Shown here: positions 1 through 64,000 of the stretch, piece by piece
How positions within the stretch are numbered: the stretch's first letter is position 1
Layout: each line of letters starts with the position of its first letter
NCBI GenBank assembly: GCA_017889705.1
Contig: JAGGAB010000042.1
Location: 1 to 64,000, forward strand
Origin: Bacillota bacterium
GTDB lineage: Bacteria > Bacillota > Negativicutes > Sporomusales > Sporomusaceae
Length of the DNA stretch: 64,000 nt
Direction: 5' to 3'
Position numbers and translations under genes: made by a program
Notes under the pieces: generated by a model
The model's database searches: none
Told to the model about the DNA's origin: nothing
Seen by the model: only the letters and a program-made list of their open reading frames with translations

Positions 1-128
1 GATGAAGAGCCAGCACTTGCCGCATGGCCTGTTCCAGATTGTGAAAGCGCTAATCCAAAGACTCCCAGAAAGAATACAGCAGCTATTACAACTGCAACCA
101 TTTTTGCAACTTTTTTGTTTTTAAACAA
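1..128 (-). CDS. Probable OmpH/Skp-like periplasmic protein, N-terminus only (cut by left edge)
   Basis: A minus-strand reading frame opens at a TTG (126-128) preceded by AAGGGG five bases upstream and stays open to the window edge. The 42 visible residues begin MFKNKKVAKMVAVV, then a hydrophobic stretch and a small-residue segment (GHAASAGSS), a classic Sec signal peptide. The position downstream of bamA fits an OmpH/Skp periplasmic chaperone, the usual neighbour in diderm Firmicutes, but no mature-domain sequence is visible, so the identity is inference. An ATG at residue 10 is a weaker alternative start. Confidence 0.55.
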   Translation of the reverse strand, partial: MFKNKKVAKMVAVVIAAVFFLGVFGLALSQSGTGHAASAGSS

Positions 129-211
129 TTTTTCCCCTTCTTTCCGCCACTCGGCAATATAAATTCTCCTCCACTTACCAATTATAACAGGCCCTACCGT
201 ATTCAGCAAGC

Positions 212-361
212 CTACAAATTGGCTATTAGCCTGAGCCAGTTCTCTTTTTCGGTAATAACATACTCAGCGCTCAGGAACTCATGGAGCTTATATCGTACCC
301 CAAACTCATAGTAATCGTTCTTAGGTGTATCTTCCATACGCAGCCCGATGTCCCCAGCCGG
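212..361 (-). pseudogene. Out-of-frame continuation of the preceding gene (49 codons)
   Basis: Reading CCG at 359-361 directly after the GAA codon at 363-365 gives a 49-codon open frame ending at TAG 212-214. It encodes alternating polar and aromatic strands (DIGLRMED, YYEFGVRYKL, FLSAEYVITE, NWLRLIANL) like the last strands of an outer-membrane barrel, and resembles the C-terminus of the MlaD protein in this window. Either the sequence has a one-base insertion error or the gene is mutated. Programmed frameshifting is possible but I see no stimulatory signal. Confidence 0.65.
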
Positions 362-1421
362 GTTCAAATTCCCAGTCTAAATTATCGGGCATAAATTTTA
401 CTTCCAGGAAAATTTCATCCCGGCGGTTTGTAAACTTGCCGACGTGAAGCTTGGTAGTTGTATTATCGTCCTCCCGCCCCATATCAAGACTGCCTTCTAA
501 GACCACCCGGTACTTGGAAGTTTCAGCGTTTATTGTTATTTCGGTGTCAACACCCGGGGTAATCATAGGCGTTAGCTTTAACTCATATTGCTTAGCTACC
601 GGGTGGCTAGCTGCCGCATTTTGTATCTCTGCAGAAAAAAAGGCTTTATGTCGTTCAACAAAGGCTACCGGCAAACCGCGCAACATTTCCGCTGTTTCGC
701 GGACAGGCCGCTTTGCCTCAGCCAGCAGGATATTGGGAATGGTCCTGGAGCGCAGGGAGACCTCCACATTATTAATAATTGGCCCTGTGGGAATAAGCGA
801 AAGTTTGATGCTAGTGTGCTGCCCGGCGGCAATTTCAAGATTGCTGCGAAATTCCGGTAGCTGATTTGCCAGCAGTTCGCGGATAACACTCTTGGATATT
901 CCGCCGGCCCATTCAACTGAGTCTACAGGCAAACCAATAAGGACATCGGCAACCTGCTCTTCAACTTTACCCATATCGTTTTTAATTAATTTTATGACAT
1001 TAGGCGACAAGCCACCCATGTCAATTTCCAGGGAAACATCACGTACCACATCACCCCAGGGTTTTACCACCACAGAGATACCGGTGCTTGTGCCTGACAT
1101 TAAACTAACTTGTTCGACTGTATAGCCGACAAGAACTCTGTTAAATATATCCCTCACAAGATTTTCATATTTATCTCGATTTGTCTCCACATCAACAATG
1201 GTTCGTCCCACCAGCATCTGTTCACTTACAGTCATAATGCTGGCCTTCATTCGTTTGGCAATGCGTTCAGGCGGCGGCTCCACAGCCGAAACATTCACCA
1301 CGATTTTATCCACAGTCTCATCTGCCGCTAAGCCAGTTGCCGTCCCTAAACAAAGCAATACGACCATAATTTGGAGAACTATTAGTAGCTTACGTGGGTA
1401 TTTTCCGCCAATAACGCCCAC
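321..1421 (-). CDS. Periplasmic tandem-repeat protein with beta-barrel-like C-terminus, apparently frameshifted
   Basis: I do not recognise a named family. Residues 1-32 form a signal peptide. Two similar units of about 95 residues follow (near 85-175 and 175-265): each has a beta-rich part (VVVKPWGD.. and LSLIPTGP..), then a helix and a GLPVxxVE motif (IGLPVDSVEW and RGLPVAFVER); a third, partial unit precedes strands ending at residue 353. They resemble POTRA-like alpha/beta modules. The frame ends GHRAAYGRYT, but one base out of register the protein continues 49 residues to a TAG at 212, giving about 402 aa. The apparent extra base is in the GGG at 360-362. The start is a GTG inside its own GGGAGGTG; the true start is uncertain. 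It follows bamA across a hairpin. Confidence 0.75.
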   Translation of the reverse strand: MGVIGGKYPRKLLIVLQIMVVLLCLGTATGLAADETVDKIVVNVSAVEPPPERIAKRMKASIMTVSEQMLVGRTIVDVETNRDKYENLVRDIFNRVLVGYTVEQVSLMSGTSTGISVVVKPWGDVVRDVSLEIDMGGLSPNVIKLIKNDMGKVEEQVADVLIGLPVDSVEWAGGISKSVIRELLANQLPEFRSNLEIAAGQHTSIKLSLIPTGPIINNVEVSLRSRTIPNILLAEAKRPVRETAEMLRGLPVAFVERHKAFFSAEIQNAAASHPVAKQYELKLTPMITPGVDTEITINAETSKYRVVLEGSLDMGREDDNTTTKLHVGKFTNRRDEIFLEVKFMPDNLDWEFEPGWGHRAAYGRYT

Positions 1422-1433
1422 CTCCCTGTAGTA

Positions 1434-1462
1434 AATGAGTCAGGCCTGCGGCCTGACTCATT
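1434..1462 (-). terminator. Hairpin between bamA and the downstream repeat protein gene
   Basis: A perfect 13-bp stem (AATGAGTCAGGCC and its complement) with a 3-base loop lies directly after the bamA stop. No good T-run follows on the minus strand, so it may only attenuate transcription or protect the bamA mRNA 3' end. Confidence 0.5.
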
Positions 1463-1473
1463 AGTTAACCATG

Positions 1474-3213
1474 TTAGAATTGACCGCCAAAGCTAAAGTG
1501 TGTACGTGCGCCTTCTTCGCCTTTGGCATAATCAATACGCACCGGTCCGATTGGCGTTGTTATCCGAAGACCGACACCAGCACTTGCCTTAAGGTCGTCA
1601 AGCTTGTACCCTTCACCGTTCCAGGCATTACCAATATCAGAGAATACTACACCCTGAATCTGGCTAATAATCGGGAAACGGTATTCAGCAGAAGCAGCAA
1701 GCATTTTTTTGCCTTTGAACTGGTCATCTTCGTAACCACGAAGAGTATCAGAGCCACCGACAGCAAACCTGGCTGCATCTGAAATCTTACCGGTAGCATA
1801 ACCGGCTGTAAGACGAGTAGCAATTACATGGTTAGCATCGATTTTGAAATATTTACGACCTTCAACTGTATATTTGTCGAAATCAAACTCGCCACCTAAG
1901 CCCTTGCCGGCAAACTCGGCTGACAATGAATAACGAACACCCTCAGTCGGCGCATAAACGTTATCGCGTGAGTCAAATACCCGGGTCAAGGTAACGCTAC
2001 GAGTCAAGCCAAAGTTATCTTCGAGATATTGATTATGCTCTGCAGTTCCGTCCAGATAGTTTATATCACCTTCTACATATTCTTCATAAGTGTCTCTGCG
2101 GTTTTTAAAGGTGATGTAATTATGAATATATTCGCCTTCTGGGCGACCCAGAGTAACTTCAAAACCTTTACGGTTTCTATCATAAGTTGTTTTCTCATCA
2201 TCAGTGCCATCATAGTAATCGGTATGCTCATTTGTCAGGTCATAAAAGCTGAAGCTTAGTGAGGTTTGTTTACTGTCAAGCCAGGGACGCGTATAGCTTA
2301 TTTCATAGTTTTTATCACTGGCACCGCCAAATTCCCATTGTAATTTGACTTTGTCACCAGTACCCCGGTAGTTGTTGTCGCCAATCCCGATAATACCTAC
2401 CATACCGTCTGACTTACTATAGCCGCCGCCAATAGTAAAGGTACCGGTTTTTTGTTCAACAACACTGGCTTCCAACACAACAGCATTCGGTTCTTTGCCA
2501 GGATTGAGTTTCATGTTTACATCTTCGAAATAGCCAAGATTGTGGATTTTTTGCATGCTGCGTTTGGCATCCTTTACATTGAAAGGCTCCCCAGGCTTGA
2601 CTTTCATTTCACGGGTAATAACATTGGTTTTGGTTTTTTCATTGCCTTTGACAACAATGTCTTCCAATAACCCCTCATTAATGGTCAAAGTGAGTACCCC
2701 GGCTGGAGTCATAGACACATCACTTACTTTGGCCAAAATATAGCCCTGATCATGATAGTATTGTTCAATTGACCTAACATTACTGTTAAGGGTTCTGGTG
2801 TTTAAAACACCTTCTTTGCCGGTTGTTATCAGCTCTTTAATTTTATCGATAGATACTTTTGTATTGCCTTTAACAATAATGTCGGCTAATTTCGGGTTCT
2901 CCAGAACAGTGTATACTACATTAACACCTTCAGGCACTTCTTGGAAGTTGGCAACAACATCAAAGAAATAACCCAAATCATAGATTGCCTGCATATCTTG
3001 TTTGACTTTATCTGCCGTTAACGTATCACCAGGCATGATTTTCACCACACCTTTAATTGTACTTTCGGCAACCTTATTCATACCGGTTATTGTAATAGCA
3101 GTAACTGTCTTACCTTCCATATCTGCTGCATAAGCAGGCAGAAGCAAACCGGCGGTCATGCTTAGAACAAGCGCGACAACAACAAGCAGTTTGCAGCGTA
3201 GATTGGTATTCAT
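1474..3213 (-). CDS. bamA: BamA, outer-membrane protein assembly factor
   Basis: BamA folds and inserts beta-barrel proteins in the outer membrane. The 579 residues start with a signal peptide (cleavage near AYA-AD, residue 29). Three POTRA domains follow (about 32-108, 109-181, 182-254; each with a G-N-x-K or G-M-N-K start and a LGYF / QGYI segment), then the Omp85 barrel (260-579) with the lid-lock motif as SDTLRGYEDD and a C-terminal Phe (FGGQF). E. coli BamA has five POTRAs; three is a shorter form. GGAGG precedes the ATG. It sits in one run with a sigma factor, tamB and mla genes, the expected outer-membrane biogenesis context. Confidence 0.96.
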   Translation of the reverse strand: MNTNLRCKLLVVVALVLSMTAGLLLPAYAADMEGKTVTAITITGMNKVAESTIKGVVKIMPGDTLTADKVKQDMQAIYDLGYFFDVVANFQEVPEGVNVVYTVLENPKLADIIVKGNTKVSIDKIKELITTGKEGVLNTRTLNSNVRSIEQYYHDQGYILAKVSDVSMTPAGVLTLTINEGLLEDIVVKGNEKTKTNVITREMKVKPGEPFNVKDAKRSMQKIHNLGYFEDVNMKLNPGKEPNAVVLEASVVEQKTGTFTIGGGYSKSDGMVGIIGIGDNNYRGTGDKVKLQWEFGGASDKNYEISYTRPWLDSKQTSLSFSFYDLTNEHTDYYDGTDDEKTTYDRNRKGFEVTLGRPEGEYIHNYITFKNRRDTYEEYVEGDINYLDGTAEHNQYLEDNFGLTRSVTLTRVFDSRDNVYAPTEGVRYSLSAEFAGKGLGGEFDFDKYTVEGRKYFKIDANHVIATRLTAGYATGKISDAARFAVGGSDTLRGYEDDQFKGKKMLAASAEYRFPIISQIQGVVFSDIGNAWNGEGYKLDDLKASAGVGLRITTPIGPVRIDYAKGEEGARTHFSFGGQF

Positions 3214-3231
3214 CCATTACCTCCTTATTTA

Positions 3232-3813
3232 TTATTGACCTCGCAATGATTGTCCGGCTGTGCGAACAAGTTTATTAATCTCATCGGCAGTCAGCGGAAC
3301 TTCACTACTTTGGCCGACATCAGCAGCGGATTTTTTTTGCTTAGTTGATGCCGGAGCCTCATAGGCCGGGGTTACAGTCTGCTGATATACAGCAGGCTCA
3401 ACCTGATTCATCACAGGCTGTCCAGCGGCCGGTGCAGCCGCAGGCAGCGCAGAAGATACAGGCTTAGGAGCAATTGTATCCTGACTTGCTTTCTCAGCAG
3501 AAACTGACTGCTGCTTTTCTGGTATTGGCTGAGCCTGTTGGCGGTTAATCCCCCACCAATAACTGGCGCCGACTCCCACAACAGCTACCGTCACAGCCAA
3601 ACAAAAAGCTATACCATGCTGCAACACAGGGTATTTGTAGCGCCATTGCCGGGAGCGGCTAGCTTCCCTGGCATGGGTGAGCTCAGCCTGAGCTAAAAAC
3701 AAATTAAGCTCGCCGCGAACATCTTTGTCTTTGCCAAAGGCTTGTTCTGCCTCGGAAAGCCATTGCTGCGCTGAGTTCAAATGTCGGTTAACATTTCTTT
3801 TACACTCTGCCAC
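3232..3813 (-). CDS. Single-TM protein with proline/alanine-rich extracytoplasmic region, unknown function
   Basis: I do not recognise this protein. From the GTG at 3811-3813 (with AGGGGTGG just upstream) it has a charged N-terminal helical domain of about 60 residues (RHLNSAQQWLSEAEQAFG, GELNLFLAQAELTHARE), one membrane helix (about residues 70-93) and a long Pro/Ala/Gln-rich tail ending in a short conserved-looking helix (LTADEINKLVRTAGQSLRG). A longer frame to 3879 exists but has no ribosome site. It lies 18 bp upstream of bamA and is probably co-transcribed with it, so an accessory role in outer-membrane assembly or envelope spanning is possible but unproven. Confidence 0.75.
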   Translation of the reverse strand: MAECKRNVNRHLNSAQQWLSEAEQAFGKDKDVRGELNLFLAQAELTHAREASRSRQWRYKYPVLQHGIAFCLAVTVAVVGVGASYWWGINRQQAQPIPEKQQSVSAEKASQDTIAPKPVSSALPAAAPAAGQPVMNQVEPAVYQQTVTPAYEAPASTKQKKSAADVGQSSEVPLTADEINKLVRTAGQSLRGQ

Positions 3814-3879
3814 ATTCACCACCCCTATTATAACACTATTTATATTCCTGTGAAGAGGCCAGATTCTGGTCATTAACAA

Positions 3880-4029
3880 AACGTCAAAAACAGCCGAAAT
3901 TTAAATTTATGTCGGTATTAATCAATATTCCATACACTTTTGACGTATTTGCTATGTTTTTTCAAAAAGCATGTTACTATAAGCAGCAACCCATCATGAT
4001 TATACCATCTCTCGACGTGTTTAACAAAA
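3880..4029. other. Intergenic stretch without a gene
   Basis: AT-rich sequence between the one-TM protein gene and the MITE-like repeat. Any promoter for the bamA-containing group would be expected here, but I could not pick convincing -35/-10 boxes. The short plus-strand frame running through it has no ribosome site or protein-like composition. Confidence 0.5.
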
Positions 4030-4240
4030 CACGCTACCTTAAACTCCCGCGAGGAGTTCAAAATGTCCAGATGCTAGGCGCACCGGAGAAACGAGCAGCG
4101 CCGCGTACTTGCGTACGCAAGCAAACGTTTCGAGGAGCAACGATACCGTCGCCTATGAGACTTCTATCCGCCGATAGGTTGGCAGCATGTTTATTATAAC
4201 AGCATCGCACAGGTGGGCGTTTTCAACTCCTCACGCTACC
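4030..4240. mobile_element. MITE-like repeat with imperfect terminal inverted repeats and a 9-bp flanking direct repeat
   Basis: The arms GAGGAGTTCAAAATGTCCA (from 4050) and, on the other strand, GAGGAGTTGAAAACGCCCA (to 4233) form an imperfect terminal inverted repeat. CACGCTACC occurs at 4030-4038 and again at 4232-4240, like a target-site duplication; the right copy includes the TAG stop of the sigma factor gene. A further hairpin AACTCC-CGCGA-GGAGTT lies at the left end. The interior carries no gene. The sequence is like a short repeat seen between genes in other Firmicutes, but only this copy is in the window. Confidence 0.55.
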
Positions 4241-4874
4241 AGTTGCCCATCAACTTGGACATCATCCCCCGCAACCGCCGTATCCCCTGTTTTTGCAAAC
4301 GATAGATATGTGATAGGCTCACTTCCATGGCATCGGCCAGTTCTTTAGGTTGACAGTCATCAAGGAATACCCCTTGGAGCACTTGCTGCTCTTTGGCCGG
4401 CAAACGATTCAAGGCCGTTTTTAGCTGCTCAACAAGATAGTTTTGTTCAGCCTGAGTTGCTACCTCGGCCTGCGCATCAATTAATAAATCGGCAATGGTC
4501 GCCTGTCCTGCGCCTTGTGTTAACGGGCTGTCAATATGCAGCAAACTACCATCGTCACACTTCAGATGATTAATAATCCGCCCTTTGATGCGATGCACAG
4601 CAAACAGACTGAAAGCAACTCCCCTGGTATAATCATAATTCTCAACTGCTTCAATCAGTCCAACGGTTCCTTCCTGAATGCAGTCCAGCATTGTGGTTTC
4701 AGGAAGATGCCAGCGCATAGCTGTCTTAAAGACCAACGGCTGGTAGCTTTCGATAAGGCAGCGACGGCTTTCCAAATTGCCGTCCGCCTTGTAACTCTGC
4801 CACAGGCGGCGTTCCTCTTCCGGCAGCAAAATCCGTATATGTTTTAGTTCTGCCATATACTGACTGAGAATCAT
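4236..4874 (-). CDS. Sigma-70 family RNA polymerase sigma factor
   Basis: A compact 212-residue sigma factor. Region 2 (about 40-105) contains LVFKTAMRWHLPE, DCIQEGTVGLIEAVENYDY and RGVAFSLFAVHRIKGRI, matching the sigma-70 core- and -10-binding helices. Region 4 (about 160-210) carries LPAKEQQVLQGVFLDD and a helix-turn-helix (QPKELADAMEVSLSHIYRL). Region 1.1 is absent. I prefer the ATG at 4874, spaced five bases from AGGATGG; an ATG at 4883 abuts that ribosome site. It starts 15 bp after tamB ends and is followed by the one-TM protein and bamA, so it may steer envelope genes, but its regulon cannot be read here. Confidence 0.9.
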   Translation of the reverse strand: MILSQYMAELKHIRILLPEEERRLWQSYKADGNLESRRCLIESYQPLVFKTAMRWHLPETTMLDCIQEGTVGLIEAVENYDYTRGVAFSLFAVHRIKGRIINHLKCDDGSLLHIDSPLTQGAGQATIADLLIDAQAEVATQAEQNYLVEQLKTALNRLPAKEQQVLQGVFLDDCQPKELADAMEVSLSHIYRLQKQGIRRLRGMMSKLMGNW

Positions 4875-4889
4875 GGTATCCATCCTTAC

Positions 4890-7800
4890 TTAGAATTTAA
4901 TTCTAGTTTCAATTATAAACAGCCCGTCATTAATCCCACCAAAAGTACCGCCGACAGAAATGCGTTTATTCAAATCATACCGTAAACTCATACTGTTTTT
5001 ATTCTGATCAAGATCCCAGGTATAACTTAGCAGCAGTTTATCGGTCAGATACTTACCTATCTCCAGGTTATAACCCCGAAAGTCGCTGTCAGAATTATCT
5101 TTGCTGGATTTCTGGCTATAAGCATCAAATATTGAAGATTTTACAAAGCGAAACTCATCGACTCCCAGAGCGCTTTGCATCGTATTTTCTATTTCAGCGA
5201 TAAAGCGCATTTGTAAACCGGCATCTAATAAATTGACTAAAGCATCCCGCCCCAGCACACTGTCACTGCCATTGTTTGCCTTAGAAAAATCACCGCCGCG
5301 CAAGGTTAAAATTGACATAATTTCCTGTTGACTCATGGCAGGGTCAGATGTCAACGTTAATTCCATTGCTGTAGCCGGGCCATTAATCGACAAATTGACG
5401 CGTGTTTGCTGCAGTTTGGCACTGGCATTCAGCCTAATGATTGGTATAATCGATTGGCGCTGGACAAATTCGGCGCTGCCACTCTCAATATTGAAACGGT
5501 TTGTCAAATATTTTACCGTTCCTCGTCGGGCTTCGACACGACCGGTGGCTCGCGGTTTTTGCACTGTCCCGGCAAGTTTGATTTTGCCGTCAGCCCGGAA
5601 ATCATAAAGATAGGAATTATACATCCGCACTTTATTGCCGAGAACAATCTCAACATCCAGCCCGGCATCCCAGTCAAATTCTCCGCCTTCAGGTACAACC
5701 GGAATATTGATAGTCGCATCCTCAATATTTAGTTTCCCGGAAAGCAGTGGTTTTCCCTGTTCACTAGTTAATGATACCACACCAGCCAATGGTCCGGCAA
5801 AGTATTTGTGTTTAATTCCCAGGCGGTTCAAATTAAGTGCCAAGTTATAATTATCAAACCCTAGGCCGTTTAAGCGGGCAGATCCGTTTAGAGCAAAGGA
5901 CCCGCCGCCCATCTTTCCGCCAAACTCGTTTACCGTAATTGTATCATCCTGAAACTGAATATCAACCCCAAGATTTTGGATGGGATCATTAAGTTGCTTT
6001 AATTTAATCGTGCCATTCACTACGGTTAAGCGGCCATTCAAGGTAGGCTGGGCTAATGTGCCTCCCACCGTGATTTCACCAGTAGTAGGTCCAGATCCCC
6101 AGGCCACTTCTTTAGTGAGCATTGGCAATATGCGTAGATCTGCATTATCCAGGCGCAGTTTCAAATCCATTCTGTCAGTAATATCAGCCTCTCTGCGCCC
6201 CTGGCTGTTTAGTGCTTTTAAAGGTACAATACCATAGGCGCTGGCCCGATAAGGACCGCGTTCCAAAAAGAGCTGGTTTACGTGAATACTGCCTTGATTA
6301 TAGATAAACAAGCCATAAAGATTATCAAATTCGGCGTTAGCAATACTACCGTTTCGGCTGTCTAACGATACGGCTATATTCGGGTCACTGGTAGCGCCGG
6401 TAGCCTGCACATTGAAACTAAATTTTCCTTTGGTTTCAACCGTTGTATCAAACAACGCCGGTAGAATTCCGGTTTCAATATCGAGACCGCCGACTTCCAT
6501 ATCAATAGCCCCATTTAAATCAGCCTGGCCTTTGGCTACCAAGACCCCTTCCGCCCCTTGACGCCCTTTAAACTGGTTAATGGTGATAACCCGGTTTCTG
6601 AGCTCAGCGTCAATATCAATGTTGTCAAGTGAATAGTTCTTGATTTTGCCGCCGGCAATGGCTCCCCGTAATAATACAATCGGGTTATCGACAGTACCAT
6701 GCAAAGAAATTTCACCGTTAAGGCGGCCGTGAATGCCGCGCTCTGGGACATTCGCAATCGCTAAAATCCCGTCCAGTTCGCCATTTTCCACCTTTAGCAT
6801 CCCGTCAACTTCTTTGGTATTGAGATCAGCCGCACCAGTGAAAGCATAGCGGCCTGTTTCTTGCGAGAAATGCAAATCTGGAATATCCGCATAGCCTCCC
6901 TGATAGTTAAACTGGGCAAAAATATCTTTGATCTCTTGCCCATTGAGCAAGATTGACGTCCCATCAAGCTGTCCGGCCAACCGGGGATTCTCCATTGTCC
7001 CTGTTACCTGCCCGTTAATATTGACTCTGCCGCTTACCGGATAAGGATACTTAACCCTTAATCTGGCAAGTCGTATGTTTTTGGCATCTACGGCAAAGTT
7101 TAGGCTGTTATCAGGCGCCACCGTTCCCGCCAAATGCATAGTAGCTCCCAGTGATACAACATCAAGTTTATGAACAATAAGTGCACCGTCTTTACGCTCA
7201 TAGGTGCCTTCGGCGCGGGCAATAAGCTGACCGTACAAACTGCCTTGCGTTAATTTTATTTTACCCTGCACTACCGGGTTATCTAACGCCCCTGTCAGCA
7301 GCAGTTCATGTTCCACATTGCCTGTCAATGTAAAGTCGGCTTTAAGCAGGCGGGCAATCGTCTCAGCCCTTGCAGCATGAGTAATTACTTTTAGGTTGAG
7401 TTCCGGTTCACTGCCTGTGAGGAGCACAGTGCCGTTAGCAGTATGAGTGGCATTACCATTGGCAAGCAACACCTCTTCCAGCACCACTTGCTGCGAATTA
7501 GCAGTAAGTTTGCCGGCTGCATGACCAAGCACCTGTTCCTTCGCCTTTAATTCAGCAATATCAAAATTAAGAGCAAGTAGCGGAGCTGCCAGTGTCCCGG
7601 TAATTTCACCTTCAAAAGATGTTACTCCGGCAAAATTAATGTCCTTTACGGTAGCATGCGGTATATCCTGCAGTTCTATCCCCTGACCGCTAACCTTTAT
7701 TGCCAGCTGCTCGTCCCGGATTGTGCCGCTGGCAGCAATAACTCCTGTTGGCAAAACACCATTGCAGTATTCAATTACGGTCTGGCCGCCGCTGCGCTCA

Positions 7801-9215
7801 ATAAGAGCCGAAAATGCCTTGTAGGGTATCCCACTCACACTGCCTGCAGTCAGATTAACCGTAGCCATTCCCTGGGTGGAGTTCCAGTCGTTTAGCTGAC
7901 CGTTGACCGCAAGATTAATTTGCCCTCGTCCACTTACCACCATAGGCAAATCCCGGATTGCCGCAACATCTAAATTTTCACCGGCAAGTTGCAATTGGTA
8001 ACGATTGCTGGTAGTAGCAAAGTCTCCTTTGCCTTTTACCTGTCCACCCAGCATATCGACAGAAAATTGATCAATAGTAATGATATTACCAGCCAATCGA
8101 ATAGCAGCCTGGGCTGCTTTCACAGGATATGCGGCAATGGTTGCCTCAGCTGTAGAAATTTTAGCCGCAACAAAAGGATCATCAAATGTCCCTGTGACCA
8201 TGGCATCAAACTTTATCTTGCCGATAAAAGGCAGTTTATCGTTAATAGCAAGCGGATCAAAACCTGGCGAAGTTGCTTTAAGGTTAAATACCGGAGTGTC
8301 TCCAGCAATGCCGATTTTGCCATACGCAGTTACCGGTTGACCGGCTACCTTGGCATGCCCTCCCAATATGTACACATTTTCATTAGTAAAACTAATCTCG
8401 CCCTGCGCCTCTGCCACAGTAATCCCTGAAGTCTGCAGCGCTATATTATCTAGTTCAAAATTTCCGGCATAACGCATGCCTGCCGGGCTGGTAGTAACGG
8501 TAAAATCCAGTTGTTTAAGCACTCCGTCTGTAAACTTGAGTTCTGTACCAGCAGGCAGCAAAGCCTCATAATCAGCCGGGTTAATAGTATCAGCTTTAAG
8601 GGTCAGCCACAGGCTGCTTTTTGCATTGTTAAGCGAACCTTGCAAGGCTAGCGGATAACCGTTATGGGTCAAAACCACGCTTGCATCCACGGTTTGACTG
8701 CCTTTGACTGCAAACTGGCCATCAACTTTATTAAATTGCCACATACCTTTAGACGAACGTACTTGAATATCGCCCTGTTCCAGTATTACATTACCGTTGA
8801 ATTCAGGACTGTCAGGCTTAGATTCTTGCTTTAAACACTCAAAATTCCAAGTACCATCTGTTTCTTCAATCAAAGTAAGGCTTGCCTGAGTAAGCGTGAT
8901 TTTTTTCAAGGCATCAATGGCTGTTTTATCTCGCAACAAACTAAGCAAGTTATACTGAATGGTAACTTGCTTTATAGCCGCCATTTCACGGCCTTGCTTA
9001 TCAAATAGTATTACATCATCCACAGCAGCAGAAGTAATCCCTGCTGTATGCAGTTTTCCTATAGTAACCTGGATTCCCAGGGATTCGGTTAATTGCGCAG
9101 CCAAGGTTGCTTCCACTTTGGCAAAAACAGTCTGACGATAGCCAGACCACCATCCAATAGCAACCATAGCAGCTACCAATACTATAACCGTTAAAGCGAT
9201 AGCTTTATTTCGCAT
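4890..9215 (-). CDS. tamB: TamB (DUF490) AsmA-like bridge protein
   Basis: TamB proteins span the periplasm and, with an Omp85 partner, serve outer-membrane assembly or phospholipid transport. The 1441-residue protein begins with a membrane anchor (residues 4-25), then AsmA-like N-terminal sequence and very long repetitive beta-strand segments (G-x-I-T-G-T-L/D-N-P-x-V pattern recurring through 200-1150), as expected for the lipid-binding groove. The last 300 residues are the DUF490/TamB signature region (RVEARRGTVKYL, ITSDPAMSQQEIMSIL-like sequence) and finish in an aromatic, barrel-like end (RIKF). GGAGG precedes the ATG. No tamA is present in the window, so BamA, 1.7 kb downstream, is the likely partner. 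Confidence 0.95.
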   Translation of the reverse strand: MRNKAIALTVIVLVAAMVAIGWWSGYRQTVFAKVEATLAAQLTESLGIQVTIGKLHTAGITSAAVDDVILFDKQGREMAAIKQVTIQYNLLSLLRDKTAIDALKKITLTQASLTLIEETDGTWNFECLKQESKPDSPEFNGNVILEQGDIQVRSSKGMWQFNKVDGQFAVKGSQTVDASVVLTHNGYPLALQGSLNNAKSSLWLTLKADTINPADYEALLPAGTELKFTDGVLKQLDFTVTTSPAGMRYAGNFELDNIALQTSGITVAEAQGEISFTNENVYILGGHAKVAGQPVTAYGKIGIAGDTPVFNLKATSPGFDPLAINDKLPFIGKIKFDAMVTGTFDDPFVAAKISTAEATIAAYPVKAAQAAIRLAGNIITIDQFSVDMLGGQVKGKGDFATTSNRYQLQLAGENLDVAAIRDLPMVVSGRGQINLAVNGQLNDWNSTQGMATVNLTAGSVSGIPYKAFSALIERSGGQTVIEYCNGVLPTGVIAASGTIRDEQLAIKVSGQGIELQDIPHATVKDINFAGVTSFEGEITGTLAAPLLALNFDIAELKAKEQVLGHAAGKLTANSQQVVLEEVLLANGNATHTANGTVLLTGSEPELNLKVITHAARAETIARLLKADFTLTGNVEHELLLTGALDNPVVQGKIKLTQGSLYGQLIARAEGTYERKDGALIVHKLDVVSLGATMHLAGTVAPDNSLNFAVDAKNIRLARLRVKYPYPVSGRVNINGQVTGTMENPRLAGQLDGTSILLNGQEIKDIFAQFNYQGGYADIPDLHFSQETGRYAFTGAADLNTKEVDGMLKVENGELDGILAIANVPERGIHGRLNGEISLHGTVDNPIVLLRGAIAGGKIKNYSLDNIDIDAELRNRVITINQFKGRQGAEGVLVAKGQADLNGAIDMEVGGLDIETGILPALFDTTVETKGKFSFNVQATGATSDPNIAVSLDSRNGSIANAEFDNLYGLFIYNQGSIHVNQLFLERGPYRASAYGIVPLKALNSQGRREADITDRMDLKLRLDNADLRILPMLTKEVAWGSGPTTGEITVGGTLAQPTLNGRLTVVNGTIKLKQLNDPIQNLGVDIQFQDDTITVNEFGGKMGGGSFALNGSARLNGLGFDNYNLALNLNRLGIKHKYFAGPLAGVVSLTSEQGKPLLSGKLNIEDATINIPVVPEGGEFDWDAGLDVEIVLGNKVRMYNSYLYDFRADGKIKLAGTVQKPRATGRVEARRGTVKYLTNRFNIESGSAEFVQRQSIIPIIRLNASAKLQQTRVNLSINGPATAMELTLTSDPAMSQQEIMSILTLRGGDFSKANNGSDSVLGRDALVNLLDAGLQMRFIAEIENTMQSALGVDEFRFVKSSIFDAYSQKSSKDNSDSDFRGYNLEIGKYLTDKLLLSYTWDLDQNKNSMSLRYDLNKRISVGGTFGGINDGLFIIETRIKF

Positions 9216-9357
9216 TGTGCGCCTCCTCGGTTCGGTAGTGGTTATTTTCGACGCAGCAGTTATATCTTCCTTTATGGCTTAGCTGGGAAATTTTCTATAC
9301 TAAGTAAAAAGCTGCATCTAGCTTGCCTCGCAAAAACTGACTGCAATAAAGAACGAA

Positions 9358-9388
9358 GGGATGTTTTGACCTGCTGTCAAAACATCCC
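9358..9388 (-). terminator. Hairpin terminator after the tolC-family gene
   Basis: A perfect 13-bp stem GGGATGTTTTGAC / GTCAAAACATCCC with a 5-base loop, followed on the minus strand by a T-rich run (TTCGTTCTTTATTG). It lies between the TolC-family gene stop and tamB, and probably ends the mlaEFD-tolC transcript. Confidence 0.8.
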
Positions 9389-9426
9389 CTGCTATAGTCA
9401 AACAAATTTCAGTTAGCGTTATTGCG

Positions 9427-10779
9427 CTATTTCACGGCAATACCCATTGCTTTATCAAGTTTTGCCCGGCTGGTATTATAGTCGTACAAAGCCTGAACAT
9501 AATTGGTTTTAGCAGTAGTCAGCGCAACCTGGGAATCAATAACGTCCAGATTGGTACCAACGCCGGCACTATAGCGAACCTGGGCAATCTTGTAGTCTTC
9601 TTCACCTTTGATTACCGCAACATTACTGGTTTCAATCCGTTTTTCGGCTTCCAACATATTAAGATATGCCTGACGGACTTCCAGCTGAGTACTATCCTTG
9701 GCCTGACGCAGTTGTTCTTTTGCTTTGTTGTGTTCAGCCTCGGCACCTCTGACCTGCCCTTTGGTTAAGCCGGAATCAAATAGGTTGTAGCTGGCACTGA
9801 CACCAACTGACCAAGTGTTTTTATCAGTCCCGGGATACTCGCTATCACTCCAGTTTTCCGAGGCGGTAGCAGCTATCGATAATTTACTGCCGCTTTCGGC
9901 GACCCTAATTTGGGCTTTGGCAACCTCAACATTGGTTTGCGCCTGAGCGAGATCAGGCCGGTTACTTAGTGCAAAAGTAATGCACTCTTCTAGGGCCTTA
10001 TCAAATTTTTGGTATTTAAGCTCGTCTTTAACCACAAGCTGGGTAGCAAGCGGCAAACTGATAATATTATTCAAATTGGATACAGCAAGTTCATACGAGT
10101 TTTTGGCGATAATTAAATTTTGTTCGGCATCGGCTTTTTCTACCTCTGAGCGCAGTACATCTGATTTTGCTACTGTGCCGGCATTGTATTGGGCTTCAAC
10201 ATTTTTCAAATGCGCAGTAAGTCTGTCTAAGGACTCTTCTCTTAGACTAACAAGATTACGGGTCTGCAAAATGCTGTAGTACCCGGTAGTTGCATTAAGC
10301 TTAATTTGCTGCTGAGTATCGGTTACACCTAAATCAGCCGATTTTGCTGCCAGCTTGGCTTTATCAATAGTGCCTTCCAGTTTACCGCCAGTGTATAATG
10401 GCAGACTCAGATTAACACTGTTAGTATAGCGGGTTGTAAAGTATTCCGGAACAGTAATTTTTTTAGGAGGGTTTATTAAAGCATAGTCATAAACATAAGT
10501 ACTTGATTCCGCTGTTTTATACCGGCTGAAGCTGTGATCAAAAGTAAGCGACGGTCCTCTGCCAGCCCGCGCAACACTGACATCCCAGTTTGCCTTATCC
10601 AGTTCTGATTCCGAAATTTTAATAGCCGGGTTACTTTTAAGTGCCATTTCAATGGCTTGATCAAGCGTCAGTTCAACCGGCGCCGCAAAGCCGGGAAGCG
10701 CCGCAGACAGCAGCATCGTACCGGTAAGTAAAGCCGCAGCTTGTTTCGGCATGCGTCCGAAAAATATATTTTTTGCCAT
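9427..10779 (-). CDS. TolC-family outer-membrane channel protein
   Basis: The 450-residue product has a signal peptide (residues 1-33, cleavage near FAA-PVE) and two outer-membrane efflux protein repeats rich in long helices: LTLDQAIEMALKSNPAIKI opens the first, and FALSNRPDLAQAQTNVEVAKAQ the second, typical of TolC-type trimeric channels. I take the ATG at 10779, which begins the signal peptide, with GGAGG eleven bases upstream; an upstream extension to 10884 would add 35 unlike residues and run through an operator-like site. It follows mlaD and precedes tamB. In Negativicutes a tolC-like gene is commonly next to mla genes; whether it works with Mla or with another exporter is not visible. 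Confidence 0.93.
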   Translation of the reverse strand: MAKNIFFGRMPKQAAALLTGTMLLSAALPGFAAPVELTLDQAIEMALKSNPAIKISESELDKANWDVSVARAGRGPSLTFDHSFSRYKTAESSTYVYDYALINPPKKITVPEYFTTRYTNSVNLSLPLYTGGKLEGTIDKAKLAAKSADLGVTDTQQQIKLNATTGYYSILQTRNLVSLREESLDRLTAHLKNVEAQYNAGTVAKSDVLRSEVEKADAEQNLIIAKNSYELAVSNLNNIISLPLATQLVVKDELKYQKFDKALEECITFALSNRPDLAQAQTNVEVAKAQIRVAESGSKLSIAATASENWSDSEYPGTDKNTWSVGVSASYNLFDSGLTKGQVRGAEAEHNKAKEQLRQAKDSTQLEVRQAYLNMLEAEKRIETSNVAVIKGEEDYKIAQVRYSAGVGTNLDVIDSQVALTTAKTNYVQALYDYNTSRAKLDKAMGIAVK

Positions 10780-10808
10780 GGAATATATGACCTCCTTGAC
10801 GTTATCGC

Positions 10809-10836
10809 AAATTATCCATTCTGACTGTTCAGTCAA
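10809..10836 (-). promoter_or_regulatory. Candidate promoter with overlapping operator upstream of the tolC-family gene
   Basis: On the minus strand TTGACT (10831-10836) is followed after 16 bases by TAATTT (10809-10814). The -35 overlaps a perfect dyad TGACTG-TT-CAGTCA at 10822-10835, the size and shape of a TetR-family operator. It lies 30-57 bp upstream of the ATG. The -10 is poor, and no TetR gene is nearby. Confidence 0.4.
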
Positions 10837-10886
10837 ACACTTACTATTATAGGTGCATCCCCTACCAGTGTCAATGCATGCCACAC

Positions 10887-12158
10887 TTAGAATGAACGCT
10901 TTATGCCATAATAGGAAGCTCTTTCATCATGCTTGTTAATATTATCGGTCTGGGTTATTAAAAAAGTATCTGGTGCCAGTTGATACTGGGTACGCAGTTT
11001 AACCCGGACATCATTAGGATCATAGGCATCAAGCGACAAGCGCAACTCTTTGCCCAGTTTAGTATCTAAGCCAACACCAACTTTATTGTCGATAATGCCC
11101 AAACGCTGGTTCATGGCCGGACCACTTTTTCCCATTTGCAGGTTGAGTTTATTATCTTCACCGATTTCGCTGACGCCAACAACCGCAAAATCACTGGGTG
11201 AAGTGCTAATGGTAATATTGGCATTGCTCATATATTTTTGATTATCCGGATCATATAGCGCATCAATACTAGCCTCGGTTTTAATGTTTGCAACCTTATC
11301 TAGCATTTTGTTGGCCTTGGCTGATGCATCACGGGCATTTCGCAGTGTTTCTTTAAGATTTTTGGAGGTCTCAGGATCTGTAACAACCCCCTCTAATGCG
11401 GCTGCCATCTTTTCAACCCGATAGCTGGTTTGCTTAATGGCCTGGATAGTCTCTCTCAGGTCTCTGGCAGTCTGCCCATTGTTGTCAACATCAGCAATCA
11501 TGCCGTTCACTCGGGCAGCTGTATTGTTGAGGCTTACTGACATGGATTTTAGGTTGCTAACCATTGAAGTTACATCACCATGGCTTGCATCAGCCAGCAT
11601 GGCCAGTGTAGTTGTGAGCCGATTTAAGTTTTCAGTTATATCCCGTGTATTTAACGCAGCTTCCTTAAGAGCTGCGCGGACTTTTTCATCGCCCATTACA
11701 TCGTTAAATGCCTGCATTAATGTCTTTACTTCAGCAAGTACCTCATTAGCAGCTACCATGAGTTCATCCATGCCCTGCGGATTATCGCCGTAAACTTTGT
11801 CATGCGGAGCTAAAAAACCTTGGACGTCCCGGGGCGGCGAAACGTTAATAAACTTTTCCCCTAGCAGCCCGTCTGATCCGATAACAAATTTTGAACCTAC
11901 CGGAATCTTCACGCCCGGTTTGAGCAAAATATCGGCCACAACACCATCATTCACTATCCGCACATCGGCAACCTTGCCAACATCAACGCCTGCATAACGA
12001 ACAACATTGCCAGGCTTCAGCCCGCTTACCTGTCCAAACACGGCCTGGAGCGGATATCCTTTATCACCTAGTGTTATATCACTTAAAAAAACAATCATCC
12101 CCGCAAGTAAAGCAAGCCCAGCCAGCGTTATGGCACCTACTTTTGCTTCTGTATTCAT
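10887..12158 (-). CDS. mlaD: MlaD-like MCE-domain protein with coiled-coil and barrel-like C-terminus
   Basis: MCE proteins bind lipids for Mla-type phospholipid transport between membranes. After one membrane anchor (about 8-27) the MCE domain runs from about 38 to 115 ([36 protein letters not shown]). Residues 120-290 are long amphipathic helices, and 320-423 are alternating beta strands ([20 protein letters not shown]) ending in [10 protein letters not shown], like an outer-membrane barrel terminus. At 423 residues it is more than twice E. coli MlaD. The same architecture, an inner-membrane MCE protein with its own outer-membrane barrel, has been reported for Veillonella parvula. Its ATG overlaps the mlaF stop by four bases. 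Confidence 0.93.
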
Positions 12159-12913
12159 GCTCTGGACCTCCCTTGACTTTCCGGTAAAACACTTCCGCCC
12201 CGGATAAACTTAACAATAACCGGATTTTCCGACTGCCTGATCATATCAGGCGTGCCGGTTTCGATAATGGTTCCACCATAAATCATGGCAATCCGGTCAG
12301 CAATAGCAAAAACACTTGACATATCATGTGTTACAACCACCGATGTGGAATCAATCATCCGGCGTGTACTGACAATCAGCCTGTCGATGGTATTGGACAT
12401 AATCGGGTCCAGACCGGCTGTAGGTTCATCATACAAAACAATATGTGGATCAATCGCTATCGCCCTAGCCAGGCTAACCCGCTTTTTCATACCGCCAGAC
12501 AGTTCATTAGGCATAGTTTTTTCCTGGCCTCTAAGTCCAACCATCCGTAGTTTACGCCGCACTGTCCGTGCAATCTCTTCTTCCGGCAAGTTGGTATGCT
12601 GCCGCAAACCGAAAGCAACATTTTCTCCCACTGTCATGGAGTCAAACAGGGCAGAGTATTGAAAAACCATACCCATTTCCAGACGTACTTCATTAAGCTG
12701 GTCTTCTGTCATACCGGTAATTTCCCTGCCATTCACCCAGATTTCCCCGCTGGTCGGTTTTAGAAGACCGATAATTAACCTGAGTAAAGTACTTTTTCCC
12801 GAGCCGCTCGGCCCGATTATAACCATGATTTCCCCTTTTTCAATGGTAAGGTTAATGTCTTTGAGGATTTGTTTTCCCCGCATATTTACATTGACATTAA
12901 CAAGCTTGATCAT
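12155..12913 (-). CDS. mlaF: MlaF-like ABC transporter ATPase
   Basis: ATP-binding subunit of the Mla phospholipid transporter. Walker A is GPSGSGKST, the Q-loop [14 protein letters not shown], the ABC signature LSGGMKKR and Walker [14 protein letters not shown], followed by the switch His in VVTHD. The length (252 aa) fits the family. The ATG at 12913 is chosen because GAGGT lies five bases before it; the ATG at 12925 has no ribosome site. It lies between mlaE (33 bp upstream) and mlaD (overlapping). Confidence 0.95.
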
Positions 12914-12946
12914 ATTGGACCTCATTTCTATGGCCTGCCTGGGCTA

Positions 12947-13717
12947 TTACCGATAGAGCGCCACTGATAAAAAATAATTGCTGACAAAAATTAAGATAAT
13001 CGACAACACTACCGAACCTGTTGTTGCCTGCCCTACACCTTCGGCGCCCTGCGCGGTTGTCAAGCCTTTATAACAGCCGATAATGGCAACAATAGTGCCA
13101 AATACCATAGCCTTAACTAATCCACCAATAATATCGTGTGGGACGGCAAATACATCAATAGAATTTAGAAAAGTATAAGGACTAATACTGGCAGACGTTG
13201 TCGCAATTACATAACCGCCAATAATGCCAATGACATTGGCAAAAACCACCAAAAGCGGCAGCATAAGCATACAGGCCAGCATGCGCGGCACTACCAAGTA
13301 GGCAACCGGATTTACCGCCATGACCCGCAAAGCATCAATCTGCTCGGTTACTTTCATCGAGCCAATTTCTGCAGTAATGGCAGCCCCAACCCGCCCGGCA
13401 AACACCACACCAGTTAGCACCGGCGATAATTCTCTTCCCATAGCAATTGCCACCATGCCGCCAACCGACGATTGGGCTCCATATTTAACAAATTCATGGG
13501 CAGTCTGTATAGTCATAACCATTCCGGTAAATAACATGGTTAACAACACAATCGGCAGTGAATCAGCTCCCAAATGTGCCATTTGCCTAAGCAGCAGTTT
13601 AGCATCAAACTGACGCAGATTATAGAAGGTCTGCCCAAACAGAATTAGAATTGTTCCTATATTTTCTAAAACCCCAAGTACTATTGTACCGGTACGGGCG
13701 AAAAGAGTAATCAGCAT
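12947..13717 (-). CDS. mlaE: MlaE-like ABC transporter permease
   Basis: Membrane subunit of the Mla phospholipid transporter. The 256-residue protein has the family's hydrophobic segments (about 45-75, 140-185, 200-250) and the conserved cytoplasmic core AMGRELSPVLTGVVFAGRVG followed by AAITAEIGSMKVTEQIDAL, the MlaE hallmark. GGAG precedes the ATG. It heads the mlaE-mlaF-mlaD-tolC run, so this is a complete inner-membrane complex apart from an MlaB-type STAS subunit, which is not visible here. Confidence 0.95.
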   Translation of the reverse strand: MLITLFARTGTIVLGVLENIGTILILFGQTFYNLRQFDAKLLLRQMAHLGADSLPIVLLTMLFTGMVMTIQTAHEFVKYGAQSSVGGMVAIAMGRELSPVLTGVVFAGRVGAAITAEIGSMKVTEQIDALRVMAVNPVAYLVVPRMLACMLMLPLLVVFANVIGIIGGYVIATTSASISPYTFLNSIDVFAVPHDIIGGLVKAMVFGTIVAIIGCYKGLTTAQGAEGVGQATTGSVVLSIILIFVSNYFLSVALYR

Positions 13718-13863
13718 CTCTCTGCTCCTTACTTGGATGATGACTAATATTATTCAATATTTATTTGAAATTCCCTCCTGGCAGAGAGTTAATTTAATTT
13801 CTCCGCATACCATAAACCCATAATCTTCCTATACCTAACAACTAGTCGTTACTCCTAAAATGA

Positions 13864-13897
13864 CAAAGAGAAGCCGAAATTCATCGGCTTCTCTTTG
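13864..13897 (-). terminator. Hairpin after the S55 peptidase gene
   Basis: A 14-bp perfect stem CAAAGAGAAGCCGA / TCGGCTTCTCTTTG with a 6-base loop sits three bases beyond the stop codon. The T-run is better on the plus strand (TTTTTATTTTT), weaker on the minus strand (TCATTTTAGG); it likely ends the glycosidase-lipoyl-S55 transcript before mlaE. Confidence 0.65.
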
Positions 13898-13900
13898 TTT

Positions 13901-15781
13901 TTATTTTTGTACATTCAGAACAATCTGGGTATCACCATCAATAATGTAGTCAGTAGTGATACATACTTTTTTCTCAGCTTCGGTGGCTTTAGCTGCTTTT
14001 GCGGCTGAATTTCCACTTCCGGCTACCATTTTATTGGCAGTAGTCTGTGAAGTCGGGGTAGGATTTGTTTCAAATTTCTCGGTCATTTTCTTCGGAGTAT
14101 TTCCCTCACCAGACTGCGCGGCATCCGGAATACCCATATCAATGACTTCTACCACAATATCATTATTGCGGTCGCGCTTAAGCAACTCGGTAACGGCCTC
14201 TTCCAATGATTTGGGACGAGGTTTAATAAATAGCTTTGTTAAATCTTCTTCACCGGCTTGGCGTTTGGTTAACAACTGAGCCAAAGATACCATACCGCCG
14301 CCCCGCACTGCTAGCGCCATCGTTCCCGGTTGCTGCTCTTTGGGTACTGTATAAGTAATGTGGCGGGTAATCGCCTCACTCCGGTAAGGTTTGAGTTTAA
14401 CGGTAATATCTACTTTGTCACCAGGCTTAACATTGGTGGTCTTTGGTTTGGCTTCAGTAATGGTAGCTGTCTGCCGACTACTATCAATGGCGACATTTAC
14501 GTTAACATCCATGACATTAACGGCATTAAACTGATTGCCCGCCAGCAGGGTCAAGGCTTCATGCACTTCAGCCACGGCCATTTCGCCAATGTTTCCTTGG
14601 GTGTAAAACATATTGCTGCGTTTCATTGTTTGTCCGGGAATACCGGCTGCACTGATTTCAAAACTGACATTAGCCGTTCCTGAACCAATCCGGTCAGTCG
14701 TTTTTTCAATCGCATTAAAGATACTTACCGCCGACAATGTAGGCGCTAATTCTTCATCCTGAATAACCTGTACCCACATTTCATTAGTACGGTTCAGATT
14801 TTTATCGGTAACAGTAATGCGCACAGGCACAACGCCAGGAAATTTCCCCAGTTTGCCGGCAACACCGGCGCCTCTGTCTTGGTTAATTATACCGATTGCT
14901 TCTGTGGAGGTTCCTACTTTAAATGAATTCTCGAGGCCATTAATTACCGAATAAACATCGGCATCGGTAAGGAAGTAATTAGCTTTGCCCCGTTTAAGAA
15001 ACGGATGACCAAATGCCAGAATCTTATCGCCTTCCACATAAGTTACCGTTCCTAATGCGCCTACGCTGACATCACCACGGACTAACTGAACTCCCACTGT
15101 GTTGCCAGGTTCCACCGTTTTATAAGCAATTCCGTTATTGGTATCTGACACACTGCCACTAACAGCATACGGCGTAAGGTTATACGGCTTAAGCTTGTCT
15201 GATAGCATTTTCAGCGACTGTTCGCCAAACCCTGAAACCATAAGCGGAGTGGCCATAGACGTTTTTCCCGTCAAAGCAGCCAGCGCGGTGTCAACTGCGG
15301 CTGTGTCCGGAAACTCCAGCGGTTCCTGGGTCTGTTCTTTCTTCTCAGCTTGTCCGTCAGGCAGTTCCCATAGTTTTAACATATCGGCAATTGGGGTTAC
15401 CATACCAATCTTATGGTCGGTTAGCGGCCAGCCATAAGCAATCGCTCCTACCAATTTGCCATTAATGTATACCGGACTGCCGCTCATTCCCTGCGCAATC
15501 CCGCCGGTACGGTCAATCAGATCACCATAAGTACGCACCAACAGCAGATCGCCTGATGGCCCCTTTTGTTTCATAACTTCTAAAACTTCAACACCAAATT
15601 CTTCAATGGTATTACCTGAAACAACAGTTTTGGCAATACCATGCATTCCTTTGGTGATTTGGTCAACAGGCAAAAATTCAGGCGCAGCCTGGACATATGC
15701 AGTAGGCAACAGCAGAAAAACTGCTACCAGCGCTGCCAGGCAGCGCCTCATCAATATAGACAAGATATTCATCCTTCCCAA
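13901..15781 (-). CDS. SpoIVB-type S55 peptidase domain protein with long C-terminal extension
   Basis: Residues 1-33 are a signal peptide. Residues 34-140 carry the S55 peptidase core: a His in TKGMHGIAKTVVSGN (near 47) and the serine motif GIAQGMSGSPVYINGK (near 94-109), as in the sporulation protease SpoIVB. The PDZ domain of SpoIVB is absent; instead about 450 residues follow with a second related beta-rich part (DKILAFGHPFLKRGKANY). The TTG at 15781 touches the stop of the upstream gene; a TTG at 15763, eight bases from GGAAGGA, is equally plausible. The protein should act outside the cytoplasmic membrane. Its substrate is unknown, and the envelope-gene context suggests a role other than sigma-K activation. 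Confidence 0.88.
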   Translation of the reverse strand: MGRMNILSILMRRCLAALVAVFLLLPTAYVQAAPEFLPVDQITKGMHGIAKTVVSGNTIEEFGVEVLEVMKQKGPSGDLLLVRTYGDLIDRTGGIAQGMSGSPVYINGKLVGAIAYGWPLTDHKIGMVTPIADMLKLWELPDGQAEKKEQTQEPLEFPDTAAVDTALAALTGKTSMATPLMVSGFGEQSLKMLSDKLKPYNLTPYAVSGSVSDTNNGIAYKTVEPGNTVGVQLVRGDVSVGALGTVTYVEGDKILAFGHPFLKRGKANYFLTDADVYSVINGLENSFKVGTSTEAIGIINQDRGAGVAGKLGKFPGVVPVRITVTDKNLNRTNEMWVQVIQDEELAPTLSAVSIFNAIEKTTDRIGSGTANVSFEISAAGIPGQTMKRSNMFYTQGNIGEMAVAEVHEALTLLAGNQFNAVNVMDVNVNVAIDSSRQTATITEAKPKTTNVKPGDKVDITVKLKPYRSEAITRHITYTVPKEQQPGTMALAVRGGGMVSLAQLLTKRQAGEEDLTKLFIKPRPKSLEEAVTELLKRDRNNDIVVEVIDMGIPDAAQSGEGNTPKKMTEKFETNPTPTSQTTANKMVAGSGNSAAKAAKATEAEKKVCITTDYIIDGDTQIVLNVQK

Positions 15782-16093
15782 TTACCTTTTACGTGGTTCA
15801 ATTTTGACTAATACATCGCCTGTTTTGACTTTGTCGCCAGGTTTAACCAGTACTTCTCGGACAACCCCGTCAACATTGGCACGAACAGCAACCGCCGGTC
15901 CGGTAATGGTTTCTACATATACCAAAATATCACCTTCCCGCGCCGTAGCACCAATGGAAACAAGGCCTTTAGCCAGTACACTGCCTGACAGTACACCGCG
16001 CTGATCAACAGTCTGACCAGCCGCTAGTGACCAAGCAACCACACCAATAACCAAGAGTACGGTAATGGCGATAATACTTTTTTTATGAGCCAT
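15782..16093 (-). CDS. Small membrane-anchored biotinyl/lipoyl-like (barrel-sandwich hybrid) protein
   Basis: A 103-residue protein with one N-terminal membrane helix (about 6-26) and a single biotinyl/lipoyl-like fold (RANVDGVVREVLVKPGDKV then KTGDVLVKIE). The attachment lysine motif (E-A-M-K-M) is missing, so it is more like the half-motif of HlyD/RND adaptor proteins than a cofactor carrier. The ATG at 16093 has AGGTG six bases upstream. It abuts the S55 peptidase gene and follows the glycosidase gene; no partner transporter is adjacent, and function is unknown. Confidence 0.8.
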   Translation of the reverse strand: MAHKKSIIAITVLLVIGVVAWSLAAGQTVDQRGVLSGSVLAKGLVSIGATAREGDILVYVETITGPAVAVRANVDGVVREVLVKPGDKVKTGDVLVKIEPRKR

Positions 16094-16141
16094 ATATAAC
16101 ACCTGCCTTTCTATTTACGGAAAAGGCTCCTCCTACTTTCA

Positions 16142-17581
16142 TTATAGCGTATTTTTAGTAATTGGCAACATGGAAGGTACAATTACCAAAGCATCCCCCA
16201 CCCGGCGTTCACGACCATCAGAGGGCTTGTTAACTACTTTGCCCTTGACTACCATTTCGCTAGAACCGCCGCCATCAAGGTTCATAGCGTCCTCTGCCCC
16301 TAATTCCTGCATAAACACTGCCAGTTCAAGCAGTGTCATTCCGATACTATGTTCCTGTCGTCCATCAACAACTACTGCCAAAATATGTCCGTCGCCTTTA
16401 ACGCCAAGTGCAGTTCGCGGCGCACGGCCACCGGCTACATCAGAGCCAAATTCCTCAATTTTGGTAGTTAAAAATACACTGTTGTTCTTGACCAGCATAG
16501 GGCCTGCCCCTATCGCATGCATGGTTTTATCCCACACAGGTCCCAGGGTTTCCTGCACCTTAACCGTGTCACCTACTTTAAGAGCCGACATTTGTTTGGC
16601 AGCTATGCCATGTGCCGACAGAACTATCGCCCCTGACGGTATTTGTGTATTACCTGGATTAAGTGACGCCACTTTATCATTGATAATGACATATTCCTGC
16701 CCATAACCATTACTGCCGGTTGTGGCACCATATAAATCATTATACAAAATAAGCTCATTTTCGCCGCGTTCCCGGTTAACTGCACTTATCGTGATATTCT
16801 GACCGCCAGGCAGTTCAACTTTCCCTTGATATTCTACCTGATCAATAAGCACCTTGCCTTCCGGCATTACTCCGAGCGCTGTCCGTGGTAATTCCGGCGT
16901 GCTGGCAATTTCACCATTGATTTTTAGCAAACCGATAATAGAACCGTCAAGACCAAAATAAGAACCATTTACTGCTGCAAGCGCCTGATTATTGTCGGCC
17001 ATCGCCTTTACCGGTTCAAGGCCTTGCACAACGCCGTTTGAGATTGCCGGCTTAATAACATACCCAGACTTAGGATCAATATCAAGAATATACGCCTGCA
17101 CCGGACCACTGGCTGCACTTCGCATCCATGCAGTATAGGTAATGCCGGGGGTAATTTCATCCACATATTTGCGGTCATATCTTTTTATAATATCAACAAC
17201 AAGCCTATTGGGATTTTTCAAAGTAAACACATTATAGGTATATGCTGTTTTAAAATCAATGACGGTTTTGACACTGCCATCTTCGGTCGACAACCGCAGC
17301 TTGTCAAGTGTCGGATCATTAAAAACAAGTTGGTCAGTCGCCTTATTGACAGCCCCCGGCATATCAATAACCAGGCGCATTGGATTTTCGAGAGCCGTAA
17401 CCGTGTACTCAGGCAGGGTTGCAACATCAAACACAATCCGTACTTTATCTGCAGTCTGGCTTGTCCGTATTTTGTTTAGGACAGCACCCGGAGCAGCCCA
17501 GCCCACACTGGGTATTACCGCAAAAATAATATATGCCACAGTCATAAACAGAACTGTTTTACGTCTCAATTGATTAAACAT
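16142..17581 (-). CDS. AMIN-domain plus phosphodiester glycosidase (NAGPA-like) protein
   Basis: The 479-residue exported protein has a signal peptide (1-29), an AMIN domain (about 33-130; KVRIVFDVATLPEYTVTAL, LVIDMPG, NRLVVDIIKR) of the type that binds peptidoglycan, and a C-terminal phosphodiester glycosidase/NAGPA domain (about 190-470) with AVNGSYFGLDGSIIG, RTALGV (twice) and MNLDGGGSSEMVV. The family cleaves or trims phosphodiester-linked sugars of surface glycopolymers. It lies 48 bp downstream of the flagellar rod-binding gene and 48 bp upstream of the lipoyl-like gene. Substrate is not deducible. Confidence 0.9.
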   Translation of the reverse strand: MFNQLRRKTVLFMTVAYIIFAVIPSVGWAAPGAVLNKIRTSQTADKVRIVFDVATLPEYTVTALENPMRLVIDMPGAVNKATDQLVFNDPTLDKLRLSTEDGSVKTVIDFKTAYTYNVFTLKNPNRLVVDIIKRYDRKYVDEITPGITYTAWMRSAASGPVQAYILDIDPKSGYVIKPAISNGVVQGLEPVKAMADNNQALAAVNGSYFGLDGSIIGLLKINGEIASTPELPRTALGVMPEGKVLIDQVEYQGKVELPGGQNITISAVNRERGENELILYNDLYGATTGSNGYGQEYVIINDKVASLNPGNTQIPSGAIVLSAHGIAAKQMSALKVGDTVKVQETLGPVWDKTMHAIGAGPMLVKNNSVFLTTKIEEFGSDVAGGRAPRTALGVKGDGHILAVVVDGRQEHSIGMTLLELAVFMQELGAEDAMNLDGGGSSEMVVKGKVVNKPSDGRERRVGDALVIVPSMLPITKNTL

Positions 17582-17629
17582 AATATATCACGCTCCAAGA
17601 AAAACGAATGATAAAGGAACAAAGCCAGG

Positions 17630-18082
17630 CTATTTAGAAGCCTGGCCCTTATCTGTAGCAACAGTCGTAACAGCGGCAGCGGTTTTAGTCATCTGCCGAT
17701 AAATCATATCGGCCAACCCCATCCCACCGGCTTTAGCCATGTTTTTGGTTAACTCGGTGTCTAACATCGATCTAAACGTTTGTTCTGCCTGGGTATTGCC
17801 AAGCAAGGTTCCTTTTGGCACTGTTTCCCGCATTTGCTTCAGCATCAAATTGAGGAAAACCGCTTCCATTTCCTGACAAGTTGCTTTTAGTTTGGCATCT
17901 TCTGCAGCAGTTGCTGCTGAAGCCGCATTACCTTTGGCCTTGGCTTGTGATGCAGAGACTTGCGAAGCCTGGACGGCTTTTTCCAGTCTGTCGGCAAAAC
18001 CAGCCTCCTGGTCAGGTGTTGTTCCTCCGCTATTAGGAACAACAGTATTAGCCTGTATCATATTTCCGGAGTTTATGCGCAT
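17630..18082 (-). CDS. flgJ: Flagellar rod-binding protein (FlgJ N-terminal domain)
   Basis: The protein contains the rod-binding domain (about 55-135: CQEMEAVFLNLMLKQMRETV, TFRSMLDTELTKNMAKAGG, GLADMIYRQM), which caps the flagellar rod during export. The C-terminal muramidase domain of enterobacterial FlgJ is absent, as usual in Firmicutes. The ATG at 18082 has GGCGGTG six bases upstream; the GTG at 18091 lies inside that ribosome site. It is the last flagellar gene of the group, after flgI. Confidence 0.9.
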   Translation of the reverse strand: MRINSGNMIQANTVVPNSGGTTPDQEAGFADRLEKAVQASQVSASQAKAKGNAASAATAAEDAKLKATCQEMEAVFLNLMLKQMRETVPKGTLLGNTQAEQTFRSMLDTELTKNMAKAGGMGLADMIYRQMTKTAAAVTTVATDKGQASK

Positions 18083-18169
18083 CAAAATCACCGCCTATTG
18101 AGATACGATTACCGCGGTATCCTTATCTCTATTAATGCTAAGCATACCGCAGCAATCAATTTTATTTCA

Positions 18170-19288
18170 TTACATTATTTGCAGATCAGCATGCAGCGCA
18201 CCAGCTGCTTTTATGGCCTGCAAGATAGAAATAACTTCACGCGGGGTTGCACCCACTGCATTTAGAGCGGCCACTACATCACCAACACTGGCCGAGGCTG
18301 GCAGTTCAACAAGTCCGGCCGGTTGCTCTTTGACATCAACAGTAGTGTTTGTTGTAGCAACCGTATTGCCGTTGGAAAACGGCTGAGGCTGCGATACATC
18401 AGTAGTTTGTCCAATTTTTACCGTCAGACCGCTTTGCGCAACTGCGACATGATCAATGGTGACATTACTACCTACAACCACAGTGCCTGTCCGCTCGTTA
18501 ATAACAACCTTGGCGGCAACATCTGGGGTAATTGGCAATTCTTCAATTGCTGCGATAAAAGCAACTAAGTTATCACTATAAGACGATGGAACACTGACAA
18601 CTACTGTGCCAGGATCTTTGGCAGAAGTAATCTGGCCAAACCGCTGATCAATAGAGTCGCAAATTCTGCTGGCTGTTGTAAAGTCCGGCTGACTAAGTGC
18701 CAAGGTAATTCTTCCCTGATTTTTGCCGGCAAAAGCCATCGGGACTTCCTGTTCAACCAAAGCACCACTCGGAATATTGCCTACTGTCGGGTGATTTTTC
18801 TGCTGGCTTGATCCGCCGGCACTGGCTGAGAATCCGCCGGTTGACACCGGCCCCTGGCCTACGGCATATACCTGACCATTGGCCGCTCTTAGCGGTGTTT
18901 GCAACAGCGTGCCACCTTGCAGGCTTTTGGCATCCCCCATTGAGGAAACCGTAATATCAATACCATCGCCTGATTTAACAAACGGCGGCAAGGTTGCTGT
19001 CACCATAACAGCCGCTACATTTTTCGGTTTCAGATCTGAGGAAGCAACAATTACGCCAAAAGATTTCAGCATATTAGTTACTGATTGAATGGTATATGTG
19101 GTTTTATTGCTATCACCCGTACCAGCCAACCCAACTACTAAACCATAGCCTACCAACTGGTTGGCACGCACCCCCTGTACTTTGGCTACATCTTTAATAC
19201 GGGTGCTGACCTGGGCTGCAGCTATTGCTGGAATTAGTAAACTTACCCCGAGCATAGCGGCTAGAAAAAATGCTGTTAGTTTACGCAT
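18170..19288 (-). CDS. flgI: FlgI, flagellar P-ring protein
   Basis: FlgI forms the P ring around the flagellar rod in the periplasm. The 372-residue protein has a signal peptide (1-25) and the family's conserved blocks: RIKDVAKVQGVRANQLVGYG, VGLAGTGDSNKT, KNVAAVMVTATLPPF, DITVSSMGDAKSLQGGTLL, NERTGTVVVG and the C-terminal ALNAVGATPREVISILQAIK. Full family length. P rings are found only in bacteria with an outer membrane, so together with flgH it is evidence for a diderm cell plan. It follows flgH by 32 bp. Confidence 0.97.
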   Translation of the reverse strand: MRKLTAFFLAAMLGVSLLIPAIAAAQVSTRIKDVAKVQGVRANQLVGYGLVVGLAGTGDSNKTTYTIQSVTNMLKSFGVIVASSDLKPKNVAAVMVTATLPPFVKSGDGIDITVSSMGDAKSLQGGTLLQTPLRAANGQVYAVGQGPVSTGGFSASAGGSSQQKNHPTVGNIPSGALVEQEVPMAFAGKNQGRITLALSQPDFTTASRICDSIDQRFGQITSAKDPGTVVVSVPSSYSDNLVAFIAAIEELPITPDVAAKVVINERTGTVVVGSNVTIDHVAVAQSGLTVKIGQTTDVSQPQPFSNGNTVATTNTTVDVKEQPAGLVELPASASVGDVVAALNAVGATPREVISILQAIKAAGALHADLQIM

Positions 19289-19320
19289 ATGTCCTCCACT
19301 AATTGGTTAGTGTTTGTGTA

Positions 19321-19905
19321 TTAGAATAAGAAATTAAATATCTGTGTAAATATTCCTTGCCGCTGCTTCCCAGCAATCGGCCCTTTACCTTCGATCTTAA
19401 GCTGGGCATCTGCCACGTTGCTTGATAACACAGTATTATCAACAGTCACGTCTTCTGCCCTCACTATACCGGTAATGGTGATTTTCTGTTCATCAGTATT
19501 TTGCTTAATGGTTTGCGTGCCTTTTATAAGTAGCTGACCATTAGGTTGAACTTCTTCAACCTTGACGGTAATCCGCCCGGTAACTTTGTTGGTATTCGAT
19601 AAAGAACCGTTAGCGGCAAAGCTATCCGAACTTGAGCCACTGAGTGCGTTAATAAAAGTAAGCAAACCCGAACCGGCGTCCACACTGGTACTGGCCTCTT
19701 TGGTATTTGACGCACTACCAGTCCGTTTTGCACTGGAAGACTCGCTAATAATAATGGTAATAACATCACCAACCGCATGCGCCCGATGATCAGTAAACAA
19801 ATTAGCGGCCGGCGCATTGTTTGTCCAGAGAGAATCCGCCTTGGCATAAGGCACCGGCGCGAGAATAAATGTAACGATTACCAAAAAACCTATAAGTTTG
19901 CGCAT
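19321..19905 (-). CDS. flgH: FlgH, flagellar L-ring protein without a lipobox
   Basis: FlgH makes the outer-membrane L ring. The 194-residue protein carries the family core (DHRAHAVGDVITIIISESSS, NKVTGRITVKVEEVQPNG, LLIKGTQTIKQNTDEQKI, GIVRAEDVTVDNTVLSS) and ends in IFTQIFNFLF. It is shorter than enterobacterial FlgH (about 230). Its signal peptide ends YAKA-DSLW, a signal peptidase I site; there is no cysteine anywhere in the protein, so it cannot be the lipoprotein that FlgH is in Proteobacteria. AGGTGAGACAGG precedes the ATG. It lies between flgA and flgI. Confidence 0.95.
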   Translation of the reverse strand: MRKLIGFLVIVTFILAPVPYAKADSLWTNNAPAANLFTDHRAHAVGDVITIIISESSSAKRTGSASNTKEASTSVDAGSGLLTFINALSGSSSDSFAANGSLSNTNKVTGRITVKVEEVQPNGQLLIKGTQTIKQNTDEQKITITGIVRAEDVTVDNTVLSSNVADAQLKIEGKGPIAGKQRQGIFTQIFNFLF

Positions 19906-19925
19906 CCTGTCTCACCTTACTTTTT

Positions 19926-20900
19926 TTACATATTTATTCGTACAGTTGTATCATCAATTACCCGGCCAATAATTACCTTCTTCGAATTAGTATTTTGCAC
20001 TTGGATAAACTGGCCTGCGCTGCCATTTTGCAGCGCAGTTCCCGCCACCATCACCTGAATATTGCCAATTTGAGCGAGAATATTGACGGGTTTTCCCCGG
20101 GTAATGATTACCGCTTTTTTTAGCATACCTTCGGTTAATACAACACCGGGAGCCATGGGGCGTTTGACCGACAGTCCCTGTATTTTCGCAAGATCGGTAA
20201 AATATCCCGGTAATAGCCGGCCAATATCTCGCCGTTCAAAGCTAATATTGTCAGCAGTTATGACCTCACCGGCAGGTAATGATTTGCCAGCAACCGCGAC
20301 TTGCACATACTTTTTTATTTCAAACCTTACTACGGCCTGCGTAATAACTTTGTCATCAACCTGTACGCCAACACTTATGTTAGTGGGAGTATTATAACGA
20401 ATGCCATAAGGCAGCATAATTTTATAAGTTATCATACCGGGCGGCACCAGGATATCCTGTGGTTCACCAATTGCTGTAATGGTAGCATCCCCGATTACTG
20501 TAGCTTTAAGATACTGCTCAGCTTGTTCGAGTAACTTTTTACCGCTGACAGTTTGCGAAGAGGCTGTCACAGCAAGCTGCGCCGGAATATTCCAGGTTAT
20601 GTCTGTCGCCGCAAGCACATTGGCCGCTTGCAGCCGTGCTAAAATAAGTTCTTTGTTTATCACATAACTATGACCTGGCGCTGGCGTATGCCCCAGCCGG
20701 ATCCTGCGCAAATTATCTGTCCGCTCAGCATCATCACCATTGATTACCGCGACATCTCCCAAGGTAAAATATTGTCCGCTAACACTCGCTTCAGCAGGTA
20801 TGACCACTGTCATTCCCTGCCCACTCGCCTGTTGTCCGGTAAAGAATATACCGGCAACACATAGAATCACCATGGTAAGCCGGTATAGCTTAGTTCTCAT
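19926..20900 (-). CDS. flgA: FlgA, P-ring assembly chaperone
   Basis: Periplasmic chaperone for FlgI. The 324-residue protein has a signal peptide (1-27) and a C-terminal SAF-type domain (about 205-324) with VAGKSLPAGEVITADNI, MAPGVVLTEGMLKKAV, RGKPVNILAQIGNIQV and IQVQNTNSKKVIIGRVI, the FlgA signature. The N-terminal half (30-190) is typical of longer FlgA proteins. It starts 9 bp after flgG ends and precedes flgH by 20 bp. Confidence 0.95.
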   Translation of the reverse strand: MRTKLYRLTMVILCVAGIFFTGQQASGQGMTVVIPAEASVSGQYFTLGDVAVINGDDAERTDNLRRIRLGHTPAPGHSYVINKELILARLQAANVLAATDITWNIPAQLAVTASSQTVSGKKLLEQAEQYLKATVIGDATITAIGEPQDILVPPGMITYKIMLPYGIRYNTPTNISVGVQVDDKVITQAVVRFEIKKYVQVAVAGKSLPAGEVITADNISFERRDIGRLLPGYFTDLAKIQGLSVKRPMAPGVVLTEGMLKKAVIITRGKPVNILAQIGNIQVMVAGTALQNGSAGQFIQVQNTNSKKVIIGRVIDDTTVRINM

Positions 20901-20909
20901 AAATTATTC

Positions 20910-21692
20910 CTACCGTTTAAGAGCAGCTGCTTTTTCCAGCATATCATCAGCTGTCTGAATAGCTTTGGAATTTACCTCATAGGCACGCTGAGCCACGATC
21001 ATATTAACCATTTCTTCAACGACCTGAACATTAGACATTTCCACATATTGCTGAATTACTGTTCCTGCACCTTCTTCGCCAGGATTGTTGACAATCGGCG
21101 CGCCGGAAGCCACAGTTTCTTTAAGTAAATTACCGCCCATGCTTTCTAGTCCGGCCGGATTGATAAACCGAGCAAGCGTAATCTGACCAAGTTCTTCTGT
21201 TGTTGTCGGTCTGGTAGCAGTAACAATACCATCAGAAGAGATAGTAATTGCAGTTGCATCATCCGGAATAGTAATTGCCGGCTCCAAAGGATAACCGTCG
21301 GCATTAACAACACGGCCAGTAGAGTCCCGTTGGAATGAGCCAGTTCGGGTATAAGCAACTGTCCCATCCGCCATCGTTATTTGAAAGAAACCGGAGCCTT
21401 CAATAGCCATATCGAGCTCGTTACCGGTACTTTGGAAGCTGCCCTGGGTATAAATCTTTTGCGTAGCTACCAGTCGGGTACCATGTCCCATTTGAATACC
21501 ACTTGGCACCTGGGTGTCAGTGCCTGTAGAAGCACCGGCCTGGCGCATGTTTTGGTACATAAGGTCAGCGAAATCGGCGCGGCTCTTTTTAAAGCCGGTA
21601 GTATTAACGTTTGCCAAGTTATTGGAAATAACATCAAGGTTGCTTTGTTGGGCACCCATGCCAGTTCCGGCAGTCCATAATGCTCGAATCAT
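20910..21692 (-). CDS. flgG: FlgG, flagellar distal rod protein
   Basis: The 260-residue protein has both rod/hook termini: [20 protein letters not shown] with [20 protein letters not shown] at the start, and [20 protein letters not shown] with [15 protein letters not shown] at the end. The middle segment [19 protein letters not shown] is standard for FlgG. Length matches the family. GGGGGT lies upstream of the ATG. It corresponds to flhP of Bacillus subtilis and follows the flgF-type gene. Confidence 0.96.
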
Positions 21693-21828
21693 TTAATCAT
21701 TACCCCCGTAATTATTTTAGCATACTGCATCAGTCGGTCAGCAATATGAGGGCCTCCATCTGGGTCCAGCCCGTTCATAATAGTATCGAGATGTTTTTAC
21801 AAAAAATTAAGTGTCCTTAGCTACCAAG

Positions 21829-22569
21829 CTATACTTTACCTACATCATTAACGGCCTTACTTAAAAGCTCATCATGAGCCTGCACTGTTTTGGCATTGGC
21901 TTCATAAGCACGATAGCCGCTTATCATATTAACCATTTCAGATACAACATTAACATTAGATTGCTCCAAATAGCCCTGTTCCACTTTGCTTGTTGTTGCT
22001 GCCTGACCATTGTTTGGCGCACGGAACAGGTTTGCACCTTCTTTTACCAATTCACGTTCATTAGCAAATTCGACTACACGCAGTGTTCCGACATCTTGCC
22101 CGTCAACTGATATAACGCCATCCTGATTCACACTGACCATACCGTTAGGAAGCTGAATAGGTCCAGCTGTGCCAAGCACTTGCTGCCCCTCGCTGTTAAC
22201 TAGTTCGCCCCGGGCATTGCGGGTAAATGTGCCGTTTTTGGTGTAACGGATTCCTGCCGCCGTCTGAATGGCAAAATAGCCTCTGCCTTCAATGGCAAAA
22301 TCAAGTGGATTGCCGGTAGAACGCATAGAGCTGGTATCATGAATAGTGGCAATTTCATCAATCAAAGTGCCAACACCCAAGCTACCGATAACCGGCGCTT
22401 CCGGGCCGTCGTTTATCCGCTGAATTAACAGACTGGCAAAATCTTTAGATATCGCTATATCTTTTTTATAGCCGGCCGTATTGCCATTGGCAAGGTTGTT
22501 GGCAATGGTATCGGCTCTGGTAGTTTCGGCTAACATACCAGAAGCAGCTGTATAAATTCCCCGAATCAA
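21829..22569 (-). CDS. flgF: FlgF-type flagellar rod protein
   Basis: A second FlgG/FlgF-family rod protein of 246 residues. From a TTG start (22567-22569), six bases after AGGTG, it reads MIRGIYTAASGMLAETTRAD then TIANNLANGNTAGYKKDIA, with the terminal VSEMVNMISGYRAYEANAKT. A longer frame to 22623 would add 18 residues that do not fit the family. It corresponds to flhO of Bacillus subtilis, immediately after mbl, as here. The 136-bp gap to flgG has no gene. Confidence 0.92.
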   Translation of the reverse strand: MIRGIYTAASGMLAETTRADTIANNLANGNTAGYKKDIAISKDFASLLIQRINDGPEAPVIGSLGVGTLIDEIATIHDTSSMRSTGNPLDFAIEGRGYFAIQTAAGIRYTKNGTFTRNARGELVNSEGQQVLGTAGPIQLPNGMVSVNQDGVISVDGQDVGTLRVVEFANERELVKEGANLFRAPNNGQAATTSKVEQGYLEQSNVNVVSEMVNMISGYRAYEANAKTVQAHDELLSKAVNDVGKV

Positions 22570-22642
22570 TGCTATCACCTCTTTTACTAATATCGTAAAA
22601 TTTCGCGTATTTCTTAATACCACATAATCTGGCTGGGTAATA

Positions 22643-23671
22643 TTACCCGGCCAGATTGCCTTTTTTCAGCGTTGTAAGAGTATCCTGCAAAGCCTCCAGC
22701 GAATCCAAGGCCTTGCCGGTTCCTAAGGCAACACAAGACAGCGGATCATCTGCCAAATAAGTAGGAATTCCTGTTTCCTGGTTGATAAGCTTGTCCAACC
22801 CATGAATGAGCGAACCGCCACCAGTCATGACAATTCCACGATCAACGATATCAGCAGCCAGTTCAGGCGGTGTTTTTTCTAATACTGACTTAACACATTC
22901 AACAATGAGTGTTACCGGCTCCATCAAGGCTTCCCTAGTTTCCGCTGAGTTCATCCGCAGGGTTTTAGGAAGGCCTGATACCAAGTCCCGTCCGCGAATT
23001 TCCAGGGTTTCATTGCGCCCATTAGGATAGGCGGTAGCAATCGCTACTTTTATTTCTTCCGCAGTCCGCTCGCCAATCAGAACGTTATATTCTTTCTTGA
23101 CATGGCGAATGAGCGCTTCATCAAATTTATCGCCGCCAATACGCAGCGATTCACTAACAACAATGCCGCCAAGACTGAGCACGGCAATATCAGTAGTACC
23201 GCCGCCAATATCAACCACCATGGCGCCGCAAGGTTCGGCAATTTCCAGTCCGGCACCAAGCGCCGCTGCCAGCGGTTCTTCAATAAGAAAGGTCTTGCTG
23301 GCTCCGGCCTGCATGGCCGCTTCGAGTACCGCCCGTTTTTCTACGGTGGTCACCCCGGAAGGAATGCAAATCATAATTCTCGGCTTAAAAAAGAAATTCT
23401 TGCCGGCTACTTTCTGAATAAAATGCCTAAGCATGCTTTCGGTTGTGTCATAATCAGCAATTACGCCTTCGCGCAAAGGACGAATAGCAATAATATTGCC
23501 TGGTGTCCGCCCCAGCATCCGGCGAGCTTCTTCGCCAATTGCCAAAATGCGGTTGGTATCCCGGTCAATTGCGACAACTGAAGGTTCCCGCAAAACAATA
23601 CCTTTTCCTTTTATGTATACTAAAACGTTGGCTGTTCCTAAATCCACGCCAATATCCATAGTTCCAAACAT
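22643..23671 (-). CDS. mbl: MreB/Mbl-type actin-like rod-shape protein
   Basis: Bacterial actin that organises cell-wall synthesis on the lateral wall. The protein has the actin-fold phosphate loops DIGVDLGTANVLVYIKGKG, EEPLAAALGAGLEI and VVDIGGGTTDIAVLSLGG, plus the adenosine-site IVMTGGGSLIHGLD. About 342 residues, full length. The ATG at 23671 gives the usual MFGTMDIGVDLG start; an upstream TTG at 23683 lies too close to AGGGG, while the ATG is rather far from it, so the start is uncertain. Order spoIIID-mbl-flgF-flgG matches Bacillus subtilis, hence the name. Confidence 0.94.
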   Translation of the reverse strand: MFGTMDIGVDLGTANVLVYIKGKGIVLREPSVVAIDRDTNRILAIGEEARRMLGRTPGNIIAIRPLREGVIADYDTTESMLRHFIQKVAGKNFFFKPRIMICIPSGVTTVEKRAVLEAAMQAGASKTFLIEEPLAAALGAGLEIAEPCGAMVVDIGGGTTDIAVLSLGGIVVSESLRIGGDKFDEALIRHVKKEYNVLIGERTAEEIKVAIATAYPNGRNETLEIRGRDLVSGLPKTLRMNSAETREALMEPVTLIVECVKSVLEKTPPELAADIVDRGIVMTGGGSLIHGLDKLINQETGIPTYLADDPLSCVALGTGKALDSLEALQDTLTTLKKGNLAG

Positions 23672-23856
23672 ATAAAAATTCAATCCCCTTTCAAGCTATC
23701 TGATGCCCCTTAAAACTTGTCCCAGAATTTTTCTAAAAGAAAAAAAGAGGTGCATTAAGAAGAATCACAAGTAATAGATATTTCTACAAATAATTTAAAA
23801 GTCCTTTATATTTTCGATCTCTTTCCCCACATATCTGTCTTTTTTTCTTTATTATT

Positions 23857-24114
23857 TTATTCTTCTTTTTCCTCTTTATATTTTTTTCTGGTAGCTTCAC
23901 CACCGCGAATGTGGCGTTCTGCCTTGTTCATCTCCAGGATGTTTTTCACCTTGACTGCCAAGCGCCTGTTAATTTCCGGCAGCCGCTCAATCATATCTTT
24001 ATGCACTGTACTCTTGCTCACTCCGAACACCACGGCAGTCTGTCGTACAGTATGTTTTGTTTCCATGATGTGATTGCATATATCCAGCACTCTTTTCCGA
24101 ATATATTCTTTCAT
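23857..24114 (-). CDS. spoIIID: SpoIIID, sporulation transcription factor
   Basis: DNA-binding regulator of mother-cell genes during sporulation. The 85 residues begin MKEYIRKRVLDICNHIMETK and carry the helix-turn-helix TVRQTAVVFGVSKSTVHKDM, then the basic C-terminal helix used by SpoIIID as a monomer (LAVKVKNILEMNKAERHIRG). AGGGGG precedes the ATG. Its presence, beside spoIIQ, spoIID and mbl, shows the organism belongs to an endospore-forming lineage. The 179-bp upstream gap probably holds a sigma-E promoter, but I could not place it convincingly. Confidence 0.97.
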   Translation of the reverse strand: MKEYIRKRVLDICNHIMETKHTVRQTAVVFGVSKSTVHKDMIERLPEINRRLAVKVKNILEMNKAERHIRGGEATRKKYKEEKEE

Positions 24115-24293
24115 TCATTCTCTTCCCCCTCGCGCCCGTCCTTTTACTCTTGCTACCATGTATATGCAGCAATCAGGTGAAGCAGAACAGACAACCGCAG
24201 GGGGGACTAACAACCTACAATAAAAATAGCCCCTTGTTTGCCAGGAGCTGCAAGCAGCTACCCATTCTGGCATACAAAAGGCTCTTCGGTATT

Positions 24294-24998
24294 TTACTTG
24301 GGAATGTCAGGAAATAATTCGCGTGGATTAAGATACTCTTTTCTTTCCTGTTCTTGCACAGCAACATGCAGGTGCGGCTCAGGTTTGTTGCGGGTAACCC
24401 CCATTGATCCCAGCGGATCTCCTGCCTGAATTTTACTATGTTGCTGCACGACAACACTGGCAAGCGAACCATAGGTAATTATCTGGCTATCATACTTAAC
24501 ACCCACAGTAAGACCATATTGTTTGTCTGTATATATCTCGAGTATTTCACCAGCAGTTAAGGCCGGTACAATTTGTCCTTCGCCGCCGCTGACATCAATA
24601 CCATTATGGTAGCGCCAGTCTTGGTATAATGGCTGAAACTGCCAGCCAAAATCACCGATAATTTTTCCGTTCCATAACTCCCTGATCAACTGTTCACCGG
24701 TAGTTTTCCTGTTTTTATCCTTCGCTGTCTCGGCAGTTGCGCCAGTTGACGGCAGCTGTACTTCAGGCTGCGAAATCAAAAGTTGTTCTTGGGGTAAAGC
24801 ATCAGGTATTACTGCCTGTTCTTGTTGTCTACGCTCAGGTGGCGGTATAGGGTTTGCCGTCGGTGGTTTTGCCATCGGCTCGAGTGTGCCGATAACAGCA
24901 AACATCAGCAATACGGCGACTGTCAACAGAAATCCGGCTGTCACTACCTGCCCAACATAACCGAAGCGCGCAAACTTCGTTAAAATTTTCCTGGGCAT
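24294..24998 (-). CDS. spoIIQ: SpoIIQ-like M23 peptidase-domain protein
   Basis: Forespore-membrane protein of the engulfment machinery. One N-terminal membrane helix (about 13-36), a Pro-rich linker and a C-terminal LytM/M23 domain (about 110-230). The zinc-site motifs are intact: HNGIDVSG (H-x-x-x-D) and HLHVAV (H-x-H). Bacillus subtilis SpoIIQ has lost part of this site whereas clostridial SpoIIQ keeps it. GAGGTG precedes the ATG. Order spoIID-spoIIQ-spoIIID is the clostridial arrangement and supports the assignment over a generic M23 hydrolase. Confidence 0.9.
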   Translation of the reverse strand: MPRKILTKFARFGYVGQVVTAGFLLTVAVLLMFAVIGTLEPMAKPPTANPIPPPERRQQEQAVIPDALPQEQLLISQPEVQLPSTGATAETAKDKNRKTTGEQLIRELWNGKIIGDFGWQFQPLYQDWRYHNGIDVSGGEGQIVPALTAGEILEIYTDKQYGLTVGVKYDSQIITYGSLASVVVQQHSKIQAGDPLGSMGVTRNKPEPHLHVAVQEQERKEYLNPRELFPDIPK

Positions 24999-25059
24999 AG
25001 AATCACCTCATGGATAGTATGCCCAGTTCTTCCAGGAATAAATCAAAAAACGCAAGCGG

Positions 25060-26061
25060 CTAAAAACCGAAGATATTTTTTATGGCAGTCCCGGTATAAT
25101 AATACGTTAAAATCTGCCTGAAATCGCGACCTTCTTTAGCTTGCCCATTTGCACCATACTGGCACAGACCAACCCCGTGGCCATACCCAGTTGTTTTAAA
25201 TACTAACTTATCATCAATGGCTTCAACAATAAATTTGGTTGACCGCAGTTCCAGTTTTTCGCGCACTTCCAGTCCAGATAATTGTTTTGTTCCTACCCGC
25301 ACCATATTGACGCGTCCCGAATCAGTATAGTCAATAATGTTTACAACACCTGCACTTTTACCGCTTTGTGCGGCGGCCATTATAACGGCATCATTCCCCA
25401 GGCGTGCTTCAAGTTCGGCAAGTGTTATTTCTTTTCTGTCCTGATATCTTGGCGAGACCTTATCCCAGCTGCAGACCACACTTTGCAGATAAGGATACTC
25501 AAATCCCCATACCTCTTTCGCGCTGGCAGTACGCTCTCCGCTGGTTGAATGAAATACTGCGTTGATAGGTTCGCCGTTATAGGTAAGAATCAAGCCTTGC
25601 GTCAAATCTACAGCCTGTGAAACCTTTCGCCAATACTTGCCGTAATTTGCTCCCCATTTTTCCCGTAGTTTGGTTTCACTGTACCAAGCCTGACTTTCCT
25701 TATAGTCGGTTGTGATATCAGCACCCGGGTATTCCAGCGACCCAGCCCCGCCAAATAGTGCCATATGTTTTGCCGCATAGGTGCGCGCAGCTACCGCTTG
25801 GGCTTTAAGGGCCTCAATTTCGAACTCTGCAGGCATTTCACCTGCCACTACTCCTTTAACATAATCCTCAAGATTCATTGCGACAATTTGTTTGATGTCA
25901 CCCATATATACTTTAATCATGACATCCTCCTGCCGTGACACAGGCGGCAAGGTAGTTGCCGTCTGTTTGTTCATTTCATAAGTACTCAGCACCACAATTG
26001 CCGGAATGGCAATCACAGCGACAATCACCAATAGTATGCTGCCAATAGCTATATACCTCAC
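25060..26061 (-). CDS. spoIID: SpoIID, sporulation lytic transglycosylase
   Basis: SpoIID cleaves glycan strands during forespore engulfment with SpoIIQ-SpoIIIA partners. The 333 residues have an N-terminal membrane helix (about 3-27), the catalytic-Glu motif VKGVVAGEMPAEFEIEALKA then QAVAARTYA, and the family blocks FHSTSGERTASAKEVWG, YLQSVVCSWD and GYGHGVGLCQYGANGQAKEG. GTG start with AGAAGGTG upstream. It lies between murA and spoIIQ, as in Bacillus subtilis. Confidence 0.97.
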   Translation of the reverse strand: MRYIAIGSILLVIVAVIAIPAIVVLSTYEMNKQTATTLPPVSRQEDVMIKVYMGDIKQIVAMNLEDYVKGVVAGEMPAEFEIEALKAQAVAARTYAAKHMALFGGAGSLEYPGADITTDYKESQAWYSETKLREKWGANYGKYWRKVSQAVDLTQGLILTYNGEPINAVFHSTSGERTASAKEVWGFEYPYLQSVVCSWDKVSPRYQDRKEITLAELEARLGNDAVIMAAAQSGKSAGVVNIIDYTDSGRVNMVRVGTKQLSGLEVREKLELRSTKFIVEAIDDKLVFKTTGYGHGVGLCQYGANGQAKEGRDFRQILTYYYTGTAIKNIFGF

Positions 26062-26167
26062 CCACTCACCTTCTTCACCTCAGGCCTATTTCTTAGCTTT
26101 TTACCGTCTTATATTCATACTATGCAAACACGTCAAGCGGTATTATGCTTTCTGTTAGAAAAAAACA

Positions 26168-26236
26168 AGATTGCTTCCTTTTGTTCACAATGACCCACAT
26201 TTTTCTGCCGGTCATTGCGAGCATAGGAAACAATCT
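26168..26236. repeat. REP/MITE-like hairpin element between murA and spoIID
   Basis: AGATTGCTTCCTTTTG..CACAATGACC (26168-26195) and AGATTGTTTCCTATGCTCGC..ATGACC read from the other strand (26236-26210) form a nearly perfect 27-bp inverted repeat around a short loop. The AGATTGCTTC..CGCAATGACC pattern is a type of dispersed palindromic repeat known from many bacterial genomes. It may also end murA transcripts. One copy in this window. Confidence 0.7.
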
Positions 26237-26267
26237 CGCTTCGCATTATAGTATTAGTTCAGTACGG

Positions 26268-27524
26268 CTAACAATCTACCCGTTCAATGTTAGCGCCGAT
26301 ATTGCAGAATTTTTCCACCAGTTTATCATAACCGCGGTCAATATGATGGATGTAACCGATCTCGGTTTGGCCTTCAGAAACCAAACCGGCTAAAACAAGG
26401 GCAGCACCGGCACGCAAATCAGTAGCTTTCACCGGACAGCCGGTCAAGGTTTTGACACCTTCAACCACAGCGCTGCGGCCATCAATTTTAATTGACGCCC
26501 CCATCCGTTTAAGCTCATCCACATGCATAAACCGGTTTTCAAAGACGGTCTCAGTTACAATACTTGTCCCCTGAGCCACTGTCATGAGCGCCATAAACTG
26601 AGCCTGCATGTCTGTCGGAAATCCGGGATAAGGCAATGTCTTGATATCAACAGCCCTAATATTGCCGTCACTACGGACTCTAACACCATTTACATCTTCT
26701 TCAATAGTAACGCCTGCTTCTTTCAGTTTGGCAATAAGTGGTTTTAAGTGTTCTGTCAGTGCATTCTCCACATATACATCGCCACCGGTAATCGCGGCCG
26801 CTATCATATAGGTTCCGGCTTCTATCCGGTCAGGAATCACCGAGTGACAAGCGCCCTTTAGTTCACTGACGCCCTCAATTCTAATCTTCTTAGTGCCGGC
26901 ACCGCGGATATTTGCCCCCATATGGTTAAGCATATTAGCCAAATCCACAATCTCAGGCTCTTCTGCCGGATTTTCAATAATGGTCTGTCCTTTAGCCATG
27001 CTGGCTGCCATCATTATATTCTCGGTTGCCCCAACGCTGGGGAAATCCAAATAAATTCTGGCACCGGTTAGGCCTTGAGGTGCTTTGGCTTCAATAAACC
27101 CATGACCCATAATAATCTCTGCCCCTAAAGCCTCAAAACCTTTTAAGTGCAGATCAATAGGTCTGGTGCCAATTGCGCAGCCACCAGGCAATGAAATCTT
27201 GGCAGAACCTTCCCGCGCGAGTAGCGGGCCCATCACCAGGAATGAAGCTCGCATTTTACGCACAAGTTCATAAGGTGCTTCACAAGTTGCTATTTTTGAG
27301 CTGTCAACATACAATGTACCCGGCTCAATTTTAACCGCCGCGCCTAAGTGTGCTAACACCTCGGCAATTGTGCGGACATCTTCCAAATCAGGTATTTCTT
27401 CCAGGGTGCTGGGACTTGTCCCTAGTAATGTTGCCGCAATTACAGGTAATACAGCATTTTTGGCTCCACTGACTTTTACAGTGCCAGTAAGCCGATTGCC
27501 CCCCCGAACAATTAATTTTTCCAC
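26268..27524 (-). CDS. murA: MurA, UDP-GlcNAc enolpyruvyl transferase
   Basis: First committed step of peptidoglycan synthesis: transfer of enolpyruvate from PEP to UDP-N-acetylglucosamine. The 418 residues carry [20 protein letters not shown] at the start, the loop with the catalytic, fosfomycin-sensitive Cys ([20 protein letters not shown]), [17 protein letters not shown] and the end-domain [13 protein letters not shown] choose the GTG at 27524 because GGAGG lies seven bases before it; the frame extends to 27542. Position after the atp operon matches Bacillus murAA. Confidence 0.97.
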
Positions 27525-27729
27525 AAACTTTCCTCCCACCACAGCGGTAAGTGCAATGCATAAATTCCCTACAATAGTTTATCATTACCGTGGTAGCTGC
27601 GCAAGGGTTTTGAGTCCTATAATTATTCAAAAAAATTTCTATATCTACATTTTTGCCAGTATTTAGGCAGGTTATTCCATGTAAATTATGGTGAGGTAAA
27701 GGAAAGTTACACTTTCTGTTGGCGAAAAC

Positions 27730-27764
27730 AAAAAGATTGCGGTACTAAAGACCGCAATCTTTTT
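27730..27764 (-). terminator. Rho-independent terminator of the ATP synthase operon
   Basis: A 14-bp perfect stem AAAAAGATTGCGGT / ACCGCAATCTTTTT with a 7-base loop, followed on the minus strand by TTTTTGTTTT. It lies just beyond the atpC stop. Confidence 0.92.
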
Positions 27765-27771
27765 TGTAACA

Positions 27772-28182
27772 TTATTTTTTGTCTGCCACTCTTAAACGCA
27801 CCATAGCCCGTTTAAGTGCCACTTCAGCCCGCCGGACATCAATATCTGACGAACCGCCTGCTTCTTTCAAACGGCGTTCGGCACGTTCTCTAGCAGATTC
27901 GGCCCGTTTAATATCAATTTCTTCCGGCAATTCAGCACAACCTGCCAGCACGGTTATCTTTTGCGGACGGACTTCAATAAAGCCGCTGCATACCGAAAAC
28001 AGTTGCTCGCCTTCGTCGGTCTGAATTCTCAGCGGCCAAATCTCAAGGCCGGCAATTAAGGGAGCATGACCGGGAAGAATACCAAGGTCACCGTCAGTGG
28101 CCCTGGCAATTACCATATTCACGTCTTCGGAATAGACCATCCGATCAGGAGTAACAATATCCAGCCGAATTTTATTGGCCAT
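27772..28182 (-). CDS. atpC: ATP synthase epsilon subunit
   Basis: Central-stalk subunit of F1, coupling rotation and inhibiting ATP hydrolysis. 136 residues: N-terminal beta domain (DIVTPDRMVYSEDVNMVIAR, GDLGILPGHAPLIAGLEIW, VCSGFIEVRPQKITVLAGCA) and C-terminal helical hairpin (SARERAERRLKEAG, VRRAEVALKRAMVRLRVA). GGGGGAG precedes the ATG. Last gene of the operon, 3 bp after atpD, followed by a terminator. Confidence 0.97.
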   Translation of the reverse strand: MANKIRLDIVTPDRMVYSEDVNMVIARATDGDLGILPGHAPLIAGLEIWPLRIQTDEGEQLFSVCSGFIEVRPQKITVLAGCAELPEEIDIKRAESARERAERRLKEAGGSSDIDVRRAEVALKRAMVRLRVADKK

Positions 28183-28185
28183 GTA

Positions 28186-30479
<2,294 letters not shown>

Positions 30480-30485
30480 GTATTA

Positions 30486-32606
<2,121 letters not shown>

Positions 32607-32613
<7 letters not shown>

Positions 32614-33083
32614 GGCAAGCCACCAATTTTCTTACCATCGAGATTACTAATAAAATCATCGACAATCTTGGCATTGGCCTGCTCGTCCATGTTTTGGACA
32701 ATAATCTTCGATGCAGCCGCAACGGCTAAGGTTACTACCTCGCCTTTGAGTTCAGCAATGGCAAGGTCGCGCTCGCGGGCAATTTCTTCTTGTGTGGCTT
32801 TTAACAGCCGGGCACTTTCTTCACGAGCTTCTTTGAGAATTTCTTCTTTGGTTTGTTCAGCCAGCTTGGCGGCCTTTTCAACAATAGCCTGCGCCTGAGT
32901 ACGGGCGTCAGCCAGTTGAGCAAGATATTCCTGCTTGAGTTTCTCAGCAGCTTGCTTTTCCTGTTCAGCCGAGTTCAGACTGTCAGCAATTTTGGCCTGC
33001 CGGTCAGCCAGCGCCTGCATTAGCGGTTTATATGCCACTTTTGTTAAAATAGCAACAAGTATAAGAAAATTTATAATTTGCAA
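32607..33083 (-). CDS. atpF: ATP synthase b subunit
   Basis: Peripheral-stalk dimer anchoring F1 to Fo. The membrane segment (QIINFLILVAILTKVAYKPL) is at the very N-terminus, followed by a long charged helix (to about 140). The only in-frame start near the ribosome site is the TTG at 33083, twelve bases after GGAGG, with a perfect GAGGGCCCTC palindrome in between. Family members usually have a few residues more; upstream codons read ALNW, which fit the family, but begin at no normal start codon. So the start is uncertain. Confidence 0.93.
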
Positions 33084-33173
33084 CCAATTGAGGGCCCTCC
33101 TCTTTCCGGCGTATAAGGGGAGCGCTGACAGAAAAATATGCGGTATCCTGCCAGTCGCCCGCTAACGCGTATA

Positions 33174-34166
<993 letters not shown>

Positions 34167-34181
34167 TCATTCTCACTCCCT

Positions 34182-34613
34182 TCATAAGTTTATTTTTGAC
34201 TTTCCTACATTTGTTACCAGTCCTGAGACCACAATACACACGGCTTGTAACATTAGTACTATATGAAGTGAGAATAAACCCACTACCGCCGCCCAAAAGT
34301 TAATGCCGGGAATCTTGACTGATAAAACAAGTATGGAAATCATAAATCCATACCGAAATAACCAGCCTGTCCGCATTGAGGCAATGGCTTTGCCCTGTGG
34401 AAGTTCTGCGCTTTTTTTTACTTTGTGACACATGTACAGAAAATAAAACAGGCTGCTTGTCCAGCCTATTAAAAAGCCGGGCATTATGTATACTTTTCTG
34501 AATAATGAAGCGCCAAGGATTATTACTAACCCCCAGAGCAGCATGTGCAGAAGAAATTGCCGTATTAGGCCGTTATAGGTATCACTAAACTGCATTTTTA
34601 GCAAAAAAACCAT
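34182..34613 (-). CDS. atpI: ATP synthase subunit I (AtpI)
   Basis: 143-residue membrane protein with four hydrophobic segments (about 22-40, 47-66, 88-106, 112-135), the size and topology of AtpI, the assembly factor for the c ring. Position between atpZ and atpB supports this. The start is ambiguous: ATG 34613 abuts AAAGG, while the TTG three codons on is better spaced. Confidence 0.85.
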   Translation of the reverse strand: MVFLLKMQFSDTYNGLIRQFLLHMLLWGLVIILGASLFRKVYIMPGFLIGWTSSLFYFLYMCHKVKKSAELPQGKAIASMRTGWLFRYGFMISILVLSVKIPGINFWAAVVGLFSLHIVLMLQAVCIVVSGLVTNVGKSKINL

Positions 34614-34616
34614 CCT

Positions 34617-34826
34617 TTATAACTTGATAATTTTTTTGTAAGTAGACCACAATCCAGCTAGCATACCTACCACAATCCCTGATACAGTACACCATGGAGA
34701 ACTGGCAAAGAAGTTATCAAGCCACCGGCCGCCAAACAAGCCTACCGCGATCGTAGCCACCATTGTCAGGCCAATATTGCCGGCCACACCAAGTGCAGCC
34801 CAAGTATTTCCGGGTTTTTCCGGCAT
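34617..34826 (-). CDS. atpZ: AtpZ/AtpI-family small membrane protein
   Basis: 69 residues with two membrane helices (GNIGLTMVATIAVGLFGGRW and VSGIVVGMLAGLWSTYKKI), the AtpZ pattern (GGRWLDNFF). AtpZ, often with AtpI, helps ATP synthase assembly or Mg/Ca uptake linked to it. GAGGTGAGG precedes the ATG. First gene of the atp operon, 3 bp before atpI. Confidence 0.88.
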   Translation of the reverse strand: MPEKPGNTWAALGVAGNIGLTMVATIAVGLFGGRWLDNFFASSPWCTVSGIVVGMLAGLWSTYKKIIKL

Positions 34827-34860
34827 AGCCTCACCTCATATAGCTCCGCCTATGCTGCTT

Positions 34861-34866
34861 ATTATA
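34861..34866 (-). promoter_or_regulatory. Candidate -10 box of the atp operon
   Basis: TATAAT on the minus strand 35 bp upstream of the atpZ ATG, in a very AT-rich 190-bp gap after wecB. No good -35 stands 16-18 bp upstream, so this is only a weak candidate. Confidence 0.25.
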
Positions 34867-35019
34867 ACCAACATAGTAAAAAGCTATTATTATATGGCAA
34901 ATCCTTGCAAAAGGCCGATATTCGGGATATATATTCTATACTGTATCGCAAAACTCCTGCTATTATGTTACAGAAAACAAGAAAAATTTAACCAATTTGC
35001 ATTATTTGAAACAAATTTG

Positions 35020-36180
35020 TCACTTACTGCTAGCTTCAAATTCGTTTGGCATACTTGAAATTAGCTGGTGTTTATATAATATAGCGTTGACAATACGGCT
35101 GGATGCCTTACCGTCTCCATAAGGATTTACCGCACTTGCCATACGATGATATTCCTGTCCGTTAATAATAAGTTCCCGTGTCTCACGATATACCCGGTCT
35201 TTATCGGTGCCGATAAGTTTAACTGTACCGGCAGTTACTGCCTCTGGTCGCTCGGTCGTATCCCTAAGAACCAGAACAGGTTTGCCAAGAGCCGGCGCTT
35301 CTTCCTGAATGCCGCCGGAATCGGTGAGTATCAAATAAGCTCTGGCCATAAGATTGGCAAACGGTTGATAATCAAGCGGGTCAATTAGATGCACGCGGTC
35401 AAGTCCGCCCAGCTCCTCCTGCACCACCTGACGCACCAAGGGGTTTTTATGAACCGGAAAAACAATCTCAACATCAGCATGCTGATTAACAATGTCTTTT
35501 AATGCCTGATACACATGGCGCATCGGTTCACCCAAATTTTCGCGGCGATGGGTGGTAACCAAAATAACTTTACGGCTATAGTCAATGCTTTGCAGCAGCG
35601 GATCGGTAAATTTATAATTAGCATCTACAGTAGTCTTTAATGCATCAATTACGGTATTACCGGTTACAATTACCGTTTTGGGGTCAATATTCTCCTGCAG
35701 CAGGTTGTTCCTGGCAGTGGTTGTCGGCGCAAAGTGTATGTCTGTCAAGGAGCCTGTCAGCTTACGGTTCATTTCCTCCGGATAAGGCGAATATTTATCA
35801 CCGGTACGCAAGCCAGCTTCAACATGTCCAATGACAGTCTGGTGATAAAAAGCTGCCAGAGCACCCGCAAAAGTTGTTGTCGTATCGCCGTGAACCAGAA
35901 CAATATCAGGCTTTTCTTCGCTTAACACCTTGTTCAGTCCTTGCATGGCCCTGCAGGTAATATCAAACAGGGTTTGGCCCTGACTCATGATGTCAAGATC
36001 ATAATCCGGCGTAATCTTAAATAAGCCCAATACCTGATCCAGCATTTCCCGATGCTGGGCAGTTACCGCAACGACCGGGGTTATGTATTCAGGATATTTT
36101 GCTAATTCAAGGACAACAGGTGCCATTTTTATGGCTTCCGGCCTAGTACCAAAGACAGTCATAACTTTAATGCGTGACAT
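35020..36180 (-). CDS. wecB: UDP-N-acetylglucosamine 2-epimerase (non-hydrolysing)
   Basis: Interconverts UDP-GlcNAc and UDP-ManNAc for surface polysaccharide synthesis. 386 residues with VFGTRPEAIKMAPVVLEL at the start, VLVHGDTTTTFAGALAAFYH, VGHVEAGLRTGDKYSPYPEE-type motif (here IGHVEAGLRTGDKYSPYPEE), VTTHRRENLGEPM, and the UDP site LTDSGGIQEEAPALGKPVLV. GGAAGGAG precedes the ATG. It follows a tagO/wecA-type gene, so the two probably act in one lipid-linked polymer pathway. Confidence 0.96.
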   Translation of the reverse strand: MSRIKVMTVFGTRPEAIKMAPVVLELAKYPEYITPVVAVTAQHREMLDQVLGLFKITPDYDLDIMSQGQTLFDITCRAMQGLNKVLSEEKPDIVLVHGDTTTTFAGALAAFYHQTVIGHVEAGLRTGDKYSPYPEEMNRKLTGSLTDIHFAPTTTARNNLLQENIDPKTVIVTGNTVIDALKTTVDANYKFTDPLLQSIDYSRKVILVTTHRRENLGEPMRHVYQALKDIVNQHADVEIVFPVHKNPLVRQVVQEELGGLDRVHLIDPLDYQPFANLMARAYLILTDSGGIQEEAPALGKPVLVLRDTTERPEAVTAGTVKLIGTDKDRVYRETRELIINGQEYHRMASAVNPYGDGKASSRIVNAILYKHQLISSMPNEFEASSK

Positions 36181-36243
36181 AGTAAGAATGCTCCTTCCAT
36201 TGGCAACAAGTGGATTTTTTCACTTTTCTTCTAATAAATTCAA

Positions 36244-36262
36244 GGCGGGCAAATTGCCCGCC
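36244..36262 (-). terminator. Hairpin between the tagO-like gene and wecB
   Basis: GGCGGGCA-AAT-TGCCCGCC, an 8-bp GC-rich stem, followed on the minus strand by TTGAATTTATTAG. It may reduce read-through from the tagO-like gene into wecB. Confidence 0.6.
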
Positions 36263-36293
36263 TATTCGTCCAAAATCTATTCCGTTAACGGTA

Positions 36294-37343
36294 TTAATGG
36301 CTTTTCACCGAGGAACTCTGTTTGAGCGCCCCGTCATTATTACTCAGCACACCAATTTTTTTAGCTCCAAGGCAGGCAACAACAATAATTGCCAGGATAA
36401 TTATGAAAGCATATGCTTTGCTTACTTCAGTAAGAGCAATAGCACTTACACCCAAGAAACCGCTAATTACATACATCAAGAGTACTGCCTGCTTCTGGGT
36501 TAAGCCCATCGCCAAAAGCCGATGATGCAAATGCCCTTTATCAGGTTTAAAAATCGGCCGTCCATTCATATAACGGCGAATAATCGCAAAAGCCGTATCC
36601 ATGATCGGCAAGCCTAAGGCCACAATCGGAACAACCAGCGCAATGGTTGCGGCGCTCTTTACAGCACCCAATATGGAAACAGCCGCAAGCATATATCCTA
36701 AAAACATGCTGCCGGTATCACCCATAAAGATTTTGGCCGGATTAAAGTTGTGCTGCAAAAAGCCAAGGGCACTGCCCGCCAATGCAGCCGTCAAAATCGC
36801 CACTGTCCAAAAGTTTTGCTCAAGCGCCACTAACAAAATAGTGAGCGAAGCAATTGTCGAAACTCCGGCCGCCAGCCCGTCAAGGCCGTCAATCAGGTTA
36901 ACGGTATTGGTAAGGCCAACCACCCACATAAGCGTAAGCGGGATTGACAGGTAATTGACATAGATCATATCACCAAACGGATTGGTCAACCATTCAATCC
37001 TGATATCAAACATAACTAATATTGCAGCCGCTACAATCTGACCCAGCAGCTTAACTTTCGCTGACAACTGCATCAAATCATCAATAACACCAACGGCCAA
37101 AATAACAGTGCCGCCTAATAACAGGCCTAAAATTTCATGACTAATATGCATACTGGACAATACAGCCAGTACAAAACCAAAATATATCGCCAACCCACCC
37201 ATACGGGGAATTGGAGTAGTATGCACTTTACGGGCGTCCGGGGCATCCAAAGCGCCTGCCTTAATGGCCAATTCTTTAACTTTAGGAGTAATAAAATAGG
37301 CCGCTGCCAGTGCAACAGAAAAAGCCACTAAATATGTTTGCAT
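36294..37343 (-). CDS. tagO: Undecaprenyl-phosphate N-acetylglucosaminyl-1-phosphate transferase (TagO/WecA family)
   Basis: Starts lipid-linked glycopolymer synthesis by moving GlcNAc-1-P to undecaprenyl phosphate. 349 residues with about ten membrane segments; motifs RKVHTTPIPRMGGLAIY, the Mg site TNTVNLIDGLDGLAAGVS, FNPAKIFMGDTGSMFLGYML and the loop PDKGHLHHRLLAMGLTQKQA (HLHHRL is diagnostic for WecA/TagO against MraY). ATG at 37343 with AGGTG seven bases upstream; a longer frame to 37403 is unlikely. Confidence 0.94.
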   Translation of the reverse strand: MQTYLVAFSVALAAAYFITPKVKELAIKAGALDAPDARKVHTTPIPRMGGLAIYFGFVLAVLSSMHISHEILGLLLGGTVILAVGVIDDLMQLSAKVKLLGQIVAAAILVMFDIRIEWLTNPFGDMIYVNYLSIPLTLMWVVGLTNTVNLIDGLDGLAAGVSTIASLTILLVALEQNFWTVAILTAALAGSALGFLQHNFNPAKIFMGDTGSMFLGYMLAAVSILGAVKSAATIALVVPIVALGLPIMDTAFAIIRRYMNGRPIFKPDKGHLHHRLLAMGLTQKQAVLLMYVISGFLGVSAIALTEVSKAYAFIIILAIIVVACLGAKKIGVLSNNDGALKQSSSVKSH

Positions 37344-37592
37344 ATAATAACACCTCATTTCTACGCAACACTCATTGTACCTTATCCACCTGAAACTTGT
37401 CAATCTGTGATAAGGTATTTAGGACGTACGAACCATCGCCTTCCGGTGAATGGCTGACATTCGTCCTGACAAGGGCGGCAAGTAGCTGTTATAGTATTTT
37501 CATTATCAATAACTATATGCACTAAATTAGTTGCAATATACCAAGCTTAGCCGCTATCGCCTGTTACCAGACCTGATGTTCCTCAGGCGGCA

Positions 37593-38267
37593 TTACCGGC
37601 AATAACCTTTACGGCGCAACTTGCTCACATGCCCGGCAACAAGCTCCGGAATATTTACCGCATGCCGTTCCGCCAAAATATACATCATGGTAAAACAGCA
37701 TTGCGCCACATCCAGTAGTTCTAACGCGGCGCCTTTATTAACCTCATTACTGTCAAGACGGTTTTTTTCCCCGGAAGCACCGGCATGTTTTCCCAAAAAC
37801 TGAGTAAGCTCACCAAGCTCTTCCTGAATCTTACACACAGTAGTCAAGAGTGTTACATTGGCAATCTCCAGGTGCGGCAGGCTAATGCATTTATAGTTAC
37901 CGCCCTGCGGATTTTCAACTGTGGCTATGCGGTAACTTTGCCTGTCATCGTAAGAATAGCCTTTATCTGACAGCTTGCCAAGGTGCTCACCAATCAAGCT
38001 GTCGGCAGCAATACCAAAGGAATCTTCCATAACAAAAATCATAGTTACACAGGTTTGCGCCACATCCAAAAGCTCTTCCTTGACATCGGCAAGGAAGACA
38101 AGTGCCTGCGGCTGTTTCGTGAGTTCCTCCGGACTTAAGTTTTCCCATAACATAAAATTCAGTACAGCCCGAGCCAGTTCCCCAGCCTCTTCCATGGCTT
38201 TTAGCAAGGTTGAATCCAAAGTCGGAGTAAGATTATTAAGTTTCGGTAAGTAAATAGCTTCTAACAT
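37593..38267 (-). CDS. Tandem MazG-like nucleotide pyrophosphohydrolase
   Basis: MazG-type enzymes hydrolyse (d)NTPs to monophosphates and house-clean the pool. This 224-residue protein has two copies of the fold. Copy 1 has AMEEAGELARAVLNF and VKEELLDVAQTCVTMIFVME; copy 2 has KIQEELGELTQFLGK and ALELLDVAQCCFTMMYILAE; each gives the Mg-binding E-x-x-E ... E-x-x-D pattern and ends with a similar GKLSDKGYSY / SKLRRKGYCR. Start at ATG 38267 after GGAGAG. Next to a dCMP deaminase and upp, which fits nucleotide metabolism. Substrate unknown. Confidence 0.85.
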   Translation of the reverse strand: MLEAIYLPKLNNLTPTLDSTLLKAMEEAGELARAVLNFMLWENLSPEELTKQPQALVFLADVKEELLDVAQTCVTMIFVMEDSFGIAADSLIGEHLGKLSDKGYSYDDRQSYRIATVENPQGGNYKCISLPHLEIANVTLLTTVCKIQEELGELTQFLGKHAGASGEKNRLDSNEVNKGAALELLDVAQCCFTMMYILAERHAVNIPELVAGHVSKLRRKGYCR

Positions 38268-38419
38268 CGAACTCTCCTGCACAATAGCAAAATTAACAAC
38301 CTATATTACTACTACGACATTTACGTCACTACTGTATTCGTCAAAATCTGGTAAATCCCTCTTCTTTGGCTTAGCAATACAGTAAATTCCCAACAAGAAT
38401 CAGCTATATATAAGCACAA

Positions 38420-38881
38420 TTATCCGAAACAGACATACTCAATACCGGCTTCGGCAATCAACTTTTCAGCCAGCTTGTCAGGATAACTATACTGATACAC
38501 AATACGCTTAATGCCAGCATTTATGATGATTTTAGTACAGGACGAACATGGCTGATGGGTAGAGTAGATGGTAGCATCCCGGATAGACACACCATACATA
38601 GCAGCCTGTACAACGGCGCTCTGTTCGGCATGAAGCCCCCGGCAAAGTTCCTGGCGCTCGCCTGATGGCACCTGTCTGTCAGCCCGAATACAGCCGACAT
38701 CACCACAATGCGGCAAGCCGCGAGGTGCGCCATTATACCCGGTAGCCAAGAGCCGCTGGTCTTTGACAATAACAGCGCCTATCTGTCGACGCAAACAAGT
38801 CGAGCGGGTAGCAACCACTTTGGTTATATCCATAAAATATTCGTCCCAGGAAGGCCGGGTACATTCTTTATTATCACTCAT
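38420..38881 (-). CDS. comEB: Deoxycytidylate deaminase (ComEB type)
   Basis: Converts dCMP to dUMP, feeding dTMP synthesis. 153 residues from the ATG at 38881, with GGAGG eight bases upstream (the frame extends 33 residues further into upp but without a ribosome site). The zinc-deaminase motifs are [19 protein letters not shown] (H-A-E) and [16 protein letters not shown] (P-C-x-x-C); [17 protein letters not shown] is typical for dCMP deaminases. It follows upp. Confidence 0.94.
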
Positions 38882-38948
38882 GCGAGTTACCTCCTTGACC
38901 AAACAGTGTCCTAACAGTTTATTCAAGGAACATGCAAAAAATAACTGT

Positions 38949-39578
<630 letters not shown>

Positions 39579-39588
39579 TCATCTCTCC

Positions 39589-40824
39589 TTATGCGTATAA
39601 CGGATATTTCCGGCATAATTCGTTCACCATCGACCGCGCTTTGTCCTGTACGGCGCTATCTTCCGGATTGCTTAATGCCAGAGCAATTATATCGGCAATT
39701 TCCACCATATCAGCCTCAACCATGCCCCTTGAGGTAACGGCCGGCACACCGATACGTACACCGCTTGTTACCAGCGGACTTGCCGGGTCATTAGGAATCG
39801 CGTTCTTATTGACAGTAACGCCTACTTCATCTAGCAGGTGTTCTGCTTGTTTACCTGTTAAATTTTGTGCTCGCACATCAACCAACAAGAGGTGATTGTC
39901 GGTACCGCCCGAAACCAGAATAAAGCCTTTTTGTTTAAGACGTTCAGCCATAGCCTGGGCGTTTTTGATAATTTGTCCCTGGTAATTGCGGAATTCCTGG
40001 CTAAGTGCTTCCTTAAACGCTACCGCTTTGGCTGCAATCACATGCATTAACGGGCCGCCCTGTATCCCGGGGAAAACAGCTTTGTCAATGGCTTTTGCGT
40101 ACTGGGCACGACACATAATCAAGCCACCACGCGGCCCGCGCAGTGTCTTGTGGGTAGTTGTGGTAACAATATCAGCATGCGGTACCGGACTTGGATGAAA
40201 ACCGGCAGCCACTAGACCAGCAATATGCGCCATATCTACCATCAGCATGGTGCCGGCATCCCGGGCAATTTGACCCAGCCGTTCAAAATCAATAATGCGG
40301 GCATAGGCACTGGCACCAGCTACCAGCATCTTGGGTTTGTGCTTAAAGGCTAATTCGGCAACCTGATCATAATCAATCCGATGATTAACCGGATCAACAC
40401 CATAAGCAACTACATTAAAATATTGTCCGGAAAGACTTACCGGGCTGCCATGTGTCAGATGGCCGCCATGAGCAAGGTTCATACCCAAAATAGTATCTCC
40501 CGGTTTTAAAAAGGCAAAATACACAGCCGTGTTGGCCTGTGCGCCTGAATGCGGCTGAACATTGACATGTTCGGCTCCGAAGATTTCTTTGGCCCTGTCA
40601 ATAGCTAACTGTTCCACAACATCCACATATTCACAACCGCCATAATAACGATGTCCGGGATAGCCTTCGGCATATTTGTTGGTAAGTACCGAGCCTTGCG
40701 CCTCCATTACGGCTTTGCTGACAAAATTCTCAGATGCGATAAGCTCCAGCTTATTTTGCTGACGAGCACGCTCCTGGTCAATAGCCTTTTTTACGTCCGG
40801 ATCCACTCCTGCAAGTATTGTCAT
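39589..40824 (-). CDS. glyA: Serine hydroxymethyltransferase
   Basis: PLP enzyme interconverting serine and glycine and charging tetrahydrofolate with C1. 411 residues with [59 protein letters not shown] and the PLP-lysine motif [23 protein letters not shown] at 40824 with GGAGGAGG eight bases upstream; a longer frame to 40851 is not needed. It follows the ywlG gene. Confidence 0.97.
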
Positions 40825-40859
40825 TAAAAATTCCTCCTCCAGATGTTGCACAGATTATG

Positions 40860-41414
40860 TTAGCATAGCTCGTAAATTGCACGTGCGCCGCCGATTAGTT
40901 TAGGTCTGGTATGGGCTGCCGTCAGATAGGCATGCCCAATATGTTTTTGTTCCAGGCGTACAGGAATGGCCACACGTTTAATGTGCATGCCAATAAGCGT
41001 ACTGCCAATATCAAGACCGGCATGAGCGGTAATATGTTCTACCACTACCGGATTTACAAATTCGCGCATGGCCTGAGCCGCCAGCGCGCCACCGGCTTTA
41101 GCCACCGGAATGACGGTAACTTGTTCAAGATGGTAGGTTCCAGCTGTCGACTGCTCGACAACCAGCGCCCGATTAAGATGTTCGCAGCATTGTATTGCCA
41201 AAGCAACCTGATTCCAGGAACAAACCTTCATAAGACTTGATAAAATTCGGGCAGCCACCACATCAGAACCATAAGAGCCAATGCGTTTGCCTTGTACTTC
41301 ACTGGTACTGCAGCCCACCACCAGAATATTGCCGGGTTTTAGCTGCGCCCTCTTTATCAGTTCTTCAGCCGCCTGCGTTGTCTGCCGGCCAATTGTCGCC
41401 AGGTCTGTATCCAT
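40860..41414 (-). CDS. ywlG: YwlG/UPF0340 (TIGR01440) family protein
   Basis: Conserved Firmicute protein of unknown function, here 184 residues. Characteristic blocks are NILVVGCSTSEVQGKRIGSY, LAIQCCEHLNRALVVE, VAKAGGALAAQAMREFVNPV and GLDIGSTLIGMHIKRVAIPV. It is cytosolic with no membrane segment. I choose the ATG at 41414 with GAGG six bases upstream rather than the GTG at 41426. It lies between rpiB and glyA, exactly as in Bacillus subtilis. Confidence 0.92.
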   Translation of the reverse strand: MDTDLATIGRQTTQAAEELIKRAQLKPGNILVVGCSTSEVQGKRIGSYGSDVVAARILSSLMKVCSWNQVALAIQCCEHLNRALVVEQSTAGTYHLEQVTVIPVAKAGGALAAQAMREFVNPVVVEHITAHAGLDIGSTLIGMHIKRVAIPVRLEQKHIGHAYLTAAHTRPKLIGGARAIYELC

Positions 41415-41502
41415 TGGTTTCCTCACTCCAATTTACATACATATGTATACGTTTGCAAGCGGTATCAATACACCACCTGCCTGTTAGCTGCCAGTCCTGT
41501 AG

Positions 41503-41943
41503 TTAATTTTTTTCTAATTCCATAATCTTGTCCACCCGGCAAGTATGACGCCCTCCGGCAAATTCGGTTTTAAGCCATACTTCGACAATCATCCTGGCCA
41601 GGCCACAGCCAATCACACGTTCTCCCAGTGTCAAAATGTTGGCATCATTATGTTCCCGCGACATTTGTGCAGAAAAAACATCATTACAGAGAGCTGCCCT
41701 AATGCCCTTGATTTTATTAGCTGCGATACTAACACCAATACCTGTCCCGCACACAATAATGCCCCGTTCATACTCACCGCCGGCCACTGCTTCGGCTACT
41801 TGACGGGAGATGTCGGGGTAGTCAACCGACGCCGAGGTATATGTGCCAAAATCATGGCTGTCTACCTTAAGTTCGTCTAGCAAAACCTTAATTTCTTCTT
41901 TTAATCGCAAACCGCCATGGTCGCTGCCAATTGCAACTTTCAT
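41503..41943 (-). CDS. rpiB: Ribose-5-phosphate isomerase B
   Basis: Interconverts ribose-5-P and ribulose-5-P (LacA/RpiB family). 146 residues with GSDHGGLRLKEEIKVLLDEL, FGTYTSASVDYPDISRQVAE, the catalytic Cys in GIIVCGTGIGVSIAANKIKG and ALCNDVFSAQMSREHNDANI. Full length. It follows the ywlE-type phosphatase gene by 52 bp, matching the Bacillus order. Confidence 0.95.
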   Translation of the reverse strand: MKVAIGSDHGGLRLKEEIKVLLDELKVDSHDFGTYTSASVDYPDISRQVAEAVAGGEYERGIIVCGTGIGVSIAANKIKGIRAALCNDVFSAQMSREHNDANILTLGERVIGCGLARMIVEVWLKTEFAGGRHTCRVDKIMELEKN

Positions 41944-41995
41944 TACAGTAACACTTCCTATCTATATTTGCGCATCTTTTCTCATTCAACGCTAA

Positions 41996-42475
41996 TCACT
42001 TTTTTCCTGCTAATTTTACAATTTTTCCCCAGGACAAGTTTAGCAGTTGCTGCAGTTGCTGTGCACAACTATAGTACTCAGCTTCGCTGCCGCCAAACGG
42101 ATCTGTAACATCGCCTGTCACACCGGCAAACTCAGTTAGCGTATATATTTTCCCTGTCATACCAGTTACTTCTGCCACCGGCAGCAGACCAAATATCGCT
42201 CGTTTATGAGCATTTGTCATCGCAAGCACCAAATCTGCCTCTCGTAGCTCTGCCACATCAAGTTGTTTGGAATAATGCTTGTCCAATTGCAAGCCGTTCT
42301 GGCGCATGATAGTTTGCGCATGCTTTGAAGCAGGCTGCTGCCAGGCCGAAACACCTGCAGAATCCACAACAACTTCACCGTCCAGGCCCGCCTTTTTAAC
42401 CATGTCAGTAAGCAAAGCAGCCGCCATCGGGCTGCGGCAGGTATTGCCGGTACACACCAATAGAATCTTAAACAT
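41996..42475 (-). CDS. ywlE: Low-molecular-weight phosphatase, probably protein-arginine phosphatase (YwlE)
   Basis: 159 residues with the LMW-PTP loop VCTGNTCRSPMAAALLTDM and the general-acid Asp in DVTDPFGGSEAEYYSC. The Thr in C-T-G-N-T-C-R-S is the residue that distinguishes arginine phosphatase YwlE from tyrosine phosphatases (usually Ile there). The place between mntP and rpiB is that of ywlE. AAGGGG precedes the ATG. Confidence 0.92.
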   Translation of the reverse strand: MFKILLVCTGNTCRSPMAAALLTDMVKKAGLDGEVVVDSAGVSAWQQPASKHAQTIMRQNGLQLDKHYSKQLDVAELREADLVLAMTNAHKRAIFGLLPVAEVTGMTGKIYTLTEFAGVTGDVTDPFGGSEAEYYSCAQQLQQLLNLSWGKIVKLAGKK

Positions 42476-42588
42476 TGGTTTACCCCTTTCTATTTTGTGT
42501 CAGGAAAAATCTTCTCATACCTTGTTGTTACGCCAGTTTATATGTCGCAGCAGGCAAGCGCCGCTTCCGGCAGCTCCCGTTTTGCATA

Positions 42589-43185
42589 CTAGAAGATGGC
42601 CGTCCATAAAAGGTGTATTCCTAGTATTGTGAGCACGCCGCCACCAACCAATTCCGCCCTGCGGCCGATATAGCGCCCCAGCTTACGGCCTAAGCCCAGC
42701 CCAAAGAGCGCAATAACAAAAATCACACTTCCTAAAATCAGGCTCAGCCTAAGCAAATCAACGTCAATCATTCCCAGACTGAATCCTGCCGCCAGTGCGT
42801 CAATACTGACACTGGCAGCCAACAGCACCAGTGTTGCTCCCTGCAAAGGGCTGCCGTCCACAACTTCTTTCCGGCCCTGCATATTATCTTTAACCATATT
42901 GACGCCTAAACAAACCAGCACCAGAGCACCGATAATCGCCGCAAAATTTTGCACACTGGCAGCCGGCCAGTCGATATGGTAGGCGCCGACATGTTCAACA
43001 ATACTTCCCAGCCAATGCCCGATATGGTATCCTATCAAAATCATGATAATGTGAAAAAGGGCAAACACCAACGCCGAACGCAAAATCAGCAGCCGGCGCA
43101 CTTTATTCATACCAATAGGCACAGCTACCGAAAACAAATCTGTTCCCAGCGCCATGCTCAGGACAACCAGTTCAAACCAGCTCAT
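42589..43185 (-). CDS. mntP: MntP-type manganese efflux pump
   Basis: 198 residues with six membrane segments; the two MntP repeats carry VLSMALGTDLFSVAVPIGMN and LAASVSIDALAAGFSLGMID, with the conserved Asp in each. Exports Mn2+. ATG at 43185 after GGAGGTG; the frame extends to 43245 without support. It corresponds to ywlD of Bacillus subtilis. The 64 bp to the upstream gene are too short for a yybP-ykoY riboswitch. Confidence 0.92.
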   Translation of the reverse strand: MSWFELVVLSMALGTDLFSVAVPIGMNKVRRLLILRSALVFALFHIIMILIGYHIGHWLGSIVEHVGAYHIDWPAASVQNFAAIIGALVLVCLGVNMVKDNMQGRKEVVDGSPLQGATLVLLAASVSIDALAAGFSLGMIDVDLLRLSLILGSVIFVIALFGLGLGRKLGRYIGRRAELVGGGVLTILGIHLLWTAIF

Positions 43186-43249
43186 CTTACCACCTCCGCT
43201 GGTAATGTATATGTACCGGTGGCAGGCAATATGAGCAATCCTCATCAGG

Positions 43250-44311
43250 TTACTCGCGAATAATACGATATCCTGCTGCTTTGCGCAGCCTGTTCATAAC
43301 AGCAAGTCCCAGTCCCTTTTCGGCAAGACCTTCGGCATAAATGACATCTACCGGCGCATTGTCAAAACTCCTGAGATTCTCATACAAATTTGCAGCAATA
43401 ACAGTCGCATCACCACGTCGCCCATAGACTGCTGTTCTAACCTCTGGCGGCAGACTATCTGCCAACTCGGCCGACACGATTGCGCCAACAGTTTTTCCTG
43501 TGGCCAGAGCCTGGTCAATCTCGCGTTTTATCAGCCTGGCTGCAGTCACAGGTTCGCTTTCCACCAAAAAAAGCGGTGCCGCCGGCGCATAATGCGTGTA
43601 TTTCATTCCCGGCGACTTAGGAATAGCCTGGGCACCGGCCAGTGTCGGATCAACCTCGACTTCGCCGAGCACCTCCACAAGCATTTCATAGGTAATGCCG
43701 CCAGGCCGAAGGAGGGTCGGCACCGGAGTAGTGCAATCCACTACTGTTGATTCTACGCCAATATCACAGGAGCCAGCATCAATTACAGCGGCAATTTTTC
43801 CCTCAATATCCGCCAGTACCGCCTGTGCGGTTGTCGGACTTGGCCGTCCTGAAGTATTGGCACTGGGAGCTGCAATCGGTACGCCGGCCAGCCGTATCAA
43901 TTCTCTTGCAACCAGAGAAGATGGCAGTCGGATAGCCACTGTATCGAGGCCACCTGTCACAACATCAGGCACAATTGGCTGACGTTTAACCACAATAGTA
44001 AGCGGTCCTGGCCAGTAGCGTTCTATCAACGCCGCCGCATTAGGCGGAACGTGCGCTGCCAGTGTTGTCAATTTATCAACAGCATCAATATGTAAAATAA
44101 GCGGATTATCACTGGGCCGCCCTTTGGCTGCAAAAATAGCTTTTACCGCCTGTTCATTCAGTCCATTGGCACCAAGACCATATACCGTCTCAGTTGGAAA
44201 AGCCACAAGCCGACCTTGTTGCAGCATAGCAGCCGCTTTCGCCAAAATCTCCAGGTCCGGTTTAACCGGATCAACTTTAAAATATTCAGTATGCAATCTA
44301 TTCATCTCCAT
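43250..44311 (-). CDS. ywlC: Threonylcarbamoyl-AMP synthase (Sua5/YwlC)
   Basis: First enzyme for the t6A modification of ANN-decoding tRNAs. 353 residues: YrdC domain (about 20-210) with GRLVAFPTETVYGLGANGL, AAKGRPSDNPLILHI, and AAPSANTSGRPSPTTAQAVL, then the Sua5 C-terminal domain (about 235-350; SPGMKYTHYAPAAPLFLVES). Long Sua5 form like YwlC. It follows prmC by 21 bp. Confidence 0.96.
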   Translation of the reverse strand: MEMNRLHTEYFKVDPVKPDLEILAKAAAMLQQGRLVAFPTETVYGLGANGLNEQAVKAIFAAKGRPSDNPLILHIDAVDKLTTLAAHVPPNAAALIERYWPGPLTIVVKRQPIVPDVVTGGLDTVAIRLPSSLVARELIRLAGVPIAAPSANTSGRPSPTTAQAVLADIEGKIAAVIDAGSCDIGVESTVVDCTTPVPTLLRPGGITYEMLVEVLGEVEVDPTLAGAQAIPKSPGMKYTHYAPAAPLFLVESEPVTAARLIKREIDQALATGKTVGAIVSAELADSLPPEVRTAVYGRRGDATVIAANLYENLRSFDNAPVDVIYAEGLAEKGLGLAVMNRLRKAAGYRIIRE

Positions 44312-44332
44312 GAAAAAACCAATTCTCCCAGC

Positions 44333-45187
44333 TTAAAGCAGCCGGAAAACTACAACTCGTTCAATACCGGCGTAATCCTTGATAATAGCTTCGGTTGTCA
44401 GTCTGTTTCCGGCATTAGCCAGCGCGGCAACTTCCTTTGCCTGGTTAATTCCTACTTCCACGGCAATAAATCCACCTGGGCGAATATATTCTGCCCCCGC
44501 AGACACAATCCGGCGATAAAAATCAAGACCGTCTGCTCCGCCTGCCAGCGCCATATGCGGCTCCTGCCGGACCTCCGGACTAAGTCCGGCAATATCGCCA
44601 TCCGGAATATACGGCGGATTCGATATAATCGCATCAAATTTTTGCCCGGTTAAGGGCTGCAGCATATCTCCCTTTAGACAGGTCAGCCGGTCTTTAACCC
44701 CATGCCTCACGGCATTTTCCCCGGCAACCGTTAACGCTTCCGACGAAATATCAACTGCCACCCCCACAGCAGCGCTTAGCTTTGCAAGAATACTGACAAT
44801 AATAGCCCCGCTGCCTGTTCCCAGATCGGCAATCGCCGGTGCATTAGCTAAGGCTAGTCGGTCAAGTGCGGCTTCCACCAGAATTTCGGTATCAGGCCGG
44901 GGAATCAGCACAGCCGGACTAACCACAAAATCCATCCCCATAAATTCCTTATAACCGTTAATATAAGCAACCGGCGCATGCGTAGCCCGCTGTTTAACAG
45001 CCTGTCGGTAGGCTGCCAGTTCGCCCGTAGTTAGTGGTTGATCAAAATGGGTATAGAGATACAGTCTGTCCTTACCCAGTATATGGCAAAGCAGCACCTC
45101 GGCATCCAGGCGGGGATTATCCATCCCCTTGGAGCCGAAGTACTGCCTAGTCCAATTTACAATTGAAGATATCGTCCATTCTTCCAT
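44333..45187 (-). CDS. prmC: PrmC, peptide chain release factor glutamine methyltransferase
   Basis: Methylates the Gln of the GGQ motif in release factors. 284 residues: N-terminal helical domain (LDAEVLLCHILGKDR) and SAM-dependent domain with IADLGTGSGAIIVSILAKLS and the catalytic IISNPPYIPDGDIAGLSPEV. The ATG overlaps the prfA stop by one base (TAATG), so the two are translationally coupled. Confidence 0.97.
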   Translation of the reverse strand: MEEWTISSIVNWTRQYFGSKGMDNPRLDAEVLLCHILGKDRLYLYTHFDQPLTTGELAAYRQAVKQRATHAPVAYINGYKEFMGMDFVVSPAVLIPRPDTEILVEAALDRLALANAPAIADLGTGSGAIIVSILAKLSAAVGVAVDISSEALTVAGENAVRHGVKDRLTCLKGDMLQPLTGQKFDAIISNPPYIPDGDIAGLSPEVRQEPHMALAGGADGLDFYRRIVSAGAEYIRPGGFIAVEVGINQAKEVAALANAGNRLTTEAIIKDYAGIERVVVFRLL

Positions 45188-46254
45188 TATTCTACATCCC
45201 GCAGTTTCTCGCTTTGTCCGACAGATACCAGTGCCGAAATAAGTTCATCCAATTCGCCATTCAAAATAAAATCAAGCTTGTGCAGTGTCAGACCAATACG
45301 GTGATCGGTAACTCGTCCCTGGGGAAAATTATAAGTACGGATACGTTCACTGCGGTCACCGGTACCAACCTGACTCTTGCGGTTTTCTGCCACTTCGGCG
45401 GCCTGCTCGGCCTGCGCCAGTTCCAGCAAGCGGGCTCTTAATACTCGCATCGCCTTGTCTTTATTTTTAAGCTGTGATTTTTCATCCTGGCATTGCACCA
45501 CTACCCCTGTCGGTAAGTGGGTAATACGTACCGCTGATTCGGTTTTGTTAACATGCTGACCGCCAGCGCCGCTGGCGCAGTAGGTGTCAATCCGCAGGTC
45601 ATTGGGATTAACGTCAATATCTACATCTTCGGCTTCCGGCAACACCGCCACAGTTACCGTTGAAGTATGAATCCGGCCGCTTGATTCGGTGGTCGGTACG
45701 CGCTGCACACGATGCACACCGCTTTCATATTTGAGCTTGGAATACGCTCCATCACCCTGGATAGAGAATACTACTTCCTTGAATCCGCCCAGTTCAGGCG
45801 CGTTGGCATCCAGCATTTCGGTGCGCCAGCCCTGATTTTCGGCATAACGGGTATACATGCGGAATAAGTCGCCGGCAAACAGTGCAGCCTCATCGCCGCC
45901 GGCACCGCCCCGAATTTCCACAATTACGTTTTTGTCATCATTGGGATCTTTAGGCAACAGTAAAATCCGCAGTTCTTCCTCCAGACCGCCGATTTTTCCT
46001 TGAGCCTCATGGTATTCGGCTTCCACCATTTCCCGGAACTCATCGTCAAGTTTGTCTTTGAGCATTTCCTTGGCATCGGCAATCGCCTGCAGCGTTTGTT
46101 TGTATTCCCGAAACTTTTCCACAACCAACGTCATTTTGCTATGGGCTTTGGTCAGTTTCTGCCACTCGACCATATCGGCCATGACTTCCGGGTCGCTGAT
46201 CCGGCCTTCCAGCTCGAGAAATTTATCTTCCAGCGCCTGCAATTTATCCAGCAT
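45187..46254 (-). CDS. prfA: Peptide chain release factor 1
   Basis: Terminates translation at UAA and UAG. 355 residues with the codon-recognition region [18 protein letters not shown] (P-x-T motif as P-T-T) and the catalytic GGQ in [20 protein letters not shown]. Full length. GAGGTG precedes the ATG; the start overlaps the 3' end of the DUF1385 gene. Confidence 0.97.
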
Positions 46255-47134
46255 TTGTTTTCACCTCTATATCTTGGTCGGGGCGCACAGCATTTAGTGC
46301 TGCGATAGCTACTTCAATCTGATCGTCGCTGGGCTCACGAGTGGTTAGCTGTTGCAGCCACAGACCTGGCGTAATGGCACAAGTCACCCAACGGGCTTTG
46401 CTGCGTCCGGCAAACCGGATAATTTCGTAGGCAATACCGGCCACAACCGGCAGTAAAACAACCCTCGATAAAATCCGCAGCCACAGGTCAGGCCAACCTA
46501 AAAAGGCGAACATAATAATACTTACCACCATGACAATAAGCAAAAAGTTAGTGCCGCACCGCGGATGCAGGCGGCTGTATTTGCGAATATTTTCTACTGT
46601 CAGTTCCTCGCCGGCTTCATAGGCGTGAATGGTTTTATGCTCAGCACCATGGTATTGAAATACCCGCTGAATATCTTTCATGAGCGATATTCCCCAAATA
46701 TATAGGAAAAAGATAACCAGCCGCAAAATTCCCTCAAAGGTGTTAAGCAGCCGGGAATCAGTCACAGCACTATGAATATATTTAGCCGCAAAAGTCGGGA
46801 TAACGACAAACAGTACAATTGCCAGACCTAGTGAAAATATCATGGTCATAGCAATTTCCTTTGTAGACAAGGTCTCTTCTTCTTCGCCGGCCGCCTGCGC
46901 GGAAAACGACAAAGCCTTAAGCCCGTATATCAACGATTCGGCTAAAGCAACCACACCGCGAATCATAGGTTTTTTCAAAATAGGATAACGGTCGGCAATG
47001 GAAGTCAACCGTTCCTGTTGAATTGCAATATTGCCGGACGGTTCGCGCACGGCAGTAGCGATAACTTTCGGACCACGCATCATGACACCTTCGATGACAG
47101 CCTGACCGCCAACAAAAGGTTTTTTCTCGCTCAT
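46244..47134 (-). CDS. DUF1385 (YqhQ-like) membrane protein
   Basis: 296 residues with [20 protein letters not shown] at the start and several membrane helices (about 95-120, 135-155, 195-235). The conserved [20 protein letters not shown] (H-G-A-E-H) and [14 protein letters not shown] mark DUF1385. The family's function is unsettled; B. subtilis YqhQ is a member. In many Firmicutes this gene lies between rpmE and prfA, as here. Confidence 0.9.
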
Positions 47135-47172
47135 GCTCTTCCGCCCTCCTTATTCTTGTTTGTATATAAGTA

Positions 47173-47196
47173 CAGCAGAGCATTCCTGCTCTGCTG
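47173..47196 (-). terminator. Hairpin after rpmE
   Basis: CAGCAGAGCA-TTCC-TGCTCTGCTG, a perfect 10-bp stem between rpmE and the DUF1385 gene, followed by TACTTATATAC on the minus strand. The weak T-run suggests partial termination. Confidence 0.55.
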
Positions 47197-47226
47197 CCCA
47201 GATGTTGTTCAGTTAGCTAAGCTGCT

Positions 47227-47436
47227 TTATTCCTTGGTCGCGCTACCAAAACGTTTGTTGAATCTTTCCACGCGGCCGCCAGCTGCGATTTGACGCTGTT
47301 GACCGGTATAGAACGGGTGGCATTTAGAACATACATCTACACGCAGTTCTTTTTTAACCGAACCGGTAACAAATGTATTGCCACAACCGCAAACAACTTT
47401 GGCTTCACTGAATTGGGGATGAATTTTTTCTTGCAT
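47227..47436 (-). CDS. rpmE: Ribosomal protein bL31
   Basis: 69 residues starting [20 protein letters not shown] and continuing with [15 protein letters not shown]. Cysteines CGC and CSKC make it the zinc-binding (C+) form. ATG at 47436 with AGGTG six bases upstream; the GTG at 47445 lies inside that site. It is the first gene of the prfA group. Confidence 0.97.
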
Positions 47437-47520
47437 GTCTTGCACCTCACTTTATTAAAGCCACTAAAAATCAATTTATGCCTTGTAATTATAGCATATC
47501 AAATTACGCTATGCAAGTTA

Positions 47521-47546
47521 TCTTACGGTATTTTCTTACGGTATTT
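47521..47546. repeat. Perfect tandem duplication of 13 bp
   Basis: TCTTACGGTATTT occurs twice directly in tandem in the gap upstream of rpmE. Likely a replication-slippage product with no evident function. Confidence 0.6.
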
Positions 47547-47641
47547 TTGCTAATATCTCTGCAAAAATTCGGGTGAGCTCGAGATTACACCTGGTGGCGC
47601 CAGCATAAGCCAACATCCCTTTGCTTAGCCAAAAACCGGCA

Positions 47642-48256
47642 TTAAACGCCAGCCACCAGACTATAGCCCAAATATGCCGCTGCTCCCCAAATAAATACAG
47701 CCGAAAATTTTCCAATTATCGCCAGAAAACTGCCTGAACTATCAAGACTTCCCAGCAGACGCCCGGCAAAGGCTAACCCGAAAAACCACAGCCAGGATAC
47801 CAATATGCAGGCTGAAGTGAACAAAATTTTGCCGTCGTCCGTATACTGTAATGAACTGGTGCCAATCACCCCAATGGTGTCTAAGATAGCGTGCGGGTTT
47901 AACAGCGACACCGAAGCGGCAAACATAATCTGCTTGGCAGGAGACAAGCCGCCGGTTGCGGCCAACTCACCCTCACCATTACTTTGCCAGGCAGCCCAGC
48001 CCATATAAACTAAAAATATAAAACCCCCGACCAGCAGTGCGGTTTTCAGCCAAGCAAAACTGAGTATTACCAGCGAAACTCCCAGTACAGCCGCCAAAAT
48101 AAGCAGCGTATCGCAAATACCTGCTGTCACCACTGCCGGCATAGCCTGCCACAGCGAAGCCTGCAGCGCCCCCTGGTTAAAAACAAATAGATTTTGTACA
48201 CCTAATGGCAATATCAGGCCAAATGCCAAAATAATACCATGGAAAAATGCCTCCAT
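47642..48256 (-). CDS. LysE/ArgO-family amino-acid exporter
   Basis: 204 residues with six membrane helices. GIILAFGLILPLGVQNLFVF and TAGICDTLLILAAVLGVSLV match the LysE/ArgO N-terminal half, and SLLNPHAILDTIGVIGTSSL the Asn-Pro-His-Ala motif of the fourth helix. Exports basic amino acids in characterised members; substrate here is not known. It follows the nitrilase-family gene by 20 bp. Confidence 0.88.
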   Translation of the reverse strand: MEAFFHGIILAFGLILPLGVQNLFVFNQGALQASLWQAMPAVVTAGICDTLLILAAVLGVSLVILSFAWLKTALLVGGFIFLVYMGWAAWQSNGEGELAATGGLSPAKQIMFAASVSLLNPHAILDTIGVIGTSSLQYTDDGKILFTSACILVSWLWFFGLAFAGRLLGSLDSSGSFLAIIGKFSAVFIWGAAAYLGYSLVAGV

Positions 48257-48276
48257 TATATCCTGTATTTCCCTCC

Positions 48277-49098
48277 TTAGCTTCGATACAGCTCTAGTCT
48301 GCGGTGGCGTAAGAGCGGTAGTTCTTCGCGCACTCTGTCTATTGTTCTAAAGTCAATTTTAGCCGTAATTACTGATTCCTCCTGATTGGCCATTGCCAGC
48401 ACCCTGGCCCAGGGGTCGGCAATGATCGAGTGCCCATAGGCTTTATATTCAGCCGCTGCATTTAATGCCGGGGACGCCCCAATTACGTACACCTGATTGT
48501 CAACTGCCCTGGCCCGCATAAGCAGTTCCCAGTGGGCAGGCCCGGTTATCGGCCCAAAAGCTCCCGGATAAACCAATATTTGTGCACCTTGCAATACCAT
48601 TGCTCTGGCCATTTCCGGAAAGCGCACATCATAGCAAATCGCCACGCCGATTTTCCCCATAAATGTATCCACCAGCGTCAGGCTGTCGCCGGCGGTCAGA
48701 GTCTTAGATTCCTGAAAAACCGTCCCATCCTTGATACTCACATCAAACAAATGGGCTTTACGATGGCGTCCGATTAGCGTCCCCTCTTCATTGAAGATAA
48801 AGCTGGTATTATAAATATTTCCGGCTTCATCACGTTCCGGAATGGAGCCGCCGACAAGGATGATCTGATGTTTTGCCGCACACTCAGCCAGCATATCAAT
48901 TGTCGGTCCATCCGGATAGATTTCTGCATACTCAGAAAACAGATCAGATTGGTAAGGGCAGTTAAACATCTCCGGCAATACCACCAAGTCACTGCCCTGG
49001 TCAACTGCCTCGGCAATCATCTGACTTGCTTTCCGAATATTAGCCTGTTTATCATTCACAACGCCTAATTGACAAATTCCTACAGTAAATATCGACAC
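48277..49098 (-). CDS. Carbon-nitrogen hydrolase (nitrilase superfamily, omega-amidase-like)
   Basis: 273 residues with the catalytic triad of the family: Glu in DLVVLPEMFNCPYQSDLF, Lys in IGRHRKAHLFDVSI and Cys in VAICYDVRFPEMARAMV. The sequence is closest in style to Nit2-type omega-amidases, which deamidate alpha-ketoglutaramate and similar acids. GTG at 49098 with GGAGGGG five bases upstream. It is probably co-transcribed with the LysE-type exporter. Confidence 0.9.
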   Translation of the reverse strand: MSIFTVGICQLGVVNDKQANIRKASQMIAEAVDQGSDLVVLPEMFNCPYQSDLFSEYAEIYPDGPTIDMLAECAAKHQIILVGGSIPERDEAGNIYNTSFIFNEEGTLIGRHRKAHLFDVSIKDGTVFQESKTLTAGDSLTLVDTFMGKIGVAICYDVRFPEMARAMVLQGAQILVYPGAFGPITGPAHWELLMRARAVDNQVYVIGASPALNAAAEYKAYGHSIIADPWARVLAMANQEESVITAKIDFRTIDRVREELPLLRHRRLELYRS

Positions 49099-49221
49099 AT
49101 TTACCCCTCCGTTCGTCATTTTTCTCTTCCTTTTGACCATATACCAAAATTAATTAAAAACTGAAGGATTTTCTACTACCTTCTGTCGAATAGAATTGCT
49201 AGTATATTAGGAGGCTCGATC

Positions 49222-50397
49222 ATGCAAAAAATCGCCATTTTACACTTAGAACCAAACATGGTGGTTGCCCGCAATATCTATAGCACAGAAGGCGTATTGC
49301 TATTAAGTGCCGATACTGTGCTAAACACATTACAAATTGAACGTTTACAGCAATTTGATCTGCCTAGTATTTATATAAAAAATCCCTTTACCGCTACTGT
49401 TGCCAATAGTGATCTTATTGACACTATTCCCGAAGTAGTCCGCGAAGAAACACGGGTACAGGCCGTACAGATTGTAAATGCGTCTTTCCAAAAACTTGCT
49501 CTTACTCAGAAATTGGATACCGAACCCTTCAAAGCAATTGCCGATTTTATTTTAGACGAAGTAATCAAAAATCGTGGCGCCATGATCCATCTTACCGATA
49601 TCCGGACCCGCGACGGCTACACCTTTGGTCATTCGGTTAATGTCTGCGTTCTGGCTACCTTTACCGGTATTCAGCTAGGCTATGATACAACTCAGCTCAA
49701 AGAACTGGCCTTGGGTGCTTTACTCCATGATACCGGCAAAATGCTCGTCCCCAAAGAAATTCTAACCAAACCAGGCCCGTTGACAGAGCAAGAATGCACA
49801 ATCATGCAACAGCATGCGGATTTGGGTTTTGAGCTTCTCCGCAAGCAAGGGGATATTCCCCTCCTATCAGCTCATATTGCTTATCAGCATCATGAAAGAT
49901 TTGACGGTACCGGCTATGCCCGGGGCTTAAGCGGTGCGGATATTCACGAGTATGCCCGTATTGTGTCTATTGCTGATGTCTATGATGCCTTAACGTCAGA
50001 TCGCCCTTACAAAGAAGGCTGTTTACCGCATGAAGCTTACGAGATTATGATGTCTCTGGCAAATACTCATTTTGATCCTGATATTCTGAAAGAGTTTCTA
50101 AATCAGATTGCCCTGTATCCGCTTGGCAGCATTGTCCAGCTTAATACCGGCGAAATTGCACTTGTAACCCAAGTAACTCCCGGACTGCAAACCCGCCCCT
50201 CCTTAAAAATCTTGATTGATGCCTATAACCGCCGTCTGAATAATGGCCCGGAAATTGCTCTGACACAACACCTGACAACCTTTATTTCTAAGGTATTTAC
50301 GTCTACAGAAGTGCTATCCCTTGATACCTCTTCAAAACCACACCCAAACCGGCAGCACCCTAATAACATTTCCCAGAATTTTGACCCCAGACTGTAA
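49222..50397 (+). CDS. HD-GYP domain protein (probable c-di-GMP phosphodiesterase)
   Basis: One of only two clear plus-strand genes. 391 residues: a short N-terminal beta domain (1-60, VVARNIYSTEGVLLLSADTV) and an HD-GYP domain (about 115-300) with FGHSVNVCVLATFTGIQLGY, the metal-binding ALLHDTGKMLVPKEILTKPG, HHERFDGTGYARGLSGADIH and IVSIADVYDALTSDRPYKEG. HD-GYP enzymes degrade cyclic di-GMP. The signature GYP is GYA here. AGGAGG precedes the ATG. It is cytosolic, and diverges from the nitrilase-family gene. Confidence 0.94.
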   Translation: MQKIAILHLEPNMVVARNIYSTEGVLLLSADTVLNTLQIERLQQFDLPSIYIKNPFTATVANSDLIDTIPEVVREETRVQAVQIVNASFQKLALTQKLDTEPFKAIADFILDEVIKNRGAMIHLTDIRTRDGYTFGHSVNVCVLATFTGIQLGYDTTQLKELALGALLHDTGKMLVPKEILTKPGPLTEQECTIMQQHADLGFELLRKQGDIPLLSAHIAYQHHERFDGTGYARGLSGADIHEYARIVSIADVYDALTSDRPYKEGCLPHEAYEIMMSLANTHFDPDILKEFLNQIALYPLGSIVQLNTGEIALVTQVTPGLQTRPSLKILIDAYNRRLNNGPEIALTQHLTTFISKVFTSTEVLSLDTSSKPHPNRQHPNNISQNFDPRL

Positions 50398-50498
50398 GGC
50401 GGTGTTAAAACTCCGACCCAATCAAGTCTCCAGGTATATTAATTATATACTATTTTCCACCAACAGAAAACTGCGGCCAACCGGCACAGAAATTATAA

Positions 50499-50555
50499 GC
50501 ACAATAAACAATAAAACTCAGCGGCATTCGCCCTGAGTTTTATTGTTTATTGTGC
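50499..50555. terminator. Bidirectional terminator between convergent genes
   Basis: A perfect 23-bp inverted repeat (arms 50499-50521 and 50533-50555, loop CGGCATTCGCC-like, 11 bases). It separates the plus-strand HD-GYP gene and the minus-strand membrane protein gene and includes the latter's stop codon. A-T-rich outer arms supply T-runs both ways. Confidence 0.88.
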
Positions 50556-51449
50556 AATATTCACATCAGTCAATGTGGCAGCAAGTTTGAGCAATTCTTC
50601 CCGGCTGAGCGCACCTTCCAGCGTAACTTCCTTATCGCCAACAGTAACCGTTACTTTATTACGGTCAGGTGCCTTAATTTTCATATCGACCGTTTCCTTA
50701 ACAACTGCCCTTTTTGCTTGAATTCCAGGTAGAGTTGGTTCTGTTGACTGCAAAACCTCGGCCCGTTTAGGTGCCTGTGTAAGAATAATTTCATCAGGAG
50801 CACCTTTGCGATAGATCTGGCGAATGATGTTACTGACAGAATCTATGGTGACACTGTCGGCTTTGCGGTCAGCCAGGGCCAGCATGGTTTCTGTCTTGGC
50901 CGGAGTCGTCGGCGTAGGCAGCCCTAAAGCCACACTGGGCTGTGGCTCACCAGGAAGTGTTTCGTCTTGCATTACTACCTTGGCATCAACGACCGGAGCA
51001 GGTTTTTCCGCCGGTGCCGCTGACGGTTCTGTCAGGTTCGGCGGCGCAGGTGCAATGGCTGCCGGCTGTGGCGGTTCGACAGTTGGTGACGGCACCGGTT
51101 GCGGCTGCTTAGCCAGCTGTAGTTCTTGTGTTGTTGGCGGCATAATATATAAGAAGGCAGCTACCGCGGCGGCTGCCGCCACACCGGTACAACCGGCCCA
51201 TACCCGCTGCAGCCTTTTCTTGCGTTTTTCCCTGGCAATAGCTTGAGCACTCTCTTCCACAATATGTTGTAACACGGCCGGCGGCGGCGCAAGCGGCGCT
51301 GCTGTCTTAATCAGGCTGACAGTCGACAACAGCTCGGCAAATTCCTCGTCCTCCTGGGAGTCATCAAACGGCAGGCCTTGATTAAGGCTGTCAATCGCTG
51401 CCGATAAAAGTTCTGCTTGTCTTTTTTCCTTATTCTCAGTATCAGGCAC
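50547..51449 (-). CDS. Membrane protein, probable anti-sigma partner of the upstream ECF sigma factor
   Basis: 300 residues: an acidic cytoplasmic N-terminus (about 1-80), one membrane helix (near 86-105), a Pro/Ala-rich linker, and an extracytoplasmic C-terminal domain ending VTVTVGDKEVTLEGALSREE-LLKLAATL, a beta-strand plus helix reminiscent of DUF4367. I see no zinc-finger (H-x-x-x-C-x-x-C). The start is set at the GTG 51449, eight bases after GGAGG; it overlaps the sigma stop by eight bases (translational coupling), so it is most likely the anti-sigma factor. Confidence 0.8.
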   Translation of the reverse strand: MPDTENKEKRQAELLSAAIDSLNQGLPFDDSQEDEEFAELLSTVSLIKTAAPLAPPPAVLQHIVEESAQAIAREKRKKRLQRVWAGCTGVAAAAAVAAFLYIMPPTTQELQLAKQPQPVPSPTVEPPQPAAIAPAPPNLTEPSAAPAEKPAPVVDAKVVMQDETLPGEPQPSVALGLPTPTTPAKTETMLALADRKADSVTIDSVSNIIRQIYRKGAPDEIILTQAPKRAEVLQSTEPTLPGIQAKRAVVKETVDMKIKAPDRNKVTVTVGDKEVTLEGALSREELLKLAATLTDVNIAQ

Positions 51450-52020
51450 CGACTTCACCTCCTCCGCCCAGGCCATTTTCCGCAAATAAATCCTTAAGTT
51501 TTTTAAGCGCGCGCTGCTGCAGCATTTTTATAGCTGCGGCACTTTTGCCCATAATTCTGGCAACATCAGCTACCGCTACTCCCTGAATAATCCTAAGTTC
51601 AATCACCTGCCGCTGTTCTTCCGGCAAAAGCGTGAGCATTCTCGCCACTTCCTGGCGTTGCTCACTGTTTACGGCAGCTTCGTCCGGACGAGTGCCGGTA
51701 TCAATGATCGGATCTTGGTATTGCGCAATGTCAAATACCTGGGGAGTACGCCCCTTTTTCCGGTAATAATCGGTAATAAGGTTAAGCGCAATCCGCGCCA
51801 AATAAGTTTTGAAAGTAGCGTTGGTTTCCTGATACCGCGGCAGTGCGGCCAGCGCCCGTAAGAACGTGTCTTGCGCAAGCTCCTGGGCGTCATCCTGGTT
51901 ACCGGTTTTGGCTAAAGCCAAACGGTAGATAAATGGCCAGTAGGTGGTAACCAGCTCATTTAAAGCTGCCTTTTCACCTTCCCGCGCTTTGGCAATCATG
52001 CGATTTTCTGCCTCTGTCAA
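51442..52020 (-). CDS. ECF-type sigma factor
   Basis: 192 residues. Region 2 (about 20-90): LVTTYWPFIYRLALAKTGNQ, DDAQELAQDTFLRALAALP, FKTYLARIALNLITDYYRKK. Region 4 (about 125-180): LLPEEQRQVIELRIIQGVAV and the helix-turn-helix VADVARIMGKSAAAIKMLQQ. Typical for an extracytoplasmic-function sigma factor. TTG start at 52020 with GGTGA six bases upstream. Coupled to the following membrane protein; no target promoters are visible. Confidence 0.93.
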   Translation of the reverse strand: MTEAENRMIAKAREGEKAALNELVTTYWPFIYRLALAKTGNQDDAQELAQDTFLRALAALPRYQETNATFKTYLARIALNLITDYYRKKGRTPQVFDIAQYQDPIIDTGTRPDEAAVNSEQRQEVARMLTLLPEEQRQVIELRIIQGVAVADVARIMGKSAAAIKMLQQRALKKLKDLFAENGLGGGGEVGA

Positions 52021-52149
52021 GCAATGTCACCACGCTTTTCTTTCACTGTATTAAACGTAATCTATATGCCATAAGTAACGGTGTTTTCCCGCTATAGTTT
52101 CTTCCAAATAACGCTAAAAATACGTTTGCCGGCACAATCCTCGGTTGCC

Positions 52150-54072
52150 TTACTTCACCAGAATATCCCCGAGGGTAAGCGGCAGTTGTTTTAGCTGCTC
52201 TTTTACTTCCTCAATTCCCCGGGTAAAGCCGACAGCGGCATCTTCTTCGGTAAAGCGCACTTTGACATCAAGGTTATTTTCATCATATAGGCGGAATGCC
52301 ACATCGACAACACCGATATTTTCAGTCTCCAAACAAATCCTGAGCCACGTCTCGGTCACCTTCTGCCCTGGATTCTTTTTGTCTTCCTGTTCTTGATAAT
52401 ATATATGAATATAAGCCGGATAAGCAGTCTGCCCGTCGCCAAAATATAAAGGCATTGCCATTGTCAGCACTTTTTGAGCTTCCTGGCGCTCGGCTGTTAC
52501 ACCACTGGGTTTACCTATTGTATCAGCCAGCTCCTGCACCACTTTTATAGCTGCTTTAAGTTCTTCCGGGCTTTTTTCCTGCAGCATTTCAGCCATTTCA
52601 GCCAAAGCCTGCTGTCTAAGCACTGCGGCCTGGGTATTCTTAGGTTGCTGCGCAGCGAGCATGTCTGCCGCCTGATCCATAAACTTAGCAAATTCAGTGA
52701 TCTTTTCCAGCGGCGATTTGCGGGATTTATTTAGTGACGACACTAGCTCTGCTAGTGCTGCCGATACTTGCGGCAGTTGCTGCCCGTTTTGCAGCACTCC
52801 GGTCACGCTTACCGACTTCCCGGTTACCGCTGTTTGTTGTACCACACCCGAAGGATTGGTCGTTGCCGCAGGTGTCTGCACAACTATCGGCGCCTGGGTG
52901 GCCGCTTGTGTCTGATTTGCCGGATTATTGGCTTGCTGGTTTTGAGAAGCCTGCAAATTTGCGGCTGTCTGCTGCAGATTTTTCAGTGTCTGTGCAGTAG
53001 GCATAGTTGCGTCATCCTGCTCCAATAAGTTTAACACAAATTCCTGCATCTCAGGCGGAAGATTTTGCAGGCTTTGCGCCAAACGCTGCGTCACCGCCGC
53101 ATTGTTAGTGGTTGCAGCAGGATTTGCCGTCACATTCTGCTGCTTACCGGCTGCCGTTTGCGCAGCATCAGCCGGCGTACCTGTTGTGCCGCTCAGCATT
53201 TGGTCAGCCTGTTCGGCTACAGCAGCCTGCATGATTTTTACAGCTGCCGTTGTTTCCGGTGTCTGGTTCGCCTGCGGCAAAGCAGTTGCTCCCGCAGGCA
53301 TGTCAGGCTGCGTATTGCCTGTAGTATTTGCGCGCGGCAAGTTTGCCGCCGTATCCTGCGGTTTCTGCAGTTTATCCCCAGCCGGTAAAGAAGCAGCCAG
53401 CTCCTTCAGCACTTTTGCCACTGCCGTCAAATCTTCTGGCGTTTCTCCCTGCCATACAGCGGCACTCTCTGACAATAGCTGCTTGCCGGCAGCTGTACGG
53501 GCCGGCAGTTGCACTAGTTGAGCTTCCTGATTGGACAAGCCGGCAGCTGTTTCCATAAGGTCAACCAGCATTGTCAGGTTTTCGCTTACTGTCCGTGGCG
53601 ATTTTAAGAGCGCGACCAGTCCTTCAGTCAAAGCAGTCTGGGCGGACTGGTTCTGGTTTAAAACCTGCCGGACGAGCTCCCTGATCTCTGGCGGCAGGCT
53701 TTTCATAAGAGCTGTTCGGCTGGCAATCGTCCGAGCAAGCTCTGTAATCTCACTTGAAATATTACCTTCCAGCGCTACGGAGAAAGCTTTCGAGGAATTA
53801 ACCTCCTTGCTTGTCCCTCCTTGCTGCACCTGAGCGGCATCTGCCGGTTGTCCGGTCTGCACCGCTTCCGATTTGGGCGCCGCCGCAGTCTGTTCTGTCC
53901 CATTAATTGTGGTAATAACAGCCATTGTATTGGCGGCATTCGCAATATCGGCAGCTGCTGCAGCATTAGCGGCAGTGGTTGCAGCAGCTGCCGGCGCCCC
54001 GACACTCCCGGCTGCAGGAGCAGTGTTAACTACATTCGGCGTACCAGCCGTAGTAATTGGATTAATGGTCAT
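52150..54072 (-). CDS. Large Ala/Gln-rich protein, possibly FliK-like (flagellar hook-length control)
   Basis: 640 residues of which the first 450 are low-complexity (Ala, Thr, Gln, Asn). The C-terminal 110 residues are ordered: YPAYIHIYYQEQEDKKNPG, TWLRICLETENIGVVDVAFR, LYDENNLDVKVRFTEEDAAV. An L-R-x-x-L-E-T-E-N-x-G-x-V-x-V pattern is reminiscent of the FliK C-terminal domain, and disordered Gln-rich N-termini are usual in FliK, but no flagellar gene is nearby. GGAAGGTGAG precedes the ATG. The 128-bp space to the sigma gene is empty. The FliK call is tentative. Confidence 0.75.
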   Translation of the reverse strand: MTINPITTAGTPNVVNTAPAAGSVGAPAAAATTAANAAAAADIANAANTMAVITTINGTEQTAAAPKSEAVQTGQPADAAQVQQGGTSKEVNSSKAFSVALEGNISSEITELARTIASRTALMKSLPPEIRELVRQVLNQNQSAQTALTEGLVALLKSPRTVSENLTMLVDLMETAAGLSNQEAQLVQLPARTAAGKQLLSESAAVWQGETPEDLTAVAKVLKELAASLPAGDKLQKPQDTAANLPRANTTGNTQPDMPAGATALPQANQTPETTAAVKIMQAAVAEQADQMLSGTTGTPADAAQTAAGKQQNVTANPAATTNNAAVTQRLAQSLQNLPPEMQEFVLNLLEQDDATMPTAQTLKNLQQTAANLQASQNQQANNPANQTQAATQAPIVVQTPAATTNPSGVVQQTAVTGKSVSVTGVLQNGQQLPQVSAALAELVSSLNKSRKSPLEKITEFAKFMDQAADMLAAQQPKNTQAAVLRQQALAEMAEMLQEKSPEELKAAIKVVQELADTIGKPSGVTAERQEAQKVLTMAMPLYFGDGQTAYPAYIHIYYQEQEDKKNPGQKVTETWLRICLETENIGVVDVAFRLYDENNLDVKVRFTEEDAAVGFTRGIEEVKEQLKQLPLTLGDILVK

Positions 54073-54242
54073 AGTTCTCTCACCTTCCTATGCCTCATAT
54101 CCCCGCTTATTACTTGCGGAAGAATATATCTTTTCCCAAACTTCTTACCTCTGTTATCGGGTTTTTTAATTAAATTCTTAACATAACACACAAGTCGGCA
54201 TCATTACATAAACTATAGTAAAACCATAAAGGAGGCTGCTAC

Positions 54243-54533
54243 ATGCCACGTTTTCGCAAATTGCTCTCCGGCCGCGGCACAAGACCGGCGCCGGTATTTC
54301 AGCTTATCCCCCGCCAGCCGCTTACTGCCGGCTACTTTCTGCTACAGGTTGAACCTGCCATTCGCAGCGCAATAGCCGAGTTAACTGACAGCAATGTACG
54401 CCATGTTCTGACTGAATTAGCATTAACTACCTATTTGATGGGCATGGGATTTGATTATACCACAGCCAAATGTATTGTTGAATGCTGGGAAAGAGATGAT
54501 ATTCTGCTGTCACAGGGAATTTTGACAGAGTAA
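54243..54533 (+). CDS. Small protein of unknown function (96 aa)
   Basis: I do not recognise it. The ATG has AAAGGAGG seven bases upstream. The N-terminus is basic (MPRFRKLLSGRGTRPAP), followed by a helical part with AIAELTDSNVRHVLTELALT and YLMGMGFDYTTAKCIVECWE. No signal peptide or clear membrane segment. It diverges from the FliK-like gene and is followed by a terminator. Confidence 0.75.
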   Translation: MPRFRKLLSGRGTRPAPVFQLIPRQPLTAGYFLLQVEPAIRSAIAELTDSNVRHVLTELALTTYLMGMGFDYTTAKCIVECWERDDILLSQGILTE

Positions 54534-54539
54534 CGAGAG

Positions 54540-54601
54540 ATTGCCACGCCAACACATGAACGACGAATGATTTCGTCTGCATTCATGCTAAGCGTGGCAA
54601 T
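54540..54601. terminator. Long bidirectional hairpin between convergent genes
   Basis: Outer arms ATTGCCACGC / GCGTGGCAAT (10 bp) with further pairing inside (CATGAA / TTCATG and GACGAA / TTCGTC). It lies between the 96-aa gene and the M16 peptidase gene, with TTTATTTAAT on the plus side. Confidence 0.75.
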
Positions 54602-54615
54602 TTATTTAATATCTA

Positions 54616-57549
54616 TCAATCGATTACAGTTACCAACTCGCCAAATAGCTCTTGATTGGCTTTAATTATCTGCTCGCCGCCCAGCACGCACAGACAATTG
54701 GTTTTCATGACAGACTCCACAAGCTGCGCCAGCTTTTTGATATCCGGCTGCTTGGCTGCTAGTATTTCATCACGTTCCTGTTGCAAATCTTGCTGGGTGA
54801 TATTACGGATATAGGCGGCATCTGCCCGCTCGCCCTTCATTTGCGGCGTCAGTGGTGTATCCAGGCTGCTCATGGTTCCAATAATGTATTTAGTCATTTC
54901 GCGCTGACTGACGTTTTCTACGGTAAAGTTATTGAGATAATTCACAGTCTCATCATATACTTTCAGCGTTTCCGCCAGATTGGGGTCACGATATGAGCCA
55001 AACACGACATTGCCGCTGCGGTCAAACTGGGCAAAGGCACCATAGGCTCCGCCCTGCACTCTGATCTTATTCCAGAGATAGTCATAGCGTAAGATAGTTT
55101 CCAGTACCTTCATGCTGCCATGATAACCAAAGCCTAACCGGCAGAAATTAGCCCCTTTAGCAACATATTGCACTTTTCCTGATGTCAGCAGCCCTTCATT
55201 GCGAGCCTTGGCATCAAAGCCATAAGTAACCGGTTCATACTGTTTTGTTCCCAGTTTTTCAATAAGTACCGGCAAATGTTGGGCAAAAGCTTGATAGTCG
55301 TCAGCTTCGCAGGTAATACCAACCAACAGATTATGGCGGTTAAAAATGATTTGCGCCACTCTTGCCAGCGATTGTCCAATCTCATCAATCTTTTTATCCA
55401 AGTCTTGTTCAAGTGCCGCAATGAATTTGTAAAAGGTAAGCTGACCTACTTCATTAAATTTGGCAACAGGTGAAATATAAGATAACAACCTGCTGGCCAC
55501 AACCTGCTGACCACGACGGAATAGTGCAGTATCCCAGGCTGCTTTATTTTCCCTGATTAGCTCTTTGAGGCGACCGGCGTCGCTAAACAAACTGTTGCCG
55601 GCAATTTCGCCCAACAGCCCAAACATTTCCGGCAGTTTACCCACAAGTGCCTTAGCCTTAATTCTAAACATCGGCGTATATTTATAATCATTTCCGTTGT
55701 CTGAATATGCAAACACATCATAGCTGAAGCCACCGGTATGAATATTAATCTCCTTTGCCAGTTCGGCATACGGAAATGCTTTGGTATCAACTTTACCCAG
55801 AATGTCAGCCAGTAAAAACAAATACGGCAGATCGGCTTCGGCAACGGCGCCTGTATTAAATTGCAGGGTAAGATAAGCAATCTTATTGGTAAATAAAGGA
55901 TGCAGTAGTACCGGTATAGCTTGTTCCTCGCGATACTCATTAACCAGTTCTTCGGCTTTAGGATCAATATCCTTCAGTTCCACCAACGGAATAAGCTCCA
56001 ATTTTTTGGGGTCATCAGGCGTTTCCTGACGCTGCTTTAACAATTGGGTCTGTTTAACAAGCTCAGCTAACTCTGCTTTACTGAGACTTGCCTTATATTC
56101 AGCTAGTTTGGCTTTGGTCTCGTCAGACTTAACTGCGCCGATTTGCCCATTAGGTTGCAGAGCAACCAATGCCTGATGGGTATTAGTCAGCAGGTATGTT
56201 TTTATCAGCTTTTCAAAATACCCTTGTTTAAATTCGCGTTTTATTTTAGCCAACGCCGGTTCATAGGCCAAATGGATAAGCGGGTCTTCATCATAAAGCC
56301 AGCTGTCCAGGCATTTTATGTTATAGACCAGCCCCTTAGGACGGTTGCCATAGTTAGCTTCTCTCAGATGGAATTCAAAAATATTTACCGAGGACTCTAC
56401 TAATTTTTGATCAAGTCCGTTAGTTGCTAGCTCCTCTAACGTTTTATAAAGCGTGTCTTTAAAGAGCTCAACCTGGTCTGGATTAGCACCACCAACACCA
56501 AAGGTCATCGTCGGCTGAATAATGCTTTTGCTGTAACTGCCAAACACTTCTTTGCCCAGTCCGGCATCCAAAAGCGCTTTTTTTAGAGGCGCAGCCGGCG
56601 TTTCCAAGAGAATGTGTTCCAGCATCATCAGGCCTAGATAGCTTTCAGGGTCAGTTGCGTTGCCAGTAACAATATTAAGGGTGATGAAGGTTTTGTCTTT
56701 TGTTGATTCTTCTGGCGATATCGGATAATCCACTACTTTTGTCACCATTTCCTTAAATGGTGCCTGCAGTTTGATCTCAGAATCAACCGCGATTTTGGTG
56801 AAGTCTTTGAGATAGGCGTCATGCAAAAATTTTAAATTATCCTCTAAATCCATATTCCCATACAAGAAAATATAGCTATTAGACGGATGATAATATTTTT
56901 TATGAAAAGCGACAAATTGCTCCTGGGTTAGGTCCGGGATATACTCAGGATCGCCGCCTGACTCAACACCATAGGTAGTATCAGGGAACAAGCCGGCATA
57001 AATCTGATGTTCCAAAATAGCATCAGGGGAAGAAAATACCCCTTTCATCTCATTATAAACTACGCCTTTATAGGTAAGCTCAGCAGCTTCGTCAGGCAGC
57101 TCGTAGTGCCAGCCCTCCTGCATCAAAATCTCCGGTGTTTCCAGCATCAACGGGTAAAATACAGCATCCAGATATACATCCATCAAATTGCGGAAATCCT
57201 TGTCATTACGACTGGCAACCGGATACATAGTCTTATCCGGAAAAGTCATGGCATTTAAAAACGTGTTGAGCGAACCTTTCACCAGTTCTACAAACGGCTC
57301 TTTTATCGGAAACTTGCGCGACCCGCATAACACCGAATGCTCAACAATATGTGGCACACCGGTTGAATCTTCCGGGGGGGTGCGAAAAGTAACGGAAAAT
57401 ACCTTATTATCATCTTCATTTCCCAAATGCAATAACCGTGCACCACTTTGCTCATGCACAAACAATTTGGCATCAGACTTAATTTCAGTTACATGTTTGG
57501 CGTCAAGCAGTTTAAAGCCATGATAGCTTTTACCAATATCAAAGGACAT
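54616..57549 (-). CDS. M16C insulinase-family metallopeptidase (presequence protease type)
   Basis: 977 residues, the single-chain M16C size. The inverted zinc motif H-x-x-E-H is in GVPHIVEHSVLCGSRKFPIK, with the distal zinc Glu expected in LTYKGVVYNEMKGVFSSPDA. The middle M16C-associated region (about 450-720) and the C-terminal domain are present. Cytosolic or periplasmic location is not obvious, as there is no signal peptide. Related enzymes degrade peptides freed by other proteases. GAGGTAAC precedes the ATG. Single-gene unit. Confidence 0.94.
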   Translation of the reverse strand: MSFDIGKSYHGFKLLDAKHVTEIKSDAKLFVHEQSGARLLHLGNEDDNKVFSVTFRTPPEDSTGVPHIVEHSVLCGSRKFPIKEPFVELVKGSLNTFLNAMTFPDKTMYPVASRNDKDFRNLMDVYLDAVFYPLMLETPEILMQEGWHYELPDEAAELTYKGVVYNEMKGVFSSPDAILEHQIYAGLFPDTTYGVESGGDPEYIPDLTQEQFVAFHKKYYHPSNSYIFLYGNMDLEDNLKFLHDAYLKDFTKIAVDSEIKLQAPFKEMVTKVVDYPISPEESTKDKTFITLNIVTGNATDPESYLGLMMLEHILLETPAAPLKKALLDAGLGKEVFGSYSKSIIQPTMTFGVGGANPDQVELFKDTLYKTLEELATNGLDQKLVESSVNIFEFHLREANYGNRPKGLVYNIKCLDSWLYDEDPLIHLAYEPALAKIKREFKQGYFEKLIKTYLLTNTHQALVALQPNGQIGAVKSDETKAKLAEYKASLSKAELAELVKQTQLLKQRQETPDDPKKLELIPLVELKDIDPKAEELVNEYREEQAIPVLLHPLFTNKIAYLTLQFNTGAVAEADLPYLFLLADILGKVDTKAFPYAELAKEINIHTGGFSYDVFAYSDNGNDYKYTPMFRIKAKALVGKLPEMFGLLGEIAGNSLFSDAGRLKELIRENKAAWDTALFRRGQQVVASRLLSYISPVAKFNEVGQLTFYKFIAALEQDLDKKIDEIGQSLARVAQIIFNRHNLLVGITCEADDYQAFAQHLPVLIEKLGTKQYEPVTYGFDAKARNEGLLTSGKVQYVAKGANFCRLGFGYHGSMKVLETILRYDYLWNKIRVQGGAYGAFAQFDRSGNVVFGSYRDPNLAETLKVYDETVNYLNNFTVENVSQREMTKYIIGTMSSLDTPLTPQMKGERADAAYIRNITQQDLQQERDEILAAKQPDIKKLAQLVESVMKTNCLCVLGGEQIIKANQELFGELVTVID

Positions 57550-57741
57550 ACTGTTACCTCGCTTTTACTGTTTTGTTTAAATATCTTATGAGTGGCCATG
57601 CTAAGAAGTTAATTATTTTGTTTTCGGCAATCTGGAACAGTTTTCCTCCCAGAAAAACAGAGTATCGTACTAAATAGCTTTTCCTGGTTAGTTGATAATT
57701 AATTATCGTTGCCGCAAATCTATTGCGCAGCACAGCAATAT

Positions 57742-57767
57742 AAAAGACTCCGCAAATTGCAGAGTCC
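57742..57767 (-). terminator. Terminator after the VOC-family gene
   Basis: GACTC-tgcaatttgcg-GAGTC hairpin followed on the minus strand by TTTTATATTG, 23 bp beyond the stop of the VOC protein gene. Confidence 0.7.
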
Positions 57768-57789
57768 GTTTACTGTGAATTAGCGAATA

Positions 57790-58197
57790 TTACTTTTTAA
57801 ACGAATCATAAACCGCCTTGTACTCGCTGGTTGGCGGAATGGATTTATAGATATAAATATGGACCCCGCTGGGGTCATTGACGACAAAGCTGCGCTCGCC
57901 CCAGGGTTTATCCACTAACTCCTGGCAAATTGTTAAGCCTGCTTCTTTGAGCCGTTGGTGCTCGGCATCCACGTCTTCGACTTCAAAGGAAATAATAATG
58001 CCTGTTCCGTGGAAAAAATCGCCTGAATCGCGCTGCGGCTTGGTAAAGCTGACTCCGACAGAAAGATCAGGTGCAAGCAGTTCAATATACCAGTCACTTT
58101 CATAGACAAGTTCAAAATTAAAATGCTGCATATAAAATTCTTTGGATTCGATTAGCTTATCTGTACTAATCGTGGTATCGACACGTGTTATTTTCAT
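57790..58197 (-). CDS. VOC (glyoxalase/bleomycin-resistance) family protein
   Basis: 135 residues with the two beta-alpha-beta-beta-beta units of the vicinal-oxygen-chelate fold: LIESKEFYMQHFNFELVYES, and FEVEDVDAEHQRLKEAGLTI then FVVNDPSGVHIYIYKSI. The usual C-terminal metal-ligand Glu is replaced by His/Ile context (GVHIYIYK), so metal-dependent activity is uncertain. ATG at 58197 shares one base with the stop of the PHP gene (TAATG). Function not deducible. Confidence 0.85.
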   Translation of the reverse strand: MKITRVDTTISTDKLIESKEFYMQHFNFELVYESDWYIELLAPDLSVGVSFTKPQRDSGDFFHGTGIIISFEVEDVDAEHQRLKEAGLTICQELVDKPWGERSFVVNDPSGVHIYIYKSIPPTSEYKAVYDSFKK

Positions 58198-58970
58198 TAA
58201 GCTCTCCCCCATTCAGGTTTTCGCTGTTTAAAATAAGCAACTCTTAGATTGCAGGCTTCGGCCATTTCCTGAGCAATAGCCAGTCCGCGGCCAATATCGT
58301 CCGGCTTATGTGCATCAGAACCGATGGTTACCATTTTGCCGCCCACTTCGGCAAACCGTTTGTAAATCGGCAGCAGCTGTTTTGCCGCCTCCGGACTTGT
58401 CAAACGACGGGTATTAATCTCCATGGCTTTCTCACGTTCAGCTGCCGCCCTGACAATTTCATCAAGCCGGTCAGAGAATTCATGGTAATGAATGTCCGGG
58501 TCCTGATAGCGAGCATAACGGGCAATATAATCAATATGGCCTAAGCTGTCAATAAAATCATGATTTTTTACGCAGCTCAGCATCGCATCAAAATAAATGT
58601 TGTACACCTCTTGTTTGGAACGCGACTCATAAAAAGAATTATGGTAAATATCAGCGTTCTCGACAACATGAATGGAACCAATAACATAGTCGAAAGAATG
58701 CCCCTCCACAATACGCCGGTTCTCATCCAGGCAATCTGGACGCATACCTACCTCTATTCCTAGCAGTAGTTTATCATTCCTGTACTTCTCATATTCCTTA
58801 AAATAGGCTTTCACATCAAAAGTAAACGCTTCCGGTTCAGGATATGACAAATCCATGTGTTCGGTAATCGTAATTCCCTGGCCTAAAGCAGCCGCCCGGT
58901 TAAGCGCAGTCTCAATGTTCATGTTAGAATCTGTGGAAAAAGTGGTGTGAATATGGGTATCGAACAACAA
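58197..58970 (-). CDS. PHP-domain histidinol-phosphatase-like phosphoesterase
   Basis: 257 residues starting at a TTG seven bases after AGGAGG. The PHP metal motifs are present: FDTHIHTTFSTDSNMNIE (H-x-H), ITITEHMDLSYPEPE (E-H), YVIGSIHVVENADIYH, and VTIGSDAHKPDDIGRGL (S-D-A-H). The sequence is like HisK-type histidinol phosphatases (HisJ), the last-but-one step of histidine synthesis, but no other his genes are near, so another phosphoester substrate is possible. Confidence 0.88.
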   Translation of the reverse strand: MLFDTHIHTTFSTDSNMNIETALNRAAALGQGITITEHMDLSYPEPEAFTFDVKAYFKEYEKYRNDKLLLGIEVGMRPDCLDENRRIVEGHSFDYVIGSIHVVENADIYHNSFYESRSKQEVYNIYFDAMLSCVKNHDFIDSLGHIDYIARYARYQDPDIHYHEFSDRLDEIVRAAAEREKAMEINTRRLTSPEAAKQLLPIYKRFAEVGGKMVTIGSDAHKPDDIGRGLAIAQEMAEACNLRVAYFKQRKPEWGRA

Positions 58971-59134
58971 AGAAAAGCCTCCTATATAAAAGCAAAGTAA
59001 TTAGCTTCTACCTATTATTCTAATACAAAAATCCCCAAACTACAAATATTTGCTTGTTAAAATTACCCTAACATTTCCGCGAATTCTGCGCTAAGGCACG
59101 CTTCCGCCAGGACAATATCAATACATTAACAAAA

Positions 59135-59170
59135 ACAAAGGCACTTTTGCTGCTGCAAAACTGCCTTTGT
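59135..59170 (-). terminator. Terminator after the chemoreceptor-like gene
   Basis: ACAAAGGCA / TGCCTTTGT outer stem with inner TTTTGC / GCAAAA, then TTTTTG on the minus strand. It follows the stop codon by 22 bp. Confidence 0.9.
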
Positions 59171-59191
59171 TATGCTTTACACGTCCAATTC

Positions 59192-60040
59192 TTATTCGGT
59201 TACCTGAAAAATCTTGCTGGCCGAATCAGCCAGACGATTGGCTAACTCAGCCAGCGACTGACTGGATTTAGCCATCTCGTGGACAGCCTCAGTTTGGCCG
59301 CCAACATGTTCATCAATATTATTAATGCTTCGCGTTAATTCTGCTATAGCCTGTTGAATGGCCCCCAGGGAAGTTGATATCTGGGTAACCGACTCGGCAC
59401 TGGATACTGCTAGCTTCCGGACCTCAGCAGCTACCACAGCAAAGCCGCGGCCCATTTCGCCAACCCTGGCAGCTTCGATGGCTGCATTCAACCCTAACAA
59501 ATTAGTCTGACTGGCTACATTTTGAATAAAGGTTACAATCTCATTAGTCTGATTAGCCGTATTGAGCAGCGTTTTCCCTAATTGATCAAGCTCCTTACTG
59601 GTGCCTGCCAATTGGGCTGAACGACTGGCCAGTTCTTGCAGGCCGGCCGTGAGTTCCTGTGAAGATGCTGCCAGTTCACTGGTAGCATGGTTGATATTTT
59701 CAATGGCGGTGATGGGCTGGTAAGTTGTGACACAGCCTACCACTTTATCGCCGTCTTTAAACGGCATGGCATTAGAAATATAGGCAATCCCGTATTTTGA
59801 TTTTTCTTTGGGAATTACCCTCACAACCTGCTTACCGGTATCTAACGCCTGTTTCGTCGTCCCAGGCAATACCGGGTCGCCAGGCTTGACCTGTAGATCA
59901 AGTTCATCTGCCGGTACATACAGTACATACTTGTCATCCCGCGCAATTAATACTCCGATATCTGTCGCAATCGCATCATTTAAATATGGTGCGATGTCAT
60001 AAAACATATCTAAAATCTGTGAGCCGCTATGTTCCTTCAA
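59192..60040 (-). CDS. Soluble methyl-accepting-chemotaxis-like protein with N-terminal sensor domain
   Basis: 282 residues, no membrane segment. The first 110 residues form a sensor-like domain (MFYDIAPYLNDAIATDIGVL, YGIAYISNAMPFKDGDKVVG). The rest is a short methyl-accepting signalling hairpin; the tip is NVASQTNLLGLNAAIEAARV followed by GEMGRGFAVVAAEVRKLAVS, the conserved chemoreceptor core that binds CheA/CheW. TTG start with GGGAGGG eight bases upstream. Without adaptation helices of full length it may act as a cytoplasmic redox or metabolite sensor. Confidence 0.92.
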   Translation of the reverse strand: MKEHSGSQILDMFYDIAPYLNDAIATDIGVLIARDDKYVLYVPADELDLQVKPGDPVLPGTTKQALDTGKQVVRVIPKEKSKYGIAYISNAMPFKDGDKVVGCVTTYQPITAIENINHATSELAASSQELTAGLQELASRSAQLAGTSKELDQLGKTLLNTANQTNEIVTFIQNVASQTNLLGLNAAIEAARVGEMGRGFAVVAAEVRKLAVSSAESVTQISTSLGAIQQAIAELTRSINNIDEHVGGQTEAVHEMAKSSQSLAELANRLADSASKIFQVTE

Positions 60041-60204
60041 TGTCAGTACCCTCCCACCAGGCTAATATCTTCTTAATTTATTCTACACTTCTGACAAAAA
60101 CCCCTTTTTTCGCGATAATACAACACCACTACTCACTGCATCCTGAAGTTTAAGATTCAGGCGAGTTAAAACCTTATCTGAATCAAGTCTAATTTATGGC
60201 GTTA

Positions 60205-61152
60205 TTAGTACTTACAAAAAAGCGCCGATTCAATAACAACTTGGCCTGAAGGCAATTTATCAAGTGCAAACCCATCAATAAGTTCTGAGGCCTTGACTGC
60301 CTGGCAGGTATCTATTAGACCTGCCTTCCAGGCCAAATAGCCAATAATGTCTTCAGCCTTAATTCCCTGCGCCCGCAGCGCTGCAATCGATAACGCCTGC
60401 TGGCGTTTAGACAGCCGGTGTCCTGCTTCATCCACCAAGAGCGGCACATGGGTAAACACAGGCGCTTCCCAGTCCAATAGGTGATATAACAACAATTGCC
60501 GCGGAGTCGAACTTAGCAAATCATGGCCGCGCAGCACACGGGTAATTTGCATGGCGGCATCATCCACCACCACAGCTAGTTGATAGGCATGAATTCCGTC
60601 TGAACGCCGTATAACAAAATCGCCGACCTCCTGGCTGATATTCTGGCAAATAGCACCGGCATGCAAATCAGTAAAAGACGTCTCACCAGCCGGCACGGCC
60701 AAACGCAGTGCTGGCGGGCGGCCTGCTGGCCGGCTCTCCGCAAACTGCCGTTGCCGGCAAACACCGGCATAGACACGTTCCTGCTCGCCGGCGTGTGGTG
60801 CCGATGCAGCCAATTCTGCCCGGGTGCAATAGCAGGGATATACCAAACCGGCAGCCGTAAGCTTCTCTAAAGCGGCCTGATACATTTCGCGCCGCTCATT
60901 TTGGGAGTAAGGAGCATAATGTCCGCCAACATCAGGGCCTTCATCCCAATCAAGCCCCAACCATTTCATATCAGCCATCATGCCGGCTATGTAAGCAGGG
61001 CGTGAACGGTCAGCATCAAGATCCTCCACTCTCAGCACCATGTTGCCGCCTGCCGAACGCACCTGCAGCCAGGCTAAGAGAGCCGTCCAGACATTACCCA
61101 AATGAATTTCACCGGTAGGACTGGGAGCAAACCGCCCCCGTATGACTTCCAT
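60205..61152 (-). CDS. gluQ: Glutamyl-Q tRNA(Asp) synthetase
   Basis: Attaches glutamate to queuosine-34 of tRNA-Asp. 315 residues, a class I synthetase catalytic core without the anticodon-binding domain. RGRFAPSPTGEIHLGNVWTA carries the HIGH-like motif (HLGN), VYPCYCTRAELAA a Cys pair for zinc, and LVDEAGHRLSKRQQALSIAA the KMSKS-like loop (LSKRQ). The size and missing C-terminal domain separate it from GltX. GAGGAAGT precedes the ATG. It follows the isoaspartyl dipeptidase gene by 18 bp. Confidence 0.93.
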   Translation of the reverse strand: MEVIRGRFAPSPTGEIHLGNVWTALLAWLQVRSAGGNMVLRVEDLDADRSRPAYIAGMMADMKWLGLDWDEGPDVGGHYAPYSQNERREMYQAALEKLTAAGLVYPCYCTRAELAASAPHAGEQERVYAGVCRQRQFAESRPAGRPPALRLAVPAGETSFTDLHAGAICQNISQEVGDFVIRRSDGIHAYQLAVVVDDAAMQITRVLRGHDLLSSTPRQLLLYHLLDWEAPVFTHVPLLVDEAGHRLSKRQQALSIAALRAQGIKAEDIIGYLAWKAGLIDTCQAVKASELIDGFALDKLPSGQVVIESALFCKY

Positions 61153-61170
61153 ACTTCCTCTGTTCCCCCT

Positions 61171-62337
61171 TCACGCAAACATACCTTTGACAATTGCCTC
61201 GCCGTTTCTAACCAGCCAACAGCCTTTGGCAAAAACATGCTCGACTATAAACTCTTGATCAAGCACAACTATATCAGCATGGCTTCCCGGCCGCAGTACG
61301 CCCTTTACCGGATATAAATGCAAAACCTTTGCCGGATTAATGGTAACAGGCTTAAGCGCCACTTCAGGCGCTATGCCGGCTTTGATTAATCTTCTGACTT
61401 CCTCGTGCAGCCAAGAGAGCTTGGCCACCCGCAAACTACTTACATTGCCCTTGCCGTCAAACACCGGGAGACTGCCATGACCATCTGAGCTGATGGTCAG
61501 CTTATCTTGACAAGCTCCGTGTTCCAAACAATACAAAACAGCCTGGGCAGCAGTAATGGACGCTGCATCCTCAGGCGAATCGCCGACTGCTGTAAAATCA
61601 ATTGTCCCTCCCAAATTCACCAGCTTGATGCCCTCCCTGACCAATTCCCAGTTACGATTGATATGGGTGGGGACAAACTGCATTACCGGTATCTCAGTCT
61701 CAGTAATAAGTTCAAATAATAGGCTTAATTGGCGCGGCCCTGCGCCTACATGCAAATGCAGCACTCCGGCCTTGCCGCTTAACAGACCACCCATCCTGGC
61801 TTCTGCGACCAATCTGGCCAGTTCAGCTTTGGTAGGCTGACTTGAGCGATGATCGCTGATAGCAACTTCGCCGCAACCGATGACTTTATCAATCAGCACC
61901 AAATCTGACCGGACATTGCCGGTAAGGGTAGGCGGCGGCACTTCATAGGCACCGCTATAAATATAGCTCGAAATGCCCTCAATTTCAAGACTGCGCGCTT
62001 TGGCCAGCAGACCGGCCATATTTCTGGTAACGCCATCACTGCCCAGGCAACCGACAACGGTTGTAATTCCAGCACTTGTTATATCGTCTAACGCCACTTC
62101 AGGCGTGCGGGTGTTGTAACCGCCCTCGCCCCCACCACCGATAAGATGAACATGCTGGTCAATAAAGCCTGGTACAACATATTTGCCTGTGACATCAATG
62201 AGCTGTGTTTCGCCATAGTTGTTGCATGGCTTAATATCTGGCGCGATATTGGCAATAACCCCGCCAGCGATCACAATATCCTGTATTCCCATGCTTTCCG
62301 GTGCAAAAATCTGGCCGCCTTTTATAATTGTGAACAT
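61171..62337 (-). CDS. iadA: Isoaspartyl dipeptidase (beta-aspartyl-peptidase)
   Basis: Amidohydrolase cleaving beta-aspartyl dipeptides from damaged proteins. 388 residues with the zinc motif VPGFIDQHVHLIGGGGEGGY (H-x-H), TRTPEVALDDITSAGITTVV, CGEVAISDHRSSQPTKAELA, VLHLHVGAGPRQLSLLFEL and the Asp ligand in LTISSDGHGSLPVFDGKGNV. At the position of the bridging Lys of E. coli IadA (before AISDHRS) this protein has Glu (CGEVAISDHRS). ATG at 62337 after GAGGTG. Confidence 0.94.
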   Translation of the reverse strand: MFTIIKGGQIFAPESMGIQDIVIAGGVIANIAPDIKPCNNYGETQLIDVTGKYVVPGFIDQHVHLIGGGGEGGYNTRTPEVALDDITSAGITTVVGCLGSDGVTRNMAGLLAKARSLEIEGISSYIYSGAYEVPPPTLTGNVRSDLVLIDKVIGCGEVAISDHRSSQPTKAELARLVAEARMGGLLSGKAGVLHLHVGAGPRQLSLLFELITETEIPVMQFVPTHINRNWELVREGIKLVNLGGTIDFTAVGDSPEDAASITAAQAVLYCLEHGACQDKLTISSDGHGSLPVFDGKGNVSSLRVAKLSWLHEEVRRLIKAGIAPEVALKPVTINPAKVLHLYPVKGVLRPGSHADIVVLDQEFIVEHVFAKGCWLVRNGEAIVKGMFA

Positions 62338-62388
62338 GCTGCCACCTCGCAACTTTTTGCCATTAGTATGCGGTTTTTTTGTTCGCAC

Positions 62389-62847
62389 TATTGGTCAACC
62401 TTGTGGCAACACGGCACTTGCTTAAGTATAAAGTAGCTGGAATACAAGAGGAGGTGTTTTACTTTTGTCATCGAAACAAAAGTAACAAAAATTCTAGGCC
62501 TGAAACCTCCAAAAGCTGAAAAGGCGGGCAACATTCCTAAAATTCGTAAACTCGCTACGCTCAAACAGTACGAATTTCTTAACGGAATATCGCCCGCCTT
62601 TTCTCCTTCGGAACGCTTTTTCCGGCAAAGGCCGAAGGGTTACGGGAGTTACGTGGGCGGCGAAGGCACCGTTTTAACACTACCGTCTTTTTGCTCAACA
62701 CGCTCGTAAATACTATAGAGGCATGCATAAGCGGAGGTTAAGCGCCAGCGTCGGAGCGTTGTATGACGGCTGTTTGTGCCGGATTTTGTACTTGCCACCT
62801 TTTGTTATAAGGCCATCGCGACGGGGCGTTTGCCCCGACTTTGCTTT
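62389..62847. repeat. Gene-free spacer made of palindromic, repeat-like modules
   Basis: No convincing gene in 459 bp. It holds a hairpin ACTTTTGT / ACAAAAGT (62461-62483); a large cruciform with 12-bp perfect arms GAAAAGGCGGGC / GCCCGCCTTTTC (62518-62603) enclosing AAATTCGTA / TACGAATTT; a hairpin CCTTCGG / CCGAAGG (62604-62638); and CGGGGC-GTTT-GCCCCG near 62822-62837. The patchwork looks like dispersed intergenic repeats, but only one copy is in this window. Confidence 0.6.
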
Positions 62848-64000
62848 TTATTCTTGTTCTGGCTGCTGTTCGGCAGCGTCACTGTCATTGGTTATACCCA
62901 TTTTATCAAACACCGTGAAAGCTAAGCCCAGGATGATGGACACAATGGTTGCTAAGGCCATACCTTTCAGTGTAATTGAACCAAAGGTCATATGGGCACC
63001 GCTGACACCGATAATGAGAACAACTGCTGTTAGAATCAGGTTGCGCGAACGGTTATAATCCACTTTGGATTCAACCAGTATCCGGACACCAGAAGCAGCA
63101 ATTACACCAAACAGCAGCAGCGATACGCCACCCATTACCGGCGCGGGGATACTTTGAATCAGAGCAGCCAATTTACCGACAAAGGACAGAATAATAGCCA
63201 ACACTGCGGCAAAACCAATTACCCATACACTATACACCCGGGATATTGCCATAACACCAATGTTTTCGCCATAGGTAGTATTGGGTGTGGAACCGAAGAA
63301 ACCGGACAGCATGGTCGACAGGCCATTACCCAGCAGCGAGCGGTGCAGGCCTGGATCTTTTGCCAAGTCGCGTCCCACAATATTGCTGGTAACCACCAGG
63401 TGGCCGATATGTTCGGCAATGACCACAAGTGCCGCAGGGATAATAATGATAATAGCCTGCATATTAAATTCAGGCGTATAGAAAGTAGGCATTGCAAACC
63501 AAGGAGTTGTTTGTACAACTGCCAAATCAACCATTCCCAGTGCCAATGCCAACGCATAACCGGCGCCGATACCAATTAAGATAGGAATAACCGCCAAAAA
63601 TCCCCGGAAAAGAACTGAACCAAGGATGGTTACCCCAAGGGTGAATACAGATACCAAGATAGCCTGTGGATCAGGCGTCTTGGCCAAAAGTCCCGCCATA
63701 TCAGCGGCAACCGGAGCCAGTTCCAGACCGATAATCGCAACAATCGCGCCCATGGCAGCCGGTGGGAATACAACATCAATCCACTTGGTGCCAATAACGC
63801 CAATACTTAACGCCACAACAGTAAAAATAAGACCGGCCGCAATAAAACCGCCCAGCGCGGCACCATATCCATACTGGGGTAGCACCAAAAATACCGGCGA
63901 TAAAAACGCAAAGCTTGACCCAAGATAAGCCGGGATTTTTCCTTTAGTAATAAAAATGTAGAGCAAAGTACCGATACCATTCCACAAAAGTACTGTTGCC
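62848..64000 (-). CDS. uraA: NCS2-family uracil permease, 5' end cut by the right edge
   Basis: The frame is open through the window edge. The visible 384 residues start inside the family's first membrane segments (ATVLLWNGIGTLLYIF) and include KIPAYLGSSFAFLSPVFL, the substrate-site helices IIPAALVVIAEHIGHLVVTS and GRDLAKDPGLHRSLLGNGLS, and STPNTTYGENIGVMAISRVY, hallmarks of UraA-type uracil/H+ symporters. Likely 30-40 N-terminal residues are missing. Xanthine permeases of the same superfamily are the alternative; the GSTPNTTYGENIG motif favours uracil. Confidence 0.93.
   Translation of the reverse strand, partial: ATVLLWNGIGTLLYIFITKGKIPAYLGSSFAFLSPVFLVLPQYGYGAALGGFIAAGLIFTVVALSIGVIGTKWIDVVFPPAAMGAIVAIIGLELAPVAADMAGLLAKTPDPQAILVSVFTLGVTILGSVLFRGFLAVIPILIGIGAGYALALALGMVDLAVVQTTPWFAMPTFYTPEFNMQAIIIIIPAALVVIAEHIGHLVVTSNIVGRDLAKDPGLHRSLLGNGLSTMLSGFFGSTPNTTYGENIGVMAISRVYSVWVIGFAAVLAIILSFVGKLAALIQSIPAPVMGGVSLLLFGVIAASGVRILVESKVDYNRSRNLILTAVVLIIGVSGAHMTFGSITLKGMALATIVSIILGLAFTVFDKMGITNDSDAAEQQPEQE

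Follow-up and report, generated by a model that had tools for sequence, protein, structure and literature searches.

What is encoded by the gene directly downstream of bamA in Sporomusa, and to which other parts of the cell envelope is its product linked? The gene, which we call U, lies near the start of a window of 64,000 nucleotides at the beginning of a contig (C83) of a Sporomusa genome (G000). Diderm Firmicutes are reported to be without BamB-E, and Negativicutes without a recognisable Lol system (PMC5007114). A widely conserved protein encoded after bamA would supply a missing part of the picture of how diderm Firmicutes assemble and monitor their outer membrane. Published maps already show the cluster with its hypothetical genes (PMC5007114), and a search of the literature outside subscription journals returned no paper on U, on its fold or on its link with two upstream genes, here called TMP and SIG. 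In the model species V. parvula, skp genes stand directly after bamA (PMC5491611); therefore, U would have been missed there. The features around U in the window are as follows.

3-209, minus strand: ompH/skp-like gene, running off the window and continuing into contig C29 via a 99-nt overlap
212-1421, minus strand: full extent of gene U (unnamed family), interrupted in this copy
321-1421, minus strand: U open reading frame in its present form (366 aa, GTG start), the last ~8 residues out of frame
1326-1421, minus strand: approximate U signal peptide, from sequence features (basic start, hydrophobic core, AxA-like end)
1474-3213, minus strand: bamA, the single Omp85 gene of the genome (PF01103 2e-52, POTRA 3.3e-36)
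3232-3879, minus strand: TMP, a single-pass membrane protein with an N-terminal domain, a transmembrane segment, a Pro/Ala-rich linker and the conserved tail LTADEINKLVRTAGQSLRGQ
4236-4883, minus strand: SIG, a sigma-70 family factor with regions 2 and 4 (PF04542 4.6e-15, PF04545 1.5e-9)
10887-12158, minus strand: MlaD (MCE domain PF02470, 1.2e-18)

Upstream of bamA, TMP and SIG are accompanied by TamB (5.7e-53), TolC and MlaD, the last with a C-terminus rich in strands, similar to the 10-strand barrel that MlaD of V. parvula is reported to have (PMC10665443). In Sporomusa malonica, the orthologue of the ompH/skp-like gene (L036:11291-11842) matches PF03938 (3.2e-17), and the same cluster also encodes a YjbH-like protein (L036:14701-15333, PF06082 3e-14) downstream of its ompH genes.

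The U reading frame lies 53 nt after bamA on the same strand. Its place downstream of bamA and its signal peptide had been noted in a preliminary description of this DNA. That description could place the protein in no named family, and our searches agree: the window protein matched no Pfam or NCBIfam family, 29 diverse members of the family gave only a weak TamB signal against Pfam (in 3 of the 29), and no solved structure related by sequence was found. The GLPV motifs that it had pointed out are present as GLPVDSVEW and GLPVAFVERH. Orthologues were found in 56 of 60 relatives of this genome, with E-values of 1e-178 to 1e-50, and their intact frames are mostly 430-450 aa long. Judged from the sequences, this conservation is far beyond chance, and U is a real protein of an unnamed conserved family.

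The fold was modelled with AlphaFold2 from the intact orthologue of Sporomusa sp. KB1 and a 53-sequence alignment (mean pLDDT 89.5). The model contains three beta-alpha-alpha-beta-beta modules (mature residues 7-89, 96-179 and 186-268), followed by ten barrel strands (mature residues 272-400). The window's own three modules, folded alone, were predicted to form the same modules (pLDDT 86.8) and are located as follows, each assigned from this model and from homology among the modules.

1059-1307, minus strand: POTRA-like module 1 (beta-alpha-alpha-beta-beta)
789-1040, minus strand: POTRA-like module 2, with GLPVDSVEW
522-770, minus strand: POTRA-like module 3, with GLPVAFVERH

In hhalign comparisons, the three modules proved homologous to one another (P 94-97%). 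Two similar alpha/beta units had been described previously; repeats are indeed present, but the models and hhalign rule out two units and give three. In Foldseek searches, the top matches of the whole U model were BamA (3.7e-11) and TamA (5.8e-10), with Toc75 and CdiB also found, while the modules alone matched best to POTRA1-3 of Anabaena Omp85 (1.9e-7). In VIA-align, the modules reached Z scores of 8.4 to Toc75 and 7.6 to BamA with a large overall rmsd (~13 Å), which is expected if the hinge angles differ. These predictions place POTRA domains in U at the level of fold only. The best structural match of the barrel is OpcA (Z 13.4, rmsd 2.8, 130 aligned residues), followed by a designed 10-strand transmembrane barrel (Z 12.9) and KdgM (Z 11.5); soluble 10-strand nitrobindins come behind these three, with Z ~10. 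Hallmarks of outer-membrane barrels are found in the even number of strands (10), in amphipathic strands with a D/E/K/R share of 7% on a hydrophobic face and 43% on a polar face, and in a hydrophobic or aromatic last residue, which is L or F in 52 of 53 sequences. All ten invariant barrel residues are on the polar face, as expected if this face lines the inside of a membrane barrel. The conservation of the two faces, used as a test of membrane against soluble barrels, showed no difference in mean entropy, and the short turns on both sides together with the good nitrobindin matches make a soluble barrel possible. The POTRA-like repeats and terminal barrel anticipated in the preliminary description are thus both present in the predicted structures, and this architecture is well supported by the models; we infer that U sits in the outer membrane.

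In the window, the barrel is interrupted. The reading frame ends at the stop at 321 with RAAYGRYT, which is unlike the end of any orthologue. This odd end had been recognised previously, as 12 residues unlike the rest, and had been attributed to a one-base frameshift at 360-362. DNA alignment rules out this explanation: the window copy is without exactly 92 nt in comparison with each of the five Sporomusa orthologues checked (L033, L034, L035, L036 and L037), an out-of-frame deletion after which the reading frame runs into the stop at 321. About 31 barrel residues, which form strands 5-6 and the beginning of strand 7, are gone, and the parts are arranged as follows.

346-512, minus strand: barrel strands 1-4 of 10, retained (intact orthologue's model mapped on the window)
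336-350, minus strand: junction of the 92-nt loss relative to the five orthologues, exact base ambiguous
212-340, minus strand: 3' remnant in the other frame, from the end of strand 7 to strand 10, with the orthologous stop TAG

The second frame, which runs to the TAG at 212-214, carries the conserved C-terminus of the family, ...EFGVRYKLHEFLSAEYVITEKENWLRLIANL, where the orthologues end in ...GLRYKLHEFLSAEYVxTxxxWLRLxxNL. Since all orthologues in the homologue search share this C-terminal stretch and run on to 212 instead of 321, the true end of U is the TAG at 212-214, as had been suspected. The 402-residue joined protein proposed earlier corresponds to a joined frame of 402 codons, but it is shorter than the intact orthologous frames of ~430-450 aa because the ~31 further residues are missing.

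The 3' remnant is nearly identical to the orthologues at the protein level, suggesting that the loss is recent or artificial. Contig C83 begins ~350 nt away from the junction, and its opening 99 nt (window 1-99) recur unchanged as the final 99 nt of contig C29 (4933 nt), an assembly-graph overlap inside the ompH gene. The position of the junction near a contig end that overlaps with C29 makes an assembly error, with the gene intact in the organism, about as probable as a real deletion, and we hold the two evenly balanced. An error would agree with the high conservation that both sides of the junction retain in their frames and with the single U locus of this genome; a recent real deletion, however, would give the same picture, and profile searches of the assembly, which show one locus, found neither a second nor an undamaged copy. 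Interruption of U is not confined to this genome, at least among assemblies: in a Selenomonas MAG of the same class (L089), the copy is divided into pieces of 79 and 288 aa. If the deletion is no assembly error, U would be truncated inside its barrel in this genome.

We examined the distribution of U in two samples. Among 300 sampled genomes of the class Negativicutes, U is present in 237 and missing from 63, including whole genera, and is therefore dispensable for an outer membrane. In a sample of 299 genomes of the phylum, 17 have U, nine of them outside the class. All 17 also encode Omp85, and 60 of the 77 Omp85-bearing genomes in this sample are without U. By sequence search, U is present in several other Omp85-encoding lineages of Bacillota. 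In all 69 loci it is the next gene downstream of bamA, in the same orientation (median gap 34 nt), and is itself followed by ompH. The gene order with U is TamB-SIG-TMP-BamA-U-OmpH; the usual order without U is TamB-BamA-OmpH. In the two genomes with SIG and TMP and no U hit (L144 and L154), searches at high sensitivity found no diverged U, and ompH follows bamA directly.

U co-occurs with TMP, whose product matched no Pfam family and no recognised anti-sigma domain. The N-terminal domain is short, conserved and helical, and the Pro/Ala-rich linker is variable; beyond the N-terminal domain, the transmembrane segment and the linker, conservation is confined to the last ~17 residues. This tail reads DEMQKLVRAAGKSLRGQ in Negativicutes and DEEALTKEASHSLRNGK, DLDMLVDLATKVLY or DLRELTRLAQEVLY outside the class. 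At a threshold of E <1e-20, TMP is present in 17/17 genomes with U versus 2/282 without U in the phylum sample, although shared ancestry and the gain and loss of whole operons inflate such co-occurrence counts and leave few effective independent events. All 77 TMPs from genomes with U retain the tail (71 by a strict pattern and six by eye, which differ only at the acidic position), and none of the 16 TMPs from loci without U has it at the C-terminus; three of these 16, from one genus (L209-L211), match a loose tail pattern at an internal, non-terminal position. The pattern itself arises in 3.5% of shuffled tails. The periplasmic part of TMP has a median of 106 residues where U is present versus 58 where it is not, and TMPs without U have mostly lost the linker too.

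Three lineages encode TMP without U: G071, G273 and a set of 13 genomes from the class that includes G206. Of 29 genomes in the class to which G273 belongs, U occurs in nine, always together with TMP; G273 itself encodes TMP and no U, and in one more genome TMP is a fragment containing runs of N. The 13 genomes from the G206 class encode SIG and TMP with no U found, where contig or region ends cut the view for U in L206, L207 and L212. On these sequences, U and the TMP tail appear to be absent together in at least three lineages. All three genes are jointly absent from several Negativicutes and from most other Omp85-bearing lineages.

SIG is encoded upstream of TMP in every locus with enough sequence to show it, and U occurs only where SIG and TMP are encoded upstream of bamA. 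A loss of SIG suspected in one family (f110; G206 and G614) was ruled out: SIG, adjoining TamB, lies ~3 and 15 kb further up, with other genes between it and TMP. The persistence of SIG and TMP without U indicates that their core function does not depend on U, and the retention of SIG beside TMP where U is gone suggests that the two form a core pair to which U and the tail were added as an outer-membrane arm. In the window, SIG and TMP are separated by ~350 nt (3880-4235) with a GC-richer, repeat-like segment (~4060-4200: gcgcaccggagaaacgagcagcgccgcgtacttgcgtacgcaagc...), possibly a dispersed repeat of the genus; an open reading frame on the plus strand at 3909-4199 is spurious.

We propose that U is an outer-membrane protein whose modules dock the tail of TMP, so that U and TMP link the outer membrane to SIG, a proposal to which we give an even chance. 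U, made from the bamA operon, would consist of a signal peptide, a periplasmic part of three POTRA-like modules and a 10-strand C-terminal barrel. The C-terminal tail of TMP, anchored in the inner membrane, would dock on the periplasmic modules of U, and the cytoplasmic N-terminal domain of TMP would be functionally paired with the adjacent SIG. The U-TMP connection would then couple the outer membrane, at the site of BamA assembly, to SIG, and the cytoplasm would sense when U is lost or misfolded or when the assembly of the outer membrane is disturbed. A short conserved peptide that ends a long variable linker, and is present only where U is present, looks like a docking segment, and the simplest account of it is that the tail binds the modules of U; co-occurrence thus points to docking. 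With a SIG-TMP core pair and U as an added arm, it is a reasonable hypothesis that signals pass from the outer membrane to the sigma factor. Control of SIG by U and TMP is likewise hypothetical; the two might tether the membranes or report the state of the outer membrane to SIG. The earlier suggestion that U is a second periplasm-spanning protein is not supported. U carries a signal peptide and three modules, and an anchor in the inner membrane is missing; should any structure cross the periplasm, co-occurrence favours U in combination with TMP (3232-3879).

Two other roles for U have to be weighed against this proposal. The position after bamA in 69 of 69 loci, the POTRA-like modules and the reported absence of BamBCDE from diderm Firmicutes (PMC5007114) are what would be seen if U were a structural or assembly accessory of BamA that replaces the missing BamB-E lipoproteins, with TMP serving only to fix U to the inner membrane and SIG as an unrelated neighbour or operon regulator. 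We consider this role rather unlikely because BamA is independent of U in the 60 of 77 Omp85-bearing genomes that have bamA alone, and because U follows the TMP tail more closely than it follows BamA. Less probable still is a non-signalling role in which U and TMP, next to TamB and MlaD, bridge the inner and outer membranes to transport lipid or lipopolysaccharide. The cluster does contain TamB, TolC and an MlaD with a terminal barrel (PMC10665443), and the last 56 residues of U, corresponding to its last five strands, resemble the C-terminus of TamB (hhalign P 77%, E 2e-5). However, no hydrophobic groove, MCE domain or AsmA-like repeat was recognised in U, the TMP linker is variable and rich in Pro/Ala, and the constant presence of SIG would be left unexplained. 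The docking proposal makes it testable what docks on the neighbour of BamA from the inner membrane and whether diderm Firmicutes have an outer-membrane stress response.

U resembles the Omp85 superfamily (BamA, TamA and Toc75) in outline, with a signal peptide, tandem modules of POTRA fold and a C-terminal barrel of outer-membrane type, without being a member. The Omp85 barrel has 16 strands, whereas that of U has 10 in the model of the intact orthologue. Among the 29 diverse U members, PF01103 and related Omp85 models gave no match at E up to 10, and neither did the Pfam POTRA families PF07244, PF08478 and PF08479. The VRG[FY] motif of barrel loop 6 is present in 0/69 U proteins versus 113/116 BamA proteins from the same loci, and hhalign gave P <1% between U modules and BamA POTRAs, which match each other at 97-99%. 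Membership in Omp85 is ruled out by the strand number and by the absence of PF01103 and VRG[FY]. A POTRA-like tandem on a 10-strand barrel bears on the origin of the Omp85 architecture.

MlaD of Negativicutes shares with U the same cluster, a reported 10-strand terminal barrel and a proposed trans-envelope role (PMC10665443), but it has an MCE domain, an inner-membrane anchor and a long helix, none of which is found in U, which has POTRA-like modules instead; PF02470 matched neither the window U nor the 29 members. The C-terminal domain of TamB (PF04357) has a weak profile likeness to U over the last five strands and matched three of the 29 members weakly (best E 2.3e-4), whereas most members have no such match, and TamB has AsmA-like repeats that U does not. 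This likeness of the C-terminus of U to TamB is suggestive only.

Signalling from the envelope to a sigma factor is known from FecA-FecR-FecI and RseA-sigmaE. It is conceivable, though we would not favour it, that U, TMP and SIG form a new trans-envelope chain of diderm Bacillota, in which U would be a miniature Omp85-like sensor in the outer membrane, TMP would couple it to SIG by its docking tail, and SIG would be dedicated to monitoring BamA-dependent assembly of the outer membrane. The set differs from the known systems in having no TonB-dependent receptor and no FecR or RseA domain; SIG has sigma regions 2 and 4, whereas no anti-sigma domain is recognised in TMP. Under this hypothesis, it would share with them an outer-membrane protein, a single-pass inner-membrane protein and a sigma factor that are encoded together, and the tail of TMP may, by analogy, correspond to the periplasmic C-terminal recognition segment of the FecR/RseA type.
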